Positions 1-64,000 of a DNA stretch of 64,000 nt are shown in pieces. The stretch is taken from the NCBI RefSeq assembly GCF_036013935.1, contig NZ_CP107902.1, positions 5,117,001-5,181,000 of the forward strand. The letters run 5' to 3'. Made by a program: the position numbers and the translations under genes. The notes under the pieces are model-generated. The model had not been told where the DNA came from, did not search any database, and saw nothing but the letters and a program-made list of their open reading frames with translations. Positions within the stretch are counted from its first letter, which is position 1, and every line of letters begins with the position of its first letter. The stretch comes from Streptomyces sp. NBC_00461. GTDB taxonomy: Bacteria > Actinomycetota > Actinomycetes > Streptomycetales > Streptomycetaceae.

Positions 1-1432
1 TGATCTCCAGCCAGGGGGCCTTCTCCTCCAGGTAGGAGTTGCCCGCGGACCACAGGGCGCGCAGGGCCGCGGCCGCCTTGCGGAACTGGAGGGCCTCCAG
101 CTGGGACTCGTACTCGGCGAGGAGTTCGGCGATCTGCTCGCCCAGCTTCGTCTCCGCCTCGCCCGGCTCGCCGCCCGCGGGGACGTCCTCGCCGAAGCGC
201 TTCTTGGAGAAGGACAGGACGCGGTTGACGAAGTTGCCGAGGGTGTCGGCCAGGTCCTTGTTCACCGTCGCCGTGAAGTGCTCCCAGGTGAAGGACGAGT
301 CGTCCGACTCGGGAGCGTTGGCGATCAGGAAGTAGCGCCAGTAGTCGGCGGGGAGGATGTCCAGGGCGTGGTCGGTGAAGACGCCCCGCTTCTGGGACGT
401 GGAGAACTTTCCGCCGTAGTACGTCAGCCAGTTGAAGGCCTTGACGAAGTCGACCTTCTTCCACGGCTCGCGCACGCCCAGCTCGGTGGCCGGGAACATC
501 ACCGTGTGGAAGGGGACGTTGTCCTTGGCCATGAACTCCGTGTAGCGGACGTCGGTGTCGACGTCGTACCACCACGACTTCCAGTCGCGATTCTCCGGGT
601 CGAGGTCCGACCACTCCTTCGTCGCGCCGATGTACTCGATCGGGGCGTCGAACCAGACGTAGAAGACCTTGCCCTCGGCCGCCAGCTCCGGCCAGGTGTC
701 CCGCGGCACCGGGACGCCCCAGTCCAGGTCACGGGTGATCGCGCGGTCGTGCAGGCCCTCGGTCAGCCACTTGCGGGCGATGGAGGACGCCAGCTGCGGC
801 CAGTCCGCCTCGTGGCGGGACACCCACTCCTCGACCTCGTGCTGGAGCTTCGACTGGAGGAGGAAGAGGTGCTTGGTCTCGCGGACCTCCAGGTCGGTGG
901 AGCCGGAGATCGCCGAGCGCGGGTTGATCAGGTCGGTGGGGTCCAGGACCCGGGTGCAGTTCTCGCACTGGTCGCCGCGGGCCTTGTCGTAGCCGCAGTG
1001 GGGGCAGGTGCCCTCGACGTAGCGGTCCGGGAGGAAGCGGCCGTCGGTGGGGCTGTACACCTGGCGGATCGCCCGCTCCTCGATGAAGCCGTTCTCGTTG
1101 AGGCGGCGGGCGAAGTGCTGGGTGATCTCCACGTTCTGGGAGCTGGAACTCCGGCCGAAGTAGTCGAAGGCCAGCGCGAAGCCGTCGTAGACCGCCTTCT
1201 GGGCGTCGTGCGCCTGCGCGCAGAACTCGTCCACGGGAAGGCCCCGCTCCTTCGCCGCCAGCTCGGCCGGGGTGCCGTGCTCGTCCGTCGCGCAGATGTA
1301 CAGGACGTCGTGACCGCGCTGGCGGAGGTAGCGGGAGTACACGTCCGCCGGGAGCATGGACCCCACCATGTTGCCCAGGTGCTTGATTCCGTTGATGTAC
1401 GGAAGGGCGCTGGTGATGAGGTGTCGAGCCAT
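1..1432 (-). CDS. metG: Methionyl-tRNA synthetase (3' end outside window)
   Basis: Class I aminoacyl-tRNA synthetase that charges tRNA-Met in the cytoplasm. The translation opens [20 protein letters not shown], in which HLGN is the HIGH-type ATP motif. It then has a CPHC...CENC zinc knuckle near residue 145 and a KFSTS motif (KMSKS equivalent) near residue 350, followed by the start of the anticodon-binding domain. About 477 codons are present and the C-terminal part lies beyond base 1. The ATG at 1432 gives the canonical N-terminus of the family, so the start is secure. It is transcribed away from the VWA gene upstream, with a terminator-like hairpin between them. Probably the housekeeping copy. 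Confidence 0.97.
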
Positions 1433-1519
1433 CGGGGGCTGCTCCCAGGTCGGTTTCGTGGTCCTTGGTCCGCGGTTCCTGCTTCGTTGCGAACCTTGAA
1501 ATCGTAGCCGACACGGGTG

Positions 1520-1560
1520 GGCCGCCCGCTTCCCGTTTTACGGTGTGGGAAGGGGCGGCC
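1520..1560 (-). terminator. GC-rich hairpin between the VWA gene and metG
   Basis: Arms 1520-1534 and 1547-1560 pair through GGCCGCCC/GGGCGGCC and CTTCCC/GGGAAG with a single bulge, closing a 12-base loop. It lies just past the VWA stop codon (1580) on the minus strand and ahead of metG, so it probably terminates the VWA transcript. Confidence 0.6.
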
Positions 1561-1579
1561 GCCTGGTGATCTTCGGGGG

Positions 1580-3226
1580 TTACGGGCGCCAGTTCGCCAG
1601 GATGCCCTCGTAGACCTCCGTGTCCGTGAGTTCGCGCGGGGTCGCGCCGGCGAGGAAGTGGGACGTGTTGTCCAGCTTCAGCTTGCGGAGGTAGTCGAAG
1701 GCCTTGTTCTCCGGGTCTCCGAAGGCGACGAAGGAGAAGAAGACGGCGGGGTGGTTCTTCGCCGCGTCCGTAAGGGCCTGGTTGGCGGGGGTCTTGGCGT
1801 CGGGGGCGCCGTCCGTCTGGAAGACGACCAGGGCCCGGGTGCCGGGGGCTTCCTTGGCGTGGTGGGTGAGAACGTCCTCCACGGCCGCGTGGTAGCTGGT
1901 ACGGCCCATGCGGCCGAGCCCTGCGTGCAGGTCGTCGATCTTGTTCTCGTGGTCGGTGAGGGTGAGTTCGCCGGTGCCGTCCACTTCCGTGGAGAAGAAC
2001 GTGACGTGGACCGTGGTGTTCTCGGGGCCCTGGGGGTCGAGGTGGGCGGCGAGGGCGAGTGTCTGCTCGGCGAGGGCCTGTGCGGAGCCGTCCTTGTAGT
2101 ACGGGCGCATGCTCGCGGAGCGGTCGAGGACGAGGTAGACCTTGGCGGCGGTGCCGGTGAGGTCGGTGGCCTTGAGGGCGGCTTCGGCTGCGGTGTACGC
2201 CGTGCGGAGGGTTGCCGGGACGGGCGTGGGCGCCCCGCCTTCGGCTGGGTTGCTGCTCCCACCCGCACCGCCCGTACCACTTTCGTCGTCGACTGCGAGT
2301 GGCCCCTGTGGAGCGTCCTCGCCGTCGGCGGCCGCGGGCTCGTCCACGGCGGCGGCCACGGGCTCCGGAGCGGAAACCGTGTCGTCCGCCGACGCGGCCA
2401 CCGGTTCGGGCTGCGGTTCGGGCGCCGCCTCGGGGACAGGCTGGGGCTGCGGTTCGGGCGTCGCCTCGGGGACAGTCTCGGGCTCTGCCTCCGGCTCAAC
2501 CTGGGCGACCGGCTCGGGCTCTGCTTCCACCACGGGCTCGGGGGCGGACTCCGCCACCGGGTCCGGTTCTGCCGCGGGCTCCGGCGCCTCGGCGGCTACC
2601 GGCTCGGGCTCCGCCACGACCGGCTCGGGGTCCGGCTCGACCTCCGCCTCCGCGACTGGCTCCTGCGTCACCGGCTCGGAAGCCGCCTCCGCGACCGGCT
2701 CGACCTCGGCCTCCGCGATCGGCTCGGGCTCCGCCACGACCGGCTCGGTCTCAGGGGTGGGCTCCGGCGTCGGCTCTTCCGTCACCGTGGCCGCCGCCTC
2801 CTGCTCCTCAGCCGCCGGCTCGGTCACCGCCACCGGCTCGGGGGCGACCTCGGTCACCGGCGTCGGCTCTTCCGCCACCGTCGGCTCGGCCGGCTTCTCG
2901 GTCACCGGCTCAGCCGTCACCGGGTCCACCGGCGTCGCCGGCTTCGGAACAGTCACCTTGTCGAATGCCGCCGAGACCAGCTCGTGCTCGTCCTCCGTAA
3001 GCTCCGTGGACTCCGTGGACGCAGATTCCGTGGACGCGGCGGACTCCGTCGTCGACGAGCGCGGCTCCGGGACCTGGGCGGATGGCGCCGGCTGCGGTTC
3101 GGGTGACGGTGAGGGGACCGTCGGTTCCGGAGACTGCGAAGGGGTGAGGTCCGCACCCTCTGCTTCGGTGGCACGCCCCTTGCGTGACCTGCCGAATGCA
3201 TTCCGCAGGAGAGTGAGAATGCCCAT
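1580..3226 (-). CDS. VWA-domain protein with long Glu/Pro-rich N-terminal region
   Basis: The 548-residue protein has two parts. Residues ~20-340 are low-complexity EPVAEPEPVTE-type repeats with a strong acidic charge. The last ~190 residues form a von Willebrand factor A domain: [12 protein letters not shown] carries the DxSxS MIDAS motif, and QTDGAPD supplies the later metal-site aspartate. VWA domains bind partners through a metal ion, and TerY/TerF-like members are linked to tellurite-type stress systems, but no ter gene is adjacent. The ATG at 3226 was chosen because GAAGGG lies 8 nt upstream and [17 protein letters not shown] is the usual start of this family. A longer in-frame reading to 3367 lacks such a signal. 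No signal peptide is seen. The exact role is unknown. Confidence 0.85.
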
Positions 3227-3377
3227 GTGCGCAACCCTTCGGGTGAGTTGGTGCCCGTCAATCCCTGGCCAGGACGGACACGTAAGGTTAGCGGGCCAAG
3301 ACGGCGATCTTGGGGAGGGTCGGTGTAGCCCGGACCTTCCCCCAGCGGGGCTGGTTGTGCGCAACACAATGCATGGG

Positions 3378-3405
3378 CCCCGTACGGCACTTGAGCCGCA
3401 CGGGG
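3378..3405 (-). terminator. Imperfect hairpin downstream of a gene fragment
   Basis: Arms 3378-3388 and 3395-3405 (CCCCGTACGGC / GCCGCACGGGG) differ at one position and close a 6-base loop. On the minus strand it follows the stop of the small gene fragment ending at 3426, as a terminator would. The rest of 3227-3425 shows no gene. Confidence 0.4.
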
Positions 3406-3425
3406 CGCGTCGCGTCGCGAACCCG

Positions 3426-3524
3426 CTACGCGAAGGCCTCCAACTCTCCGGCGAGTGGACCCGGCATCATGTCGGGGGCATGCTCGGGGCAGACGTACAG
3501 GGTCACGCCGGGGCCGCTCGTATG
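3426..3524 (-). pseudogene. C-terminal fragment of a small protein, cut by a hairpin element
   Basis: The minus strand reads [18 protein letters not shown] and continues to a TAG stop at 3426, which looks like the tail of a small Cys/His-containing Streptomyces protein. No in-frame start precedes it: the reading is interrupted at 3525 by the palindromic element that runs to 3693. Nothing convincing of the N-terminal part is recognisable beyond the element. The family is not identified, so this is an inference from protein-like composition and position. Confidence 0.35.
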
Positions 3525-3693
3525 CTAGTGCCGCAACAGGCAACGTTCGCCCCGTCGCGACGCCCGGCACGCACTCTCACCGCACCGGCCGAAAGCCCAA
3601 GTACGTCCAGTACGAGGACTTCCGGCCGGCACGCCGAGAGCACGCACCGGACGCCGCTCCTTGACGGGCAAACGTTCCCTGCCGCGGCACTAG
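3525..3693. repeat. 169-bp hairpin-forming element (MITE-like), copy 1
   Basis: The ends are perfect inverted repeats (CTAGTGCCGC ... GCGGCACTAG), followed inward by CAACGTT on the left and AACGTT on the right. The whole left arm is complementary to the whole right arm around a central GTACGTCCAGTAC. A diverged second copy lies at 31921-32137 and shares the CAACGTTCGC, AGTACGTCCAGTACGAGG and GCACCGGACGCCGCTCC blocks. It has no coding capacity. Nearly all arm mismatches would be G-U pairs in RNA copied from the minus strand. Confidence 0.8.
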
Positions 3694-3822
3694 ATATGGC
3701 GCACCTCGACGCGCGCAGTGGTCCGGCGCGTGCACTGGCAGCGGTGTGCGCCACGGGGGGCGGAAGTTCGGAGGTCAGGCCGTCGACGTGATCGCCCGGG
3801 CCGAGCTGGCCGAGGCTCTGGC

Positions 3823-4164
3823 AGCTCCCCCATCGACCTGCCCACCGTGATCGACTACCCCACGGCCAACGGCGTCGGTGTCTTCCTCCACGTCAACCGG
3901 ATCGCCGCGACGGACCCGGACACCTTGTTCGCTCTCTACAGGAGCTGGCGCGTGGCCGGCATCAAACTGGGCTTCATCAACGACGGCACCCAGGCCATGA
4001 CCAACCAGATCATCGCCTGGGCCAAGACCGCCGCCACGTACGAGTTGCTGATCGACATGCAGCCCACCGTCGTCAGCACCCGGACGGTCACCTCCGCCGC
4101 CACCCTCACTGTGGCCATGACGAGCGCGGGCGGACATGCGGTGATCCTCACGCCGGCGAGCTGA
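3823..4164 (+). pseudogene. Remnant of a GH97-like glycoside hydrolase
   Basis: The open frame reads PTVIDYPTANGVGVFLHVNR, then LYRSWRVAGIKLGFINDGTQ and YELLIDMQ. This matches the part of the GH97 alpha-glucosidase/galactosidase barrel in which a divalent-metal-assisted hydrolase recognises its sugar. It then jumps to TLTVAMTSAGGHAVILTPAS, which resembles the extreme C-terminal beta-sandwich. A full family member has about 650 residues. Only ~110 codons remain, the catalytic acids and most of both domains are missing, and there is no start or ribosome site. Upstream bases contain an out-of-frame scrap (KFGGQAVDVIARAELAEALA). It is best called a doubly deleted relic. Confidence 0.6.
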
Positions 4165-4314
4165 CCGGCGTGGCGCTGGGGAAGCTGAGAACCCTTGGGC
4201 GATTCGGGGGCTGCCCTGCGCACTTCTGGGTCATCGGCGACACGGCCAACTGTCACCTGTTCTCCGAGAAAGACAACGGGCACGGATGTCCTCGCCTGCG
4301 GCGACGTTGCCGGT

Positions 4315-5184
4315 TCAGGTCAGCAGCCCACGGGCGCGCAGCCAGGACCGGGCCGCCCGCGCGGGGGCCTCTCCGGCCTTCACGGAGGAAACGAGCTGTG
4401 CCAGTTGGCCGGTCGTGAGAACCGGGTTGAGGCGGGCCAGGGCCTTGGTGGCGACCGGGTCCGCGTCGGGGGCGGCGATGAGCGGGATGACGTGTTCGGG
4501 CGGGACGACACCCCTCGGATCGGCCAGCACGACCAGTCCGTCCCTGGTGAGGGCGGGGTCCGTGCCGCGCAGGACCTGCACGTCGGCGGTGGCCGAGGTG
4601 CCGGCGGGAGCGATGGTGACGCCGTACGCCTTCTTCAGAAACGCGGGCGGCGGGACGTCCGGGTCGCCGGACGCGGGACCGCCGAGGGTGAGGCGGCCGC
4701 TGGCCTTGCGGAGGTCGGCGAGGCTGTGCAGGCCGTGGCGCCGGGCCGTGGCCCGGGTGACCGCGAGGACGATCCCGCGCTCGGCCGCGGCCGGCGGCAG
4801 GGCCTCGATGCCCACGGGCAGCGCCATGCTCAGCGTCGCCGCCATGTTCCCGGGCAGGGCGCCCCCGCCCGGGAACGTGCGCAGCAGGGTGCTCTCGTAC
4901 GCCGGCGCCAGGCCGAGCCTGCCCTCGACCACGGCCTCGGCGGAGGCGGAGGGCGAGGTGTAACCGGTGGCCGACACCCGCACCCGCTGCCCGGCGTGGG
5001 TGAGGAGTTCGCCGTAGAGCGCCGCCACCACCCGGCTCTCCGCCGAGCCGTCGGTGCCGATCACGGTCGGCCCCTGCTGGTCCGCGTGCTCGACGTCCGG
5101 ACTCTGGGCCCTGCCCGCGCAGCCGGTCAGAAGGAGCAGTGCGGCGAGGGCGGTGGCAACGAGCGGGATCCGGGTTCCTGACAT
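4315..5184 (-). CDS. Glycine-betaine-type ABC substrate-binding lipoprotein (OpuAC/ProX-like)
   Basis: The 289-residue protein has an N-terminal signal ending in the lipobox LLTGC, so it should be lipid-anchored outside the membrane. The mature part matches the OpuAC periplasmic-binding fold: VIGTDGSAESRVVAALYGEL at the start, then the GYTSPSASAEAVVEGRLGLAP and TRDGLVVLADPRGVVPPEHVIP regions. Such proteins deliver betaine or choline-like osmolytes to a permease, but no permease or ATPase gene is nearby, so it is an orphan. A GTG at 5199 would add five residues. It starts ~20 bases after the aerolysin-like gene's stop and is probably cotranscribed with it. Confidence 0.85.
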   Translation of the reverse strand: MSGTRIPLVATALAALLLLTGCAGRAQSPDVEHADQQGPTVIGTDGSAESRVVAALYGELLTHAGQRVRVSATGYTSPSASAEAVVEGRLGLAPAYESTLLRTFPGGGALPGNMAATLSMALPVGIEALPPAAAERGIVLAVTRATARRHGLHSLADLRKASGRLTLGGPASGDPDVPPPAFLKKAYGVTIAPAGTSATADVQVLRGTDPALTRDGLVVLADPRGVVPPEHVIPLIAAPDADPVATKALARLNPVLTTGQLAQLVSSVKAGEAPARAARSWLRARGLLT

Positions 5185-5202
5185 CTCGGACGTCCGCACG
5201 GC

Positions 5203-5847
5203 TCAGCCGCAGTGGGCGGAGCGCTCACCCGAGGTCATCTCGGCGTCCTTGAAGTTGATGAACCCCGTACTGGGTTGGTCGTTGTTGAAGCCGGACGACT
5301 GGTAGTTGTTGATGTACCAGATGTAGTGGCCGTAGTAGCGGCTGCCGAAGTGGAGCTCGTACCAGCCCGTGGCCTGCTGCTTGGCGGTGCCGCGCTCGAT
5401 CCAGCCCTTGCGGCCGGCCGGGATGTTGACCGTGTCGCTCTCGGTGTCGGTGTGCGAGGTCGTCCAGGTGTGACCGTAGCTGGCCTCGACCTCGGCCTCG
5501 TAGACGGCCCAGAACTTGACCCCGACGGAGATCGAGACTCCGACCGAGTTGGTGGAGGCGGTCGTGTCCGACCAGTCGATCCGGTGCTGGTTGGTCTGGC
5601 TCGCGCAGTTGAACGCGGTGGAGCCGACCTGGTGGGTCGGGCCGGTGTAGGTCCAATAGGAGGTGGGGTGGAACGTGCAGGAGTCCGCCCACGAGCACGC
5701 GTCCAGGAGCTGCTGGGTGGTGGGGCTGTCGTCGGCGGAGGCCTGGGGGGCCGCCATCAGCGAGGCGCCGAGGGCGAGGGCCCCGATGACCCCCGCCGTG
5801 CGGAACATGCGCTTACGGGAACCGGTCGTGCGTCGTGTGTAAGCCAT
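5203..5847 (-). CDS. Secreted protein with aerolysin/ETX-MTX-like beta region
   Basis: The 214-residue product has a Sec signal (RKRMFRTAGVIGALALGASL ... APQASA) and a mature domain with an alternating polar/apolar stretch, VGVSISVGVKFWAVYEAEVEA. This is followed by Ser/Thr-rich TTSHTDTESDTVNIPAG and GWYELHFGSRYYG. That layout resembles the membrane-insertion and stem strands of aerolysin-type pore formers. Two cysteine pairs (CSWADSC and further ones) suggest disulfides. The start codon lies 3 bases after the stop of the HTH-STAND-WD40 gene, so the two are likely translated from one message. Pore formation is an inference from pattern only; conserved-hypothetical is the safe call. Confidence 0.7.
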   Translation of the reverse strand: MAYTRRTTGSRKRMFRTAGVIGALALGASLMAAPQASADDSPTTQQLLDACSWADSCTFHPTSYWTYTGPTHQVGSTAFNCASQTNQHRIDWSDTTASTNSVGVSISVGVKFWAVYEAEVEASYGHTWTTSHTDTESDTVNIPAGRKGWIERGTAKQQATGWYELHFGSRYYGHYIWYINNYQSSGFNNDQPSTGFINFKDAEMTSGERSAHCG

Positions 5848-5850
5848 CGA

Positions 5851-8800
5851 TCACTCCAGATCGGGATGGATTCCGACGGGAGGGGCCGCCGGGCACGAAC
5901 CACTCTCGGAGCCGCAGATTTGTTGATCAATGCAGGTCAGAGCCGTAGACAACTCTTTGGGGGCGGACAGAGGGAGTTGTGATCCCGTGCTCATCTCCCG
6001 TTCATGGGGGAGGACGCGGAGGCCCGGTGACCGCTCGAAGCAGTGCGTCAGCGGTCGGTGCTCCGTGATGTGCCGCGGTGATGCGGACCAGGGGTGGTGC
6101 TGGGGGGTGGCCCTGGACGGCGTTCCGGAGGGCCGGGCGATCGGGTGCCCGCCATGGGCTCCGGTCTCTCGCGGTGCCCGCCGGGCGGGAGTTGCGGGCA
6201 TCGGTGTGCCGGTCCGTGCGGACCCCGACATGCCCGGCTCCTGCGTCCGCACGGGTGCCGGTGCCGGTGCCGGGTCGGAGTCCGTCGCCGGGCCGGTGGC
6301 GGGCAGGTCGCAGAGGTTGCGGTAGGGCACGTCGGGAAGGTAGGTGCGCCATTCGGTGCCGGAGAGGTCGCGTCCGGCCCGGGCGCAGAGCCGGGTGGCG
6401 ACCTGCGCGGGGGCGATGGCGTGCCGCTGGAGGGGGACGTGGCCGCCGCCGGCGTACAGGGAGCCCCCGTCCGCGCTGAAGGCGAGGGAGCGGATCGTGT
6501 CACCCGGGGTGTCGAGGCCGCCGCCGAGGGGCTGCCGGGCGGCGAGGTCCCAGAGCCGGAGGGCGCCGGAGCCGTATCCCACCGCGAGGGCACGGCCGTC
6601 GGGGCTGAAGGCGAGGGCGGTGACAGGGGAGCCGAGGGCTCCGGCGGGGGCCGGGACGACGGCCTCCCGTTGCCGTTCGCGGCGGCCGCGCCAGACGGTG
6701 ACACCGCCGGAGGGGCCGCCGACGGCCAGGCGGACGCCGTCGGGGCCGAGCGCGAGGACCTCCGCGCCGCCGAGCGGCACACCGGCGTGCAGTCCGAAGG
6801 GCAGGGCCGCGGCCGGGCCGGTGAAACCGGCGGCCAGGACGGACTTCACCGCCGCGGCCAGGGCGCCGGTGCGCGTACCCCGGGCGGTGTTCCACACCTC
6901 ACCGGTGAGCGAGCCGGTGGCCGTGGCCCGGGTGAGCAGGAGTTCCCGGCCGCCGGCGGTGAGCGCGATCGAGCGCACCTCCGGGGCGGACGGCTCCGCG
7001 GCCAGGCCGAGTTCGGCCTGTCTGTGACGGCCCGGCACGTCCCAGACCACGATCCGGGTGGCGGGCGCCTTCCGGGCGGAGGGGCCGCCGATGTCGTACG
7101 ACGGGACGGTGACGCCGTAGGAGAAGAACCGCCCGTCGGGGCTGAAGGCCATAAGCGGCCGCCCGTTCCCCGCCGGGGGAAGCCGGGCGAGGACCCGGCC
7201 GGTACCGGTGTCCCGGAGCTGGAAGCGGTAACCCCCTCCGTCGCGCTGGGCGGTGGCCAGCAGGCGGCCGTCGGGGCTGAGCAACTCACCGTCGAGCCGC
7301 CGGTCCTGCCACGCGGGGGTGAGCGGGGTCGAGAGGTCGAGCGTGTGGACCGTGCTTCCGGCGAGGTAGCGCAGGGTGGGGGAGCCGGGGTCCCAGGCGA
7401 GGGCGGTGACGGGCCCGTCGGCCAGGGGCCGGCCGAACACGGGCGCGTGCGGCGCCGTGAGCCGCCATACGGTCACCTCGCTCTGCGCGGCGACCGCGAG
7501 GAACCGTCCGTCGGAGGTGAAGGCGAGGGAGCGGCCGTCCGGCCGGGCGAGGTCGGCGAGTTGCCGCCCCGAGGCGAGGTCCCAGACGCGTACGCCGGTA
7601 TCCGTGACAGCGGCGAGTCGCGTCCCCCCGCTGTCGAACGCGAGGGACGAGCAGTCCACCGACGACGAGCTCCGCCAGGCCCCCCGCAGGGTGTGCCGAC
7701 GCACGAGATCCCGCACCGCGAGCAGCCGGCCCCGCGCGCACACGGCGGCCAGCCGGGCCCCCGCACTCGGCACGACGGCATCGGCCGCGGCCGTCTCGAA
7801 CAGCAGTCGGTCGTCGGCGAAGGCACGCAACTGGGTCGTGGAACCAGGGCCGTTCACGACGTAGCCGCTCCCGGCGGAGCGCAGACCGAAGCCCTGGCCG
7901 GCACCAGTGCCGCTGTCGCCGAGACCCGCGCGATCCGTGTCGGCCCCCGCACTACCGCCGGCCTCCGCGCCGTGGCCCCCATCCCTCGCGTCACTCCCAC
8001 CGGCCCCCGCGCCGTCACCACTGCCCCCGGTGAGCCCCTCGTCGCCCCCCTGCCCCACAGACAGACGCCACAACCGTTGCCCGCCCTCCCCGCCCAGCAC
8101 GAGGGTCTCCCCGTCAGGGCTGACCGCGCTCACCGGTGCGTCCGGCAGCCGCCCTGATCCGATGCGCCGGTGTGTGCCCACGTCCCAGGCCTCCCAGAGG
8201 CCGCCGCCCACGTCGAGCAGGGTGTGGCCGGAGGAGGTGAGGAAGTACCGGGAGCCGTTGCTCTGCCGGGGGACGGTGAAGGCGTCCCGCTCGGGTTCGG
8301 ACAGGGCGTCGTACAACGCGGCGCGGCTCTCGGGCAGCGGGGCCAGCCGCCAGGCGGCGATGCTGAGCAGGGTCCGGGTGCGGGGGTCGGCGGCCCCCCG
8401 GGGGTCGGCGAGGCCGGCCGCGAGGCGGGCCCCGGCGAGGGCCCGTTCCCCGTCGGCCACGCCCCGCTCGTGCCACGCGATCTGCCCGGCGACCAGCGCT
8501 CCACCGAGAACGCAGGACAGCGCGACGGCCAACATCCGTATCCGGCGCCGCATCCGGGCGGCCGTCCAGCGTTCCATGAACTCGGCGACGCGGGAGGCGC
8601 TGAGGAAGGCCCGCTCGCGCGCGGTGAGGTCGTCCTCGTGCGTGCCGCGGGTGAACAGCGCGTCGGCCATCGCGAGATGGACACCCCGGTACAAGGCGCC
8701 GGGGTCACGGTCGCGCTCCTGCCAGAGGCGGGCGGACTCGGTGAGGTGCCGGTGCAGGCGTAGCCGCTCGCGGTTCTCCTCGATCCACGCCCGGAGCCGG

Positions 8801-10092
8801 GGCCAGCCGGTGATCAGGGCCTCGTGGGCGAGCTCGACGCTCTCCTCGCCGAGGGTGACGAGCCGGGCGCACGCGAGGCGTTCGAGGACGACGGGCACCT
8901 CGGGGTCCGGCCACTCGCGCAGATCGGCGCGGCGAACCGGACGACCGCTGTCGGGGCCGCCGTCACCGGGGGCGACGAGCGTCAGCAGGAGCCGCCGGGC
9001 AGTGTCGGCCTGGCCGACGGAGAACCGGCCGTACACCTCCTCGGCCGCCGCGGCGATCGCCCCGTGGACGCCGCCGGCCGTCTCGTAGCCGGCCAGGGTG
9101 AGCACTCCGCTGCGTCTGCGCCGCCAGGTCTCCTGCAGGGCGTGCGACACCATCGGCAGGGCGCCGGGCCGGTCGGCGGCCTCCTCGACGATCCGTGCGG
9201 TGAGTTCCCGCTCCACCCGCAGGCCGACCGCCGTGGCCGGTCGGACGACGGCGTCCCGCAGTTCCTCCCGGTTCATGGCGGTGACGGTCAGGGTGGCGTC
9301 GCACAGGGCCTCCGCCAGCCCGGGGTGCTCGACGCACCGGTCGTGGTAGCCGCTGCCCACGGCGACGACCACCCGCAGGTTGGCGTCCGGCTCCCTGGCG
9401 GCCAGCAACTGCTCGACGAACCGCCACCGTTCGGTCCGGTCCCGGCAGAGCGTGAAGATCTCCTCGAACTGGTCCACCACGACCACGCGATGCGGCCCGT
9501 CCCGCCCGGGCGCCAGCATCCCTCCGTGGGTGGCCGCGGGCCGAGCGCTCGGCGTGATCAGCCGCACCTCCGCACCGCAGCCCATCTCCTGGACCAGGGT
9601 CTCGAGCCGGGGCGTCACCCCGGCCCGCAACAGGGAGGACTTGCCGCTGCCGGAAGCGCCGACCAGCGCCGCGAACCGGTGCTCCCGCATCAGCCGCACC
9701 GCGTCCTCGGACAGCCGGGCCCGCCCGAAGAACAGCTCCCGGTCCCCCGGTTCGAACCGCGCCAGCCCCTGGTAGGGCGACTCCCCCTCCGCCGGGCAGT
9801 ACGGCACCGTCTCCTCGGCCGCCGCCCGCAACCGCCTTTCCCATACGCCGGGTTCGGCACCGCACGCCCGCGCGTACGCCCGCACCACCGCCGCCGACGG
9901 CAACCGCTCCCCCGACGCGGCCCGCGACAGCGCGGCCACCGAGACACCGGCAAGCTCCGCCATCGCCCTGTACGAGGGGGACCCGGCGGCCTCGCGCAGT
10001 GACCGCAGCTCATGGGCGAAACACTGCACGGGCCCCGCATCGGGATCGAGGGGGCGTTCGGGCCGACCGGGCCGACGGCTGCTCTGTTTCAC
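5851..10092 (-). CDS. HTH - STAND NTPase - TM - WD40 protein (copy 1)
   Basis: A 1413-residue one-piece signalling protein. Residues 25-75 form an XRE-like helix-turn-helix. The STAND NTPase follows, with Walker A GASGSGKSS (145-153) and Walker B RVVVVDQFEEIF (~202-213). A membrane helix lies at 519-539 (MLAVALSCVLGGALVAGQIAW), and WD40 repeats (FSPDGR..., VWDLASGRQL) run from ~580 to ~1260. The conserved sensor stretch VRADFY of the paralogue at 22820 is GSGYHD here. After the last repeat (YRNLC) about 150 Pro/Ala-rich residues run on to 5851, where the paralogue simply stops, so the original stop may have been lost. It starts at GTG and shares RPERPLDP with its paralogue. Cellular role unknown. 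Confidence 0.88.
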   Translation of the reverse strand: MKQSSRRPGRPERPLDPDAGPVQCFAHELRSLREAAGSPSYRAMAELAGVSVAALSRAASGERLPSAAVVRAYARACGAEPGVWERRLRAAAEETVPYCPAEGESPYQGLARFEPGDRELFFGRARLSEDAVRLMREHRFAALVGASGSGKSSLLRAGVTPRLETLVQEMGCGAEVRLITPSARPAATHGGMLAPGRDGPHRVVVVDQFEEIFTLCRDRTERWRFVEQLLAAREPDANLRVVVAVGSGYHDRCVEHPGLAEALCDATLTVTAMNREELRDAVVRPATAVGLRVERELTARIVEEAADRPGALPMVSHALQETWRRRRSGVLTLAGYETAGGVHGAIAAAAEEVYGRFSVGQADTARRLLLTLVAPGDGGPDSGRPVRRADLREWPDPEVPVVLERLACARLVTLGEESVELAHEALITGWPRLRAWIEENRERLRLHRHLTESARLWQERDRDPGALYRGVHLAMADALFTRGTHEDDLTARERAFLSASRVAEFMERWTAARMRRRIRMLAVALSCVLGGALVAGQIAWHERGVADGERALAGARLAAGLADPRGAADPRTRTLLSIAAWRLAPLPESRAALYDALSEPERDAFTVPRQSNGSRYFLTSSGHTLLDVGGGLWEAWDVGTHRRIGSGRLPDAPVSAVSPDGETLVLGGEGGQRLWRLSVGQGGDEGLTGGSGDGAGAGGSDARDGGHGAEAGGSAGADTDRAGLGDSGTGAGQGFGLRSAGSGYVVNGPGSTTQLRAFADDRLLFETAAADAVVPSAGARLAAVCARGRLLAVRDLVRRHTLRGAWRSSSSVDCSSLAFDSGGTRLAAVTDTGVRVWDLASGRQLADLARPDGRSLAFTSDGRFLAVAAQSEVTVWRLTAPHAPVFGRPLADGPVTALAWDPGSPTLRYLAGSTVHTLDLSTPLTPAWQDRRLDGELLSPDGRLLATAQRDGGGYRFQLRDTGTGRVLARLPPAGNGRPLMAFSPDGRFFSYGVTVPSYDIGGPSARKAPATRIVVWDVPGRHRQAELGLAAEPSAPEVRSIALTAGGRELLLTRATATGSLTGEVWNTARGTRTGALAAAVKSVLAAGFTGPAAALPFGLHAGVPLGGAEVLALGPDGVRLAVGGPSGGVTVWRGRRERQREAVVPAPAGALGSPVTALAFSPDGRALAVGYGSGALRLWDLAARQPLGGGLDTPGDTIRSLAFSADGGSLYAGGGHVPLQRHAIAPAQVATRLCARAGRDLSGTEWRTYLPDVPYRNLCDLPATGPATDSDPAPAPAPVRTQEPGMSGSARTGTPMPATPARRAPRETGAHGGHPIARPSGTPSRATPQHHPWSASPRHITEHRPLTHCFERSPGLRVLPHEREMSTGSQLPLSAPKELSTALTCIDQQICGSESGSCPAAPPVGIHPDLE

Positions 10093-10266
10093 GGGCGTTC
10101 ACTTCCACAACGGGAGGGGGTGACCAAAGGAGGGCACAACCTCACGACACTGTGGGCAGCACATGGATTATGCGAGTATCACACGACATGTTGAACCTCC
10201 AGGGTTTGCCGCAGCAAGTGTCGCGCGCGTAGGCCCATGTCGACTTCCCGTGCCGCCGTTCCTTAA
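10093..10266. other. Intergenic stretch upstream of the STAND gene
   Basis: No convincing gene is seen. It probably holds the promoter of the STAND-toxin-lipoprotein transcript and the 3' end of the LysR message. No strong hairpin was found. Confidence 0.4.
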
Positions 10267-11226
10267 CTAAGGGAGGGCCGGTACCGGGGACTGCATGCCC
10301 GGCGCACCCCCCGCACCCTCCCCTTCCAGCCACTCCCGATACGCCGGTGCCTGGTGGGCCGAGTCCCAGTACGCCTCCTCCAGTGCGGGCAGTGCGCCGT
10401 CCAGGTCTGTCTCCGTGCGGGCCGCCAGCAGCAGGCGTACGCCGAGCGGGTCGCCCTGGAGGCGGCGTACCGCCATGTCGGGGTGGGAGAGGGTGGTCGG
10501 CTGGCAGACGGTGACCACCTCGCCGGTCGCGACCAGCGCGGTGGCCGTGTGGTAGTCGCCGTGCAGGACGTGCGGGTTGATGCCCGCCCCGCGGAACATG
10601 CGCTGGACGGCGTCCCACTCGCCGTCCACCGTGGGGTCGATCATCCAGCGGTCGCCGGCCAGTTCGCCGACGTCGACCACGGGGTGCGCGGTCGCCGGGT
10701 GGTCGGCCGACAAGTACACGAACTGCGGCTCGCGTTCCATCAGGGTGCGCAGCCGCAGGCCCTCGGGGATGCGCAGGGGGCTGCCCTCGACCTCGTGCAC
10801 GAAGGCGACGTCGAGCTGGCCGTCGGCGACCATGCGCAGCAGGGCGTTCGGGGAGACGTTCATGTGGAGGGTGGGGTCCTGGCCGCGGGCGCGCAGCCGG
10901 CGCAGCCAGCCCGCCAGGGCCTTGCTCGCGGTGGAGCCGACGCGCAGCTCGGGACCGCCCGTCGCGGCGGCCCGTGCCTCGCTCACCAGGGAGCGCATCT
11001 CGGCCACCAGCGGGCGGGCGCGGCTCAGCACCAGGCTGCCCAGCGGCGTGGGCCGGCAGCCGGTGCGGGCGCGGACGAACAGCGCGCCGCCCAGCTCCTG
11101 CTCGATACGACGCAGTTGCGTGCTCAACGACGGCTGGGCAACGCCCAGTTGACGTGCGGCGCGGTGCAGACTGCCGGTGTCGGCTATGGCGCACAGCGCG
11201 CGGAGGTGTCGCACCTCGAGGTCCAT
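10267..11226 (-). CDS. snpR: LysR-family regulator, SnpR-like
   Basis: 319 residues. The N-terminal winged HTH reads MDLEVRHLRALCAIADTGSL ... VAQPSLSTQLRRIEQELG and is followed by a substrate-sensing domain. It lies divergent from a snapalysin gene, which matches the known Streptomyces arrangement in which the LysR-type activator SnpR (MprR/PrtR) switches on the adjacent neutral protease gene. The ATG at 11226 gives the standard LysR N-terminus; the longer reading to 11286 adds 20 atypical residues. It should bind in the ~207-bp shared region. The gene name is assigned from synteny and family. Confidence 0.85.
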   Translation of the reverse strand: MDLEVRHLRALCAIADTGSLHRAARQLGVAQPSLSTQLRRIEQELGGALFVRARTGCRPTPLGSLVLSRARPLVAEMRSLVSEARAAATGGPELRVGSTASKALAGWLRRLRARGQDPTLHMNVSPNALLRMVADGQLDVAFVHEVEGSPLRIPEGLRLRTLMEREPQFVYLSADHPATAHPVVDVGELAGDRWMIDPTVDGEWDAVQRMFRGAGINPHVLHGDYHTATALVATGEVVTVCQPTTLSHPDMAVRRLQGDPLGVRLLLAARTETDLDGALPALEEAYWDSAHQAPAYREWLEGEGAGGAPGMQSPVPALP

Positions 11227-11433
11227 GCCCTCGGAGCGTAAAGCGGAATCAAAGGTTTCACCAGACGCACAAACCCCGCCCGACACACCCGAATTGGGTG
11301 TTTGAAGAAATCCGCGCGATCGGCGATCGGGGTGATAGGGGCGTGCTATCGGCGGTTGCCATCATCACAGTGATCCCGCAGGCGCCGAAACTCACCGATG
11401 ACGACTGACTCACCCCCCACCTAGGAGTCATCG
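11227..11433. promoter_or_regulatory. Shared snpR/snpA control region
   Basis: This spacer separates the divergent regulator and protease starts. It contains the repeats GATCGGCGATCGG and GATAGGGGCGTGCTATCGG (around 11318-11355), which are plausible LysR T-N11-A type contacts, and a TAGGAG ribosome site just ahead of the protease ATG. Exact operators cannot be fixed by eye. Confidence 0.45.
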
Positions 11434-12099
11434 ATGCGCAAGCGCACCTCCATGTCCACATCCATCCTCACGGCGGCGGTCGGCCTCAGCCTTGCCGCCT
11501 TCGGTCTCGGCGCGGCGGTGCCCGCCGCCGCTGCCCCGGCTCCCGCCTCGTACTCCGGCTATACCGGGTCTCCCGCCGAGGCCAAGGCAAACCAGGCGTT
11601 CTTCCAGGCGGTCGTCAGGTCCGTCGCCGAGAAGCGCGCCGCCCACCCGAGCAGCGCGGCGGCCGTCACGGTCGTCTACAACGCCTCGGGAGCGCCGACG
11701 TTCAGCGCCCAGATAGCCCGCAGCGCCCAGATATGGAACAGCTCGGTGTCGAACGTGAAGCTCCAGTCGGGCTCGAACGCCGACTTCAGCTACCGCGAGG
11801 GCAACGACTCCCGCGGTTCGTACGCCTCGACCGACGGTCACGGCGGCGGCTACGTCTTCCTCGACTACGCGCAGAACCAGGAGTACGACTCCACGCGCGT
11901 CACCGCCCACGAGACCGGCCACGTCCTCGGTCTGCCCGACCACTACGAAGGCCCGTGCAGCGAGCTGATGTCGGGCGGCGGCCCCGGCCCGTCCTGCACG
12001 AACTCCAGCCCGGACGCCAACGAGCGAGCCCGCGTCAACCAGCTGTGGGCCGGCGGCTTCCAGGCGGCCCTCGACAAGGCGCTGCACAAGTCCCGCTAG
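11434..12099 (+). CDS. snpA: Snapalysin, small secreted neutral zinc protease (M7)
   Basis: 221 residues: a signal peptide ending AAAAPA, a short propeptide, and the catalytic domain. The zinc motif [20 protein letters not shown] has two His ligands, the catalytic Glu, and the Asp third ligand that is diagnostic of snapalysins. [13 protein letters not shown] follows as the Met-turn region, and its two Cys probably form the family's disulfide. It hydrolyses peptide bonds next to Tyr/Phe in milk proteins. TAGGAG sits upstream of the ATG and a hairpin terminator follows. Likely activated by the divergent LysR gene. Confidence 0.95.
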
Positions 12100-12129
12100 G
12101 CACTCCCGCCGGACGCCACCCCCCACATG

Positions 12130-12162
12130 GTGCGGCCGCCCTCCTGCACGGGGCGGCCGCAC
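12130..12162. terminator. Terminator after snpA
   Basis: A perfect 12-bp stem, GTGCGGCCGCCC (12130-12141) with GGGCGGCCGCAC (12151-12162), and a 9-base loop. It sits 30 bp past the snapalysin stop and 48 bp beyond the convergent EEP gene stop, so it may serve both. Confidence 0.75.
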
Positions 12163-12209
12163 TCGTCCGTTCCGGCGACGACCCCAGTGCCCCGGCCGTA
12201 GTGCCGGCC

Positions 12210-13232
12210 TCAGTGCGGGCGCTGGTGGAGTGTGATGTCCACCAGCAGTGCACGGTGGTCGGATTCGGCCACGCCCACGAAACGGGCGCTGCTCGCGGAG
12301 AAGTCCCGGGAGACCAGTACGTGGTCGATCTGGGCGCCGAACGTCGGCGCGGTGCGGGCGGGCCAGCTGGGCGTGCGGTCGTGGCCCGCGAGCCGGGCGG
12401 CGTCGCGCATGCCGGTGTCGAGGATGCGGCGGAAGGCGGCGTGGTCCTGGGAGGCGTTGAAGTCGCCGGCCAGGACCATGGGCGTGCGGGTGGCGGCGGC
12501 CGTGTCCCGCAGCCGCCCGAGTTCCCGGCGCCAGAGGCCGACCTGGCCGGGCAACGGCGGCATGGGGTGCGCCAGTTGGAGGCGTACGGCATGGCCGCGC
12601 ACGTCGGCGACGGCGCCGGGCATGCCCATGGTGCCGGGCAGGTCCGCCGTGCCCTTGAGCGGGAAGCGGCTGAGGATGACCGACCCCTCGGAGCCGCCGG
12701 CCGCCACCGCCTGCCGGTAGGGGTAGTCGGCGCCGAACTCCTGCTTCAGCCGGGCCTGGCAGGTGTACTCGCACTCCTCCACGAACACGATGTCCGGCCT
12801 GTCGCCGCGGATCACGGGGACGAGGGAGGCGGTGCCGCGTCCGAACTCGACGTTCGAGGTCAGCACCTTGAACTCGGCGAGCGGGGTGCCGCCGGGATCG
12901 TCCGTCTTCCCGTACGGCTCGATGAACCACGCCAGCATCCCGAGGACGACAAGCGACCAGACCATCCCCAGCCGCCAGCGGGCGAGCAGCGCGAGCAGGA
13001 GGGCGCATCCGGCCGGGGCGAGGAGCCAGGGCAGGAAGGCGAGGACCTGGGGGACGGGGGTGATGCCGTCGCTGTCGGCGACGCGGCAGCCGACGACGAC
13101 ACTCACACCGGCCAGAAGCAGTCCGCAGAGTACGGCGCCGAACCTCCGCGGACCCGTGGCCCCCGGACCCCCGCTGCGGCCCTCCTCGGGCCTCGTCCCC
13201 GTACGCCGGACGGGCTGAATGGTCACCGACAC
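12210..13232 (-). CDS. Membrane-anchored endonuclease/exonuclease/phosphatase (EEP) protein
   Basis: 340 residues. Three hydrophobic helices occupy roughly residues 30-105, followed by an EEP fold: FKVLTSNVEFG (Asn metal-side residue), PDIVFVEEC (catalytic Glu region), MVLAGDFNASQDH (Asp/Asn pair), GAQIDHVLVS and ESDHRALLVDI (final Asp-His). EEP enzymes cleave phosphodiesters of nucleic acids or phospholipids; the membrane-plus-catalytic layout suggests an extracytoplasmic active site, substrate unknown. The first ~25 residues are encoded by a GC-rich repeat (13158-13218), so the ancestral start may have been further inside. The upstream hydrolase stop (13237) is 4 bp away, implying an operon. 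Confidence 0.85.
   Translation of the reverse strand: MSVTIQPVRRTGTRPEEGRSGGPGATGPRRFGAVLCGLLLAGVSVVVGCRVADSDGITPVPQVLAFLPWLLAPAGCALLLALLARWRLGMVWSLVVLGMLAWFIEPYGKTDDPGGTPLAEFKVLTSNVEFGRGTASLVPVIRGDRPDIVFVEECEYTCQARLKQEFGADYPYRQAVAAGGSEGSVILSRFPLKGTADLPGTMGMPGAVADVRGHAVRLQLAHPMPPLPGQVGLWRRELGRLRDTAAATRTPMVLAGDFNASQDHAAFRRILDTGMRDAARLAGHDRTPSWPARTAPTFGAQIDHVLVSRDFSASSARFVGVAESDHRALLVDITLHQRPH
13158..13218. repeat. GC-rich dispersed repeat, copy A (at EEP gene start)
   Basis: Shares GGCCCCCGGACCCCCG and ACGCCGGACGGGCTGA, with CCTCGTCC before the latter, with the copy at 19504-19578. Here it forms the N-terminal coding bases of the EEP gene and runs to within 15 bp of its GTG start. It looks like a common Streptomyces intergenic palindromic element. 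Confidence 0.6.
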
Positions 13233-13236
13233 GACA

Positions 13237-13989
13237 TTACGGGCGCAGGTCCACTCGCGCCAGGAACTGGTCCAACGCCTCGTTGAACTCCTTCGGCCTC
13301 TCCAGGTTCGGCATGTGGGCCGTGGCCTCGATGACGTGGAGGGTCGAGTCGGGCAGGGCCGCGTGCATCGCCTCGGCGTCGGAGACCGGGGTGAAGGTGT
13401 CGTCGGAGCCCACGACCACCAGGGCCGGGACCGTGACGGTCGTCAGCAGCTCGCGGTAGTCGGGGCGGGCGGCGCGGGCGCGCAGGGCCGCCGCGGCGCC
13501 CTGCGGGGAGGTGGCCGTCATCATGCCGTGGACGTGGGCCTTGACCCGCGCGTCGGCGTACGGCGCGACCATCTTCTCCAGTACGTCGTCGGCGTATCCG
13601 CCCATGCCCTCGCGCAGCAGCCGGTCCGCCGTGGCGTGGCGGACGCGGACGCCCTCGGCCGTGTCGGCGGCCGGGAAGGTGTCGGCGAGGACCAGGCCGC
13701 GGACGCGGTCGGGGAACCGCCGGTAGAAGTCCATCACGATCTGGCCGCCCATGGAGAGGCCGGCCAGGACACAGGTCTCCACCTTCAGGTCGTCGAGCAG
13801 TGTCCTGATGTCGTCGGCGAACTGCTCGAAGCGGGTGATCGCGGGGGAGGCCGGGGAGGCGCCGTAGCCGCGCAGGTCGGGGGCGATCACCCGGCGGGCG
13901 GCGGAGAACGCCTCCAGCTGCGGGTTCCACATCGTGCGGTCGAAGGGGTGGCCGTGGATCAGAACGAGAGGGACTGCCTGGACTGCCAT
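13237..13989 (-). CDS. Alpha/beta-fold hydrolase
   Basis: 250 residues with the full catalytic set: the oxyanion region LIHGHPFDRTMW, the nucleophile elbow GLSMGGQIV, the acid in VVGSDDTFTP, and the His in ATAHMPNLERP. The cap-type helices and size match small esterase/lactonase-type (3-oxoadipate enol-lactonase-like) hydrolases; the substrate cannot be read from sequence. It starts at ATG 13989 (MAVQAVPLVLIHG). It is divergent from the MocR regulator at 14072 and heads a two-gene run with the EEP gene, so the regulator probably controls it. Confidence 0.88.
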   Translation of the reverse strand: MAVQAVPLVLIHGHPFDRTMWNPQLEAFSAARRVIAPDLRGYGASPASPAITRFEQFADDIRTLLDDLKVETCVLAGLSMGGQIVMDFYRRFPDRVRGLVLADTFPAADTAEGVRVRHATADRLLREGMGGYADDVLEKMVAPYADARVKAHVHGMMTATSPQGAAAALRARAARPDYRELLTTVTVPALVVVGSDDTFTPVSDAEAMHAALPDSTLHVIEATAHMPNLERPKEFNEALDQFLARVDLRP

Positions 13990-14071
13990 GGCCCCGACCC
14001 TAGGTCGGCCCAACTCTTCGGTGCAATAAGATCTTTGCCCTCGGTGCAATGACAGCAGGGGGGCTTGGCTC

Positions 14072-15397
14072 GTGGACGCGTACCGGCGTATCGCCGACCG
14101 CATCGCCGACGACATCACCGCCGGACGGCTCCGGCCGGGCGAACGGCTGCCTCCGCAGCGGAAGTTCGCCCGTCGGTACGGGATCGCCGCCTCGACGGCG
14201 GAGCGGGCGTACGGCGAGCTGGTGCGGCGGGGGCTGGTCGTCGGCGAGGTCGGTCGCGGCACCTTCGTGCGGGCCGCCGGTACGGGACCCACGGGGCGTG
14301 GGCTCATCGAACCGGCGACCGCGGCCCCGGTGAACATGGAGCTCAACTACCCTTCCGCGCCCGGTCAGTCGGAGCTGCTCGCCGCCGCCCTCGCCCCGCT
14401 GCTGCGCCCCGACGTCCTCACCGAGGCGTTGCGTCCGGCGTCCGCCACCGGCACCGCGGCGCCCCGCGAGGCGGTGGCGGCCCTGCTCGCCACGCCCGGC
14501 TGGCGCCCGGCCCCCGGCCAGGTGATCTTCACCGGCAACGCCCGCCAGGCCATCGCCGGCGCGCTGGCCTCCCTGGTCCGGCCGGGCGGCCGGGTCGGTG
14601 TCGAAGCGCTGACGTACCCGCTGGTCAAGGAGGTCGCGGCCCGGCTCGGCATCACCCTCGTCCCGCTCCCCACGGACCACGAGGGCCTGCGTCCGGAGGC
14701 CGTCGCGGGCGCCCGGCTGTCCGCCCTCTACGTCCAGCCGACGCTGCACAACCCCACGTCCGTGACCATGAGCACCGAGCGTCGCAGGCAACTGGCCCTT
14801 GTGGTGGACGAGTTGGGGCTCCCCGTTGTCGAGGACCGCATCTGGTCCTTCCTCGACGAGGCGGGGGACGCCCCCTTCGCCGCGCTCGCCCCGCACCTCA
14901 CCCACGTCGTCGACGGCCTCTCCAAGCGGGTCGCGCCCGGCCTGACGGTCGGCTTCCTCGTCGTACCGCCGCATCGGGCGCAGGCGGTGGCGGCGGCCGT
15001 GCGGTCGGGAGGGTGGAGTGCCGGGCGGTTCGCGCTGGAGGCGGGCGTGCGGTGGATCGGGGACGGGACGGTGCGGCGGCTGGTGGCGGCGAAACGCGAG
15101 GACGCGGCGCTGCGACAGCGGCTGGTCGCCGAGCAGCTCGCCGGTTTCCGCATACGGTCCGATCCGCGGGCCTACTTCGCCTGGTGGGAACTCCCCGCCC
15201 CCTGGCGCGCGGACACCTTCACGGCCGCGGCCGCCGGACACGGCATCGCCGTCACGCCGGGCCCCGCCTTCACCGTCGACCCGCACCGCACCCCGGCCGC
15301 CGTCAGACTCGGGCTCGCGTCGGCCACCGTGCCGGACCTGCGGCGGGCGTTGCGGACGCTTGCCGAGGTCGCGGGAGACGCCCGTAGCCTCCGCTGA
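14072..15397 (+). CDS. MocR-type regulator: GntR HTH fused to PLP aminotransferase fold
   Basis: 441 residues. The GntR winged HTH (residues 1-70, DAYRRIADRIADDITAGRLR ... RRGLVVGEVGRGTF) is joined to a fold-type I aminotransferase domain, with LYVQPTLHNPTSVTM for the substrate/PLP region, VVEDRIWSFL for the cofactor Asp, and DGLSKRVAPGLTVGF for the Schiff-base Lys. MocR proteins sense vitamin B6 or amino compounds and regulate neighbours. The GTG start is 83 bp from the divergent hydrolase start, making that gene the obvious target. Confidence 0.92.
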   Translation: MDAYRRIADRIADDITAGRLRPGERLPPQRKFARRYGIAASTAERAYGELVRRGLVVGEVGRGTFVRAAGTGPTGRGLIEPATAAPVNMELNYPSAPGQSELLAAALAPLLRPDVLTEALRPASATGTAAPREAVAALLATPGWRPAPGQVIFTGNARQAIAGALASLVRPGGRVGVEALTYPLVKEVAARLGITLVPLPTDHEGLRPEAVAGARLSALYVQPTLHNPTSVTMSTERRRQLALVVDELGLPVVEDRIWSFLDEAGDAPFAALAPHLTHVVDGLSKRVAPGLTVGFLVVPPHRAQAVAAAVRSGGWSAGRFALEAGVRWIGDGTVRRLVAAKREDAALRQRLVAEQLAGFRIRSDPRAYFAWWELPAPWRADTFTAAAAGHGIAVTPGPAFTVDPHRTPAAVRLGLASATVPDLRRALRTLAEVAGDARSLR

Positions 15398-15515
15398 GCA
15401 GGTCGAGTCGAGGTCGTACTCGCGCTGTCCGCCGCGGGCCGGACAGGTTGCCGCGGGCGCCGGTGAAGAAGGCGCTCAGGTCCTTGGCGTCGCGCGTCCT
15501 GCGCCGGGCGAGGGG
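15398..15515. other. Intergenic, convergent
   Basis: A short spacer between convergent stops. No clear hairpin or gene is seen. Confidence 0.3.
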
Positions 15516-16532
15516 TCACCAGGGTCGCCCGTGGACGCCATGGTCATGGGGCATGTTCAGGTCGGCAGCCGCTGGATCCGCACTGAGCGGCCCGTCCTCC
15601 GGTGCCTGGCCCTGTACTCGCACGTGCACCCGGCGGCTGAGCCAGGTGGCGAGCGCGACCGTCAGGCCGAGGGCGACCAGGAGCCAGGACGCCTGGCGCA
15701 GGGTCGCGGTGAGGGCGTCGTAGACGGCGCCCGCGGCCGACTGGTGGGCCTCCTCGGGGAGGTCGGCGAGGGTGAGGCGGCGGCCGATCGTGATGGCGAG
15801 CGCGAGCAGCGCGCCGCCGAGCGCCGTGCCGAGCGCGGTCGCGGTGATCGCGCGGCGGCGGCAGGTGGCGACGGCGATTCCGGAGACGGCGAGGACGACG
15901 GCGGCGACGGGCAGCCAGAAACCGGCGACTTCCAGCACGTGGAATCCCTTCCGGAGCCGGTCCAGTTCCTGGACCGGGATGACGGAGACCTCGGTGTGCT
16001 CGACCGGGATACGGTTCGCGAACGGCACGTGGTCCACGGCGAGTTGACGCTTGACCTGGGCGGTGACGGGGGCGAGGTCGACGGTGACGTCCCGTTCGCT
16101 CTCGTCGTGCAGGGCGCGCAGTACGGCGTCGTGGACGGCCCTGTTCGCGGAGTCCCAGGCCAGCCGGAAGGTCTCGGTACCGGTGAAGGAGTGGACCGCG
16201 TCGTGCACGAAGGGGCGCACGGTGCCCCGCAGCGGCCGGACGTCCACCCGGTCGTCGACCTGGTCCATGATTCCGGCGCCGACGGTGTCCGCGATGGCGT
16301 TGCGCACGGCCGGGTCCGCGGCCAGCGGCGCCATGGTCGTGACGTAGCGCCCCGTGTCGGCGAGGTCGTACGCCGCCCAGGCCGCGAGCGCGCCGCACGG
16401 CGCGAACAGGCAGGCGAGGGCGATCAGTGCCGCCGACAGGGCGCTCCGCAGTCGCGCAGGACGTGGGGCCACCCCTCCAGCCAACGGCCCGGCGGCGGCG
16501 CGCGCGAACGGTACGACTCCAAATGGGTGCAC
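15516..16532 (-). CDS. Multi-pass membrane protein with large extracytoplasmic loop
   Basis: 338 residues. Hydrophobic helices lie near residues 35-55 (SALIALACLFAPCGALAAW), 210-230 (FWLPVAAVVLAVSGIAVAT), 240-260 and 295-315. A ~150-residue acidic/hydrophilic loop sits between helices 1 and 2. This resembles conserved Streptomyces membrane proteins of unknown function; no enzyme motif is seen. The GTG start at 16532 falls inside the first unit of the 36-bp tandem repeat and has no clear ribosome site. A second GTG near residue 21 (VAPRPARLRS) is an alternative. Confidence 0.75.
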   Translation of the reverse strand: MHPFGVVPFARAAAGPLAGGVAPRPARLRSALSAALIALACLFAPCGALAAWAAYDLADTGRYVTTMAPLAADPAVRNAIADTVGAGIMDQVDDRVDVRPLRGTVRPFVHDAVHSFTGTETFRLAWDSANRAVHDAVLRALHDESERDVTVDLAPVTAQVKRQLAVDHVPFANRIPVEHTEVSVIPVQELDRLRKGFHVLEVAGFWLPVAAVVLAVSGIAVATCRRRAITATALGTALGGALLALAITIGRRLTLADLPEEAHQSAAGAVYDALTATLRQASWLLVALGLTVALATWLSRRVHVRVQGQAPEDGPLSADPAAADLNMPHDHGVHGRPW

Positions 16533-17003
16533 CGCACGTGGGCGCCCGTCGGGGCGGATGGGTGGGCCGCGCTTGCCCGCGCGTCAGCGCTGGACGGGTT
16601 CGCGGCACTCGCACGCCCGCCCGGTGCCGGACGGGCGCGTGGGGTGTGCCGCATTCGCACGTCCGCCCGGTACTGGACGGGCGCGTGGGCCGCATTCGCC
16701 CGCCCGCCCGGCGCTGGACGCGCGCGCCGCATTCGCCCGTCGGTCAGGGGCGGACGGGCGCGCCGCACTCGCCCGCCGGTCACCGGCGGACGGGTGGGTG
16801 GCTTTCGCCCGTCGGTCAGCGGTGGATGGGTGCTATGCACTCGCCCGTCGGTCAGGGGCGGACGGGCGCGCCCCTTCGCGCGTCGGTCAGGGGCAGACGG
16901 GTACGCCGCACTCGCACGCCTGCCCGGCGCTGGACGCACGCGCCGCACTCGCCCGTCGGGCAGGGGTGGACGGGTCGGTCGGGTTCGCCTGTCGGGCAGG
17001 AGC
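16520..17003. repeat. 36-bp tandem repeat (minisatellite), about 13 units
   Basis: Units follow the pattern GGACGGGCGCGCCGCACTCG then CCCGTCGGTCAGGGGC, with divergence of roughly 10-30% and one or two single-base length changes. Because 36 is a multiple of three, long frames stay open on both strands without being genes. The array fills the gap between two minus-strand membrane-protein genes and covers the start codon of one of them. Confidence 0.85.
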
Positions 17004-17010
17004 GGGCCCG

Positions 17011-17478
17011 TCAGCGGACGCGGTTGCCCGTGGCGTCCTCGCGTGTGTAGTAGCGGTAGAAGAACACCGCGAAGACGACGGCCGTGACGAACACGCCCAG
17101 CGCCACCGACCGGTAGATCGACTCGCCGGTCTGGCTGTAGAGGAAGCCGACCGCGGCGCCGGCGAACCCCGACTTGACCAGGGAGTGCAGTTCCCGCTTC
17201 AGCAGCGGCGCGAACGTCGCGACGGCGATGCACAGCACGATGAACGCGGCCGCGGTGACGAAGCCGAACAGGATGTTCCAGCCCGTGATCTCGCCGCCGC
17301 CGCGCCGGTTGGCCGCCGCCCAGAAGCCGTAGAGGAGTCCGAGTACGACGGGGATCCCGTACCGCCCCGCCGCATGGACCCGCTCGTCGAACAGGTCGGG
17401 CGTGCGGGTGGGCCGGGCCGCGCGGTTCTGCCTGGCCTTGCCCATCACTCCGCCGGACGTGGGTGCCGCATGAGCCAT
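17011..17478 (-). CDS. Small integral membrane protein
   Basis: 155 residues with four predicted helices (GIPVVLGLLYGFWAA, ILFGFVTAAAFIVLCIAVA, SGFAGAAVGFLY, SVALGVFVTAVVFAVFFY) after a basic N-terminal tail. It matches a Streptomyces conserved membrane family with no assigned function. The ATG at 17478 has GAGGAG about 12 bases upstream. The C-terminal codons abut the 36-bp repeat array. Confidence 0.8.
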   Translation of the reverse strand: MAHAAPTSGGVMGKARQNRAARPTRTPDLFDERVHAAGRYGIPVVLGLLYGFWAAANRRGGGEITGWNILFGFVTAAAFIVLCIAVATFAPLLKRELHSLVKSGFAGAAVGFLYSQTGESIYRSVALGVFVTAVVFAVFFYRYYTREDATGNRVR

Positions 17479-17578
17479 GAGAGCGCTCCTCTCTCTCCTC
17501 GCCCCCGACTACCAGAGCACACCTGGGGACAGGCCCTGGCAAGTCGGCCGGCAGCCCGGATGCGCGGGAAGGGGGGAC

Positions 17579-17599
17579 ATGTTTCTCTGGGGCCCATGA
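17579..17599 (+). promoter_or_regulatory. Six-codon mini-ORF overlapping the phosphatase start
   Basis: The strong ribosome site GGAAGGGGGG is followed by ATG at 17579 and reads MFLWGP. Its TGA stop (17597-17599) overlaps the ATG of the phosphatase gene (17596) as ATGA. The phosphatase has only a weak site of its own, so termination-reinitiation is plausible. Confidence 0.45.
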
Positions 17600-18795
17600 C
17601 GAAGGTGCTCGACCGGCGGCCGCGGGCCGGGCACACGGACGCTGTGCGGCGGCACCAGCTGCTGCGGATGCGGGGCCGGAGTGTCGCCTGGGTGCCGCCC
17701 GCACTGCTCCTGGTGGCCATCACGATCGCCGACTTCAACACCACCGGCGAGTTCCGGATCATCTCCTGGATCGTGCTCGTGCCGGGTATCGCCGCCGCGA
17801 TCTGCGGGGTGTGGGGCACGGCCGTCTTCGCCGTGCTCGCGCTGGTCACCTACGTCCTCGCGGACAACGCCTGGCCGCACCAGTACCGGACCGGTCTGCC
17901 CGACTTCATCCTCGTCGCCGTCGGCGGCGTGCTGGCCACCCTGGCCTGCGCGGTCCGGATGCGCGGGGAGCGGCGCATGCTGCACATGCGGGACGTCGCC
18001 GAGACCATCCGCCGCACCGTGCTGCGCCCGCTCCCGCCCGACTGGGGCGGCCTCGACCACGCCGCCGTCTATCTCACCGCCGACGTCGACGCCCGGGTCG
18101 GCGGCGACTTCTACGACATCCAGCCCGGACCGCACGGCACCCGGGCGCTGCTCGGTGACGTCCAGGGCAAGGGCCTCGGCGCGGTCGAGGCGGCGGCCGC
18201 ACTGCTCGGCACGTTCCGCGAAGCCGGCTACCACCAGGCCGAACTGGCCACGGTCGGCGCCCGGTTGGAGGTACGGATGTTGCGGCACCGCGAGCACACC
18301 ACCGCCCTCGGCCGCGACGACGGAGACCGTTTCGCCACCGCCGCGCTGCTCGGCTTCCCCGAGGCCGACCCCGGCACGGTGGACGTGATGCTGTTCGGTC
18401 ACGATCCCCCGCTGGTCGTCGGCTCCGGCGGCGTACGGTCCCTGCCGCCGGGCGACGGCCTCCCGCTCGGCCTCGTCGAACTCGCCGCCGACGGCCGGCC
18501 GCACGTGCACCGCGTGCCCCTCGCGCCCGGCGAGACCCTGCTGTTGACCACCGACGGGGTGACCGAGGCCAGGGACGCCGCCGGGGCGTTCTACCCGCTC
18601 GCCGACGACGTCGCCCGGGCCGTCGCCGCCGACCCCCGCACCGCCGAACCCCGGCGCCTGGTCGCCTTCGTACGGGACCGCACGGTGCGGCACTGCGGCG
18701 GCCGGCTGGCCGACGACACGACGGTCTTCGCCGTTCGACGGGCCGTTCGTCAGGTCGTGGCGGCGGAGGCGGAGCACGGTCGTTTGCAGTCCTGA
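17596..18795 (+). CDS. Membrane-linked SpoIIE/PP2C-family serine phosphatase
   Basis: 399 residues. Three hydrophobic segments (residues ~35-115) are followed by a SpoIIE-type phosphatase domain: DARVGGDFYDI and LLGDVQGKGLGAVEA carry the metal-binding Asp residues, TAALLGF and LFGHDPPLVV follow, LLLTTDGVTEARD is the third metal site and LADDTTVFAVR the last. Family members dephosphorylate anti-anti-sigma factors, so this probably feeds a sigma-factor partner-switching pathway, although no anti-sigma gene is adjacent. The ATG at 17596 was chosen; a much longer open frame upstream only reads through the minisatellite. Confidence 0.92.
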   Translation: MTKVLDRRPRAGHTDAVRRHQLLRMRGRSVAWVPPALLLVAITIADFNTTGEFRIISWIVLVPGIAAAICGVWGTAVFAVLALVTYVLADNAWPHQYRTGLPDFILVAVGGVLATLACAVRMRGERRMLHMRDVAETIRRTVLRPLPPDWGGLDHAAVYLTADVDARVGGDFYDIQPGPHGTRALLGDVQGKGLGAVEAAAALLGTFREAGYHQAELATVGARLEVRMLRHREHTTALGRDDGDRFATAALLGFPEADPGTVDVMLFGHDPPLVVGSGGVRSLPPGDGLPLGLVELAADGRPHVHRVPLAPGETLLLTTDGVTEARDAAGAFYPLADDVARAVAADPRTAEPRRLVAFVRDRTVRHCGGRLADDTTVFAVRRAVRQVVAAEAEHGRLQS

Positions 18796-18863
18796 GACCC
18801 ACCTTTGCAGCCGCAGCGGTTACGGTGCTGCCTAAGTGATCGACGGGGGATGGGGAGGGAACG

Positions 18864-20051
18864 ATGCCGGGAACCGTGCTGTTGCTCGCCGCATCCCCGG
18901 CGGGCAAGGGCTGTTTGGTGGACGCGGCGTCCGTGCTCCCCGTACTCGCGGCGGTCCCGCCGGGCGTCCTGTCCGGGACGGAGACGGCCAACGTCGTCGA
19001 ACTCGCCGACCCGCTGGAGCCGCAGGCCGTGCTCACCCGGCTGCGGGCGGCCGCGGCTGCCCCCGGGCCGCTCACGGTCTTCGTCGCCGGACAGCTGCAA
19101 CTCGACCGGCGCCAGCGGCTGCCCCACCTGGCGCTGGCCCGCACGACGCCCTCGACGGTGCGCTACACGGCTCTGCCCTGGCACTGGATCCGGGAGGAAC
19201 TGCGGCTGCGCGCGGCCGGATCCACGACCCTCGTCCTCGACCTGCACGCGGACCACGAGACCTGGGAGTGGCTGCGGGCGAACCCGATCGACTGCGGGCG
19301 CAACAACGCCGTCTACGGGCGTATCGCGCCGCCGCCGTCCCGGCGCACGGTCGCTGTGCCGACGTATATGAAGGCCGTGGCGACGATCCTGCGCAGTGGC
19401 CACCGGCCCGAACTGGCGGAGCTGCATCAGCAGGCGTTGGCCCGGGTGGGCGTGGACGGGTATGCGGACCTCGTGCTGGCGGCGGCGGGTGTCGCGGGGG
19501 CCGCCGTCCCCGGGGGCTTCGCCCCCGGACCCCCGTACCGGCCTGAACGGCCTCGTCCTCAAACGCCGGACGGGCTGATTGACGGGCTGACTGATGCCGA
19601 CCGGCGCCACAGCGGTGCGGCCGGTGAGGGCGATCCGCACTCCGCCATCTCCGTCGCCGTCCGGTCCGGGCGCCATCCCGACGCCGATGCCCTCGCCGCC
19701 CACCACGAACAAGCCGCCGTGCAGGCGCACGGGCCCGGGTCCGAACAGGCCCTGCACTGGGCCGAGGTGCGGGCGGACCTGGCGATGTTCGCCGGGGATC
19801 CCTCGCGCAGCTGCCGTACCTGGCTGGGCGTGGCCGTCGCGCGGTTGTCGGCGGGGCAGGGCCCGGACACGGCAGCCGTCGAGGCGGCCGTGGACCGGGC
19901 GCACCACCAGTGGGGGCAGGTCCGGGACGCGACGGCGGCGCGGGAGCTCGGGGCGTCGCTCGCCGACCTGCGCGCCCGGGTGCCGGGGCGTCGGCAGGGC
20001 GCACTGGACCACGTCCAGCGACAGTTGCGGCAGCTGCAGACGCAGGGCTAG
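18864..20051 (+). CDS. Conserved hypothetical protein interrupted in-frame by a GC-rich repeat
   Basis: The 395-residue product starts MPGTVLLLAASPAGKGCLVD behind a good GGAGGGAACG ribosome site. The first ~215 residues resemble a Streptomyces protein with a caspase-like or nucleotidase-like alpha/beta core (LTVFVAGQLQLD, TTLVLDLHADHETWEWL). The last ~150 are helical (TPR-like: EQALHWAEVRADLAMFAGDP). The two parts are joined by PGGFAPGPPYRPERPRPQTP, which is the translation of a dispersed repeat (19504-19578), not of the ancestral linker. No motif gives a function. Its stop overlaps that of the convergent amidohydrolase. Confidence 0.75.
   Translation: MPGTVLLLAASPAGKGCLVDAASVLPVLAAVPPGVLSGTETANVVELADPLEPQAVLTRLRAAAAAPGPLTVFVAGQLQLDRRQRLPHLALARTTPSTVRYTALPWHWIREELRLRAAGSTTLVLDLHADHETWEWLRANPIDCGRNNAVYGRIAPPPSRRTVAVPTYMKAVATILRSGHRPELAELHQQALARVGVDGYADLVLAAAGVAGAAVPGGFAPGPPYRPERPRPQTPDGLIDGLTDADRRHSGAAGEGDPHSAISVAVRSGRHPDADALAAHHEQAAVQAHGPGSEQALHWAEVRADLAMFAGDPSRSCRTWLGVAVARLSAGQGPDTAAVEAAVDRAHHQWGQVRDATAARELGASLADLRARVPGRRQGALDHVQRQLRQLQTQG
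19504..19578. repeat. GC-rich dispersed repeat, copy B (in-frame inside a gene)
   Basis: Contains the hairpin CCCCGGGGGC-TTCG-CCCCCGG, then CCTGAACGGCCTCGTCCTCA and ACGCCGGACGGGCTGA. This is the same block order as the copy at 13158-13218. It sits in the coding frame of the hypothetical gene without a stop. Confidence 0.7.
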
Positions 20052-21292
20052 GCGGGCTGGGCGAGGTATTCGAGGGCGGCCGAGACCAGGGTCCGCACGC
20101 CCGGGGTGATCGTCGACAGATCCGGCCCGAAGCGAGGGCTGTGGTTGCTCGGGACGGCCAGGAACTTCTCCATCAGGTCGGTGCCGGGCGCCGCGTCCCA
20201 CACCTCGGCCGGGGTCGTCGTGACGAACCAGTAGGAGTACGGGATCTGGCCCTGCGCCAGATACGGGAAGTCCTCGCTGCCCATCACGGGGCCGAAGTCC
20301 AGCACCGTCCCCGCCCCGAGCACCTCCTCGTGCACGGCCGCGATCCGGCGGTCGGTGTCCGCGTCGTTCATGGTCACCGGGAAGGTCGCGCCCACGGTCA
20401 CCTCGGGCTCCCGCGGGCATCCGGCGGCGAGCGCCTCGCCGGCCGCGATGCGCCGGATCGCGGCGATCATCCGCTCGCGCACCTCGTCGGACTGGGTGCG
20501 CAGGTTGAGGGAGATGCGCGCCTCGGACGGGATGATGTTGTGCCGGGTGCCCGCCTCGATCCGCCCGACGGTCAGCACCGCGGACTCGCGGGCGGCGATC
20601 TCCCGGGAGACGACCGTCTGCAGCCGGGTCACCAGGTACGCGGCCGTCACCACCGGGTCGACGGTCGTCTCCGGCCGCGAACCGTGTCCGCCCGTGCCGT
20701 GCACGACGATGTCGAGGTCGGTCGACGCCGACATGATCAGGCCCGGCGAGTGGGCGTAGAACCCGACCGGGCCGGGTGCCGCATGCTGCCCGAGCAGCAC
20801 GTCGGGCCGTACGAAGCGTTCGTACAGCCCGTCCGCGACCATCCGTGCCGCGCCCTGTCCGGTCTCCTCGGCGGGCTGGCCCACCACGAGCAGCGTCCCG
20901 GACCAGGCGTCCCGCCCGGCGGCCAGTGCCTCGGCCGCGCCCGCCAGCCAGGTCACGTGCAGATCGTGCCCGCAGGCGTGCATCACACCGGGCACCTCGG
21001 AGGCGTACGGCAGCCCGGTCTCCTCCTGGACGGGCAGCGCGTCCATGTCGGCGCGCAGGAGGACGACGGGCCCGTCGCCGTTGCGCAGCAGCCCGGCGAC
21101 TCCGGTGCCGCCGATGCCCTCGGCGGTCTCGTACCCCGCCTTGGCGAGCCGCTCGGAGAGCCTGGCGGCCGTGCGGTGTTCCTGGAGGGACAGCTCGGGG
21201 TGCCGGTGCAGGTCCCGGTAGAAGTCCTCGAGGTCGGCGACCGGGAGATCCGCGGTGAGGCCGAGGGCGGTGCGCGCGGCGGCAGAGGTCAT
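20048..21292 (-). CDS. M20-family amidohydrolase (peptidase-like)
   Basis: 414 residues. Metal-site motifs: DFYRDLHRHPELSLQEHRTA, VLLRADMDALPVQEETGLPY (catalytic Asp), GVMHACGHDLHVTWL (Cys/His metal ligands) and VGQPAEETGQGAARM (catalytic Glu pair), with the dimerisation domain after GGHGSRPETTVDP and a closing MGSEDFPYLA. This matches N-acyl-amino-acid/hippurate-type amidohydrolases that release an amino acid from an N-acyl compound in the cytoplasm. It starts at ATG 21292. Upstream is a strong hairpin that should isolate it from the NLP gene. Confidence 0.92.
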   Translation of the reverse strand: MTSAAARTALGLTADLPVADLEDFYRDLHRHPELSLQEHRTAARLSERLAKAGYETAEGIGGTGVAGLLRNGDGPVVLLRADMDALPVQEETGLPYASEVPGVMHACGHDLHVTWLAGAAEALAAGRDAWSGTLLVVGQPAEETGQGAARMVADGLYERFVRPDVLLGQHAAPGPVGFYAHSPGLIMSASTDLDIVVHGTGGHGSRPETTVDPVVTAAYLVTRLQTVVSREIAARESAVLTVGRIEAGTRHNIIPSEARISLNLRTQSDEVRERMIAAIRRIAAGEALAAGCPREPEVTVGATFPVTMNDADTDRRIAAVHEEVLGAGTVLDFGPVMGSEDFPYLAQGQIPYSYWFVTTTPAEVWDAAPGTDLMEKFLAVPSNHSPRFGPDLSTITPGVRTLVSAALEYLAQPA

Positions 21293-21311
21293 CCACGCAG
21301 CGTACGCAAAG

Positions 21312-21350
21312 CGGCCGCCGACGCCAGGGGGGAGTGTGCGTCGGCGGCCG
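21312..21350 (-). terminator. Perfect hairpin between the NLP and M20 genes
   Basis: Stem CGGCCGCCGACGC (21312-21324) with GCGTCGGCGGCCG (21338-21350), 13 bp perfect. A wider inverted repeat, TCGCGGAGTCGA (21382-21393) with TCGACTCCGCGA (21441-21452), lies upstream of it. Both fall downstream of the NLP stop on the minus strand. Confidence 0.65.
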
Positions 21351-21464
21351 TGGCTGCGGGGGCCGGTATCGACCTTCGTGGTCGCGGAGTCGATCGGCAC
21401 CCCGTTTCGTCGGCGCAATCAATCCCGGTCAGCGCAGCAGTCGACTCCGCGACCGCCGCACGGC

Positions 21465-22241
21465 TCAGGCGTACGGGTCGAACGTGATGCCGCTCGGCTT
21501 GGCCTTGTTGAGGTGGTCGGCGAACTTGGCGTCCTGGAGCGGGAAGTTGGCGTTGCCCCAGTCGGAGGCGTTCAGGATGTCGCGGAGGTTGGACGCCAGG
21601 TTGTCCCAGGTGATCAGGTTCTCCTGGTGCCAGGCACCCGTGTCGTTCTCCGGCGTTTCGCCCCACTTGGCGAAGCGGAAGGCGTGGGTGGACGCGCCGT
21701 CCTTGTGGTAGACGGCCTCGACGCGCTGTCCGCTCATCGGCACGTCGGCGATCGGGTGCGTGCTGAAGCCGCCGTGGGCGGAGGCGGACAGGTACGACGG
21801 GGTGTCGGCGCCCTGCTTCACCCACACGACCATGCACTCCCAGTCGTGGCGGTGGCCGATGCCCGGCGATGCCTCGTCCTTCTCGAAGTAGCTGGCGTAG
21901 ACGATCCCGCACCAGCCGTTGTTGCACTTGGCCCGCGAGTAGGTGTTGGCCTGGCCGAGGTGGCCGGAGCGGCACTCGCCGGTGATCGGGCCGGTCGGAT
22001 TGAGGCCGCCGTTGAGGGTGCCGCTCGGGTCGATGGCGGCGGCCGGGTAGCAGCTGTCCGTGTCGTAGTCGTACAGGGGCTCGAAGTTCTTCTGGAACGC
22101 GGTCGCGTTCTCCGGCAGGTTCTGCAGCACGCCCGCCGAGGCGCTGCCCGGCAGGGCGAGGGCCAGGGCGGCGGCGCTGCCCGCGACGGCGGCGGCTCGG
22201 GCGAGGCGGGACGTCCTCGTGCTGGTGACTGCTCGGGGCAT
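21465..22241 (-). CDS. Secreted NLP (NPP1, necrosis/ethylene-inducing-like) protein
   Basis: 258 residues: a signal peptide to GSASA, then a mature NPP1 domain with the hallmark heptapeptide GHRHDWE (metal/lipid-binding centre) and paired cysteines (CYP...C, CNNGWC). Family members from plant-associated microbes bind plant glycosyl-inositol-phosphoryl-ceramides and lyse dicot cells; Streptomyces homologues are secreted but their targets are unproven. It starts at ATG 22241 with GGAG upstream, and the longer start at 22283 is unlikely. A two-part hairpin region follows. Confidence 0.93.
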   Translation of the reverse strand: MPRAVTSTRTSRLARAAAVAGSAAALALALPGSASAGVLQNLPENATAFQKNFEPLYDYDTDSCYPAAAIDPSGTLNGGLNPTGPITGECRSGHLGQANTYSRAKCNNGWCGIVYASYFEKDEASPGIGHRHDWECMVVWVKQGADTPSYLSASAHGGFSTHPIADVPMSGQRVEAVYHKDGASTHAFRFAKWGETPENDTGAWHQENLITWDNLASNLRDILNASDWGNANFPLQDAKFADHLNKAKPSGITFDPYA

Positions 22242-22391
22242 GGGGGGCTCCAGTCGACGGTCCACTCGTTCCGGACATGACATCCGGCAGGCGAGCCGAA
22301 GACTGGCAAGTCGAGCGTGGGACGGAAAGGCTTTTCTGCTAACTGGGGACGAGCTTTTGCCGAACTGATCAAGCCGATCGGGGAGAGTTGA

Positions 22392-22562
22392 TCAAGGCGG
22401 AACGATCGGGCAGGACCGGTCGACGATCCGCACCTGCCCCGCCCTGGTCGGGGCGGAGGCGGCCGTGGCGAGTGACGGCAGCCCGGACACCGCGATCACT
22501 GCGGCGAGCGCGGACGAGACGGTCACCCAGAAGCCGAGCCGGCGCAGGGTGCTGGTGGGCAT
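22392..22562 (-). CDS. Small secreted peptide upstream of the second STAND gene
   Basis: A 56-codon frame, MPTSTLRRLGFWVTVSSALA followed by more hydrophobic residues to LATAASA, then a short mature part APTRAGQVRIVDRSCPIVPP. It has a typical Sec signal with a single Cys near the end. GGAGGAG lies about 12 bases upstream of the ATG. It is divergent from the HTH-STAND-WD40 gene starting at 22820 and is followed by the NLP gene. The family is not recognised. Coding status is inferred from the signal-peptide pattern and ribosome site. Confidence 0.6.
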   Translation of the reverse strand: MPTSTLRRLGFWVTVSSALAAVIAVSGLPSLATAASAPTRAGQVRIVDRSCPIVPP

Positions 22563-22819
22563 GGGGTTGGGTTCTCCTCCACTGCGGACCCCGCGACCGC
22601 GGGGGGATCGGCCGGTGCCACGACCGAGACTCGCAAGGGAGGCGTTGATCGGCAGCCCCTGTTCGCCGGGGAAATCAACCTGTGACGCGAAAAGCACGGT
22701 GACATGAAACCGTCCCCTCCACCCACCCGTCATCCTCGTTGCACTCGACGGTTTCCTGGCGACCCGTACGGTCATCGCTCCTGATGTCGCTCTCGCCAGG
22801 TCTACGGAGGTAGGAGCGC
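22563..22819. promoter_or_regulatory. Divergent promoter region, peptide / STAND copy 2
   Basis: 257 bases between the peptide start and the STAND start. It ends in the very strong ribosome site GGAGGTAGGAG ahead of ATG 22820. No gene is seen, and no clear operator was found. Confidence 0.4.
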
Positions 22820-25800
22820 ATGGGGCGTCCCGAGAGACCGCTGGACCCGCAGGCCGGTCCCGTGCAGCGGCTCGCGCACGATTTGCGGGAGCTGCGCCGG
22901 ACCGCCGGTGGTCCTTCCTACCGGGCCATGGCCAAGGTGGCGGGCTTCTCCGCGACAACGCTGTCACAGGCCGCCGCCGGCGAGCGGTTGCCGTCCCTCG
23001 CCGTCGTCGAGGGATACGTGCGTGCCTGCGCCGGCGACCCCTCCGAGTGGGTGCCCCGCTGGAAGGAAGCGGAGGAGGAGGCGAGCCGGGCCCCCGTCGA
23101 GCCCGACGAGGACGCGCCGTCGCCGTACCGGGGCCTGGCCCGCTTCGAACCGGCCGACCAGCATCTGTTCTTCGGCCGGGACCGTGTGGTCGACGAGGTC
23201 GGGAAGTTGGTGTGCGAGCACCGGTTCGCGGTGCTGTTCGGCCCCTCGGGCAGCGGGAAGTCGTCCCTGCTGCGGGCCGGACTGATCCCCCGGCTTCAGG
23301 CGGAGATCGCGGACCGCGGCTGTCCCGCCACACTGCGCATCCTCACCCCCGGCCCGACGCCCGCCGCGACCTACGGCCACCTTCTCGCCCCGGCCGACGA
23401 CGAGCCGGAGAGCTGGGTCGTCGTCGACCAGTTCGAGGAGGCCTTCACCCTCTGCCGCGACCCGCGGGAGCGCTCACGCTTCATCGACCTGCTGCTCGCC
23501 GCCCGCGACCCGGCCAGCAGGCTGCGCGTGCTGGTCGCCGTACGCGCCGACTTCTACACCCGCTGCGGCGAGCACCGGGAACTGGCGGACGCGTTGCAGG
23601 GTGCCGCGCTGCTGCTCGGCCCGATGACCGCGGAGGAGCTGCGGGAGGCGGTGGTCGGACCGGCCCAGGCGGTCGGCTGCCTCGTCGAGCGGACGCTGAC
23701 CGTCCGCCTGGTGGACGAGGTCCTCGACGAGCCCGGCGGCCTGCCGATGCTCTCGCACGTCCTGCTGGAGACCTGGCGCCGCCGCAAGGGCCGGATGCTC
23801 TCCCTCGCCGGATACGAGGCCGCCGGCGGAGTGCGCGGCGCGATCGCGGCGAGTGCCGAGGAGGTCCACGGCGGCCTGTCGCCGGCCCAGGCCCGCACCG
23901 CGCGGCATCTGCTGCTGCGCATGGTCGAGCCCGGCCAGGGCACCCCCGACACCCGGCGCCCGCTCAGCCGGCCCGAGCTGGAGGAGTGGGCGGACCCGGA
24001 CGTGCCGGTCGTCGTGGAACGGCTCACCGGCGCCCGGCTGCTGACCGCCGACGAGGACGGCGTGCAGCTCGCCCACGAGGCGCTCATCACCTGCTGGCCC
24101 CGGCTGCACGGCTGGATCGAGCAGGACCGCGAACGGCTGCGCCACCACCGGATGCTCGCGGACGCGGTCCGCACCTGGCTGGAGCACGACCGCGACCCCG
24201 GCGCCCTCTACCGGGGCACCCGGCTGGCCCGCGCCGAGGAACTGTTCCCCGACCATCCGACCGACCCCGCGCTGACGGCGCCGGAACGCTCCTTCCTCAC
24301 CGCCTCGTTCGAGGTCCGCGAGACGGAGGTGCTGGCCGCCGCCCGGATCAGCCGCAGACACCGCATCCTGACCGCGTCGCTGTCCGCGGTCGTCGCGGTC
24401 GCCCTGCTGACGGGCTTCGCCGTCTGGCGCGAGTACACGGACAACCAGCGGCAGCGCACCCAGTCCGCGGCCCGCCGCGTCGCCGAGATCGCCGACGCGC
24501 TGCGCACCACCGACCCGCGCACCGCGCTGCTGCTCGGCGCCGCCTCCTGGCGCGTCGCCGAACTGCCCGAGACCCGCCGCGCGCTGCTCGGCTCCCTCGC
24601 CCAGCCGGAGACGGGCACCTTCACCGACCCCGCGCCCGGCGACGAGACCCAGCGCACGCTCGCCGACACCGGGCGCGTCCTGCTCAGCGCACAGGGCCGC
24701 TCCTGGCGCACCTGGAACGTGACCACGCACCGCGCCGTCGGCTCGGGCCGGGTGCCCGAGGGCACCGTCGGCGGGGCCGGCCCGGACGCCCGGGTGTTCA
24801 GGGTCGACATGCCCGACGGCGTACGGCTGTGGGACACGGCCACCGGCCGCTGGACCGGCGGATCCCAGGCCGTGCACGGCGTCGGTGACCTCTTCTTCAC
24901 CGGCGACGGACAGTCCTTCCTGACCACCGAGGGGGACCGGCTGCGGCTCCGCTCGGTCACGGACGGCCGCGTGCTCTTCGACACCCCGGCACCCGACGCC
25001 GCGATGACGGCGGTGAGCGGCGACGGACGGCTCGCGGCCGCCTGCGCCAACGGGGGCACCCCGCAGGTGTGGGACACGTCCGCGCACCGCGTGGTGACCG
25101 GCGCCTGGCAGCACGACCACGTCTGCGAGGAGGGCATCGGCACCTTCCTCGTGCTCGCCGGCGACCGGCTGGCCGCCGCCACCGGCACCGGGGTCCGCAT
25201 CTGGGACACCCGCACGGGCCGGCGGATCGCCGACCTCGACGACCCCGGGGTGCAGTACGCCGCCTTCAGCCAGGACGGCGCCTTCCTGGCGACCGCCGAC
25301 CGTACGGAGATCCGGGTGTGGCGCCTGGCGGCCACCGACGCACCCGTCTTCCGCTACGCACTGAACAACCAGCACCTGCGCCGCGACCCGGTCTGGGACC
25401 GGGACGGCCGCATCCTGCGCTATGTGGAGGGCGGCACCGTCCACACCCTCGACCTGCGGGAGGCCGTCACCTCCGGCTGGCGCTCCACCCCGGCGTCCGA
25501 CGTGCGGTTCAGCCCCGACGGCCGCACCTACGCCACCGCCGAGCGCACCGGCGACCGGTACGTCTTCCGGCTCCACGCGACCACGGACGACCGCGTCCTG
25601 CGGACCCTGCCACCGGTACGCGTCCCCGTCTCCAAGGACCCCACCCTGCCCGCCGTCCCCGCCGACACCCTGTCGCTGGCCGCGTTCAGCCCCGACGGCA
25701 CCCGCTTCGCGTACGGCGTCTCGGCGCCCGGCCGACTGGTCGTCGCGCAGCCGGTCCACATCTGGGACGTGCCGCACGGGCGGGCCGTGACCTCGCTGGA

Positions 25801-26536
25801 CCTGCCTGGCGGGGCGCTGATCGACATCGCCCTCGGCCCGGACGGCCGCACCCTGAGCGCCGCCCGCACCCCGGACATCGGCGACCTGGCCGACGAGGTG
25901 TGGGACGTCTCGCGCCGGCACCGTACGACGGTCCTGAACGGCGTGACCGGCAGCCACCTCGCCGTCCGCCCCGACGGAGAGCTGCTGGTCGGCGATGGCC
26001 GGGCGGTCCGCCTGCCCTCGGGCCGGGCCGGCGGACACGACCTCGTGCAGGGCGACGAGACCGGCGCGCTGGCCTTCACCGCCGACGGCTCCCTGCTGGC
26101 GGCCGGCGACCAGACGGGACGGGTCGCCCTGTGGGACGGGGACCTCGCCCACCGCGAGGGCGTTCTGCGCAGCGTCTTCCCCGCCCCGTACGGCACCGAC
26201 CCCGAGGGCGTGAGCGCGGTCGCCTTCAGCCCCGACGGGCGCACGCTGGCCGTCGGCGGGGCCGCGGGCAGCCTCCAGCTGTGGGACGTGGCGACCGAAC
26301 AGCCCCTCGGCGGCCCGCTGACCACGGCGGGCGACGCGATCGACTCACTCGCCTTCGGCTCCGACGGCAGGACCCTGTACGCCGGAAGCGCGCACGTTCC
26401 GCTCCAGCGGTACACGGTCGACCCCGAGCAGGCGCTCCGGGCGGTGTGCGCGCGGGCGGGCGGCGCCGAACTGACGCGGGCGCAGTGGCGGACGTATGTG
26501 CCGGAGGCGCCGTACCGGACGGTGTGCGGGGGCTGA
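22820..26536 (+). CDS. HTH - STAND NTPase - TM - WD40 protein (copy 2)
   Basis: 1238 residues with the same architecture as the 5851-10092 gene. HTH at ~15-65 (MAKVAGFSATTLSQAAAGER); Walker A GPSGSGKSS (141-149); Walker B WVVVDQFEEAFTLC (~199-212); the sensor VRADFYTRC (241-249) is intact. A membrane helix lies at 516-536 (ILTASLSAVVAVALLTGFAVW), then WD40 repeats with WD-containing strands (IWDTRTGRRIADL, LWDVATEQPLGG) to the end, WRTYVPEAPYRTVC. The expected topology places the HTH and NTPase inside and the propeller outside. Function is unknown; it is a candidate one-component receptor that signals to DNA. Small secreted peptides lie on both sides. Confidence 0.9.
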   Translation: MGRPERPLDPQAGPVQRLAHDLRELRRTAGGPSYRAMAKVAGFSATTLSQAAAGERLPSLAVVEGYVRACAGDPSEWVPRWKEAEEEASRAPVEPDEDAPSPYRGLARFEPADQHLFFGRDRVVDEVGKLVCEHRFAVLFGPSGSGKSSLLRAGLIPRLQAEIADRGCPATLRILTPGPTPAATYGHLLAPADDEPESWVVVDQFEEAFTLCRDPRERSRFIDLLLAARDPASRLRVLVAVRADFYTRCGEHRELADALQGAALLLGPMTAEELREAVVGPAQAVGCLVERTLTVRLVDEVLDEPGGLPMLSHVLLETWRRRKGRMLSLAGYEAAGGVRGAIAASAEEVHGGLSPAQARTARHLLLRMVEPGQGTPDTRRPLSRPELEEWADPDVPVVVERLTGARLLTADEDGVQLAHEALITCWPRLHGWIEQDRERLRHHRMLADAVRTWLEHDRDPGALYRGTRLARAEELFPDHPTDPALTAPERSFLTASFEVRETEVLAAARISRRHRILTASLSAVVAVALLTGFAVWREYTDNQRQRTQSAARRVAEIADALRTTDPRTALLLGAASWRVAELPETRRALLGSLAQPETGTFTDPAPGDETQRTLADTGRVLLSAQGRSWRTWNVTTHRAVGSGRVPEGTVGGAGPDARVFRVDMPDGVRLWDTATGRWTGGSQAVHGVGDLFFTGDGQSFLTTEGDRLRLRSVTDGRVLFDTPAPDAAMTAVSGDGRLAAACANGGTPQVWDTSAHRVVTGAWQHDHVCEEGIGTFLVLAGDRLAAATGTGVRIWDTRTGRRIADLDDPGVQYAAFSQDGAFLATADRTEIRVWRLAATDAPVFRYALNNQHLRRDPVWDRDGRILRYVEGGTVHTLDLREAVTSGWRSTPASDVRFSPDGRTYATAERTGDRYVFRLHATTDDRVLRTLPPVRVPVSKDPTLPAVPADTLSLAAFSPDGTRFAYGVSAPGRLVVAQPVHIWDVPHGRAVTSLDLPGGALIDIALGPDGRTLSAARTPDIGDLADEVWDVSRRHRTTVLNGVTGSHLAVRPDGELLVGDGRAVRLPSGRAGGHDLVQGDETGALAFTADGSLLAAGDQTGRVALWDGDLAHREGVLRSVFPAPYGTDPEGVSAVAFSPDGRTLAVGGAAGSLQLWDVATEQPLGGPLTTAGDAIDSLAFGSDGRTLYAGSAHVPLQRYTVDPEQALRAVCARAGGAELTRAQWRTYVPEAPYRTVCGG

Positions 26537-26600
26537 ATGCCTCGCCCTCCCGCCATCAGGAGGGCTGCCTGAAGGGCTGTCGGAGGTCCGGTCCGGAGGA

Positions 26601-26765
26601 CTACCCGGAGGTGGTGCTGATGCCGACCGCGGCCGGGGCCTGCGGCTGCTCGGTCGCCGCCCTCGCCGGGCCCGCGTTCGCCGCCAGGACCAGGGCCGCC
26701 ACGGCGACGAGCGCGGCGGTGAAGCCTCTGGTGTAACGCCCAGTGGTGCCCGTGCGTTCGAGCAT
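26601..26765 (-). CDS. Small secreted peptide downstream of the second STAND gene
   Basis: 54 codons: MLERTGTTGRYTRGFTAALV and further hydrophobic residues to ANAGPARA form a signal peptide, leaving a mature ATEQPQAPAAVGISTTSG of about 18 residues. GAGG sits 7 bases before the ATG, and just upstream lie 10-bp iterons and a palindrome. An in-frame ATG at 26822 is possible but adds Cys-rich residues. The family is not recognised. It mirrors the peptide on the other side of the STAND gene in size and layout. Confidence 0.55.
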   Translation of the reverse strand: MLERTGTTGRYTRGFTAALVAVAALVLAANAGPARAATEQPQAPAAVGISTTSG

Positions 26766-26783
26766 CGCGACCTCGCAACAGCA

Positions 26784-26813
26784 GCGAAGAACAGGGAAGA
26801 ACAGCGAAGAACA
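26784..26813. repeat. Three 10-bp iterons
   Basis: GCGAAGAACA, GGGAAGAACA and GCGAAGAACA follow one another at exact 10-bp spacing, one helical turn each. They lie in the leader of the small peptide gene and next to the palindrome at 26821. Confidence 0.7.
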
Positions 26814-26820
26814 GCAATGC

Positions 26821-26836
26821 ATTAAGCATGCTTAAT
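26821..26836. promoter_or_regulatory. 16-bp perfect palindrome (operator candidate)
   Basis: ATTAAGCATGCTTAAT is a perfect palindrome and unusually AT-rich for this genome. It is 60 bp upstream of the XRE-TPR regulator GTG and 56 bp upstream of the divergent peptide ATG. It is well placed as the operator of that regulator. Confidence 0.65.
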
Positions 26837-26895
26837 CCGCGGTTTAACCTAGGGGTCGGCGAGGGTGAACGGCAAGAGGGCCAGGGGGAGTTGGC

Positions 26896-28239
26896 GTGTC
26901 GGAACGTGACGATCCGGTGACCATCGGGCGCAGAGTGCAGCAACTGCGGGCCGAACGAGGACTGACACAGAGGCAGTTGGCGGAGCCCGCCTACACCCCC
27001 GCGTACATCTCCACCCTGGAGGCCGGACGGGTGCGGCCCTCCGACGGCGCGCTCAGGCACATCGCCGAGCGCCTCGGGATCGCCTACGACGAGCTGGTCA
27101 CCGGGCGCCCGGCCCGTCTCGCCACCGACCTGCGGCTCAGGCTGACCGAGGCACAGCGCACGCTCGCCTCCGGGGAGGCCGAACGGGCCGCGGAGCAGTA
27201 CGCGGCGCTGCTCGCCGAGGCCGAGGAGAACGAGCTGACCGACGTGGCGGCCGTCGCGCTGCTCGGTCTCGGCGAGTGCGCCCTGGACACCGGTGAACTG
27301 GCCGCCGCCCGGCGGTTCTTCGAGCGCACCGAGCAGGCCCTCGCCGACGTTCCGCTGCCCGCCCGGGTACCCGCCCTGCGCGGCCGCGCCGTCTCCCACT
27401 ACCTGGCCGGTGAACTCCGCTACGCCGTCTACCTGCTGGAGTCCACGCTCGACGAGCTCAACCGCGGCGGACTGCACGATCCGGACGCGCTCCTGCTGCT
27501 CTACGCCAGCGTCATCGGCCCTTACATGGACATGGGCGCCCACGCCCGGGCCGCCCAGGCCGCCGAGTTCGCGCTCGCGCTGGCCCCGCAGTCCGGCGAC
27601 CCGGCGCTCGTCGCCCGTATGCACCGCTCGGTCGCCCGCACCCTGCTCGCCGAGGGCCGCATCAACGAGGCCGACGCCTCGCTCGCCAAGGCCGCCGAGC
27701 TGTACCGGACACTCCAGCTGCGCACCGAGCTGGCCAACTGCCATTGGATGCGCGGATACGTGTGCGCGCAGAACGGCGAACTGGAGCGCGCGGAGGGCGA
27801 GTTGAGGCAGGCGCTCACCATGCTCTGTGCCAAGCGCGCCGCCCTCTACAGCAGCCAGGTCGCCGTCGAACTCGCCGACGTACTGCACCGGCGCGGCAGG
27901 TCCGACGAGGCCGCGGCCCTCCTGCACGACGTGCTCAGCGACCTCAGCCCCGAACGCGGCGCCCTGCACTCCGCCGCCGCCCACCGCCTCCTCGGCATCA
28001 TCGCCGAGGACACCCGCGACACGGAGGCCGCCGAGGAGCACTACGTCCGTGCGCTGAGTCTGCTGGAGCGGGCCGGTGCCGCCGGCGACCTGGCCGACCT
28101 GTGCCGGCTGCTCGGCGATCTGCTGCGCCGTACCGGCCGGGTGGAGGCGGCCCTGGACGCGTACCGGACGGGCCTCGGCCACCGTACGGCCCCCGGCACC
28201 ACCACCCTCGGCCCCGCACCCGCACAGCCTCCTCTGTGA
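26896..28239 (+). CDS. XRE-family HTH regulator with TPR repeats
   Basis: 447 residues. The N-terminal Cro/C1 HTH (IGRRVQQLRAERGLTQRQLA ... YISTLEAGRVRPS) is followed by roughly eight TPR-like helical pairs (AERAAEQYAALLAEAEENEL, AEEHYVRALSLLERAGAAGD). This layout is shared by peptide-responsive or metabolite-responsive regulators such as the RRNPP group, though membership cannot be claimed from sequence alone. It starts at GTG with GGGGGAG upstream. The adjacent small secreted peptide gene, iterons and palindrome make a local peptide-regulator circuit conceivable. Confidence 0.88.
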   Translation: MSERDDPVTIGRRVQQLRAERGLTQRQLAEPAYTPAYISTLEAGRVRPSDGALRHIAERLGIAYDELVTGRPARLATDLRLRLTEAQRTLASGEAERAAEQYAALLAEAEENELTDVAAVALLGLGECALDTGELAAARRFFERTEQALADVPLPARVPALRGRAVSHYLAGELRYAVYLLESTLDELNRGGLHDPDALLLLYASVIGPYMDMGAHARAAQAAEFALALAPQSGDPALVARMHRSVARTLLAEGRINEADASLAKAAELYRTLQLRTELANCHWMRGYVCAQNGELERAEGELRQALTMLCAKRAALYSSQVAVELADVLHRRGRSDEAAALLHDVLSDLSPERGALHSAAAHRLLGIIAEDTRDTEAAEEHYVRALSLLERAGAAGDLADLCRLLGDLLRRTGRVEAALDAYRTGLGHRTAPGTTTLGPAPAQPPL

Positions 28240-28425
28240 CCGTTCCCGCCCTCGCGGTGCCGTGCCGTCCTTCCGGCGTTTCACCCCTGTCGGCAGGGTT
28301 ACTCGGGCAGCGGTCCCGAGCGGGCGTGACGCCGGTTCCGACCCCCTCGACCCCCTGCTTCGGCGGGTCCGCATCGGGAGCCCGGACACGAAGCTGCCCC
28401 GCTGCGACCGAAGGAGGCGGTGGTC
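28240..28425 (+). promoter_or_regulatory. Upstream region of the GAF-ANTAR gene, SigB-like promoter candidate
   Basis: Contains GTTT (28278-28281), 14 bases, then GGGTTAC (28296-28302). This is close to the Streptomyces stress-sigma pattern GNNT-N14-16-GGGTAY, differing at one base. GGAGG at 28413 sets the start at GTG 28426. Confidence 0.35.
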
Positions 28426-29241
28426 GTGCGGCCCGAGGACGACCGTTACGGCTTCTTTGGCGGCGCCCTCCGCCCCGACGGTGAAGGGCACCGTACGTCC
28501 GGTCACGACGCCCGTGGGCGAAGGACGGAGCGCGACCCGGACCGGCTCAGGACCGCCGAGGTGATCGCCGAGGGGGTGCGTGACGCGCAACCCGGGGAGA
28601 TTCCGGCCCGGTTGTGCGGGGTGGCGGTGACGCTGCTGCCGGTCGTCGGCGCGAGTGTGTCGCTGCGCAGCGACGGGATGTCGGTCCAACTCGGCGCGAG
28701 CAGCGACCAGGCCTCCTATCTCGCGGAACTCCAGGCGACCCTCGGCGACGGGCCGTTTCTGTACGCCTCCGAGGCCGGTGCCCCCGTGCTGGCCTGCGAT
28801 CTGACGGCCGGCCGGGACGCGCGCCGCTGGCCGGTGTTCGCGCAGCAGGTGACGGCGGCGGGGGTGCGGGCGGTGTACTCGCTGCCGCTGGGCAATGACA
28901 CCGTGACCTTGGGCACTCTCGACCTCTACAGTGCCGCCCCTGGCGGGCTGACCGAACACGAGCTGCACCGTGCGCTGATGGTGGCCGGTGTCATGACGCT
29001 GGCCCTCATGATCCTGCCGCGGGAGGAGGACGACAGCGGTGCGGACGAGCCCTGGCTGGGCGGGCTGGCCACCGACCACGACAAGGTCTACCAGGCCATC
29101 GGCATGATCATGGCGCAGCTCGGGGTCGACGCCGACGAGGCGACGGCCCGGCTGCGGGCCCGCGCCTTCACGCAGGGCCGCACCGTGCTGGAGGTGGCGC
29201 GCGACGTGGTGGCGCACCGGATGATGCTGGAAGGCGGCTGA
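28426..29241 (+). CDS. GAF-ANTAR domain RNA-binding antiterminator-type regulator
   Basis: 271 residues. After a charged N-terminus, a GAF sensor domain (~45-190, VRDAQPGEIPARLCGVAVTL ... VYSLPLGNDTVTLGTLDLY) is followed by an ANTAR domain (DKVYQAIGMIMAQLGVDADE ... ARAFTQGRTVLEVARDVV). ANTAR domains bind paired hairpins in mRNA and prevent termination; the GAF part probably senses a small ligand. GTG 28426 was chosen because GGAGG is 8 bases upstream, whereas GTG 28420 is only 2 bases from it. The target RNA is not evident here. Confidence 0.93.
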   Translation: MRPEDDRYGFFGGALRPDGEGHRTSGHDARGRRTERDPDRLRTAEVIAEGVRDAQPGEIPARLCGVAVTLLPVVGASVSLRSDGMSVQLGASSDQASYLAELQATLGDGPFLYASEAGAPVLACDLTAGRDARRWPVFAQQVTAAGVRAVYSLPLGNDTVTLGTLDLYSAAPGGLTEHELHRALMVAGVMTLALMILPREEDDSGADEPWLGGLATDHDKVYQAIGMIMAQLGVDADEATARLRARAFTQGRTVLEVARDVVAHRMMLEGG

Positions 29242-29260
29242 GGAAACCTAGGATCGTGGC

Positions 29261-29539
29261 ATGGACACACTCGGTTTCTCCCTCATCGCCCTGCTCATAC
29301 TCTTCGGCATCGGCAGCATCGAGAGCCGGATCTCCCGGCAGGACAAGCGAGTTGCCCGGGTCGAGCACAAACTCGACCTGATCCTCGACCACTTGGGGCT
29401 GCGCGAGCGGGAGCCGTGGGCGGACGAGGTGGACGCCCTGCTGCGGGACGGCAAGAAGATCGCGGCGATCAAGGTGTACCGGGAGGCGACGGGTGCGGGC
29501 CTGAAGGAGGCCAAGGAGGCGGTGGACAAGCTCGGTTAG
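29261..29539 (+). CDS. Small membrane protein with ribosomal L7/L12 C-terminal-like domain
   Basis: 92 residues: an N-terminal membrane helix (FSLIALLILFGIGS), a coiled linker (RISRQDKRVARVEHKLDLIL), and a C-terminal stretch KKIAAIKVYREATGAGLKEA that matches the helix-turn-helix of the L7/L12 C-terminal domain. On the ribosome that domain recruits GTPase factors. Here it is membrane-tethered and not ribosomal, and its partner is unknown. It is 19 bases after the ANTAR stop, so probably cotranscribed. Confidence 0.85.
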   Translation: MDTLGFSLIALLILFGIGSIESRISRQDKRVARVEHKLDLILDHLGLREREPWADEVDALLRDGKKIAAIKVYREATGAGLKEAKEAVDKLG

Positions 29540-29590
29540 ACGCCGGACCCGCCCTCGCCCTCGCCTCAGGCGTGGAGGAGCACCCGGGCT

Positions 29591-30367
29591 CTATACGCGC
29601 AACCGCGCCTGTTTCCGCACGTCGGCCAGTCGCTGTGCGCCTACCTGTACGAAGGCTCTCGTGGCGTCGGCCGACACCATGCCCGGGCCGCCGTGGGTGA
29701 GGGCGATGGTGTCGTCACCGATGCGGACCGCGACGACGTCCAGGGTGAGCATGGTCGGTTCGCCATCGGTCGTCCGCCCGGCGAAGGTGAGCCGCAGCCC
29801 CTGCCGGGCGTCCCCGACCTCGGGCAGCTCGGCGTCGCTGACCTGGACGTCCTGCACGGAGCCGTAGTCGGTGACCGCCGTGAACCGGCCGCACGTCGCC
29901 GGCAGGGTCTTCATCCACGCCAGCGTCCGGTCCACGTCCGCGGGAGACAGGGCCAGCACCTGGTAGCGCAACTGCGCCTGGTCCATGGAGTCGTCGAGCC
30001 CCGTCACGGCCCGCGGCCCGCTCGCGGCCCCGAACAGGTCGTCGGTGTACAGCGCGTCGAGAAGCCGTCGGCAGTCGGGTGCCTGGGCGGTCGCCTTGAG
30101 CACGCCGTCCCGCCAGGTCGCGACCCCCTGCGTCGGCCCCCAGGGCGCTCCCAGATCGCCCTCGGTCACCAGCGCGGCGTGCGCCTGTGCCTCGGTGAGG
30201 GGGCGGGAGGAAGGAGGGGTGGTCCGAGTCGGCGCCGGCTTCGCGCTGCGCGAAGGGGCGGGCGTCTGGGCCCTCATCTGCGCACCGAGGCTGCACGCGC
30301 TCGCGCCCACCAGGGTCCCCAGGGACAGCACGGAGGCGAGGAGGACGCGGTGCGGGGTGCGGGTCAT
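29591..30367 (-). CDS. Lipoprotein with PknH-sensor-like domain
   Basis: 258 residues. The signal ends in the lipobox VGASAC, then a Pro/Thr-rich linker and a globular domain (TEAQAHAALVTEGDLGAPWG ... CRRLLDALYTDD ... TCGRFTAVTDYG). The spacing of two Cys and the overall layout resemble the extracellular PknH-like sensor domains found as stand-alone lipoproteins in actinobacteria. It should be tethered to the outer face of the membrane; the ligand is unknown. It is divergent from the ThrRS leader. Confidence 0.75.
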   Translation of the reverse strand: MTRTPHRVLLASVLSLGTLVGASACSLGAQMRAQTPAPSRSAKPAPTRTTPPSSRPLTEAQAHAALVTEGDLGAPWGPTQGVATWRDGVLKATAQAPDCRRLLDALYTDDLFGAASGPRAVTGLDDSMDQAQLRYQVLALSPADVDRTLAWMKTLPATCGRFTAVTDYGSVQDVQVSDAELPEVGDARQGLRLTFAGRTTDGEPTMLTLDVVAVRIGDDTIALTHGGPGMVSADATRAFVQVGAQRLADVRKQARLRV

Positions 30368-30521
30368 CGGAGTCCTCCCTGGTCACGGTCGGTTGCCTCT
30401 CCAAGGGATCACCCCCGGAGCCACCTCACCAGTGAGCCGGTCCGTCCGGGTTACCGACCTCCCCGCCCCACCCCCGAAAACCAGTCGCCCTCTCCCCCCG
30501 CCCCCGCGCTACCGTCCTCCC

Positions 30522-30578
30522 ATGAAGCGCGCCCATTCGTTGTTCACGACGACGCCGGAGAGTGTCCCGGCGCGCTGA
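30522..30578 (+). CDS. Threonine-codon leader peptide of the ThrRS gene
   Basis: An 18-codon frame, MKRAHSLFTTTPESVPAR, with three consecutive ACG threonine codons at 30546-30554. It has no ribosome site, but TACCGT lies 6 bases before the ATG, so a leaderless message is possible. The stop (30576-30578) precedes a strong hairpin, and the segments AGCGCGCC (30526-30533) and GGCGCGCT (30569-30576) can pair. This is the layout of ribosome-mediated attenuation responding to Thr-tRNA supply. Confidence 0.65.
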   Translation: MKRAHSLFTTTPESVPAR

Positions 30579-30596
30579 TCTCCGGACTGGATGTCC

Positions 30597-30626
30597 GAAG
30601 CCCCGGGGCGAGTGCCCCGGGGCTTC
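30597..30626 (+). terminator. Attenuator hairpin ahead of thrS
   Basis: A perfect 13-bp stem, GAAGCCCCGGGGC (30597-30609) with GCCCCGGGGCTTC, and a GAGT loop, ending 50 bp before the thrS ATG. A weaker hairpin, CGGAC/GTCCG, lies just before it and could compete. Confidence 0.8.
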
Positions 30627-30676
30627 GTCGTCGGTCGCTCGCCCGTGAGACCCCTGAATTCGCGAGGAGACCGACC

Positions 30677-31897
30677 ATGTACGACCACCGCAGGCTCGGC
30701 CGTGAACTGGACCTGTTCGACACCGATCCGCTGATGGGCGCGGGGCTGCCGTACTGGCTGCCCGACGGGGCGATCGTGCGGCACGCGCTGGAGGAGTACA
30801 TCCGGGACCAGGAACGCGCGGCCGGCTACCGGCACGTGTACTCGCCCGTCCTCGGCAAGCGCGAGCTCTACGAGATCTCGGGCCACTGGTCCCACTACAG
30901 CGACGACATGTTCCCGCCGATGGAACTGGGCAGCGAACAGGTCGTGCTGAGGCCCAGTCTCTGCCCCCATCACGCCCTCATCTACCGCTCCCGGCCCCAC
31001 AGCTACCGTGAACTGCCCCTCCGTATCGCCGAGTTGGGCGGCATGTACCGGTCCGAGCTGTCCGGGGTCCTCGGCGGCCTGACCCGCGTACGGTCCATCC
31101 AGCTCAACGACGCCCACATCTTCTGCACCCTGGAACAGGCGGTGGACGAGGCACGCGACGCCCTCGCACTCATCGGCCGCGCCTACGCCGACCTCGGCAT
31201 CCGCGCCGCCCGCTACCGGCTGTCCCTGCCGGGGGAGGGCGGCAAGTACGTCGCCGACCCGCAGTTGTGGGAGCGGGCCACCGGGCTGCTGGAGGAGGTG
31301 CTGGAGGGCAGCGGCGTTCCGTACGACGCCGTGGCGGGCGAGGCCGCCTTCTACGGGCCCAAGATCGACGTCCAGATCACCGACTCCGCCGGCCGCGAGT
31401 CCACCCTCTCCACCGTCCAGATCGACTTCCACCAGCCCGAACGCTTCGACCTGCACTACATCGGCCCCGACGGGGCGAAACACCGCCCCGTCATGGTCCA
31501 CCGCAGCATCATCGGCAGCGTGGAGCGGGCGGTGGCGCAGCTGGTCGAGGAGCACGGCGGGGCCTTTCCCGCGTGGCTCGCGCCCGTACAACTCGTCGTG
31601 CTGCCGGTGTCGGACGCGCAGCAGGCACAGGGCCGGGAGCTGGTGCGCCGGGCCGTGGCACGCGGGCTGCGGGCCGAGCTCGCCGGGCCCGAGCAGGGCA
31701 CCCTCGGCGCCCGCATCCGGGCGGCACGCCTGGTGCCGTACCAGGCGGTGATCGGCGAGCGGGAGGCCGAGGGCGACCTGGCGGCCGTACGGCTGCGGGA
31801 CGGGCGGCGTCCGGGGGCCGTACCGGTGGAGCGGCTGCTGGAGCGGATCGGCGTATGCACCGCAGCCCGTGGCGCCGAACTGTGGGCGGCTGAGTAG
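30677..31897 (+). CDS. thrS: Short second threonyl-tRNA synthetase (no TGS or editing domain)
   Basis: 406 residues, against about 650 for the full-length enzyme. The catalytic core and anticodon domain are present while the N-terminal TGS and editing domains are absent. Zinc ligands are kept: Cys in SLCPHHALIY, His in NDAHIFC, His in VMVHRSIIGS. Class II motif 2 is TRVRSIQLND. The anticodon-binding domain starts at LAPVQLVVLPVSDAQQ. Such paralogues in Streptomyces and cyanobacteria act as alternative or resistance copies, so it should charge tRNA-Thr without proofreading. GAGGAGA lies 7 bases before ATG 30677. Preceded by the Thr attenuator; a hairpin element and nucleoside hydrolase follow. 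Confidence 0.93.
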   Translation: MYDHRRLGRELDLFDTDPLMGAGLPYWLPDGAIVRHALEEYIRDQERAAGYRHVYSPVLGKRELYEISGHWSHYSDDMFPPMELGSEQVVLRPSLCPHHALIYRSRPHSYRELPLRIAELGGMYRSELSGVLGGLTRVRSIQLNDAHIFCTLEQAVDEARDALALIGRAYADLGIRAARYRLSLPGEGGKYVADPQLWERATGLLEEVLEGSGVPYDAVAGEAAFYGPKIDVQITDSAGRESTLSTVQIDFHQPERFDLHYIGPDGAKHRPVMVHRSIIGSVERAVAQLVEEHGGAFPAWLAPVQLVVLPVSDAQQAQGRELVRRAVARGLRAELAGPEQGTLGARIRAARLVPYQAVIGEREAEGDLAAVRLRDGRRPGAVPVERLLERIGVCTAARGAELWAAE

Positions 31898-31920
31898 GGT
31901 CGTCCTCGTAGCTGGTAGCC

Positions 31921-32137
31921 AGTGCCCCGGCAGGCAACGTTCGCCTCGTCGCGGCGTCCTGCACGCCCCCCACTGCCCTGAGGGCGTGGGAGGTCCCCAC
32001 TCGCCGCACCGGGCGCAGACCCGAGTACGTCCAGTACGAGGGCCCGTGCTTCCCCCGGCCTGCGCGCTCCGGGGGGACCCCCGGAGCGCGCACCGGACGC
32101 CGCTCCATGACGGGCAGACGTTGCCCGCCGGGGCACT
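31921..32137. repeat. 217-bp hairpin-forming element (MITE-like), copy 2
   Basis: Ends AGTGCCCCGGCAGGCAACGT and ACGTTGCCCGCCGGGGCACT are inverted repeats with one mismatch. It shares the central AGTACGTCCAGTACGAGG and the GCGCACCGGACGCCGCTCC block with copy 1, but has about 48 extra bases split between the two arms. It occupies the whole gap between thrS and the nucleoside hydrolase and ends 9 bases before the latter's GGAG ribosome site. Confidence 0.8.
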
Positions 32138-32156
32138 CGGAGAGAGGAGCGCGGCC

Positions 32157-33131
32157 GTGACCGGTCAGCCCATTCCGGTGATCATCGACTGCGACACCGG
32201 TGTCGACGACGCCCTGGCCCTGCTGTTCGCCGTACGGCACCCGGCGCTCGACCTGCGGGCCGTCACCTGCGTCGCCGGGAACACGGACGTCGACGGCGTG
32301 GTCCGCAACACCCTGACCGTGCTGGAGCAGGCCGGCGCCCCTGACATCCCGGTCGGCCGGGGCGCCGAGCGCCCGCTGCTCGAACCGGCGCGCTCCGCCA
32401 CGCACGTGCACGGCGTCGACGGCATGGGCGACCTCGGCCTGCCCGCGCCCACCCGCACCCCCGCCGACGTGGACGCGGTCACCCTGCTGCGCCGCGAGAT
32501 CCTCGCCTCCCCGCGCCCGGTCACGCTGATCCCCACGGCGCCCCTGACCAACATCGCGCTGCTCCTGCGCACCCACCCGGAGGTGACCGGCAACATCGAG
32601 CGGATCGTGTTCATGGGCGGCGCGGTGGCCACCGGGAACGCCACGCCGGTCGCCGAGTTCAACGTCTGGCACGACCCGGAGGCGGCCGCGGTCCTGCTCA
32701 CCGCCGGGGTGCCGATCACGATGTACGGCCTGGACGTGTTCACGCAGGTCGTCGTCCCCAGCGCCGACGTGCACCGGCTGCGCGCCAGTTCCGAGCCCGG
32801 AGCCCGGCTGGCCGGCGAACTCCTCGCCCACCGGCCGGCCCACCCGGGGGAGGCCCCCGAGGCCGAGGAGGCGGGCGGCCTCGGCGACGCGGGCGCGGTG
32901 TGCTCGGTCGTCGACCCGGCCGGCATCACCACCAGCCTGCTGCCCGTCGAGGTCTCCCTCGCCCCGGGCCCGGCCCGCGGCCAGACGGTCGTCGACCGCC
33001 GCCCGCGCCCCGGAGAGTCCGAGATCCACGAGGGGGTGCGCGAACAGCCGCTCGTGGACGTGGCGTTGGAGGTGGACGTGGAGCGGTTTGTGAAGCTGTA
33101 CCTGGAGACGGTCGAGATTCCGGGCACCTGA
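32157..33131 (+). CDS. Inosine-uridine-preferring nucleoside hydrolase
   Basis: 324 residues. The N-terminal calcium-binding signature VIIDCDTGVDDALALLFA is followed by VTCVAGNTDVDGVVRN, HGVDGMGDLG, and TLIPTAPLTNIALLLRTHPE with FMGGAVATGNATPVAEFNVW. The later Asp ligand region reads GDAGAVCSVVDP. It cleaves the N-glycosidic bond of nucleosides to free base and ribose in the cytoplasm (nucleoside salvage). It starts at GTG 32157 with GGAG upstream, directly behind the hairpin element, which must lie in the leader of any message running through from thrS. Confidence 0.92.
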   Translation: MTGQPIPVIIDCDTGVDDALALLFAVRHPALDLRAVTCVAGNTDVDGVVRNTLTVLEQAGAPDIPVGRGAERPLLEPARSATHVHGVDGMGDLGLPAPTRTPADVDAVTLLRREILASPRPVTLIPTAPLTNIALLLRTHPEVTGNIERIVFMGGAVATGNATPVAEFNVWHDPEAAAVLLTAGVPITMYGLDVFTQVVVPSADVHRLRASSEPGARLAGELLAHRPAHPGEAPEAEEAGGLGDAGAVCSVVDPAGITTSLLPVEVSLAPGPARGQTVVDRRPRPGESEIHEGVREQPLVDVALEVDVERFVKLYLETVEIPGT

Positions 33132-33211
33132 ACCGGGCGCCTGAGCCGGGTGCCTGAAGCAGCGTGGTCATGGGGGCCCCACGCCTTTGGCGCGTTCGCG
33201 GTCAGGGCATG

Positions 33212-33248
33212 ACGAACGCCCCGGAGCGGGGGTCTCCGGGGCGTTCGT
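33212..33248. terminator. Bidirectional terminator
   Basis: Perfect 14-bp stem ACGAACGCCCCGGA / TCCGGGGCGTTCGT with a 9-base loop, between the convergent nucleoside hydrolase and surface-protein genes. Confidence 0.85.
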
Positions 33249-33260
33249 ATCGGGGATGGT

Positions 33261-34184
33261 TCAGGAGCGGGCGGTACGCCGCCGCTTCGTCACCACGACG
33301 ATCGCCGCACCGGCGGCCAGGAGGGCCGCGGCGCCGCCGGCGATGATGCCGGAGTCGCTGCCGCCGCCGGTCTCCGCGAGGTCACCGCCGCCACCGTTCG
33401 GGGTGGGCGCGGGCGCCGAGGTCGACGCCGAGGCGGACGGGGTCGGGGCCTCGGTCGAGGGGGTCTCGGACGCCGGCGGGGTCGTCTCCTGCGCCGGGGT
33501 CGACGGCTGCTCGGTCGCCGGGGTCGACGCCGGCGGGGTGGCCGGCGGCTGGGACTCCTCGGACGTCGTGCAGTCCTTCGTGCCGCCGTTCCACGACGCG
33601 ATCAGCTTGTCCTTGATGACCGGGTGGTCGGGGCCCTTGGGCAGGTCCCCGTGCTCGAAGCCGTCCTTGGCGTCGAGCTTGCCGTCGAACTTGACGGCGC
33701 CGCGGTAGAGGTCGATCTGCGCGAAGCAGCCGGCGTCCGGCACCGCGATGTCGAGCGAGTCGGTCTGCCCCTCCTTGACCGTCACCGAGTCGAAGTCGAC
33801 GAACACCTGCTCGCCGGAGGTGGCGAAGGAGGAGCCGTGGGCCAGGTACGAGGCCAGGGATGCGGTGCAGGTCGTCGCGTCACCCGCCGTACGGACCTTG
33901 ACGTGGATCTTGCCGCCGTCGGTCGGCTTCAGGGTCTGGTCGTCGACCTTGACCGAGTCGAAGAAGTTGGAGCCGTCCAGCGAGAACTGGCAGCGGTCCG
34001 TCTCCGTCTTGGTGCCGGCGCCCGTGCCCGGCTGGTAGCCGCCGCCGGACTTCCAGCCGTCACCACCGGGAGCGTCGGTGGCCCAGGCGCCCGAGGCGGC
34101 GGCGACGGTGGCGGCGCAGAGGGCGAGCGACGCGGCGCCCGTACCGAGGAAACGTCGGGCGGTGACACGTCTCACTATGGACAT
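33261..34184 (-). CDS. Sortase-anchored (LAXTG) surface protein
   Basis: 307 residues: a signal peptide (RRFLGTGAASLALCAATVAA ... AWA), a globular beta-rich domain with two Cys pairs (RCQFSLDGSNFF, TTCTASLASYLAHG, GCFAQIDLY), a Pro/Thr/Ser-rich wall-spanning stretch, then LAETGGG, a hydrophobic helix and an RRRTARS tail. This is the standard cell-wall sorting signal for class E sortase, as used by chaplins and other Streptomyces surface proteins. It starts at ATG 34184 (MSIVRRVTARR). The binding partner is unknown. Confidence 0.9.
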   Translation of the reverse strand: MSIVRRVTARRFLGTGAASLALCAATVAAASGAWATDAPGGDGWKSGGGYQPGTGAGTKTETDRCQFSLDGSNFFDSVKVDDQTLKPTDGGKIHVKVRTAGDATTCTASLASYLAHGSSFATSGEQVFVDFDSVTVKEGQTDSLDIAVPDAGCFAQIDLYRGAVKFDGKLDAKDGFEHGDLPKGPDHPVIKDKLIASWNGGTKDCTTSEESQPPATPPASTPATEQPSTPAQETTPPASETPSTEAPTPSASASTSAPAPTPNGGGGDLAETGGGSDSGIIAGGAAALLAAGAAIVVVTKRRRTARS

Positions 34185-34459
34185 GCAGGATCCCCACTTT
34201 TGCGTGTACAGACCCGGCGACGGCGGCGCAGGACAGCATGCGGCAGCCGGCTGTACCGGGGTGAATGGTCTGAGGAACACCGGGCTCACTGGTCACATGC
34301 GCCTCAGCGTGCTCACATGGTGGATGCCATGATCGAACGGTGTCAACCTGCGGTGACGCGAGGATGGTTTAATCTTCGATCACGATTTCGCCACAGAGGG
34401 AACGGGCGGCTCCAGATCTGTTCGGCCGCCCACACCTCATCTCACTTCTCTCGCGGTTC

Positions 34460-35227
34460 TCATCTCACCGTCGGGCTCGGGGCGGCCGCCTGGTTGGACG
34501 ACTCGCCCGGCAGGACGGGCGGCTGGGTGGTGCTGTCGACCGGCGGCGTGAGCACGATCTCGGGCTGGCCCGCGGCGGGCGGCGGCGGGGTCAGGTCCGT
34601 GGAGGGCAGCTTCGGCGGGGTCGTCTCCTGGAAGAGGACCTGGTCGAAGTTGACCAGGCCGGTCTGCTCCATGACCGTGATGTGGTCGAGGACCGTCGCG
34701 TTCGCCTGGTCGGCCAGGGCCCGCACCACGGTGTTCTTGGTCGTCGAGCGGATCTTCGCGATCGTGTTGAAGATCGAACCGTGCGTCACGCGCAGGATGT
34801 TGGCGAAGTCCGTGTCGAACTGCTTGCCCTGGTCCGCGGCGAGCGTGTTGACGAAGCCGACCTGCTGGGGACTGGCCACGTTCGGGATCGTGATGTTGAG
34901 CATGGTGCTGATCTTGCGGCAGCTGGCGTCCAGCGCCGCGTGCCCGTCGATCAGGTGCTTGCTCGCGATGAGCACCCCCTTGCTCTGCCCCTTCTTCAGG
35001 CCCATCTGCCCGACCGGGTACTCCCACAGCCCGGCCGCGCGCACTTTGACCACGAAGTCCCGGTCCGCTTCCGTCAGGGGCCCCCACTGGGTCTGCGCGA
35101 TGATGAGCGTCCCCGAGCTCGATGTGGTGTTGACTCCGAGCATCGCGGGATACGCGAGCGCGGCCAGCGTCACGCTGAGCGCACCGCCCACGAAGAGGGT
35201 TCCCATCGCATTCCGCGAAAAGCGCAC
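34460..35227 (-). CDS. DUF4142-type (ferritin-like helical) exported protein
   Basis: 255 residues. The N-terminal membrane/signal helix (MGTLFVGGALSVTLAALAYP) is followed by a helical domain, LTEADRDFVVKVRAAGLWEY ... LIASKHLIDGHAALDASCRK, characteristic of DUF4142 proteins with a ferritin-like four-helix bundle, and then a Pro-rich tail. GTG 35227 was chosen because GGAGG precedes it; an ATG 8 codons further in is possible. It is divergent from the DUF6445 gene across a TTGAC-repeat region. Function unassigned. Confidence 0.8.
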   Translation of the reverse strand: MRFSRNAMGTLFVGGALSVTLAALAYPAMLGVNTTSSSGTLIIAQTQWGPLTEADRDFVVKVRAAGLWEYPVGQMGLKKGQSKGVLIASKHLIDGHAALDASCRKISTMLNITIPNVASPQQVGFVNTLAADQGKQFDTDFANILRVTHGSIFNTIAKIRSTTKNTVVRALADQANATVLDHITVMEQTGLVNFDQVLFQETTPPKLPSTDLTPPPPAAGQPEIVLTPPVDSTTQPPVLPGESSNQAAAPSPTVR

Positions 35228-35371
35228 CGTGCCTCCTGCCCGGTCGAGGGTCCCGCCGAAGATCCGCGGGGTCGGACGGAGGGGAGTACGGATCGGGTTC
35301 GCCGCGGAACCTTTTGATTTGGTAAAAACCTCGGGATGTGAGGCAGGTAACGCCCCTCGGGCCCCGGCCGG

Positions 35372-35405
35372 TTGACGGAATGTTGACCAACTCCACGGGG
35401 AGTTG
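35372..35405. promoter_or_regulatory. Repeated TTGAC motifs and inverted repeat between divergent genes
   Basis: TTGAC occurs at 35372, 35383 and 35403. CCAACTCC (35387-35394) is the inverted match of GGAGTTG (35399-35405), forming a compact operator-like repeat. TAGATT at 35442-35447, 6 bases before ATG 35454, is a good -10 for a leaderless transcript. Confidence 0.5.
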
Positions 35406-35453
35406 ACCAAGTCGCGGGAGAGTCGAGACGAACCCCCGACCTAGATTCGGGCC

Positions 35454-36137
35454 ATGCCCCCACAGCCCCGCAGACTCCCCACGGCCCTGCCCGTCCTTCC
35501 CTACCGCAAGCCCACCAAGGGCCGCGACTACTGGGTCCTGGACGACGTCCTGCCGGACGTGGACGCCGTAAGGGAGCGCTGTCTCGCCAAGGACGACTGG
35601 GTCAAGGGCTATCCGTACACCTCGGAGACCTGGCCGGGCCTGCGCACCATGCCGGGCCTCGAACCCGCCGAACTCGCCCGTGTCGAACGGCTGGTGAAGA
35701 AGTCGACCGGCGCGAAGGAACTGTGGGTGCAGCAGGCCCCCGGCGGCGGGACCCTCAACCACAACTGCGTCCAGGTCGTCGGCGAGGGCGAGAGCGAGCC
35801 GCGTCCGCACACCGACTCGCGGGCGCTGTGCCGCTACGCGGCGGTGCTGTACCTCAACCCTGACGTCCCCAAGGACTGCGGGACCGCCTTCTACCGTCAG
35901 TCGCTCCCCGGCGGCCGGCTCGGCGGCAACGTCGTCCAGGCCCCGCACAACAACCTCGTCGAGGCCCTGGGCACACGGTTCGTCGCGCCGGACGCCTTCG
36001 AGGAGGACGTACGCGTCCCGCACAAGTACAACCGCCTGCTTCTCTACAACGCCAACCTCGTGCACAGCGCGACGGGCTACTCCGGCCGGACGCTGGAGGA
36101 GAAGCGCATGACGGCGGTCTTCTTCTGGATGGCGTAG
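35454..36137 (+). CDS. DUF6445 protein, 2OG-Fe(II)-oxygenase-like
   Basis: 227 residues with a probable double-stranded beta-helix. RPHTDSRALCRYAAVLYLNP supplies an HxD pair and LYNANLVHSATGYSGRTLEE the distal His plus an Arg, as in iron/2-oxoglutarate oxygenases. Homologues are common in Streptomyces and often sit near biosynthetic genes; the substrate is unknown. The message appears leaderless (TAGATT six bases upstream of ATG). Confidence 0.75.
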   Translation: MPPQPRRLPTALPVLPYRKPTKGRDYWVLDDVLPDVDAVRERCLAKDDWVKGYPYTSETWPGLRTMPGLEPAELARVERLVKKSTGAKELWVQQAPGGGTLNHNCVQVVGEGESEPRPHTDSRALCRYAAVLYLNPDVPKDCGTAFYRQSLPGGRLGGNVVQAPHNNLVEALGTRFVAPDAFEEDVRVPHKYNRLLLYNANLVHSATGYSGRTLEEKRMTAVFFWMA

Positions 36138-36193
36138 AGCCCTTCCGGCCGGCGCGAGGCCTGGTGCGTCGGAAACGCACGAGGGCTGGCGTG

Positions 36194-36562
36194 TCAGAAA
36201 CGCCCCACGCCGCCGCTGCCGAAGGAGCCGCTGGAACCGGGCAGCCAACGCCGGCGGTGCTGGTCCTTTCCTGTCCTGCTTCCCGATTTGTGGAACTCGT
36301 ACGGCATGAGCCGCTGCCCGCCCTCCGCGTGCGGAACCTCGTCCGGTTCCCGCATCTCGCGCATCTCCCGGACCGCACCGCTGTCCGGAAGGTGGGGTTG
36401 CTCGTCCGGGTTGGGTCGCGGCAGTTCGCGGTCCCGGACCCTCATGCCGAACTGCACGGCCCAGATCAATGCACCAGCGATGATCAGGCCACCGACAAAG
36501 GCGGCGATCACGTTGAGTAGTTCACTCGACGTGGCCGCTGTTACAAGCGTCGCCGTACTCAT
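36194..36562 (-). CDS. DUF6479-type small membrane protein
   Basis: 122 residues: one membrane helix (ELLNVIAAFVGGLIIAGALI) followed by a basic hinge (FGMRVRDRELPRPNPDEQPH) and a polar tail rich in Glu, Arg and Gly. It matches the Streptomyces DUF6479 pattern. GATAAT lies six bases upstream of ATG 36562, so the transcript is probably leaderless. No function known. Confidence 0.8.
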   Translation of the reverse strand: MSTATLVTAATSSELLNVIAAFVGGLIIAGALIWAVQFGMRVRDRELPRPNPDEQPHLPDSGAVREMREMREPDEVPHAEGGQRLMPYEFHKSGSRTGKDQHRRRWLPGSSGSFGSGGVGRF

Positions 36563-36769
36563 GCCCCAATTATCGCCGAAAGGGAGAGTTTGGGGAGTCT
36601 TCGGCATTTCCGCAGCTCAGGGGGGTCGTCCGGGGGCGGACGACCGCTGCCTCACGGGGCCGGGTGCCGGGGCCACGTGCCGGAGACGGCAGGGCGCAGG
36701 AGGCCTGTACGCCGCACTGGTCCTGGCACTGGTCCTGCCGCCCGTGCCCACGTGGGAGAAGGGGGCAAA

Positions 36770-36826
36770 GTGAGCAACGTCTCCTACGGGTTACGGATCC
36801 CACAATGTCTGGTGTCCGCGCGGTGA
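36770..36826 (+). promoter_or_regulatory. 18-codon mini-ORF with a TTA codon
   Basis: GTG at 36770 with a strong ribosome site (GGGAGAAGGGGG) reads MSNVSYGLRIPQCLVSAR to TGA at 36824-36826. Codon 8 is TTA (36791-36793), the rare leucine codon read by the bldA tRNA in Streptomyces. The following gene starts 19 bases later and has no ribosome site of its own. Confidence 0.45.
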
Positions 36827-36844
36827 GCACCGCACCATGGGCTC

Positions 36845-37249
36845 ATGACACCGGCCCAGAAAGCCATGAACCAGCTGGCCGCCTGGCCCGACCTCAGCCC
36901 GTGCGAGGCCGGCTGCGGCACGGGCCGGGCGCTGCGTTCCGCACGGGACGAGATCGTGCACTTCCACTCCGACCGGGATGTGGATCTCCATCTCACCGCC
37001 CGCGCGATCCAGCGGTTGCACTACGACTTCGCCGAGTCGACCGCCATCCGCCTGGTGCCGGGCTCGCGTTGGGTGACGATCCACCTCGACTGCGACGCCG
37101 ATGTCGACCTGCTGCTCAGCCTGGTCAGCGTCGCCCTCAAGGCCCATACGGGCACACAGAGCCCGCCGGCGGCAACGGAACCGTTGATGACCGTGTGCAA
37201 CTTCCACCGCGTGACGGTGCTCCAGCGCGACGAGGCGGACGAGGCCTGA
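36845..37249 (+). CDS. Luciferase-domain (DUF5519-type) protein
   Basis: 134 residues. The core EIVHFHSDRDVDLHLTARAI and LVPGSRWVTIHLDCDADVDL follow the DUF5519 'luciferase' pattern (HxH-x-D, Gly/Trp strand), a small cytoplasmic alpha/beta domain named for similarity and not shown to emit light. The ATG at 36845 has no recognisable ribosome site, and its expression may depend on the mini-ORF just upstream. The Cys-rich N-terminal CEAGCG is unexplained. Confidence 0.75.
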   Translation: MTPAQKAMNQLAAWPDLSPCEAGCGTGRALRSARDEIVHFHSDRDVDLHLTARAIQRLHYDFAESTAIRLVPGSRWVTIHLDCDADVDLLLSLVSVALKAHTGTQSPPAATEPLMTVCNFHRVTVLQRDEADEA

Positions 37250-37526
37250 CGGACGGCGGGGCCGACGGACGGCGGGGCCTGGCGGACGGTGCGGGCTGAC
37301 AGAGGCGGAGAAGCGGCAGAGAACCGGTAGGGAACCGCAGGGAAAACGTCTCCTCTGAATTTCCTCACACCGAAAACCCCCTCCTCAACTGTCACAGCCA
37401 TGTCATACGCTGCTCCCAGCAGCCGCGCCCCGCGCGTCACCGCAGTCCAGCGGTCATGTCCGGGTGCTGCGCGGCGCACTCATCTCCCCGGTCACACACC
37501 GGGTTTCTTCGTGGGGGTTCAACACT
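37250..37526. other. Intergenic with short tandem repeats
   Basis: GACGGACGGCGGGGCC is repeated with variation at 37250-37290, followed by GAACCG repeats to ~37340. A GGGGG ribosome site lies at 37512-37516. No gene is seen. Confidence 0.4.
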
Positions 37527-39470
37527 GTGCGTATGCGCAGCATTTCGACCGCGACAGCGCTCGCGGTCCTCTTCAGCTCGGCGGCGCTGAGCGTCGTCGC
37601 GGCCGGCACCGCCTCGGCGGCCACGGCCCGTGTCACCTCGCCCGGCGGCATCGTGGCGGACGGCGCCCTGAAGCGGGTGTTCGTCGGAGACAGCTCCGCC
37701 GGAACCGTCGCGGCCACCGACTACTCCGGTGCCGTCCTCGGCTCGGTGGGGGGAATCACCGGGGTCAGTGACCTCACCGTCTCGGACGACGGGGCGACCG
37801 TGTACGCGGCCGCGCCGGAGATCCACGAGATCTGGGCCATCGACGCGGCCACCCTCGACGTCAAGGCCCGCTACACCGTCTCCACCACCACCGGCCCGCG
37901 CCATGTCGCCTTCAGCGGCGGCAAGGTGTGGTTCTCCTACGGCGACCAGTGGGACGGCGACCTGGGCTCGGTCGACCCCACGGTGGACCCGGCGAGCGGC
38001 ACCGACCCGGTGGCGCTGAAGCAGTACTCGTCCAAGCTCTGGGGCCAGGCCCTGCTGGACACCGACCCGACCCAGCCGGGCATCCTGGCCGTCGGTGAGA
38101 CCGGTCTGTCGACGGACTCGATGGCCGTGCTCGACGTGTCGAGCGGCAAGCCCACGCAGGTCGCCTGGCACAACGGCGACTACTCCCTGAACAACGGCAT
38201 CGGGGACATCGACCTGGTGCCCGGCGGCGCACAGGTGCTGGTCAACGGCAGGGACCGGGACGCCTACGCGGACGGCGCGTTCAAGGCGGCCGGCTCCTAC
38301 CCGAGCGGCCAGCGCGCCGACATCGCCTCGAACGGCCTGGTCGCCCAGATCAGCGGCAACAAGATCCTCACGTACCAGCCCAACGCCACCCTGCCGCTGC
38401 ACACCTATGACCTGGGCACGTCCAACGCGGCCGGCCTCACCTGGGCGCCGGACAACTCCCGGGTCTTCGCGCTCGTCGGCTCGGAGAGCGGCTACAGCCT
38501 CAAGGTGCTCAGCGACACGGCGCTGAACAACCCGACCCTCACGGTCAACGCCCCGTCGACCGCGACCCGCGCCAAGCAGCTCACCGTCACCGGCAAGCTG
38601 TCGGCGACGGTCCCGCTGCCGGTCGGCGCGCAGCTCCAGGTCACCCGTACCGACCTGGATTCCCCGAACGGCAAGGCGCTGCCCGTCGTCACGGTGAAGT
38701 CGGACGGCACGTACTCCTTCTCCGACACCCCGCCGGCCGGCGGCACGGTCACCTACAAGGTGACCTACGTCGGCGACGCCGACCACTCGGCGGTCACCGC
38801 GTCCGACAAGGTCGAGGTCTCCCGCGCCTCGACGAGCCTGTCCGTGAACAACAACGGCAAGGTGTACTCGTACGGCGCCGACGTGAAGTTCACGGCGCAC
38901 CTCGGTACGACGTACAAGAACCGCGTCGTCGAGATCTGGGCCAACCCCTTCGGTGGCGACAAGCCCAACAAGCTGATCAAGACCGGCAAGGTCGACTCCA
39001 GCGGCAACATCTCCGCGTGGGTGGACATGACCCGCGACACCGACGTCACCGCGGTCTTCAAGGGCGACTCCCGCTACAAGCCGAAGACCGTCAAGTCGAC
39101 CGGCTACGCCAAGGTCAAGGTCTCCACGGCCGTCACCAAGAACTACAAGAAGGCCGCGATCGGCTCGCACACCTACTACTGGTTCCACAAGAACACCGCC
39201 CCGGTGGTCACGACGACCATGACGTACTACCAGGGCCGCAAGCAGCGCCTCGACCTCGAGGTCTACTACGCGGGCAAGTGGTACGAGACCGACGGCAGCC
39301 CCCAGTACTTCACGCTCGGCACGAACGGCAAGTCGGCCGTCGACCTGGGCGCCCCGGGCGAGTCCGGCATCAAGGCCCGTGTCCGGGCGGCGTACATCAA
39401 CGGCTCGTCGGGCGACACCGTCAACTCGACGACGTACACCGACTGGAAGTACATCTACTTCTCCAACTGA
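37527..39470 (+). CDS. Secreted YVTN-type beta-propeller with Ig-like repeats
   Basis: 647 residues: a signal peptide (SISTATALAVLFSSAALSVV ... ASA), a seven-bladed beta-propeller-like region (~40-330; LKRVFVGDSSAGTVAATDYS, LTVSDDGATVYAA), and two or three bacterial Ig-like sandwiches (TLTVNAPSTATRAKQLTVTG ... YVGDADHSAVTASDK). A Tyr/Lys-rich C-terminal domain follows (YWFHKNTAPVVTTTMTYYQG). Probably an extracellular binding or structural protein; no catalytic motif is seen. GTG 37527 was chosen; ATG two codons later is the alternative. A 19-bp hairpin follows the stop. Confidence 0.85.
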   Translation: MRMRSISTATALAVLFSSAALSVVAAGTASAATARVTSPGGIVADGALKRVFVGDSSAGTVAATDYSGAVLGSVGGITGVSDLTVSDDGATVYAAAPEIHEIWAIDAATLDVKARYTVSTTTGPRHVAFSGGKVWFSYGDQWDGDLGSVDPTVDPASGTDPVALKQYSSKLWGQALLDTDPTQPGILAVGETGLSTDSMAVLDVSSGKPTQVAWHNGDYSLNNGIGDIDLVPGGAQVLVNGRDRDAYADGAFKAAGSYPSGQRADIASNGLVAQISGNKILTYQPNATLPLHTYDLGTSNAAGLTWAPDNSRVFALVGSESGYSLKVLSDTALNNPTLTVNAPSTATRAKQLTVTGKLSATVPLPVGAQLQVTRTDLDSPNGKALPVVTVKSDGTYSFSDTPPAGGTVTYKVTYVGDADHSAVTASDKVEVSRASTSLSVNNNGKVYSYGADVKFTAHLGTTYKNRVVEIWANPFGGDKPNKLIKTGKVDSSGNISAWVDMTRDTDVTAVFKGDSRYKPKTVKSTGYAKVKVSTAVTKNYKKAAIGSHTYYWFHKNTAPVVTTTMTYYQGRKQRLDLEVYYAGKWYETDGSPQYFTLGTNGKSAVDLGAPGESGIKARVRAAYINGSSGDTVNSTTYTDWKYIYFSN

Positions 39471-39486
39471 CCGACAGTCGCGTGAG

Positions 39487-39529
39487 GAACGCCGGGTCGG
39501 TGGCTGACATAGCCACCGACCCGGCGTTC
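39487..39529 (+). terminator. Strong terminator (19-bp perfect stem)
   Basis: GAACGCCGGGTCGGTGGCT pairs perfectly with AGCCACCGACCCGGCGTTC across a 5-base loop, 17 bp after the propeller gene stop. Confidence 0.9.
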
Positions 39530-39655
39530 TTCGCATCCCCCTGGAACGCGGCCCAGGCATCCGCCGTGAAAGAGCCATCCGGCGTCCCGTCTGCCCCGGC
39601 CCTCCTGTGCCGAGCAGGTTCGGCACAAACCGGCTTCTCAAGCTGATGGCCAGTG

Positions 39656-39699
39656 GGCGGGTGAGGCCGGAAAGCGATCGCTTTCCGGCCTCACCCGCC
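39656..39699 (-). terminator. 44-bp perfect palindrome between convergent genes
   Basis: Symmetric around 39677/39678, with GCGATCGC at the centre flanked by GGCCGGAAA/TTTCCGGCC and GGGCGGGTGA-type ends, 22 bp per arm. It lies 42 bp beyond the stop of the minus-strand beta-helix gene and probably terminates it; it could also be a protein-binding site. Confidence 0.8.
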
Positions 39700-39740
39700 T
39701 GCTGCCCTACTGCATTACTGTCTTACGTGGGTTGACCCTG

Positions 39741-42431
39741 TCACTGGATGGTCCAGGCCTGGTTGGACTGGTTCAGGGCCATCCACTGTGCGATGGCGGC
39801 TCCGTTCGCCGTCGATCCGCTGCTTACCTCCAGGACCTGCCTGCTCTCGAAGTTGCGGATGAGGTATCCGCCGCTGGTCGGCTCGAAGTACCACAGCTGG
39901 TTGTTGCCACCGCCGTAGGTCCACTGCTGCGCCGCGGTCCCCTTCCAGTGGCTGGAGAAGTTCATCTCGAGGGCCTTGCCGCTGTTCCTGTTCACGATCT
40001 TGTAGAGCTGCCCGGTGACCGGAACGATGGTCCACTGCTGGTTGGCGCCACCGGTGCTCGGCCACTGGACGACGCTGCCGCCGTCGGCGGTGGACCATCC
40101 GTAGACGTCCATCATCTGACTGCTGTTGACGTTCTTGATCGTGTAGAACGTCGACGGGTTGATGGTCGGCGTACCGGTCGCGTCCTCCAGTGCCCCGCCG
40201 GCCCGCTGCACACTGAAGTCCGTGATGTAGAAGTACGCGCCGTCGGTCTTGGCGACCCGCACGTAGCGGAACTGCTGGCGGATGTCGACGTTGCTCGTGA
40301 GCGTCGCGGCGAGCGGCAGGGTGTCCGTCTGACGTCCCAGGACGGTGTAGCTGCCGAAGGACGGGTCGTTGGAGGCCCGGATCTCGAAGTTGCCGCGGGT
40401 CTCGGACTGGTCCAGGTTCTGGCGGGTCGTCAGTGAGAACTGTCCGAGCTGGTAGGCCTGCCCCAGGTCGACCTGCCACCAGGGCGAGGTGTCGGTCCCG
40501 GTCGGCGACCAGCCGGTCGCGCCGTTGTTGTCGACGGCCTTCGAGGCCTCCGTGCCGGTGCCGTAGACCGACGAGGAGGACGCGGGCTTGTTGTAGGCGA
40601 GGTTGAGCTTCGCCGCCAGTCCCTGGTAGGCGGACTCGAGACCGGAGGCCTTGATCACCGTGTCGCCGGATGTCGTGTTGTTGGTGAGCGTGACGTTGGA
40701 GCCGTTGCGGTTCTGGTTGATGAATCCGTCGGTGTGCGACAGCACGTTGTTCGAAAGGGTCATGTTGTTCGACCCCTCGTCCAGGTAGACGCCGTGCACG
40801 GCGTTGCCGCAGGCGGACGGCGCTCGTATCGCGTCGTGGATGTAGTTGCCGTTGATGACCGTGCCCGGGTCGTTCGAGAGGTGGTAGATGCCGGCGGAGT
40901 CGCAGAGCCGGTTCATCACGTTGCCGAGCCGGTTGTAGCTGATGCTGTTGTTGCCTTCGGCGTTGGCCGCCGACTGCCAGCCCCAGCCCAGCGAGATGGC
41001 GGCCCACGGAACGTCGGAGATGTCGTTGTGGTCGATGGTGGTGCTGTTGACGAAGCCCGCGTCGATGCCGGCGGTGCCCAGGTAGTCCTCACCGGTCCGG
41101 GTGATCAGGTTGTCCTTGACGGTGACGTTCTTGACCACCTCCCGGGCGTCCTCACCGGCCGGTGAGGTGGGCGGGTTGTAGACGGTGTGGTACTCCACGG
41201 TCGGGTCGGAGAACTTGCCGACCATGATCCCGTTGCCGGCGATGTCGTGGATCAGGTTGCCGGTCACGGTGCTGTCGTGCACACCGTGGTGCAGGTCGAG
41301 GGCGGTGGCGCCCATCTGGGTGAACGTGTTGCCGGTGAAGGAGAGGCGGTCGGCGTACGAGGCCTGGACCCCGGCCGGCGGACGGTCGACGTACTGGTTG
41401 TTGGAGTTGTCGGCCGAGAGGTTGTAGTTGCCGCCCTGGGCGTTGAGGTAGCCGTTGTCGGTCGCTTCCATCCAGGTGGTCTGGGTGAAGGTGATCCCGG
41501 AGAAGCGCAGGTCGTGGACGGGACTGCCGAGGTTCGTGCCCTTGATGTCGAAAAGCGTCTTGAGCGTCGGCGCCTGCACGGAGGCCGTGGACATGTCCTC
41601 GCCGGGACGGGGCTTGTAGTAGACGGTCTGCGCGGCCGTGTCGACGTAGAACTCACCCGGCTCGTTGAGGAACTCGTGGGCGTTCTCGAAGTGCAGGGGA
41701 ACGCCGTCGGAGAGCACCGGGAAGGGGCGCTGGAACAGGATGCCCGCCTCGTGGTCCTGGATCGAGATGTTGGCGGTGCCGTTGCTGGAGCTGATCGACT
41801 TCAGCCGCAGGTAGCTCTCGCCCCACTGCGTTTCCAGCATCATCTCGACCTTGCTGAGCTGGTCCCAGTTGGAGACCTGCGAACTGAGCACCTTCAGCAG
41901 CTTGTTGGTCTTGTCACTGCCCTGCAGCTGGAAGTCCGAGCCGACGTCGGGGAAGCGGGCCCGGGTGGCGCGGACCCCGTTGACGTACAGCTGCCGGAAG
42001 TTGAGGCTGCCCACGGGCGCCTTGTACTCGCCGTTGGCAGCCGCGGTCCAGCCGGTGACCGCCTTGCCGCCGGTGATCACGGGCGTCTCACCGTTGTACG
42101 CCTGGTAGACGACCGTGTGGCCGTTGGTGCCCGAGTCGCTGGTGCCGAAGGTGACCGGAGCGGTGAGGGGGTAGGTGCCTCCGCGCAGGTTCACGACGAT
42201 GTCGTCGGACATGTTCGTATTGACGGCCCGGACCGCGGCCTGGGCGGCCTGGACGGTCCTGAACGCCGCGGCGGTGCTGGTTCCCGAGCTGCTGTCACTG
42301 CCGTTGACAGGGTCGACGTAGAAGTTCGTCGTGGCCGCGTAGGCAGGTTGAGCGGGTAGCACGGCCGCGAAGACGACAGCCGCCGCCGCAAGCGCCTTGA
42401 CCGTCCCCGCACCGATGCGTAGAGGTCTCAT
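39741..42431 (-). CDS. Secreted right-handed beta-helix CAZyme with F5/8C and ricin domains
   Basis: 896 residues: signal peptide to AYA, then a parallel beta-helix (~35-610) opening TNFYVDPVNGSDSSSGTSTA with repeated N-rich coils (NVTVKDNLITRTGEDYLGTA, IDHNDISDVPWAAISLGWGW), as in GH141/GH120-type glycosidases and related lyases. Next comes a discoidin/F5-8C sugar-binding domain (~620-760; LAYNKPASSSSVYGTGTEAS) and a C-terminal ricin-B trefoil with QQW motifs (GGANQQWTIV, TAAQQWTYGGG). An extracellular polysaccharide-active enzyme, probably on plant cell wall; the exact family is uncertain. It sits in a CAZyme-rich segment with GH5 and GH43 genes. Confidence 0.85.
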   Translation of the reverse strand: MRPLRIGAGTVKALAAAAVVFAAVLPAQPAYAATTNFYVDPVNGSDSSSGTSTAAAFRTVQAAQAAVRAVNTNMSDDIVVNLRGGTYPLTAPVTFGTSDSGTNGHTVVYQAYNGETPVITGGKAVTGWTAAANGEYKAPVGSLNFRQLYVNGVRATRARFPDVGSDFQLQGSDKTNKLLKVLSSQVSNWDQLSKVEMMLETQWGESYLRLKSISSSNGTANISIQDHEAGILFQRPFPVLSDGVPLHFENAHEFLNEPGEFYVDTAAQTVYYKPRPGEDMSTASVQAPTLKTLFDIKGTNLGSPVHDLRFSGITFTQTTWMEATDNGYLNAQGGNYNLSADNSNNQYVDRPPAGVQASYADRLSFTGNTFTQMGATALDLHHGVHDSTVTGNLIHDIAGNGIMVGKFSDPTVEYHTVYNPPTSPAGEDAREVVKNVTVKDNLITRTGEDYLGTAGIDAGFVNSTTIDHNDISDVPWAAISLGWGWQSAANAEGNNSISYNRLGNVMNRLCDSAGIYHLSNDPGTVINGNYIHDAIRAPSACGNAVHGVYLDEGSNNMTLSNNVLSHTDGFINQNRNGSNVTLTNNTTSGDTVIKASGLESAYQGLAAKLNLAYNKPASSSSVYGTGTEASKAVDNNGATGWSPTGTDTSPWWQVDLGQAYQLGQFSLTTRQNLDQSETRGNFEIRASNDPSFGSYTVLGRQTDTLPLAATLTSNVDIRQQFRYVRVAKTDGAYFYITDFSVQRAGGALEDATGTPTINPSTFYTIKNVNSSQMMDVYGWSTADGGSVVQWPSTGGANQQWTIVPVTGQLYKIVNRNSGKALEMNFSSHWKGTAAQQWTYGGGNNQLWYFEPTSGGYLIRNFESRQVLEVSSGSTANGAAIAQWMALNQSNQAWTIQ

Positions 42432-42937
42432 CTGTGGTGCCCCTCCTCCATACCCCGCTGCTTATGAGTAGCATTTATCGAGGTAGAGGACGTCTACGTC
42501 AAGACGATAGGCTTACTTATTTTTCGCAGGCGCAACATCGATGACGTGCGGACGCATCAATGATCGACGCCATGCGCACCACCCGCAGCGAAGAAAAATG
42601 CCAGGCAAGGGCGCCATCGACTCAAACTTGCCGCGCATACCCAACCTGTCCAGCGAAACCGCAACTCCAAAATGAGTACTACTCATGCCGGGCGTTGGTC
42701 GCTGTATTCAAGTGCTTCGACAGCGAAGAACCCCTTCTCCATGAGTGGCGGCCCCGTCTGCCGTGCGCTCCTTCGAGGAGCGCCGCGGGTGACCTCGCCC
42801 TCCGCCCGGCCGAGCCCAAGGCAGGTACGCCGCCGTGCACATCGATCCCGGCCGGTTGCCCCATGAGCCGATCCAGCACTGACGGCATCCCACCACCTGC
42901 TCCACACCTGACCCGACTCCCCACAGAAGGAACGGAC
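42432..42937. promoter_or_regulatory. Divergent CAZyme control region with ATGAGTA sites
   Basis: ATGAGTA at 42464-42470 (about 33 bp upstream of the beta-helix gene) recurs as an inverted pair ATGAGTA-C-TACTCAT at 42672-42686. Such a shared 15-bp palindrome fits a LacI/GntR-type sugar regulator controlling both directions. The stretch is locally AT-rich (TTATTTTTCGCAGG near 42515). No gene is seen. Confidence 0.5.
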
Positions 42938-43545
42938 ATGAGACAGGCAATACCCACGGCCGGAAACTCCCGGCGAGGCCCCTTCGGCCAGGTGGCACGG
43001 CTGCTGCTGACGTTCTTCGTCGCGATCGCCCTGAGCGGCGGCAGCGCCCTCGCGGCCACCGCGCAGGACAGCGAAAGCGCTCCACCGGCCGCCAACCACG
43101 CTATGAAGGCGATGGCCGCCATGCAGCCCGGCTGGAACCTGGGCAACACCCTGGACGCCATCCCCGACGAGGAGTCCTGGGGGATGCCTCTCACCACCCG
43201 CGAGCTCCTCCGGAGCATCAAGGCGCAGGGCTTCAAGAGCGTCCGGATCCGGTGACCTGGAGCAACCACCAGTCCGACACGGCGCCGTACACCATCCACG
43301 CCGCCTTCCCGGAGCGCGTCAAGGAGGTGACGGACTGGACGATCGCCGAGGGCCTGTACGTCGAGATGCCCCTTCACCACGACTCCTGGCAGTGGATCTC
43401 GGCGATGCCGCAGGACCACGACGGTGTCCGCGCCCGCTTCGACTCCACCTGGAAGCAGATCACCGCCACCTTCCGTAACACCTCGCAGAAGCTGCTCTTC
43501 GAGAGCGTCAACGAGCCGCAGTTCAAGGACGCAACGGAACTGGCC
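42938..43545 (+). pseudogene. Frameshifted and truncated GH5 cellulase
   Basis: The first frame (42938-43255) has a signal peptide and the GH5 start MQPGWNLGNTLDAIPDEESW ... LRSIKAQGFKSVRI, then meets TGA. The expected PVTWSNHQSDTAPY continues in the next frame from 43252, so one base is missing in the C run ATCC-GG near 43249. The second part keeps WTIAEGLYVEMPLHHDSWQW and the acid/base motif FESVNEPQF, then loses homology after ~43545, lacking the nucleophile half of the barrel. A good AAGGA site precedes ATG 42938. The enzyme would cut beta-1,4-glucan if intact; as it stands it is inactive. Confidence 0.85.
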
Positions 43546-43840
43546 AGTTCGGTTCCGATTCGTTGGCGCCACCCGTTACCTGGGCAGAACCGCCCACGCC
43601 TCACATGTACAGGGCGGATCCGGCAGGCTCATGAGTGTGCCCGCCGACCGGATTCGTCCCCTGTCGCCTGGGCGGAGCCTGCGCCGTGCCGTTCTCGCCG
43701 CAGGCTGCCGGTGGTGCGGCACGCCGCGTGTGTCGGCGGCACGCTCCGTCACCGCCGGATGTGAGACAGGGCCCGGATGTGTGACAGCCCGGCCGAAGCC
43801 GGCCGGCGGCTTTCCTCTGCGCGGGGCCCCGTGGTGTGCC
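43546..43840. other. Non-coding gap after the GH5 remnant
   Basis: No gene or recognisable remnant is seen. A short GCCGGC-rich stretch (43790-43815) may form the terminator of the GH43 gene. Confidence 0.3.
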
Positions 43841-45217
43841 TCAGTACCAGACGGAGAAGGTGGCGTCGGCCCTGGCAGTGGCGGTGGAGATGGGGTCGAT
43901 GCGCAGCACGTAGTCGTAGTGCCGGATGTAGCGGTCCGGGTAGTTGTACGAGCGGAACGACGACCAGGACGAGTCGGCGAGCCCGGCGGTCTTGTGGAAG
44001 GTGGCGTCCTGGGCGAACTTCGTGGTGCCGTCGTTGACGTCCAGTCGCAGCTGGTAGTAGGAGTGCCGCAGGTAGCGGGTCGGGTTGTTGACGGACTGGA
44101 AGGAGACGCCGGAGGAGTCGGCCAGCCCCGGCACCAGCTTCCATTCCGAGTCGGTGTACGGGTCGAACGGGTACGGGTCGATGCGGCCGATGTAGTCGGC
44201 GTGCCGCCAGTACCTGTCCGGGAAGTTGTAGGACTTCAGCCGGTTCCAGGCGGGCGTGCCCCACTTGGCGACCAGGTTGTCGTACACCGTCTGGGGAATC
44301 TGCTGGATGGTGGCGTGTTTGGAGTTCAGCGGCTGGGTGTAGACGCGCCGGTCGGAGGCGGTCCAGGTGCCGGTGGAAAGGTCGCTGGTCTGCCAGGCGT
44401 AGAACAACCCGTCGGCGTCGCCCCACAGGTACCAGGTGCCGGAAGCCTGGGCGAGGATCGGGGCCTCGATGCCTCCCTGCGGCGCCACGCCCGAGGTGAA
44501 GATGGTGAAGCTGCCGGGATCGAGAGAGGTGGACTTCGCACCCACGAGCTTGTTGTGGTCCTTGACGTACAGGTAGTTGACGCCGTTCACGCCCACGGCC
44601 AGGTCGCCGTCGATGATGTCGTGACCCGGGTCGAAGAAGACCTGCGGCGACGTCACCGTCTTGAAGTCCGTGGTGTAGTTCACCATGATCACGTTGTGTC
44701 CGCTGCTGTTGACGGACGAGTAGATGATGGCGTACTGGCCACGGGAGGCGTCCCAGAAGGCTTCGGGCGCCCAGCTGTGGGTGGCCATCGAGTGCAGCTT
44801 CAGCAGGCGGTAGTTGTCGAAGGAGCGCAGGTCGGCGGAGTCCCAGACGTGGATGTACTGGCTCTGCTTCGTCCAGTCGGTGCCCTTCAGGTCGGTCGCC
44901 ATGACGACGAAGCTGCCGTCCTGCTTGGGCAGGAAGAAGGGATCACGCAGACCACCCGTGCCCCCGGTCGGGGTCACTACGGGGTTGTTCTGATTCAGCG
45001 GCATCCACTGCAGCGCGTCGGTGCTGACCGCAAGGTGCAGGCCGTAGTCCGCGCCAAGGCCGTTCGGCGACCAGGTGAAGTAGCCCATGACGAACGGGGA
45101 GCCCGTCGCGGCGCCCGCGGACTGGCTACCGATGGTCAGCGCGCCGGTCATGGACAGCGGCACGGCCGCGGCCATACCGAGGAACAGCCGGCGCGACGGG
45201 AGGGGAGTTGCGCTCAT
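43841..45217 (-). CDS. Secreted GH43-type arabinan-active enzyme with AbfB (CBM42) domain
   Basis: 458 residues. The Tat-like signal SRRLFLGMAAAV precedes a five-bladed beta-propeller resembling GH43 (PFVMGYFTWSPNG, GGLRDPFFLPKQDGSFVVMA, HSWAPEAFWD, DIIDGDLAVG), which supplies acidic residues in the positions of catalytic Asp/Glu. The C-terminal ~140 residues are an AbfB arabinose-binding trefoil with repeated SYNFPDRYWRHADYIGRIDP / NNPTRYLRHSYYQLRL / SYNYPDRYIRHYDYVLRI units. It probably releases arabinose from plant arabinoxylan or arabinan. GGAGA precedes ATG 45217, and an operator-like palindrome lies upstream. Confidence 0.85.
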   Translation of the reverse strand: MSATPLPSRRLFLGMAAAVPLSMTGALTIGSQSAGAATGSPFVMGYFTWSPNGLGADYGLHLAVSTDALQWMPLNQNNPVVTPTGGTGGLRDPFFLPKQDGSFVVMATDLKGTDWTKQSQYIHVWDSADLRSFDNYRLLKLHSMATHSWAPEAFWDASRGQYAIIYSSVNSSGHNVIMVNYTTDFKTVTSPQVFFDPGHDIIDGDLAVGVNGVNYLYVKDHNKLVGAKSTSLDPGSFTIFTSGVAPQGGIEAPILAQASGTWYLWGDADGLFYAWQTSDLSTGTWTASDRRVYTQPLNSKHATIQQIPQTVYDNLVAKWGTPAWNRLKSYNFPDRYWRHADYIGRIDPYPFDPYTDSEWKLVPGLADSSGVSFQSVNNPTRYLRHSYYQLRLDVNDGTTKFAQDATFHKTAGLADSSWSSFRSYNYPDRYIRHYDYVLRIDPISTATARADATFSVWY

Positions 45218-45281
45218 CTGGTGTCTCCAATGGGGGGCGTACAAAACCAGGGAAGTGGTCGCATCGAAAGACCATTCTGAT

Positions 45282-45302
45282 CGATATATCGAACATTGTT
45301 CG
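45282..45302. promoter_or_regulatory. Overlapping palindromes upstream of the GH43 gene
   Basis: CGATATATCG (45282-45291) and CGAACA-T-TGTTCG (45290-45302) sit 65-85 bp upstream of the GH43 ATG in an AT-rich island. They fit a local sugar-responsive repressor site. Confidence 0.5.
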
Positions 45303-45352
45303 GTAAATCGGTCAGACGCTAGAAGAGTGAATACGCGGCGTCAACGGTCCTG

Positions 45353-45829
45353 TCAGAATTGCCGGCGCGGGTTGCGTTGACGCCTCCGGGTTCGGTGCGA
45401 ACTCGGCCGTCCTCGGCACCGGACTCGGGGCGCGCCGCTCGTCAGCGCCAGGGGGCGGCGAGCCAGGTGGTGTCCGCGGGTGTTCTCCAGCGAGTAGTGC
45501 AGCAGGGCGGACGGCGTCAGGTGTTCCAGTGCGATGCCCTGCGTGGTGAGCGCGCAGGTGAGGTCGAACTTCGCCCGCTGGCGGTGGACCAGGTGCAGGT
45601 GCGGCTGGGTGTCGACCGTTTCGAAGAAGTCGTCGAGCCGCGGGTCCTTCTGAATGATTCGGAACGGCTCGGCGTAGTCGGTGAACTTGTTAGCCCTGAA
45701 CCCTGGCACGGACGGCTGGATGATCCGCAGGGAGAATGCCATCTTGAGCGCGGAGGTCAGGCAGCTGCTGTGGTAGCGAACCTCGGGCCGCCCCAGGATG
45801 GTGACCGACGGAGCGTTCACGTCGGTCAA
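45353..45829 (-). pseudogene. Fragment of a recombinase-like protein
   Basis: The frame MTDVNAPSVTILGRPEVRYH ... MAFSLRIIQPSVPGFRANKF ... RQRAKFDLTCALTTQGIALE-HLTPSALLHYSLEN resembles the N-terminal region of a Streptomyces tyrosine-recombinase-type integrase found in mobile islands. It then decays into Arg-rich nonsense (about residue 125 onward), with no catalytic domain. The 5' end coincides with the hairpin at 45825-45860. The family assignment is tentative; it is clearly not a complete gene. Confidence 0.4.
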
Positions 45830-45860
45830 CTACCCGGCCCTTCAGGGCCGGGTAGTTGAC
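45825..45860. mobile_element. IS200/IS605-like end hairpin (remnant)
   Basis: GTCAACTACCCGGCCC and GGGCCGGGTAGTTGAC form a perfect 16-bp stem with a TTCA loop. Single hairpins of this kind terminate IS200/IS605-family elements (TnpA recognition; tnpB guide RNA 3' ends) and persist as palindrome-only remnants. No tnpA or tnpB is adjacent. Confidence 0.55.
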
Positions 45861-45861
45861 G

Positions 45862-45972
45862 CACTTCGAGGACCCGAAGCCCGGCTACGTGGCCGACTGG
45901 CCCGACCTGCCGTCCTGGCAGCAGGAGACCGATGCCGACATCTTCGAGGCCATCGAGAAGTCCCTGAACTGA
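45862..45972 (+). pseudogene. C-terminal gene fragment
   Basis: The frame HFEDPKPGYVADWPDLPSWQ ... ETDADIFEAIEKSLN and TGA stop has protein-like composition but no start; it begins exactly where the IS605-like hairpin ends. The family is not recognised. It is separated from the Tn3 transposon by 71 bp. Confidence 0.45.
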
Positions 45973-46048
45973 TCGTCAGCGAGCTCTCGACCTGACATCA
46001 GAGGGCGGTAAGTGACGTGGCGTCCGTTTCGCTGTTTCAGGTGGGGTA

Positions 46049-46088
46049 GGGGGTTGAGGAACATCGGAACGAAAACTGGCGCTAAGCC
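46049..46088 (+). repeat. Left terminal inverted repeat of the Tn3-family element
   Basis: 40 bases identical to the reverse complement of 50837-50876. Confidence 0.97.
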
Positions 46089-46177
46089 CGTCGCGTGCCT
46101 GAGAGCGCTTTGACCTGGTCTTCTGTGGGGGCGGAACCTTCGACAGTCGTGTTGATCATTGACTGTGGAGGTCCGGG

Positions 46178-47746
46178 GTGCCGGTCGAGTTTCTGACGGA
46201 TGCACAAGCCGCTGCGTACGCGGCGTTTGACGGGGCGCCGTCCCGTACGGGATGGGAGCAGGTCCGCCCGACCGTGCTGGCCTCCCTGAACCTGCCCGGC
46301 GAGGCGGGTGAGCACCTGGCGGCGCGGGCCGCGCTGCTGGACGGCACATACCGGGAGGTCGCCGGGCGGGTGCCGGCGAACTCCCAGATCGTGTTCGACG
46401 ACGACGGCCGCCTGCACTTCGCCGCCCTGGAACCGGAGCCCGAACCCGCCTCGCTCCTGGACCTGCGGAAGGCAGTGGAGGCAATGATGCCCCGCGTCGA
46501 CCTGCCGGAGGTCCTGCTGGAGGTGTTCTCGTGGACCGGCGCCGACCAGGCGTTCACCTCGATCACCGGCGGCGAGGCCCGGCTCAAGGACCTGCACGTG
46601 ACGGTCGCCGCGCTGCTGGTCGCGCACGGCTGCAACATCGGCTACACGCCGGTCATCGGCGGGATCGACGAGCTGAAGTACGGCAGGCTGTCGCACGTCG
46701 ACCAGACGTATCTGCGGCTGGCCACCTACCGGGCCGCGAACGCCACCCTCATCGAGCACCAGGCGTCCATCGGCCTCGCGCAGGCGTGGGGCGGCGGGCT
46801 GGTCGCCTCCGTGGACGGCATGCGGTTCGTCGTCCCCGTCCCCTCGGTCTACGCCCGGCCGAACCCCAAGTACTTCGGGCGCCGGGGCGGCGCCACCTGG
46901 CTCAACATGATCAACGACCAGGCGGCGGGGCTCGGCGGGAAGGTGGTGGCCGGCACCCCGCGCGACTCCCTGTACGTGCTGGACGTCCTCTACGACCGCG
47001 ACGGCGGCAAGCGCCCGGAGACGATCGTCACCGACACCGCCTCGTACAGCGACATCGTCTTTGGACTCCTCACCCTGGCCGGGTTCGCGTACGCGCCGCA
47101 GCTCGCTGACCTGCCGGACCAGAAGATGTGGCGCATCGACCGCACCGCCGACTACGGCGCCTTCCAGGAAGCGGCCCGCGGCCGGGTCGACCTCGCCCGG
47201 ATCGAGCGCTGGTGGGAGGACATCCTGCGGATCATCGGCTCCATCCACACCGGCGCGGTGCGCGCGTACGACGTGATCCGGATGCTGTCGCGGGACGGGC
47301 GGCCGACCCCGCTGGGGGACGCGATCGCGCACTACGGGCGGATCGCCAAGTCCCTGCACATCCTGCGGCTGGCCGACGAGCCCGGCTACCGCCGCCAGAT
47401 CAAGGCGCAGGCCAACCTCCAGGAGGGCCGCCACGCACTCGCCCGGAAGATCTTCCACGGCCGCTCGGGGCAGCTCTACCAGCGCTACCAGGACGGCATG
47501 GAGGACCAGCTCGGCGCGCTCGGCCTGGTCCTCAACGCCGTCGTCCTCTTCAACACGAGGTACATGGACGCCGCGGTGGACCAGCTGCGGGCGGACGGGT
47601 TCGACGTCCGCGACGAGGATGTCGCCCGCCTCTCGCCGTTCGTGCGACAGCACATCAACATGCTGGGCCGGTACTCGTTCAAGCTGCCCGAGCTGCCCGG
47701 CGGTATGCGCCCGCTGCGCGACAAGGACGCTGCCGACGACGAGTGA
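46178..47746 (+). CDS. tnpA: Tn3-family transposase with large internal deletion
   Basis: 522 residues, against about 1000 in the family. Residues 1-28 (MPVEFLTDAQAAAYAAFDGA) are the usual extreme N-terminus and are then fused in frame to the C-terminal half. The DDE catalytic core is complete: Asp213 in ASVDGMRFVV, Asp286 in TDTASYSD, Glu416 in QANLQEGRHALAR, with NPKYFGRRGGATWLN and GQLYQRYQDGMEDQLGALGL around them. The missing ~450 residues hold the terminal-repeat-binding domain, so the product alone probably cannot transpose the element. Starts at GTG 46178. Confidence 0.88.
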   Translation: MPVEFLTDAQAAAYAAFDGAPSRTGWEQVRPTVLASLNLPGEAGEHLAARAALLDGTYREVAGRVPANSQIVFDDDGRLHFAALEPEPEPASLLDLRKAVEAMMPRVDLPEVLLEVFSWTGADQAFTSITGGEARLKDLHVTVAALLVAHGCNIGYTPVIGGIDELKYGRLSHVDQTYLRLATYRAANATLIEHQASIGLAQAWGGGLVASVDGMRFVVPVPSVYARPNPKYFGRRGGATWLNMINDQAAGLGGKVVAGTPRDSLYVLDVLYDRDGGKRPETIVTDTASYSDIVFGLLTLAGFAYAPQLADLPDQKMWRIDRTADYGAFQEAARGRVDLARIERWWEDILRIIGSIHTGAVRAYDVIRMLSRDGRPTPLGDAIAHYGRIAKSLHILRLADEPGYRRQIKAQANLQEGRHALARKIFHGRSGQLYQRYQDGMEDQLGALGLVLNAVVLFNTRYMDAAVDQLRADGFDVRDEDVARLSPFVRQHINMLGRYSFKLPELPGGMRPLRDKDAADDE

Positions 47747-47974
47747 CGTCGTACGGCGGCGCGTCGAGGTCGCCGCCATCTTGACCTAGGCGTCCGTGCT
47801 GGCCAGAGCCCCGGAGCTGGTTCCGCGAGTCGTCACACCGGCCGGGGCCGTTACGGCTTCGCGGACCCGCTCGGCGGCCCGTCGGCGGGCCCGGTACGCC
47901 TTCTGTCGGCAGGCGAGGCGGTCGTAGAGGGCGTCCCGGCGGTGGCCGCGACGGCGGCGTACCCCCGCGGTCGG
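47747..47974. other. Gap inside the transposon
   Basis: 228 bases between the convergent transposase and TetR genes. No gene and no obvious hairpin. Confidence 0.3.
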
Positions 47975-48544
47975 TCAGCGGGCGGTGAGCCCGGTGAGCA
48001 GGAGGGCGAGCCATCGGGCGCGGGCGGTGGGTGGCTGGTCGGCGGGGAGGGTGAAGAGCATCAGGTACAGGTCGTCGACGGTGAAGTCGGCGCGCAGACC
48101 GCCCTGGGCTTGTGCGGTGCGGATGAGCCGGCCGAGGGCCTGGGTGACGCGGGTCTCCACCTCCTGCATGGCGGGGTGGGCTGCGTGGTCGGCGCCGAGC
48201 GCGTACGCGGCTGCTTTGACGGCGCGGTTGTGGGCGACGGTGTCCATCACACGGCTGAGGAAGCCGGTGAGCTCCGCCATGGCGGGTGAACCCTGGCTCT
48301 CGCGTTGCAGGCACTCTTCGGCGTCGTCGGCGAGTGTTTCGAACGAGGCGGCGACCACGGATGCGACCAGGTCGCTCTTGTTCGGGAAGTGCTTGTACAG
48401 GGTTCCGACCGCGACGCCCGCAGCAGCGGCGATCTGCTCCATCGACACCTCGGGCCCGTGCTCGGTGATCTGCTCATGCGCCGCGGTCATGATCCTGGCG
48501 CGGTTGCGGGCCGCGTCGGCACGCAGCGGTCGGGGTGAGGTCAT
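47975..48544 (-). CDS. TetR-family repressor (transposon cargo)
   Basis: 189 residues. The N-terminal HTH ARIMTAAHEQITEHGPEVSM ... GVAVGTLYKHFPNKSDLVAS is canonical TetR, with a helical ligand/dimer domain after. ATG 48544 is preceded by GGAGGG. Divergent from the SDR gene with an 11-of-13 inverted repeat between them, so it most likely represses that gene and itself, relieved by the SDR's substrate or product. Confidence 0.92.
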   Translation of the reverse strand: MTSPRPLRADAARNRARIMTAAHEQITEHGPEVSMEQIAAAAGVAVGTLYKHFPNKSDLVASVVAASFETLADDAEECLQRESQGSPAMAELTGFLSRVMDTVAHNRAVKAAAYALGADHAAHPAMQEVETRVTQALGRLIRTAQAQGGLRADFTVDDLYLMLFTLPADQPPTARARWLALLLTGLTAR

Positions 48545-48574
48545 GGAGCCCTCCGGGACCATTTGACGAAAGAT

Positions 48575-48610
48575 GAATGATGCTTCACTCTACAACATGA
48601 AGCGCCATTC
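48575..48610. promoter_or_regulatory. Operator-like inverted repeat between tetR and the SDR gene
   Basis: GAATGATGCTTCA (48575-48587) and TGAAGCGCCATTC (48598-48610) match at 11 of 13 positions with a 10-base spacer in the only divergent promoter region of the transposon. Confidence 0.7.
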
Positions 48611-48628
48611 ACTTTATGGAGGTTGATC

Positions 48629-49552
48629 ATGGCCAGCACGACCGACCGGTGGACCGAACAGGACATCCCCGCCCAGGACGGCAAGGTCGCCGTCGTCACC
48701 GGCGCCAACAGCGGCCTCGGGATGCAGACCGCGCGGGCCCTGGCCGAGCACGGCGCGCACGTCGTCCTCGCCGTGCGCAACCTCGACAAGGGCCGCGAGG
48801 CCCTCGCCCGCATCAGCGAGCGTGCCCCGGGCGCCAAGCTCAGCCTCCAGCGCCTGGACCTCGCCTCCCTCAAATCGGTACGCGCGGCCGCCGATGAGCT
48901 GCACACGGCGCATCCGAAGATCGACCTGCTCATCAACAACGCGGGCGTGATGTTCACACCCCGGCAGAAGACCGAGGACGGGTTCGACATGCAGTTCGGG
49001 GTCAACCACCTCGGGCACTTCGCGCTCACCGGCCTGCTGCTGGACCTGATGCTGCCCGTGCCCGGCTCCCGGGTGGTCACCGTCAGCAGCTTCGGCCACC
49101 GCATCCGGGCCGACATCCACTTCGACGACCTGCAGTTCGACCGCTCCTACAACCGGGTTGTCGCCTACGGTCAGGCCAAGCTGGCCAACCTGATGTTCAC
49201 CTACGAACTCCAGCGCCGCCTCGCCCCGCACCACACCACCATCGCCGCCGCCGCGCATCCCGGCGTGTCGGATACCGAACTCATTCAGAACATGAGCGGC
49301 CTGGTGCGCAAGGGGTCCGAACTGGTCCAGCCTCTGCTGACCCAGCCGGCCGCCATGGGAGCGCTGCCCACCCTGAGGGCGGCCACCGATCCCGCCGTCA
49401 CCGGAGGCCAGTTCTACGGCCCCAACGGCGTGGGCGGAACCCGCGGATACCCCGAGGTGGTCGCCTCCAGCAAGAAGTCCCACGACACGGCCGTCCAGCA
49501 GCGCCTGTGGGCCGTGTCCGAGCAGCTCACCGACGTCCGGTTCTCCGTCTGA
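48629..49552 (+). CDS. Short-chain dehydrogenase/reductase (transposon cargo)
   Basis: 307 residues with the cofactor motif TGANSGLG, the NNAGV motif, the catalytic Ser in VSSFGHR and the active-site pair YGQAKLAN. This is the retinol-dehydrogenase/WWOX-like SDR subgroup using NADP(H). GGAGG precedes ATG 48629; a TTG two codons earlier is less likely. The substrate is unknown, but coupling to a TetR repressor on a transposon suggests detoxification or modification of an inhibitory aldehyde, ketone or antibiotic. Confidence 0.92.
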   Translation: MASTTDRWTEQDIPAQDGKVAVVTGANSGLGMQTARALAEHGAHVVLAVRNLDKGREALARISERAPGAKLSLQRLDLASLKSVRAAADELHTAHPKIDLLINNAGVMFTPRQKTEDGFDMQFGVNHLGHFALTGLLLDLMLPVPGSRVVTVSSFGHRIRADIHFDDLQFDRSYNRVVAYGQAKLANLMFTYELQRRLAPHHTTIAAAAHPGVSDTELIQNMSGLVRKGSELVQPLLTQPAAMGALPTLRAATDPAVTGGQFYGPNGVGGTRGYPEVVASSKKSHDTAVQQRLWAVSEQLTDVRFSV

Positions 49553-49693
49553 GGCCTCCACCCGCGATCCGGCCGACCAGGAGGAGAGAGTCGGCCTGCG
49601 CTGCTACTCGCGGGCCCCGGAGGACCTTGGCCGACTATGCCCCTGGCGGCGTGGGCGCCGGGACGGCGGTAGGGCACACCGGTGACAGCAGGG

Positions 49694-50671
49694 TCAGCGG
49701 CGCGCGTCGCCGGGTGCGAGCAGGCTGGTGACCTCGGCGATCGCTTCCGCCGACGGGTGGAAGTAGCGCCGTACGTTCTCCGGCTTCTTGTGCCGGGACT
49801 TGGCCATCAGCATCGGCAGGCTGGCCCCGGCCTCGCCGAGGTGGGTGAGCCCGGAATGCCGGTATTCGTGCAGGTCCCAGCCCGTGCCCGGTACGCCGCC
49901 GATGGCCGTGTGCGCATCCAGCAGGGCGCGGGCCTGGCCGTAAGACAGCCGGACCAGCCCGGTGTCCGGGCACACGTCACGCGGCGCGATGACCTTGCCG
50001 GGACCCGGCTTGCGGTGGGTGACGAACACCGGCCCCCGCGTACGGCCCTTGACCAGCCGGGGCAGCAGGCGGGCGGTACCGGCGTCCCAGTACACGGGCT
50101 CCAGGACGTAGTCCTCGCGCGTAACGCCGCGGCGGCGGGTGCGCGGCTTCGCGCCCTTGGCCTTCACCGGAGCCCGGCGCCCGGCGAGGTCCAGCTCCTC
50201 GATGTTGACGCCCAGGATCTCCTCCGACCGCGCGACGGTTTCGTAGAGCATCCGCCACAGCGTCTTCTCCCGGAGATGGACGTCGCGGCGGGCGATCAGC
50301 CGGTCGACCGCCATCTTCGAGCGGGCCGGAGTCTCCGAGTCCGGCGGGGGCATCCGCTTCACCCAGGCTGGCACCTTCGGGCCGTCGTACCCGCGCTCGG
50401 CACACCAGCCCAGCCAGGACAGCACCGCCGCCCGGCGGGCGTTCCACGTGTTGACCGCCGCCTCGCCCCACAGCTGTTCGAGGGCGCCGCCGATCTCGTC
50501 GTCCGCGACGGTGGCGAGCGGGCGGGCCTCGCCGAGGTGTTCGGCGGTCTTGCCGACGCCGATTCCGTACGACCGGAGCGTGTTCGCGTTGTCCAGCGAG
50601 TCGAGGAACACGTCGGCCGCCGCGCGGACGGTCAACGCCTTCCCGGCGGGCAGTCGTACGACAGCGGGCAC
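49694..50671 (-). CDS. tnpI: Tyrosine recombinase, TnpI-type cointegrate resolvase
   Basis: 325 residues: SAM-like N-terminal DNA-binding part ([20 protein letters not shown]), then the catalytic domain with Arg148 in [10 protein letters not shown], His268/Arg271 in [16 protein letters not shown], His294 in [11 protein letters not shown] and the nucleophile Tyr303 in RRYFHP. A tyrosine recombinase in place of a serine resolvase marks the Tn4430-like branch of the Tn3 family, where TnpI resolves cointegrates. GTG 50671 has AAGGGGAA upstream. The core site lies immediately upstream. Confidence 0.9.
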
Positions 50672-50683
50672 CGCTTCCCCTTG

Positions 50684-50776
50684 CCACAGATAACGGGTCC
50701 GCTTCGCGCACGGCCCCGAGAACGTCGCCGCAGGTCGTGATCAGCGATGCCGCAGATAATAGGGCGTTATCTGCGG
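50684..50776. promoter_or_regulatory. Recombination (resolution) site of the tyrosine recombinase
   Basis: CCGCAGATAA (50750-50759) and TTATCTGCGG (50767-50776) are perfect 10-bp arms around a 7-bp spacer (TAGGGCG), the classic tyrosine-recombinase core. A further half-site CCACAGATAA lies at 50684-50693, like the accessory direct repeats of Tn4430 IRS. Confidence 0.8.
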
Positions 50777-50836
50777 GAAGACTTCAGAGGGGTCCGGTAG
50801 CCGACGCTCCGTCAGCCGCCCACCAGGGCCGACGAA

Positions 50837-50876
50837 GGCTTAGCGCCAGTTTTCGTTCCGATGTTCCTCAACCCCC
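50837..50876 (-). repeat. Right terminal inverted repeat of the Tn3-family element
   Basis: 40 bases identical to the reverse complement of 46049-46088, flanked by GGGTA at 50877-50881. Confidence 0.97.
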
Positions 50877-51074
50877 GGGTAGCTGGGCCGGCCTCGCACG
50901 CCGCTGCGTTTCGCCGCGGCCGCCGCCCCCGCCCGACGACGTGATCGCCGGCCGGCGCGCGGTGCCCGAAAAAATCTTTGCGGTCCGGGGCAACCCTTCC
51001 GGGGGGCGGTGACCACTGGGTCGTGTCCGGACAGGCGGTCTGGTCAGAGACAACGGCTGAAAGAGAGCATCGAC

Positions 51075-52906
51075 ATGTTCCCTCGCCCATCCACGTCGCC
51101 GGAGGCGTCGCCCGGCGGCCGCGCCCGCCGTGGTCGCGCGTGGTTCCGCTCGGCCGTTCCGGGGCGGCGGCAGACGCATCGTGGCCGTCGGCTGCACCAG
51201 CGTCGGAGTTTCTGGGCGGCCGTCGGCCTGGCGGTCGTGGGCGGCTCCGTGGTCGTGGTCAACACGGCCTCAGCGGCACCCGTGGACACGAAGGCCTGGT
51301 ACGTGCTGGTCAACCGCAACAGCGGCGAGGTGCTGGACAGCCTCGGCTACGCCGCGAACGACGGTGCTTCGCTGGTGCAGTGGAGCCGTAACGGCGGGAC
51401 CAATCAGCAGTGGAAGTTCATCGACTCGGGTGACGGGAACTACCGGCTGCAGAACCGGAACTCCGGCAAGGTGCTGGACGACTACAAGTGGTCGAAGACC
51501 GCCGGCTCCAAGCTGGTGCAGTGGCGCGACGTGAACGGCGCCAACCAGCAGTTCCACATGAAGAACTCGTCGGACGGCTACGTGCGTCTGATCAACAACT
51601 TCAGTGGCATGGCCGTCGAGGTCAAGAGCGGCTCCAAGGCCAAGGGGGGCCAGATCGTCCAGTCTCCCGACCGGGGTGGCGCCAACCAGCAGTGGAAGCT
51701 CGTCCCGGCCGGCAGCGTCAGCGGCACCGGGAACGCGGGGAGCTCCGGCAGCAGCGCCAAGCCCACCATGCCTGCCACGCCGAGCGGCACCCGCCCGGCG
51801 TCGCCGACGCCGTCACCGGCGGCAGCTCGACGAAGCTTTTCTTGGGCAGTGACAAGGTTCTCGTCGGCGGCATGATGGAGGACTCCTCGGCGAACGCCGC
51901 GCCGTTCGACATGCGGTACGCCTACGTGCACAGCCAGCCCGCGCCCTCGTCGGACTACTACTCGGCATCGCGCTGCAAGGCCGAGTGGTCGAGCTGGTGG
52001 GGCTGCTGGACCGGCGACACCACGGCGCCCGGCTACTACGTGACCTGGAACGACGACCACGTGACCAAGGCGACGTACCAGGGCAAGCCGCGCCCGCAGA
52101 AGTTCTTCTGGACCTGGTACTCGCTGCGCGACCTCGGAGATCTGGCAGGCGAGGGCGACGGTCCGGGCGAGGTCAAGGCCATCAACAGGGCCGACCTGCT
52201 CACCCGCTACATGAACGACTACCGCTTCTTCCTCCAGAAGATCGGCAACTCGCAGGACTCGATCGACATCGAGCCCGACTTCTGGGGCTACGTCCGTTCG
52301 CTCGGCAATCCGCACAAGGTCGCCGCGCAGGTCAGGGCCGCGAATCCGACGGACTGCGGATCGCAGGAGGACAGCGCCGTCGGCCTGGCCCAGTGCCTGA
52401 TAACGATGGTGCACAAGTACGCGCCGAACACGGGCGCCGGGTTCCACCTCACCTGCTGGGACTGGCAGAGCAACATGCAGGGATGCGTCAACGACTACAC
52501 GGACCTCGGGGCGAAGAACGCCGACTTCCTGGTCGCCGATGTGGTGGACCGCGACGCGGCCTGGTACGCGAAGCCGGAGAACGGCGGCCGTGACACCTTC
52601 TGGAACGACCAGAAGGCCGCTGCCGCACTGGGTTGGTACAAGACGATGGCCGAGTCGGTGGGCAAGCCGGTGGTCCTGTGGCAGATCCCCCTGGGCAACA
52701 TGGCGCAGAACAACACCCGCAACCACTACAAGGACGACAAGGTCGACTGGCTCCTCTCGCACATGGACCAGGTGGCGAACGCGCACGTCGCCGCCCTCCT
52801 GTTCGGCGCGGGGCAGCAGGAACAGACCTCGGTCGAGTCCGACGGCGGAAACCTGATCAACAAGACGATCGCGTACCGCAACTCGGGCGGCACGCCGCTC
52901 AAGTAG
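51075..52906 (+). pseudogene. Ricin-lectin + unknown barrel-type secreted enzyme, split by a frameshift
   Basis: The first frame (ATG 51075) gives a signal-anchor region, a full ricin-B trefoil (WYVLVNRNSGEVLDSLGYAA; three QQW/QQF motifs) and a Ser/Gly linker, then runs out of register near 51796. The second frame continues VADAVTGGSSTKLFLGSDKV ... DSIDIEPDFWGYVRSLG ... AGFHLTCWDWQSNMQGC ... KPVVLWQIPLGNMAQNN to TAG 52906, about 370 residues. The register shift equals loss of one base in the run GCCC-GG. The catalytic domain looks like an alpha/beta barrel with a candidate acid in DIEPDF but matches no family I can name. Either a pseudogene or a sequence error. Confidence 0.8.
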
Positions 52907-53096
52907 CCACACACAGCCGGTCGGCCCACCCTTCGACGGGGCCGCGTTCATCCCCCGTCGTCCCGCCGAGCACTTCTCGGCCGGTGCCGACCGGCTGCCG
53001 CCGCCCGCGGACGCCGAAAATCTCAGATCATGGCGCGAAAGCGGGAATCGGGCGCACAAAAAGCAAGCCCCAGGCCCCAGGCCCCAAGCCCCAGGC
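52907..53096. other. Gap with CCCCAGGC tandem repeats
   Basis: About four 7-9-bp repeats of the CCCCAGGC/CCCCAAGC type run at 53064-53098 into the end of the P450 gene. Otherwise no feature. Confidence 0.4.
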
Positions 53097-54329
53097 CTAC
53101 AGGGAATCCAACCAGCGCAACGTGACCGGCAGTTCCGTCAACCCCCGCAGCAGCGTGCCGGTCCGCCAGGTCAGCTGCGTCGGCTCGATGGCGAAGGCCA
53201 TTGCGGGGCGCTGCCGTACGAGCATGCGTACGGCGATCGCTGCCTCCGCGCGGGCCAGTGGGGCGCCCAGGCAGTGGTGCAGGCCGTGGCCGAAGCCCAG
53301 GTGGCCCTGCGGGCGGCGGGTGAGGTCGAAGCGGTCGGGGTCCGGGAAGTGGTGCGGGTCGCGGGAGGCCGCCGCGAGGGAGACCTGGACCGCGTCACCG
53401 GCGGCGATCCGCGTGCCCGCGAGGTCCAGGGGCTCGGCGGCGAAGCGGAACGTCGCGGAGTGAACGGGGGAGTTGTAGCGGAGCGACTCCTCGACGACGG
53501 CCGGTACAAGGCTCAAGTCGGCCTGCAGCAAGGCAAGTTGGGCCGGGTCGGCGAGCAGTGCGTGCACCGTGGCCGAGATCAGGTTGACCGTGGTCTCGTA
53601 GCCCGCGACCAGGAGCAGGAAGGCCATGCCGAGGAGTTCCTCGGCGGTGAGACCGGACGCGTCGGATGCGAGGTCGCTCATCAGGGTGCCGTCAGGGGCC
53701 GAGGCCTTCCGGGCGGTCAGTTCGGTGAGGTAGCCGGCCAGGTCGGTGGCCGCGGCGGTCGCCGCCCCGGGCGAGGTGGGCAGGACCAGCTCGTTCGACC
53801 AGAGGTGGAAGTCGGGGCGGTCCGCCGCCGGAACGCCCAGCAGGTCGCAGATCACCGTGACGGGCAGTGGCAGCGCGTACCCGCTCACCAGGTCGGCGGT
53901 CCCCTGCCGGGGCAGCGCGGCGAGCAACTCGGCCGTGGCCGCCTCGATCCCCGGCCGCAGGGCGGCGATCCGGCCCGGTGTGAAGTGGTCCGCCACCAGC
54001 CGGCGCAGACGGGTGTGGTCGGGCGGGTCGCTCTGGAGCATGTTGCGGCCGAGGGCGTAGCCGCCGTCCGTCCGCCAGGACGAGGAGTGCCGGATGTCGT
54101 TGCGCAGCCGCGGATCGGTGAGCGCGGCCCTGGCCGCGTCCCGCGTCACGACCAGCCAGCACTCCCCGCTGTCGGGGACGAGGACGCGGTGCACGGGGCC
54201 CTTGGCGCGCAGGGCCGCGTAGACGGGATACGGGTCGGTCGCCAGGTCATGGCCCTCGGGGGCCAGTTCCTGAAGTGTGGGTGCCTGCACGGGTCGCCTT
54301 TCGGTCCGGGGAGGGATCAGCTGTGCCAT
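53097..54329 (-). CDS. Cytochrome P450
   Basis: 410 residues of bacterial class I P450: oxygen-binding I-helix AGYETTVNLI, the EESLR K-helix motif, and the haem-ligand loop FGHGLHHCLGAPLARAEAAI with the proximal Cys. It hydroxylates or otherwise oxidises a small molecule using ferredoxin partners, none of which is adjacent. ATG 54329 overlaps the end of the patatin gene by 13 bases, implying coupling; GTG 54290 (GAAAGG upstream) is a shorter alternative. Likely under the divergent TetR gene together with the patatin gene. Confidence 0.93.
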   Translation of the reverse strand: MAQLIPPRTERRPVQAPTLQELAPEGHDLATDPYPVYAALRAKGPVHRVLVPDSGECWLVVTRDAARAALTDPRLRNDIRHSSSWRTDGGYALGRNMLQSDPPDHTRLRRLVADHFTPGRIAALRPGIEAATAELLAALPRQGTADLVSGYALPLPVTVICDLLGVPAADRPDFHLWSNELVLPTSPGAATAAATDLAGYLTELTARKASAPDGTLMSDLASDASGLTAEELLGMAFLLLVAGYETTVNLISATVHALLADPAQLALLQADLSLVPAVVEESLRYNSPVHSATFRFAAEPLDLAGTRIAAGDAVQVSLAAASRDPHHFPDPDRFDLTRRPQGHLGFGHGLHHCLGAPLARAEAAIAVRMLVRQRPAMAFAIEPTQLTWRTGTLLRGLTELPVTLRWLDSL

Positions 54330-55168
54330 ACCTCCGCCACCTCGGCCGCGGCCGCCGTGGCCTGGGCGAATCCGGCACGCGCGGCGGCGGGCACGCGGGC
54401 GTTCGCGGTCAGGTCGCGGCCCATGGCGCGGCGGGCGGTGCGGTCGGGCCACAGGAGGGACACGGCAGCCCCCTCGGCGGTCAGCGCGGCGGCCTGCTGC
54501 TGCGCGCTCGGATGCGGACCGACGGCACTCGGGATCGGTGCGACGGCCAGCACCCGCCGGTATCCGCGGGCCAGTTGGAGGTTGGCGGTGGAGCGGCTGC
54601 CGCCGTCGATCCAGCGGCGGCCGTCGAGCGCGACGGGCGGCCAGACAAGGGGTACGGCACAGCTGGCTGCCACCGCGTCGACGAGTCCCACCTTCGCGTC
54701 CGCGTCGAACGCCGCCACCTCGCCGGTCACGGCATCGACGGCCGCGATCCGCAGAGCCGGCGCGGGCCAGTCCGTCGCCCCGCGGAGCAGCTTTCGTACG
54801 GCGTCGTACGTCTCGGACGCGGGTGCGGTGCGCGCGGCGAGGGCGGCCCGGCCGAGACGCCGTACGGAGCGCTCCGGATCGCGGGAGCCGAGGGCCGCCC
54901 ACAGGAAGCGGAGCGCCTGGGCCGTGGTGACGTTGAGGTCGACGAGGTCGTCGCCGGTGAGCTGGCGTTCGTACAGCTCACGCGGCGCCTGGCCGCACGC
55001 CAGCCGGGAGCCGAAGATCGCGCCCCCCGAGGTGCCGATCACCACGTCGGCGCGCCCGAGGTCGACGCCGGCGTCCGCGAGGCCGGCGAGGACCCCCGTC
55101 AGCCATGCGCCGCCGACCGGACCTCCGCCGCCGAGTACGAGTGCGGTTCCGCTGCTGTTTCCACTCAC
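54317..55168 (-). CDS. Patatin-like phospholipase
   Basis: 283 residues with the three patatin signatures: oxyanion loop ALVLGGGGPVGGAW, nucleophile VIGTSGGAIFG (GxSxG) and the catalytic dyad Asp in WIDGGSRSTANL. It hydrolyses acyl esters of phospholipids or similar lipids. GTG 55168 was chosen from GGAGGG six bases upstream; the much longer frame has no start signal. Overlaps the P450 gene and faces a TetR gene across palindromic sites. Confidence 0.93.
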   Translation of the reverse strand: MSGNSSGTALVLGGGGPVGGAWLTGVLAGLADAGVDLGRADVVIGTSGGAIFGSRLACGQAPRELYERQLTGDDLVDLNVTTAQALRFLWAALGSRDPERSVRRLGRAALAARTAPASETYDAVRKLLRGATDWPAPALRIAAVDAVTGEVAAFDADAKVGLVDAVAASCAVPLVWPPVALDGRRWIDGGSRSTANLQLARGYRRVLAVAPIPSAVGPHPSAQQQAAALTAEGAAVSLLWPDRTARRAMGRDLTANARVPAAARAGFAQATAAAAEVAEVWHS

Positions 55169-55246
55169 GCCAGGCCCTCCCGGGCGATTGGACGAAGGAC
55201 AAAGGAAGGGGGAAGAGGGATGAAGGATGAAAGGACGAAGTCCGGG

Positions 55247-55341
55247 GGTGGTCCCTCCCCTGTGGGGACCACCCGTCATGAAGTGGGGAGTGGTCCCCAC
55301 TTCATGTTCCGACGATAACATCAGTACCGGGGATCGCTCCC
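55247..55341. promoter_or_regulatory. Palindromic operators between patatin and tetR genes
   Basis: Two nested sites: GGTGGTCCC/GGGACCACC (55247-55255, 55265-55273), and CATGAAGTGGGGA/TCCCCACTTCATG (55277-55289, 55294-55306), perfect over 13 bp. The TCCCCACTT half-site recurs alone near 55337, just before the TetR ribosome site. This suggests autorepression plus control of the patatin-P450 operon. Confidence 0.8.
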
Positions 55342-55362
55342 CACTTCTTCCGGAGGGTGACG

Positions 55363-56058
55363 ATGACCGTCGGCGCAGGCGATGCAACGGCCCCGCAGCG
55401 GCGCGACGCGCGGCGCAACCGGGAGCTTCTGGTGGAGGCGGCCCACGAGGTGTTCACCGAGCTGGGGCTGCAGGCCCCGCTGGACGTGATCGCCCGCCGG
55501 GCGGGTGTCGGAAACGCGACGCTCTACCGGCACTTCCCCACCCGTGCCGCCCTCATCGACGCCGTCTTCCGCGGCCAGCTCGGCGAGACGGTCGCCGCGG
55601 GCGAGCTGGCCAGGGCCGCCCCCGATGCCTGGACCGGCCTCGACACCTACCTCCGGGCCGTCTTCCGCACACTGGCCGCCGACCGTGGCACCAACGACCT
55701 CATGACCACCCACGTCCAGGGCATCGAGGCGCTGGACGACGTGCACGCGCACAACCGGGAGACGATGGAACTGCTGCTGGAGCGCGGGCGCGAGGAGGGC
55801 ACGATCCGCGCGGACGTCACCACGGAGGACGTTCTGTTCGCCCTCGCCGCTCTGGGCCGAGCCGTCCCGGCCCTGATCGCCGCGACTGCGTCGACCGCGC
55901 CGGACGCCTGGTGCCGTCCCCTCGCCCTGTTCCTGGACAGCCTGCGCCCGGCGCCGGCCGTTCTGCCGGGTCCCGCCCTCACCGCGGCCCAACTCGGTGA
56001 CGTGCTGAGGGAACTGGGACCGCACCGCGCACCTGTACGGAGCGTAAGAGAGGATTGA
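55363..56058 (+). CDS. TetR-family repressor
   Basis: 231 residues. HTH: RRNRELLVEAAHEVFTELGL ... AGVGNATLYRHFPTRAALID, then a helical C-terminal domain. GGAGG lies six bases before ATG 55363. Divergent from the patatin-P450 operon with 13-bp perfect palindromes between them, so it should repress both sides and respond to a small lipophilic ligand. Confidence 0.93.
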   Translation: MTVGAGDATAPQRRDARRNRELLVEAAHEVFTELGLQAPLDVIARRAGVGNATLYRHFPTRAALIDAVFRGQLGETVAAGELARAAPDAWTGLDTYLRAVFRTLAADRGTNDLMTTHVQGIEALDDVHAHNRETMELLLERGREEGTIRADVTTEDVLFALAALGRAVPALIAATASTAPDAWCRPLALFLDSLRPAPAVLPGPALTAAQLGDVLRELGPHRAPVRSVRED

Positions 56059-56077
56059 AGAGCCCCGCAGTCCGGGC

Positions 56078-56836
56078 ATGCCGAGCTGGCGTCGGCGGCT
56101 CGCCGTGGGCGAAGATGCCCCGGTGAACGATCACATAACCCCCCGCCCGCCCGACCAGACCCCCGATCCCGTCCTGCGCGGCGTTCGCGGTTCGGCCCGT
56201 CTGGCCGTCGTCTTTCTCGCTCTTGCCGGTGCCGCCTGGGCGGTGCGGGCCGTCTGGGAGATTCGGCTGGCCGTGACAGGTGAGCCGGCCTCCGGACCGC
56301 CGGACCAGGGGGGCGGCCAGCACCGGCCGCTGACCTCGCTGGAGGACTCGTTCCACCTGGTCAACACGGCGGGCGGAATCACGGCACTGCTCTGCGCGAT
56401 CGTGTTCCTGCTGTGGCTGGACAACGTACGGGACAACGCACGCACCCTGTCCGGGCAGCAGCCGCGGCACTCGGGTTTCTGGCTCTACGCGGGCTGGTTG
56501 ATCCCCGTCCTCAACCTGTGGATCCCGCGCGGCATCGTGGCGGACGTCCATCAGGACAGCGCACCGGGCGAGCGGCTGCCGCGTTCCCTGAACGTGTGGT
56601 GGGCCCTGTGGCTGATCGGGCTGATCAGCGGGGTGGGTCTCCTGTACGGCGACGAAGTGGACGAGCTGATCGCCCGCGCCTACACGGACCTGTGGATGCT
56701 GCTCGCCTCCGACGCCGCTGTCGTCGGCGCGGCCGTGGCCGGCATCTTCGTCGTCCGCGCCGTCACCGCCGTACAACAGCGGTACATCGACGGTGACAGG
56801 CGGTACGGCGACCCACCGGCTCACGCCAACGTGTAG
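56078..56836 (+). CDS. DUF4328-type membrane protein
   Basis: 252 residues with four hydrophobic helices (ARLAVVFLALAGAAWAV, LLCAIVFLLWL, WLIGLISGVGLLYG, AAVVGAAVAGIFVV) and the DUF4328 feature FWLYAGWLIPVLNLWIPRGI. Function unknown. GTG 56123 (VNDHITPRP) is a possible later start. It is 20 bp after the TetR stop, on the same strand. Confidence 0.85.
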   Translation: MPSWRRRLAVGEDAPVNDHITPRPPDQTPDPVLRGVRGSARLAVVFLALAGAAWAVRAVWEIRLAVTGEPASGPPDQGGGQHRPLTSLEDSFHLVNTAGGITALLCAIVFLLWLDNVRDNARTLSGQQPRHSGFWLYAGWLIPVLNLWIPRGIVADVHQDSAPGERLPRSLNVWWALWLIGLISGVGLLYGDEVDELIARAYTDLWMLLASDAAVVGAAVAGIFVVRAVTAVQQRYIDGDRRYGDPPAHANV

Positions 56837-56864
56837 GCGAATACGCCCTGTTGACCCCTGTCGG

Positions 56865-57803
56865 TCAGCTCAGGCAGAGCAGGCCGAGCACGCAGATCCC
56901 CGAGGGCGACGTCGCCGCGGGGGTCGTGCTCTGCTGCGAGGAGCCCGACTGGGAAGAGCCCGACTGCGACGAACCCGAGGACGAGTTCGAGGACGAGTTG
57001 GAGGACGAGGACGAGCCCGACTGGGACGAGCCCGACGTCGTGTCGCTGTTGGACGGGGACGAGGGCGACTGGTTCGCCGTCGACGCACCGCTGCCGGTGG
57101 ACGTCGTGCCGGAGCCCGCCGAGGGGGTGCTCGCCGTCTGCGGCTGCGAGGCCGTCGAAGGCTTCGAGTGCCGGGCGGGGGCGGTGTAAGGCTCCGTCTT
57201 GTCCGAAGCGGTGTGGGGCGCACTGGCCCCGGAACGCTGGGCCGGGGTGCCGGTCGCGGGGGACTGGGCGTCGCCGGCCGAGGGCTTGCGGTGCTTGCCC
57301 GTGCCCGGGCCGGTCGACGGAACCTCGGCGGACGTGTCCGCCGTGTCGTTCTCGGAGCCCATGCTCGACAGGTCCGTGGCCGCCGTCGCCCGGCTGCCGT
57401 GGCCGGAGCCACCGTCCATCGAGGCGACGGTCAGGCCGCCACCGACGAGCGCGACAGCGGTCGCGACCACGGCCCGCCGCTGACTCTTCTTCCAGCGGGC
57501 CCGCTGCCGACGCCGGGCGGCCCGCCCCGCGGTGACAGGTACGGCGGCTGCCGCATCCTCGACTCCCCCGGCCCGTCCGGCACTCGCGAGGTCGTCGAAG
57601 GCGCCGACGGGGGCGACCGGATCGACTGGGGCGAACGGGTCGAAGGAGCCATACGGGTGCGGTTCGGGCCGGATCGGCGTCGCGGAGGCCGGGATGCCGT
57701 GGCCGTGTTCGGTCACCGGTGCGATGTCCGGGGCGTAGGCACCACAACCGGGGCACACCAGGGCGCCGTTGAGGTGCCGGCGGCACGAGGAGCAGTAGTC
57801 CAC
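56865..57803 (-). CDS. Zinc-ribbon membrane protein with Ser-rich tail (SCO2400-like)
   Basis: 312 residues. It opens with a zinc ribbon, CSSCRRHLNGALVCPGCG. A basic stretch (RRRQRARWKKSQRR), one membrane helix (AVVATAVALVGGGLTVAS), then a ~180-residue Ser/Thr/Pro-rich low-complexity region ending GICVLGLLCLS. The layout matches a Streptomyces family with an internal zinc ribbon and an external flexible tail; no activity is known. GTG 57803 gives the family-type N-terminus; the longer reading to 57914 is unlikely. Confidence 0.8.
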   Translation of the reverse strand: MDYCSSCRRHLNGALVCPGCGAYAPDIAPVTEHGHGIPASATPIRPEPHPYGSFDPFAPVDPVAPVGAFDDLASAGRAGGVEDAAAAVPVTAGRAARRRQRARWKKSQRRAVVATAVALVGGGLTVASMDGGSGHGSRATAATDLSSMGSENDTADTSAEVPSTGPGTGKHRKPSAGDAQSPATGTPAQRSGASAPHTASDKTEPYTAPARHSKPSTASQPQTASTPSAGSGTTSTGSGASTANQSPSSPSNSDTTSGSSQSGSSSSSNSSSNSSSGSSQSGSSQSGSSQQSTTPAATSPSGICVLGLLCLS

Positions 57804-58003
57804 GCTGTGTTCCTGACCCTTCGCACGGGAGATCGAGCAGCTCGCAACGCTAACGGCGTCTTCGAAAGACTGTGTGGGCTCTGTGTGGTGCTCCTGCACG
57901 GATTCTCTGCACATGGCGTGTCCGGCGCGTGCCTGGCGTGTGAACTCCCAGCTCAGCGACCGACTTCCAGGCGATGTGCGGGTCCGTGGCGTTGGTCACC
58001 CCG

Positions 58004-59080
58004 CTAGCGCCGCGTGAACGGTGCGAACGTGTGGCTGAACTGCCAGGTGTCCTGGGCGATCCCGGAGCAGGAGTTGGAGCCCGCGGTGCCCACGCAGTCG
58101 CCGTTGTCGCGCTGGAGTGCCCAGAAGGAGAGGGTGTTGATGCCCTTGGCGACGGCCCACTTCTCGACCTTGACCGCGTCCTGGGTGGTGAACGTCTCCT
58201 CGGGGCCGAAGTCGTCGATGCCGGGCATCTCGGTGACACCGATCATCTGCCACAGCTGCGCCGGGCTCTTCTTCGGGTGGAGAGCGCCGAGTTGGCCGTG
58301 CAGGCCGGCGGCGGCCGTCTCCGTGTCGGCGGCCATGTCGTGGGTGGCGCCGTCCCAGTAGTCGAACGTCATGATGTTGACGACGTCCACGCGGGCGCCG
58401 TTGTCGACGGCGTTCTGCAGCAGGGCGACACCGTTGGGCGCCAGCCCGGTCGTGCTCGTGGGCAGTGTGTACGAGAACTGCACGTGCCGCCCGGTGCACT
58501 CGGCCCACTTCTGCACCTTGGCGATGGCCTTGTTGCGGCGGTCGATCCCGGCGGAGTTGTTGATGGAGTCGGCCTCGACGTCGAGATCGATGCGCGTGAT
58601 CCCGTACGTCGTCACGAGGCTCTCGTACACCTTGGCGATGGCGTCGACGCTGGTGCAGCTGTCGGCGAGTTCGGTGCCAGTGGTGTCGGCGCTGTAGCCG
58701 CCGAAGGAGGGGATGACGTTGCCGCCGCGGGCCTGGATCGCCGAGATGTCCTTGCCGAAGGACGACCTGGAGATCGGCTGGGTGGTGTCGCCGTTCCAGT
58801 ACGCCGTGCACGAACCGGGTGCGTCCGTCTGCAGAAAGGCCATGGTGAGGTACTTGTTGCCGGACGCGGCGGCGAGCGCGGCCGGGCTCTGTCCGGTCCA
58901 GGCCTCGAAGTACGGCGCCGAGACCCGAGCGGGCATGGCCCCCGGCCGGTACGGGGACGGACCCGCACCCGCGGCGAGGGCTCCTCCCTCACTGAGCGCG
59001 ACCAGCCCGGCGGCCAGACCGGTGACGGTGACACAGGACAACAACGCACGAAGCACACGACGAGAACGAGGTCGTCTCAC
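58004..59080 (-). CDS. Secreted GH18 chitinase-like enzyme
   Basis: 358 residues: signal peptide to ALAAG, then a GH18 barrel starting APYFEAWTGQSPAALAAASG, with NVIPSFGGYS on strand 3 and the catalytic DLDVEAD motif (acid Glu169), followed by NIMTFDYWDGATH and GINTLSFWALQRD (Trp at the barrel end). It would hydrolyse chitin beta-1,4 bonds outside the cell. GGGAG sits six bases before GTG 59080. A DasR-like site lies 55 bp upstream, so it is probably induced by N-acetylglucosamine. Confidence 0.93.
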   Translation of the reverse strand: MRRPRSRRVLRALLSCVTVTGLAAGLVALSEGGALAAGAGPSPYRPGAMPARVSAPYFEAWTGQSPAALAAASGNKYLTMAFLQTDAPGSCTAYWNGDTTQPISRSSFGKDISAIQARGGNVIPSFGGYSADTTGTELADSCTSVDAIAKVYESLVTTYGITRIDLDVEADSINNSAGIDRRNKAIAKVQKWAECTGRHVQFSYTLPTSTTGLAPNGVALLQNAVDNGARVDVVNIMTFDYWDGATHDMAADTETAAAGLHGQLGALHPKKSPAQLWQMIGVTEMPGIDDFGPEETFTTQDAVKVEKWAVAKGINTLSFWALQRDNGDCVGTAGSNSCSGIAQDTWQFSHTFAPFTRR

Positions 59081-59134
59081 TGACGCTCCCAAGGACGTGG
59101 AAGGGAGGGGGGTGGGGGCGAACGACGACCATCT

Positions 59135-59148
59135 TTGGACTAGACCAA
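59135..59148. promoter_or_regulatory. dre-like (DasR) site upstream of the chitinase gene
   Basis: TTGGACTAGACCAA is a palindrome with one mismatch and differs from the DasR core TGGTCTAGACCA at one base. It lies 55-68 bp upstream of the GH18 start, as at other Streptomyces chi genes. Confidence 0.75.
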
Positions 59149-59159
59149 TTAACTGTCAA

Positions 59160-59483
59160 GGTTCTTTACGATTCCTGACCGGTTCTTGGCCAGGTTCTTG
59201 GGCAGGTTCTCGGATCGTGGGGGCGCGAGCCGCCGGAGCATTCGTGCGGCGGGCATGGGCGCGGACATGGGTGCGGGCACGTGCGCGGGCACGTGCGCGG
59301 GTACGTGCGCGGGTACGCGAAAAGGACGCTCGGCTCCCGTGTGGAGCTGAGCGCCTCGGGCCCGGGCCGAAGGCATGCCTGATACAGGCTCCTGTGGGTC
59401 ATCGAACGGGAAGATCTCGTCTTCCCCGACGTTCGACGCCCGACGTCCGAAGTCCGGAGCCTGGAGGGCGTGCGCCGGCGGAC
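59160..59483. repeat. Short tandem repeats upstream of the chitinase promoter
   Basis: Two arrays: GGTTCTTGG-type 12-13-bp units at 59180-59216, and GTGCGCGGGCAC/TAC 12-bp units at 59275-59322. They keep a Pro-Ala-His-Val coding frame open on the minus strand, which I regard as spurious. No gene is seen in this stretch. Confidence 0.6.
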
Positions 59484-59705
59484 CTACAGCTTGGTCATCT
59501 TGGTGTACGGGCTCAGGATCCGCATTTGCGACGAGCCGAAATCGACGAGGGCCGCGATTCCGTCCTCGATGCCGATCACTCGACCGAGGCCATACATGTC
59601 ATGCGTGACCTGGTCGCCCACGGCGAAGTGCTTGGGCGCCGGGGTGGCCTTGGCCTTGAAGGGGCTGGTAGGCAAATGGCGCTTGGGTGCAGGAGGCTTT
59701 GTCAT
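59484..59705 (-). CDS. Small KOW/Tudor-like (CarD-like fold) protein
   Basis: 73 residues. A basic N-terminal tail (TKPPAPKRHLPTSPFKAK) is followed by FAVGDQVTHDMYGLGRVIGI and a further beta stretch ending YTKMTKL. This is a single small beta-barrel like the KOW/CarD N-terminal fold, conserved in Streptomyces. GGAGGTG lies directly before ATG 59705. It may contact RNA polymerase or nucleic acid, but this is not shown; the longer reading upstream is not credible. Confidence 0.8.
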   Translation of the reverse strand: MTKPPAPKRHLPTSPFKAKATPAPKHFAVGDQVTHDMYGLGRVIGIEDGIAALVDFGSSQMRILSPYTKMTKL

Positions 59706-59950
59706 CACCTCCAGTATGCGCCTATGGGCGTCCCCTTCGCTGCGGCCGTCCAGATCCGCTGTCCGGCGGACCTCACCGGCCCGCCCGTCGCGGTGGCCGG
59801 AGGACGACTGGGCCTCAATGTCGCCGGATGGGGAGATTCCGTAGCGACTCAGCGGTACGACAACTGGATGTCTTGACGTGGTCTCCACGGCCCCGTTGGC
59901 TTCTCCTTCGCCCGTGGCCCGCTCCCCCCATGCCCGGAAGGCACCTGTAA
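59706..59950. other. Spacer upstream of the sugar-binding gene
   Basis: No confident gene. A short open stretch (59725-59876) reads GVPFAAAVQIRCPADLTGPP on the plus strand but lacks a ribosome site. GAAGGC at 59938 precedes the next start. Confidence 0.3.
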
Positions 59951-61087
59951 GTGAACGTTCACACCCCCAGCAGATCCGGCGCGCGTCGCTACGCCATACC
60001 CCTCTGCGCCTCCGCCTCGGCTCTCCTCCTGTCCGCGTGCGGTGTCATCGACGGCGTCGGTGGGAGCAGCAGCTCCGCGACTCCGAAGAAGGGCGACGAC
60101 ATCACGGTGGGGCTGCTGCTGCCCGACACGGACACGGCGCGCTTCGAGAAGTTCGACTACCCCCTCATCAAGCAGCGGGTCGCCGCCCTCACCCACGACA
60201 AGGGCAAGGTCCGCTACGCCAACGCCGGTGCGAGCGTGGCCACCCAGGGCAAGCAGTTCGCGCAGATGATCGCGGCCAAGGTGGATGTCGTCCTGGTGGA
60301 CGCGGTGGACGCCAAGGCCATCGCGCCGGCCGTCCAGAAGGCCAAGGACGCGGGCATCCCGGTCATCGCCTACGACCGGCTCGCCGAGGGGCCGATCGAC
60401 GCGTACATCTCCCACGACAACGAGCTCGTCGGCGAGGTGCAGGGCCGCGCCATCGTCGAGGCGCTCGGCAGCAAGGCCGCCACCAGCAAGATCGTCATGA
60501 TGAACGGCGATCCCGGCGACCCGAACACCGCCCGCTTCAAGGAGGGCGCGCTCAGCGAGTTGAAGGGCCGGGTCGTCATCGCCAAGTCGTACGACACCGA
60601 GAAGTGGCTGCCGTCGGCCGCCAAGGCGAACCTCAGCAAGGCCGTCAAGTCCATCGGGCTCGACAACATCGCCGCCGTCTACTCGGCGAACGACGGCATG
60701 GCGGGCGCCATCATCGACGCCCTGAAGGATGACGGCGTCACCAAGATGCCGCCGGTCACCGGGCAGGACGCCAACCTGGACGCGGTGCAGCGGATCGTCG
60801 CGGGCCGGCAGCAGATGACCGTGTACAAGTCGTTCCTGCTGGAGGCGACCAACGCGGCGGAGATGGCGGTGACCAAGGTGAGGGGCCAGGCGATCGAGTT
60901 CGACGCGCTGGCCGAGGACTCCGTCGACAGCCCCACCCAGAAGGACATCCCGTCGATGCTGGTCCCGGTGGTCGCCCTCACGAAGGACAACATCAAGTCC
61001 ACCGTGATCAAGGACGGCGTCTACACCGTCAAGGACATCTGCACCGCCCAGTACGCGGCGGACTGCGCGGCGATCGGTCTGAAGTAG
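59951..61087 (+). CDS. Sugar (xylose-type) ABC substrate-binding lipoprotein
   Basis: 378 residues: lipobox LLLSAC, then a periplasmic-binding-protein type I fold of the XylF/RbsB group (ITVGLLLPDTDTARFEKFDY, VDVVLVDAVDAKAIAPAVQK, GIPVIAYDRLAEGPIDAYIS, VTGQDANLDAVQRIVAGRQQ). It should capture a pentose or similar sugar at the cell surface for an ABC importer; no permease is adjacent, so it is an orphan or works with a distant system. GTG 59951 with GAAGGC upstream. The first 12 bases (GTGAACGTTCAC) are a perfect palindrome. Confidence 0.92.
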   Translation: MNVHTPSRSGARRYAIPLCASASALLLSACGVIDGVGGSSSSATPKKGDDITVGLLLPDTDTARFEKFDYPLIKQRVAALTHDKGKVRYANAGASVATQGKQFAQMIAAKVDVVLVDAVDAKAIAPAVQKAKDAGIPVIAYDRLAEGPIDAYISHDNELVGEVQGRAIVEALGSKAATSKIVMMNGDPGDPNTARFKEGALSELKGRVVIAKSYDTEKWLPSAAKANLSKAVKSIGLDNIAAVYSANDGMAGAIIDALKDDGVTKMPPVTGQDANLDAVQRIVAGRQQMTVYKSFLLEATNAAEMAVTKVRGQAIEFDALAEDSVDSPTQKDIPSMLVPVVALTKDNIKSTVIKDGVYTVKDICTAQYAADCAAIGLK

Positions 61088-61115
61088 CGCGGCTTCCCTC
61101 CGGTATAACCGGGCC

Positions 61116-61490
61116 ATGATCTATCACGTCGTGCCGAGCGCCGAGTGGACCGCGAGCCCGGGCCGGCCGTACGCCCCCGCCTCCCTCGCGGACGACGGCT
61201 TCGTCCATTGCTCCCCCGACGAGGAGACCACGCTCACCGTCGTCAACTCCTTCTACGGCGATGCTCCCCGGCCGCTGCTCGCGTTGCTCATCGACGAGGC
61301 ACGGCTCACCGCGGAGTGCCTGTGGGAGGAGGCGGCTCCCCTGCCCCCGCCGGGAGTTGCCGAGGGCACCCGTTTCCCGCATGTGTACGGGCCCCTCGAC
61401 CGCGAGGCCGTGGAGCGGGTCCTGGTGGTCCGGTGGGACGAGGACGGCCGGGCCGCGGGGCTGGAGGAGGCAGGGGAGGGCGGCGCCTGA
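61116..61490 (+). CDS. DUF952 protein
   Basis: 124 residues with the DUF952 pattern: IYHVVPSAEWTASPGRPYAP, ADDGFVHCSPDEETTLTVVN, FPHVYGPLDREAVERVL. A small cytoplasmic domain of unknown activity, related by fold to ADP-ribosyl/glutathione-type folds in some annotations. It starts 28 bp after the binding-protein stop; the ATG context has no strong ribosome site (CCTCCGGTATAACCGGGCC; TATAAC suggests a leaderless start). Confidence 0.88.
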   Translation: MIYHVVPSAEWTASPGRPYAPASLADDGFVHCSPDEETTLTVVNSFYGDAPRPLLALLIDEARLTAECLWEEAAPLPPPGVAEGTRFPHVYGPLDREAVERVLVVRWDEDGRAAGLEEAGEGGA

Positions 61491-61605
61491 GGGCCGGGCT
61501 CCGCGCCGCGGCGACCACCCGGGCGGGGCGTCCTGACCAGCGTCGCCGTGCGAACGGACTTACCCTGCTGAAGGGGGTACCGCCGCACACCCTGCGAGGC
61601 GTGTC

Positions 61606-61995
61606 ATGGTCACGGTCCGCTACATCGTCGACGACGTCGATGCCGCCCTCGTCTTCTACTGCCGGCACCTCGGATTCCGTGAGGTGATGCACCCCGCGCC
61701 GGCGTTCGCCATGGTCGTCCGGGACGATCTGCGGCTCGCGCTGAGCCGGCCCGGGGGCGGGCCTGGCGGCGGGCAGGCCATGCCGGACGGCACGCTGCCG
61801 CGGCCCGGCGGCTGGAACCGGATCTCGCTCCAGGTGGCCCACCTCGACGCCGAGGTCCACCGGCTGCGGCAGGCCGGTGTGCGGTTCCGCAACGAGCCGG
61901 TCACCGGCGTCGGCGGCAGGCAGGTGATCGTCGACGATCCGTCCGGAAATCCCGTCGAGCTGTTCGAGCCGGCCCTCCCCGGGGCGCGTGAGTGA
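61606..61995 (+). CDS. VOC-family (glyoxalase/bleomycin-resistance fold) protein
   Basis: 129 residues with two beta-alpha-beta-beta-beta modules: VRYIVDDVDAALVFYCRHLG and FAMVVRDDLRLALSRPGGG, then WNRISLQVAHLDAEVHRLRQ and GRQVIVDDPSGNPVELFEPA (metal-side Glu). Members bind or modify small hydrophobic compounds, from dioxygenases to antibiotic-binding resistance proteins. No neighbour indicates the ligand. Confidence 0.88.
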   Translation: MVTVRYIVDDVDAALVFYCRHLGFREVMHPAPAFAMVVRDDLRLALSRPGGGPGGGQAMPDGTLPRPGGWNRISLQVAHLDAEVHRLRQAGVRFRNEPVTGVGGRQVIVDDPSGNPVELFEPALPGARE

Positions 61996-62094
61996 GCGGG
62001 CCGTGGGCCCGGGTGGCGGCGTGAAGGTGTGGGGCGGGTGGCGGCGGGACTCGTGGAGTCGGCCGGAGTCATGGCGCGATGCGCGGAGGTGGCG

Positions 62095-62610
62095 TCAGTG
62101 GCGGACTCCTTCGTCGAGGGTGGCCCGCACGGCGCGGATCACGTCGAGGTAGGGGCTGCCGTGGGCGGCGAGGCCGGTGGCGAGCAGGGTGAGGGCGGCG
62201 CGGTGCTCGTGGAGCAGGGCACGGCCGGCGTCGGGGCAGCGCGCGGCGAACTCCAGGACAGCGGGGAGGTGGTCGGGCGGTTCGTTGTCGGACTGCACCC
62301 AGCCGTGCTCCCGGTAGCGGGCCGTGAGCGCGGCGAGCGAGGCACCCCGGCGACCCAGGCCGCCGCCCGTGTACTGCGTCAGGTGCAGGGTGCGGCAGCG
62401 GGCGCGGTCGAACGTGGTGACGTACTGGGCCGCGAGGTCGAGCACGGGGACGTCCGCGGTGCGGCGGCAGAACCGCCGCAGTGGCTCCGCCGCCGGGCCG
62501 GGGAGCCCGCCGATCGACTCCAGTACGAGGGCGCGGTGGGCGGGCCAGCGCTGGTCGGGGTAGTGCAGGAGCAGGGAGGCTGCCTGGTGGACGGCTGGGT
62601 GCTGGTACAT
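62095..62610 (-). CDS. narJ: Nitrate reductase assembly chaperone NarJ (relic locus)
   Basis: 171 residues, all helical, with the NarJ/TorD-family core LAAQYVTTFDRARCRTLHLT followed by YTGGGLGRRGASLAALTARY and SDNEPPDHLPAVLEFAA. NarJ binds the N-terminus of NarG and inserts molybdenum cofactor. The gene looks intact (ATG 62610), but the upstream narG is reduced to a fragment and no narH or narI is present, so it has no local client. Confidence 0.9.
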   Translation of the reverse strand: MYQHPAVHQAASLLLHYPDQRWPAHRALVLESIGGLPGPAAEPLRRFCRRTADVPVLDLAAQYVTTFDRARCRTLHLTQYTGGGLGRRGASLAALTARYREHGWVQSDNEPPDHLPAVLEFAARCPDAGRALLHEHRAALTLLATGLAAHGSPYLDVIRAVRATLDEGVRH

Positions 62611-62700
62611 CGGGGCGGTTCGGCCTTCGGGTCGGGGAACAGCCCTCGGGGTCGGCCGCGGCCGTTCCGGTTGAGCGGGTCGGCGCGGCCGGGCGGACCG

Positions 62701-62930
62701 CCGCGCGGGGTGCGGTGGCGCCGCTGCTCGGCGGAGTCACCGGTGACCTCGGCCCACGCCGCCACGGGATCGCCGAGCCGTGCGCGGGCCGCGCGGTGCA
62801 TCTCCGGGAGCACGCCCCGCACGTGCGGGTGGCGCACGCGGGTGGGCGAGCAGGTCTCCTGCGTCTCCCAGGTGATCATGCCGTCCTTGCTTTGGGACCA
62901 ACGCTCCCGGTAGGGAGGGTCGTTGACACC
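62701..62930 (-). pseudogene. narG: narG N-terminal remnant with internal deletions
   Basis: The minus frame reads GVNDPPYRERWSQ, then DGMITWETQET, then SPTRVRHPHVRGVLPEMHRA-ARARLGDPVAAWAEVTGDS. These are separate blocks of the NarG catalytic subunit N-terminus, but the segments between them (the HGVNCTGSCSWK iron-sulfur region and the RGCPRGAS region) are gone. The joins are in frame. The rest of the ~1200-residue enzyme is missing. Confidence 0.75.
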
Positions 62931-63133
62931 CTGACGGGTGCGGAAGGCAGCCCGCGGGTCGGGAGTGGCCCGTCGGGCGCCGCACCGTCCCACCGTGCTC
63001 ACTCCCTACGCAGTCGGCTTTCCGCTTCCCTCAGCGTGGGGCATCGTGACGCTGTGAAGTCGTATGACTACACATGGTTGATCTTCTCTATACGGTGCTT
63101 TTCTTGCCCTTTGCAATAGTTGCGCTCGGCATG

Positions 63134-63289
63134 CGTAGAGATGCGGCCACCGGGGTCGGCGTGACCCTCGGTGTCACCGCCTCCACTGCTCTGCGCATGG
63201 CTGAGCGGCTGGAGTCCCTGACCCTCGTCGACCGGCGGGTCAACCCGGGCAACCGCCGTGAGGTGGTGCTGCGGCTGCGGAGTTCTTCG
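63134..63289 (+). pseudogene. MarR-type winged-HTH fragment
   Basis: TLGVTASTALRMAERLESLT followed by LVDRRVNPGNRREVVLRLRSS is the recognition helix and wing of a MarR regulator. The flanking helices needed for dimerisation are absent, and no plausible start with a ribosome site exists; the frame is only an isolated core. Confidence 0.6.
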
Positions 63290-63504
63290 ACGAGTTCTGT
63301 GCCTGCCTCGCCGCTGTCTGTGATCGCCGCTGTCGCCGTCGCCCGCCGTGACTGCCATCCGTATGGATGTTTCGTGGATACCGTCCGGTAAAGCGCCTGG
63401 ATTCCCGTTCCGTTCAGGGCGGACTGCTAACTTCCGCTTCGCTGGCCCCGGTTGACCGCCGGAGCCGCCCACACGCCTCCACAAATGAATCCGGACGGAA
63501 CACC

Positions 63505-64000
63505 TTGCGCACTTCTCGTGAAACACCCGGGGGAAGGCATCGCTGGCGGGTCCCGAAGAGCCGCCGCGGCCGGATAGCCGCCGCCGGGGCGATGTCCGTG
63601 CTGGCGCTGGCGCTCCTCGCGCCGCTGGCATCGGCCGCCCTCACCGACCAGTCCTCCTCCGCCACTCCCACGCCGGCGGACCGGGTCACCGACACCTCCC
63701 GACTGCCTTCGGGCTGGCAGCAGTCCGACGATCGCATGGTCACCTACGACGGCGACGCCACCGGCCTGCACGTCCTGGTCGCCGACGCGGCGCACGCCTA
63801 CACCTGGCGCACCGCGGCCACCCTGTCCGAACCCGGCATCGACACCGACCGGTGGATCGGCCAGACCTGCGTCACCGCCTCCGGCGACCGCGCCGTGGTC
63901 GTCTACGCGCCCCGCCAGGTGACCAACGATCAGCAGGGCTTCCAGGAGGGAGCCTTCGCCGCCGTGGTCGACCTCACGGACGGCAGGGTCACCAAGCTGC
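63505..64000 (+). CDS. Secreted protein, N-terminal part (runs off window)
   Basis: From TTG 63505 (weak CGGA ribosome site) the frame stays open to the window end: RTSRETPGGRHRWRVPKSRR, a signal helix (IAAAGAMSVLALALLAPLAS), then SATPTPADRVTDTSRLPSGW and beta-rich sequence AYTWRTAATLSEPGIDTDRW ... CVTASGDRAVVVYAPRQV. This resembles the start of very large Streptomyces secreted repeat or Rhs/golvesin-type proteins, but the diagnostic parts lie outside. An ATG at codon 30 would cut into the signal region. Confidence 0.7.
   Translation, partial: MRTSRETPGGRHRWRVPKSRRGRIAAAGAMSVLALALLAPLASAALTDQSSSATPTPADRVTDTSRLPSGWQQSDDRMVTYDGDATGLHVLVADAAHAYTWRTAATLSEPGIDTDRWIGQTCVTASGDRAVVVYAPRQVTNDQQGFQEGAFAAVVDLTDGRVTKL

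Follow-up and report, generated by a model that had tools for sequence, protein, structure and literature searches.

A conserved pair of a leader-like peptide gene and a divergent XRE-TPR regulator gene in Streptomyces, possibly a peptide switch of the RRNPP/SHP type

The window analysed here is a stretch of 64,000 nucleotides from Streptomyces sp. NBC_00461. It contains a gene for a STAND protein which a sequence-only reading of the DNA had placed at the centre of a signalling circuit, with two tiny ORFs (here P1 and P2) around it, iterons, a perfect palindrome and an adjoining XRE-TPR gene. This anatomy of the locus was borne out and is as follows (coordinates are those of the window):

22392..22562, minus strand: P1, a signal-peptide-like ORF of 56 amino acids, divergent upstream of the STAND gene, not conserved
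22820..26536, plus strand: HTH-nSTAND1-TM-WD40 protein of 1238 amino acids, a neighbour outside the conserved pair
26601..26765, minus strand: P2, an ORF of 54 amino acids, convergent with the STAND gene, with a basic/hydrophobic leader, an L..AANAGP core, an AxA-type site and a variable tail
26777..26814, unstranded: iterons, three copies with 10-bp spacing, private to this genome among the 101 compared
26821..26836, unstranded: 16-bp perfect palindrome ATTAAGCATGCTTAAT between P2 and the regulator gene, likely operator
26843..26855, plus strand: TTTAACCTAGGGG, a conserved element that lies 21 bp away from the start of the palindrome, putative part of the regulator promoter
26896..28239, plus strand: XRE-TPR regulator of 447 amino acids, an HTH followed by nine predicted TPR helix pairs

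The architecture proposed for the STAND protein was confirmed by Pfam, which found HTH_31 at residues 17-76 (E 1.7e-7), nSTAND1 (PF20703) at residues 102-460 (E 5.3e-122, 408.5 bits against a cut-off of 27.1) and WD40 signatures in the C-terminal half, and by the translation, in which GPSGSGKSS, VVVDQFEE and RADFY can all be read, the Walker motifs being present. The single membrane helix also held up. The protein has one strongly hydrophobic stretch, from residue 516 (mean KD19 2.14; next region 1.12), and nine of the 11 orthologous loci retrieved encode a helix near residues 510-518, the remaining two sequences ending before it; the side N-terminal of the helix is Arg-rich, compatible with the predicted N-in topology. 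Compared with nSTAND1 proteins carrying HTH and WD40 domains, the gene shares the nSTAND1 domain, the HTH start and the WD40 end and has nothing unusual, nor any link to the peptides. There are four strong nSTAND1 matches in the host genome, and a second nSTAND1 protein is encoded within the window at 5851-10092 (minus strand).

P1 has GAGGAG ahead of its ATG and resembles a signal peptide followed by a short tail. In 289 other Streptomyces genomes no convincing homologue was found, only nine weak matches (E 0.001-0.01), and at the 11 orthologous STAND loci nothing matched it below E 0.001 or at the corresponding position. By these searches P1 is private to this genome, its conservation not being above chance. 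Adjoining P1, at 21465-22283 (minus strand), lies the gene of a secreted-looking protein of the NPP1 family (Pfam, E 8.9e-57). The protein encoded at 18864-20051 (plus strand) gave a weak, below-cut-off match to an EACC1-associated caspase model, and an ORF starting MPGTVLLLA, like the 18864 protein, belongs to an upstream cluster that is found at 60 of 101 regulator loci. Assignment of the region to a defence system was rejected because PADLOC matched the regulator at the level of its HTH only and left the STAND gene and the 18864 gene unmatched.

What is conserved at the locus became apparent from the XRE-TPR gene, which had earlier been mentioned only in passing, as lying behind the palindrome, and which proved to be the main feature. 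The regulator has matches at E <= 1e-60 in 192 of 295 genomes of the genus. Stretches of about 8 kb were compared around 100 of the at least 118 listed matches with at least 80% identity; among the other 18, P2 was matched in 17 and, in a separate search, in the remaining one (G032), and a partial match of 82% in G292 was likewise left out. In 99 of the 100 loci a divergent P2 homologue was found within 2.2 kb upstream of the regulator gene, with a profile of P2 leaders of which 13 seed stretches come from genomes of the same 100-locus set. P2 is also present at all 80 regulator loci of named species, a set that overlaps with the 100 loci. Among 93 P2 homologues besides the window's own entry the product is called hypothetical or uncharacterized wherever a name is given. 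Upstream of the regulator gene, over a distance of up to 4.5 kb, 14 of the 100 loci have a STAND homologue (E < 1e-20). Since P2 tracks the regulator (99/100), the STAND gene is found only at 14/100 and P1 is private, the conserved unit consists of P2 and the regulator: the two genes are a conserved divergent pair in Streptomyces. In the titles and opening abstracts searched, which mostly cover literature other than subscription papers, this pair is undescribed.

It had been suspected that the STAND protein is a receptor for P1 and P2. The STAND architecture and the predicted topology are indeed as described, but P1 is private, and at 85 of the 99 P2-bearing loci the stretch examined, up to 4.5 kb long, has no STAND homologue (E < 1e-20). 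Of the two peptides whose conservation at STAND loci was to be checked comparatively, P1 is thus missing, and P2 is conserved together with the regulator, with or without a STAND gene nearby. The circuit of STAND protein, P1 and P2 was therefore dropped as hardly tenable. On the comparative evidence the STAND gene is a separate, occasional neighbour of the pair. The suspicion that a peptide-sensing circuit is encoded here gained support; it had been placed around the wrong genes, P2 pairing with the XRE-TPR regulator and not with the STAND protein.

The P2 copies are 32-109 amino acids long (median 57 in 99 copies, with at least one above 100) and, judged by eye, consist of a basic N-terminus, a hydrophobic core and an AxA-type site, which most copies retain together with a tail. 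With the best start taken for each, 99 of 100 copies have a ribosome-binding site of at least 4 nt in front of them, against 295 of 2000 random ATG/GTG codons. In the 100 copies compared (those of 99 relatives plus that of the window), the fixed or near-fixed columns of the leader are A17 (100), A18 (98), A21 (94), L25 (100), A28 (96), A29 (92), N30 (90) and P33 (98). In the 31 pairs whose tails could be aligned, a selection in favour of the tail, dN/dS was 0.23 in the core against 0.53 in the tail; among 1500 random pairs the core value was 0.33. As a control served the signal peptide of a lipoprotein encoded at the same loci: mean pairwise identity, calculated irrespective of phylogeny at 44 of the 53 loci with a lipoprotein match, is 0.67 for the P2 core and 0.31 for the lipoprotein signal peptide, where composition alone predicts 0.23 and 0.16, respectively. 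Conservation of the P2 leader is thus about double that of an ordinary signal peptide from these loci.

The sequence-only reading had regarded the mature tail of 18-20 residues as the signal. The tail is variable, and it is missing in 9 of the 99 copies from relatives (L114, L125, L133, L148, L157, L159, L161, L163 and L165), which end within about two residues of the core. They fall into two clades of the regulator tree (support 0.965 and 0.998), which are nested in a larger group with tailed copies as well. Because of these clades the secreted tail cannot be the shared functional part of P2 and was rejected as the common signal; it may have a lineage-specific role.

Between P2 and the regulator gene, TTAAGCNNGCTTAA with at most two mismatches was found at 89 of 101 loci, as compared with 0 of 101 stretches of equal length inside the regulator gene. 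Both P2 and the palindrome are conserved beyond chance, and in L077, L084 and L349, whose pair is interrupted by insertions, the palindrome has remained next to P2. The exact palindrome occurs once in the 10.4-Mb genome, in which there are zero sites with one mismatch; with up to two mismatches there are 18 sites, as against 40 for a backwards control, so that the weaker sites carry no signal and a wider regulon was rejected. With a single site, kept beside P2, the circuit is probably local: the regulator would probably control P2 and itself via the palindrome, a candidate operator. The element TTTAACCTAGGGG, present within two mismatches at 78 of 101 loci and spaced 21 bp from the palindrome at 83 of 101, probably belongs to the regulator's promoter. 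Some of the loci (L010, L018, L022, L030 and the tail-less clades) have a second, GTAAGTCGGCTTACTGGCATGATTAAG-like element with its own short palindrome, upstream of the regulator and near its start; it is possibly an alternative promoter. The iterons were rejected as a conserved element, their unit GAAGAACAG being found in the 300 bp before the regulator gene in the window and in 0 of 100 relatives; L017 has a different short repeat in these 300 bp.

That the P2 ORF is tiny and adjoins this conserved candidate operator raises the question whether its role is a cis-acting one, that of a translated leader or an antisense element of the divergent promoter, the peptide being irrelevant. The codons at the invariant residues vary, however (at A17, for instance, GCC 50, GCG 40, GCA 8 and GCT 2), and in the window no gene of the same direction follows P2, where the STAND gene converges. 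We consider a cis-acting ORF very improbable.

The sole locus of the 100 without P2, L166, has in its place an M64 peptidase gene, with the same kind of palindrome alongside. In a class of regulators of about 70% identity, 0 of 15 loci gave a hit with the P2 leader profile; a divergent gene with an M64 peptidase motif is present at 12 of the 15, L172 and L173 face a gene like that of an alpha/beta hydrolase and L177 faces neither. In a sister family (f3) an S33-like gene lies opposite the regulator in 7 of the 8 genomes with a regulator match (L318 and L320-L325). Pfam assigned M64 to the products at L166 and L170 and Abhydrolase/S33 to those at L173 and L318. The coordinates of these divergent genes are:

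L166: 3101-4324, minus strand
L170: 3141-4361, minus strand
L173: 3202-4401, minus strand
L318: 134-1333, minus strand

Outside the genus no P2 was found in flanks of about 1.5 kb, either at L317, of the same family, or at the sister-family loci L318, L320-L325, L332, L333 and L337. From these neighbourhoods the wider XRE-TPR family may broadly face genes of exported or peptide-related, peptide-processing enzymes. This fits peptide sensing and fits equally a response to nutrients with P2 as a changed target.

The M64 genes divergent from the regulator at 12 of 15 loci of the 70% class, and the one standing in P2's place in L166, could mean that the ancestral target was an M64 peptidase gene, now lost, of which only leader and promoter survive, with P2 as the stub. 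Homology of P2 to M64 leaders was not found, the best score of the P2 profile being 0.7 bits, and a core dN/dS of 0.23 and presence at 99 of 100 loci speak against decay. A peptidase stub is thus improbable, if less so than an ORF acting in cis.

Several irregular loci bear on the stability of the pair. L308, with no P2 in its 1.5-kb flank, was rejected as a P2-less exception when a longer stretch revealed that inserted genes separate P2 (49.7 bits) and the palindrome from the regulator by about 1.8 kb. Genes are inserted between P2 and the regulator in L077, L084, L349 and L308; the insert of L349 includes an HTH regulator, and a short ORF of L308 presumably resembles DUF397 proteins. For odd regulator matches 27 loci within the genus were added (L310-L316, L319, L326-L331, L334-L336, L182-L185 and others). 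Truncated, split or HTH-less matches are accompanied by P2 at L310, L313, L314, L327, L329, L334 and L335, several of which are two pieces of one genome; no P2 was found at L311, L312, L315, L316, L319, L326, L328, L330, L331 and L336. In L311-L314 (G488, G377, G205 and G176) the match starts only at residue 68-71 of the regulator, as if a loss or replacement of the HTH had occurred; of these four, L313 and L314 have P2 and L311 and L312 do not. In L182 (G022:C158) P2 is kept and only the last 22 residues of the regulator are left beside it.

The regulator gave 51.1 bits with TPR_12 (cut-off 30.1), together with other TPR matches in Pfam, and in its structural model nine TPR helix pairs follow the HTH. 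The model aligns with NprR and Rap with a target-normalised TM of 0.67, a fold match that is not exclusive, since generic TPR proteins resemble it too. No NCBIfam model scored above its cut-off. A PDB profile search found PlcR (E 7.5e-6) and ComR, in both cases at the HTH only, and no sequence match beyond the HTH to the RRNPP subfamilies Rgg, PlcR, PrgX, NprR, Rap and ComR. The A helices of TPR proteins line the concave face. In the regulator, polar residues of the A helices are more conserved than those of the B helices (permutation p 0.004).

For RRNPP systems five criteria are given in PMC10075063: a propeptide of 10-100 amino acids that is Sec-secreted or SHP-like, a receptor of 250-500 amino acids, TPRs and adjacent genes. 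In the window P2 has 54 and the regulator 447 amino acids, TPR_12 is above its cut-off with nine helix pairs in the model, and the genes are adjacent; at the loci compared they are divergent within 2.2 kb in 99/100, a few pairs being split by insertions. As judged from sequence and model, the pair agrees with four of the five published criteria; membership of a named subfamily is not claimed.

In Rgg/SHP systems of streptococci, which belong to the RRNPP superfamily, shp and rgg are arranged divergently. Here as there, an XRE-type HTH joined to a helical-repeat receptor is encoded beside a very short gene for a basic-then-hydrophobic peptide. The pair differs in occurring in Streptomyces rather than in Firmicutes, in that the regulator has canonical TPRs detectable by Pfam and lacks a sequence match to Rgg beyond the HTH, and in that most P2 copies bear an AxA-type site and a tail. 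In NprR-NprX and Rap-Phr of Bacillus the signal derives from the secreted tail, whereas the P2 tail is variable or absent. The activity of SHP resides in the peptide's C-terminus, and Eep and Opp are required (PMC3150281, in part). The activating peptides of the enterococcal PrgX type lie, according to PMC7564271, within the signal peptides of lipoproteins, and their maturation involves signal peptidase and Eep. In P2, too, the signal-peptide part is the conserved part, but P2 is without a lipobox and is no lipoprotein leader, its gene apparently being dedicated to the leader alone.

We therefore propose, with a probability of roughly 45%, that P2 and the regulator work as a peptide switch of an RRNPP/SHP-like kind, the predicted ligand of the TPR groove being a fragment of the P2 leader. 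The leader would insert P2 into the membrane, signal peptidase would cleave it where an AxA site exists, and an intramembrane protease of the Eep/S2P type would free a short peptide from around L..AANAGP. This peptide would act in the cytoplasm, directly or after re-import, and once bound would alter the occupancy of the palindrome by the regulator, which in turn would control P2 and itself.

The principal competitor is that P2 is an effector, a small membrane or secreted peptide whose expression is controlled by the regulator in response to another ligand, e.g., peptides of the medium. A basic N-terminus and a conserved hydrophobic core are also compatible with a small membrane protein, most of all where the tail is missing, in the two clades; the regulator's relatives that lack P2 lie opposite secreted peptidase genes, and the regulator may therefore simply control an exported product; and G022 retains P2 without the regulator. 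The AxA-type site and tail kept in most copies, and the polar residues conserved on the predicted groove side of the regulator, argue in the other direction. We regard an effector role as unlikely, yet well ahead of the peptidase stub. Within the proposed peptide switch, the same caution applies to its widest form, a genus-wide pheromone circuit of the RRNPP/SHP type with the near-invariant fragment (about L..AANAGP) as the message and the XRE-TPR protein as its cytoplasmic receptor, which we hold to be doubtful.

The P2 peptide could be one of the oligopeptides that Streptomyces takes up as developmental signals; to our knowledge the sequence of the signal oligopeptide imported by BldK is unsettled. 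BldK imports a signal oligopeptide that triggers development and antibiotic production in Streptomyces (PMC11303876, in part). The RRNPP screen of PMC10075063 analysed, in the sections available, Firmicutes and viruses, and the available text of PMC9765709 nowhere mentions Actinobacteria or Streptomyces; parts of PMC4748050 and PMC13220807 were a further basis. If the proposal is correct, signalling of the RRNPP/SHP type would be carried from the Firmicutes to the Actinobacteria, and a bare leader sequence would constitute a dedicated pheromone gene. With a likely operator and the invariant residues named, the candidate receptor-peptide pair is directly testable in Streptomyces.
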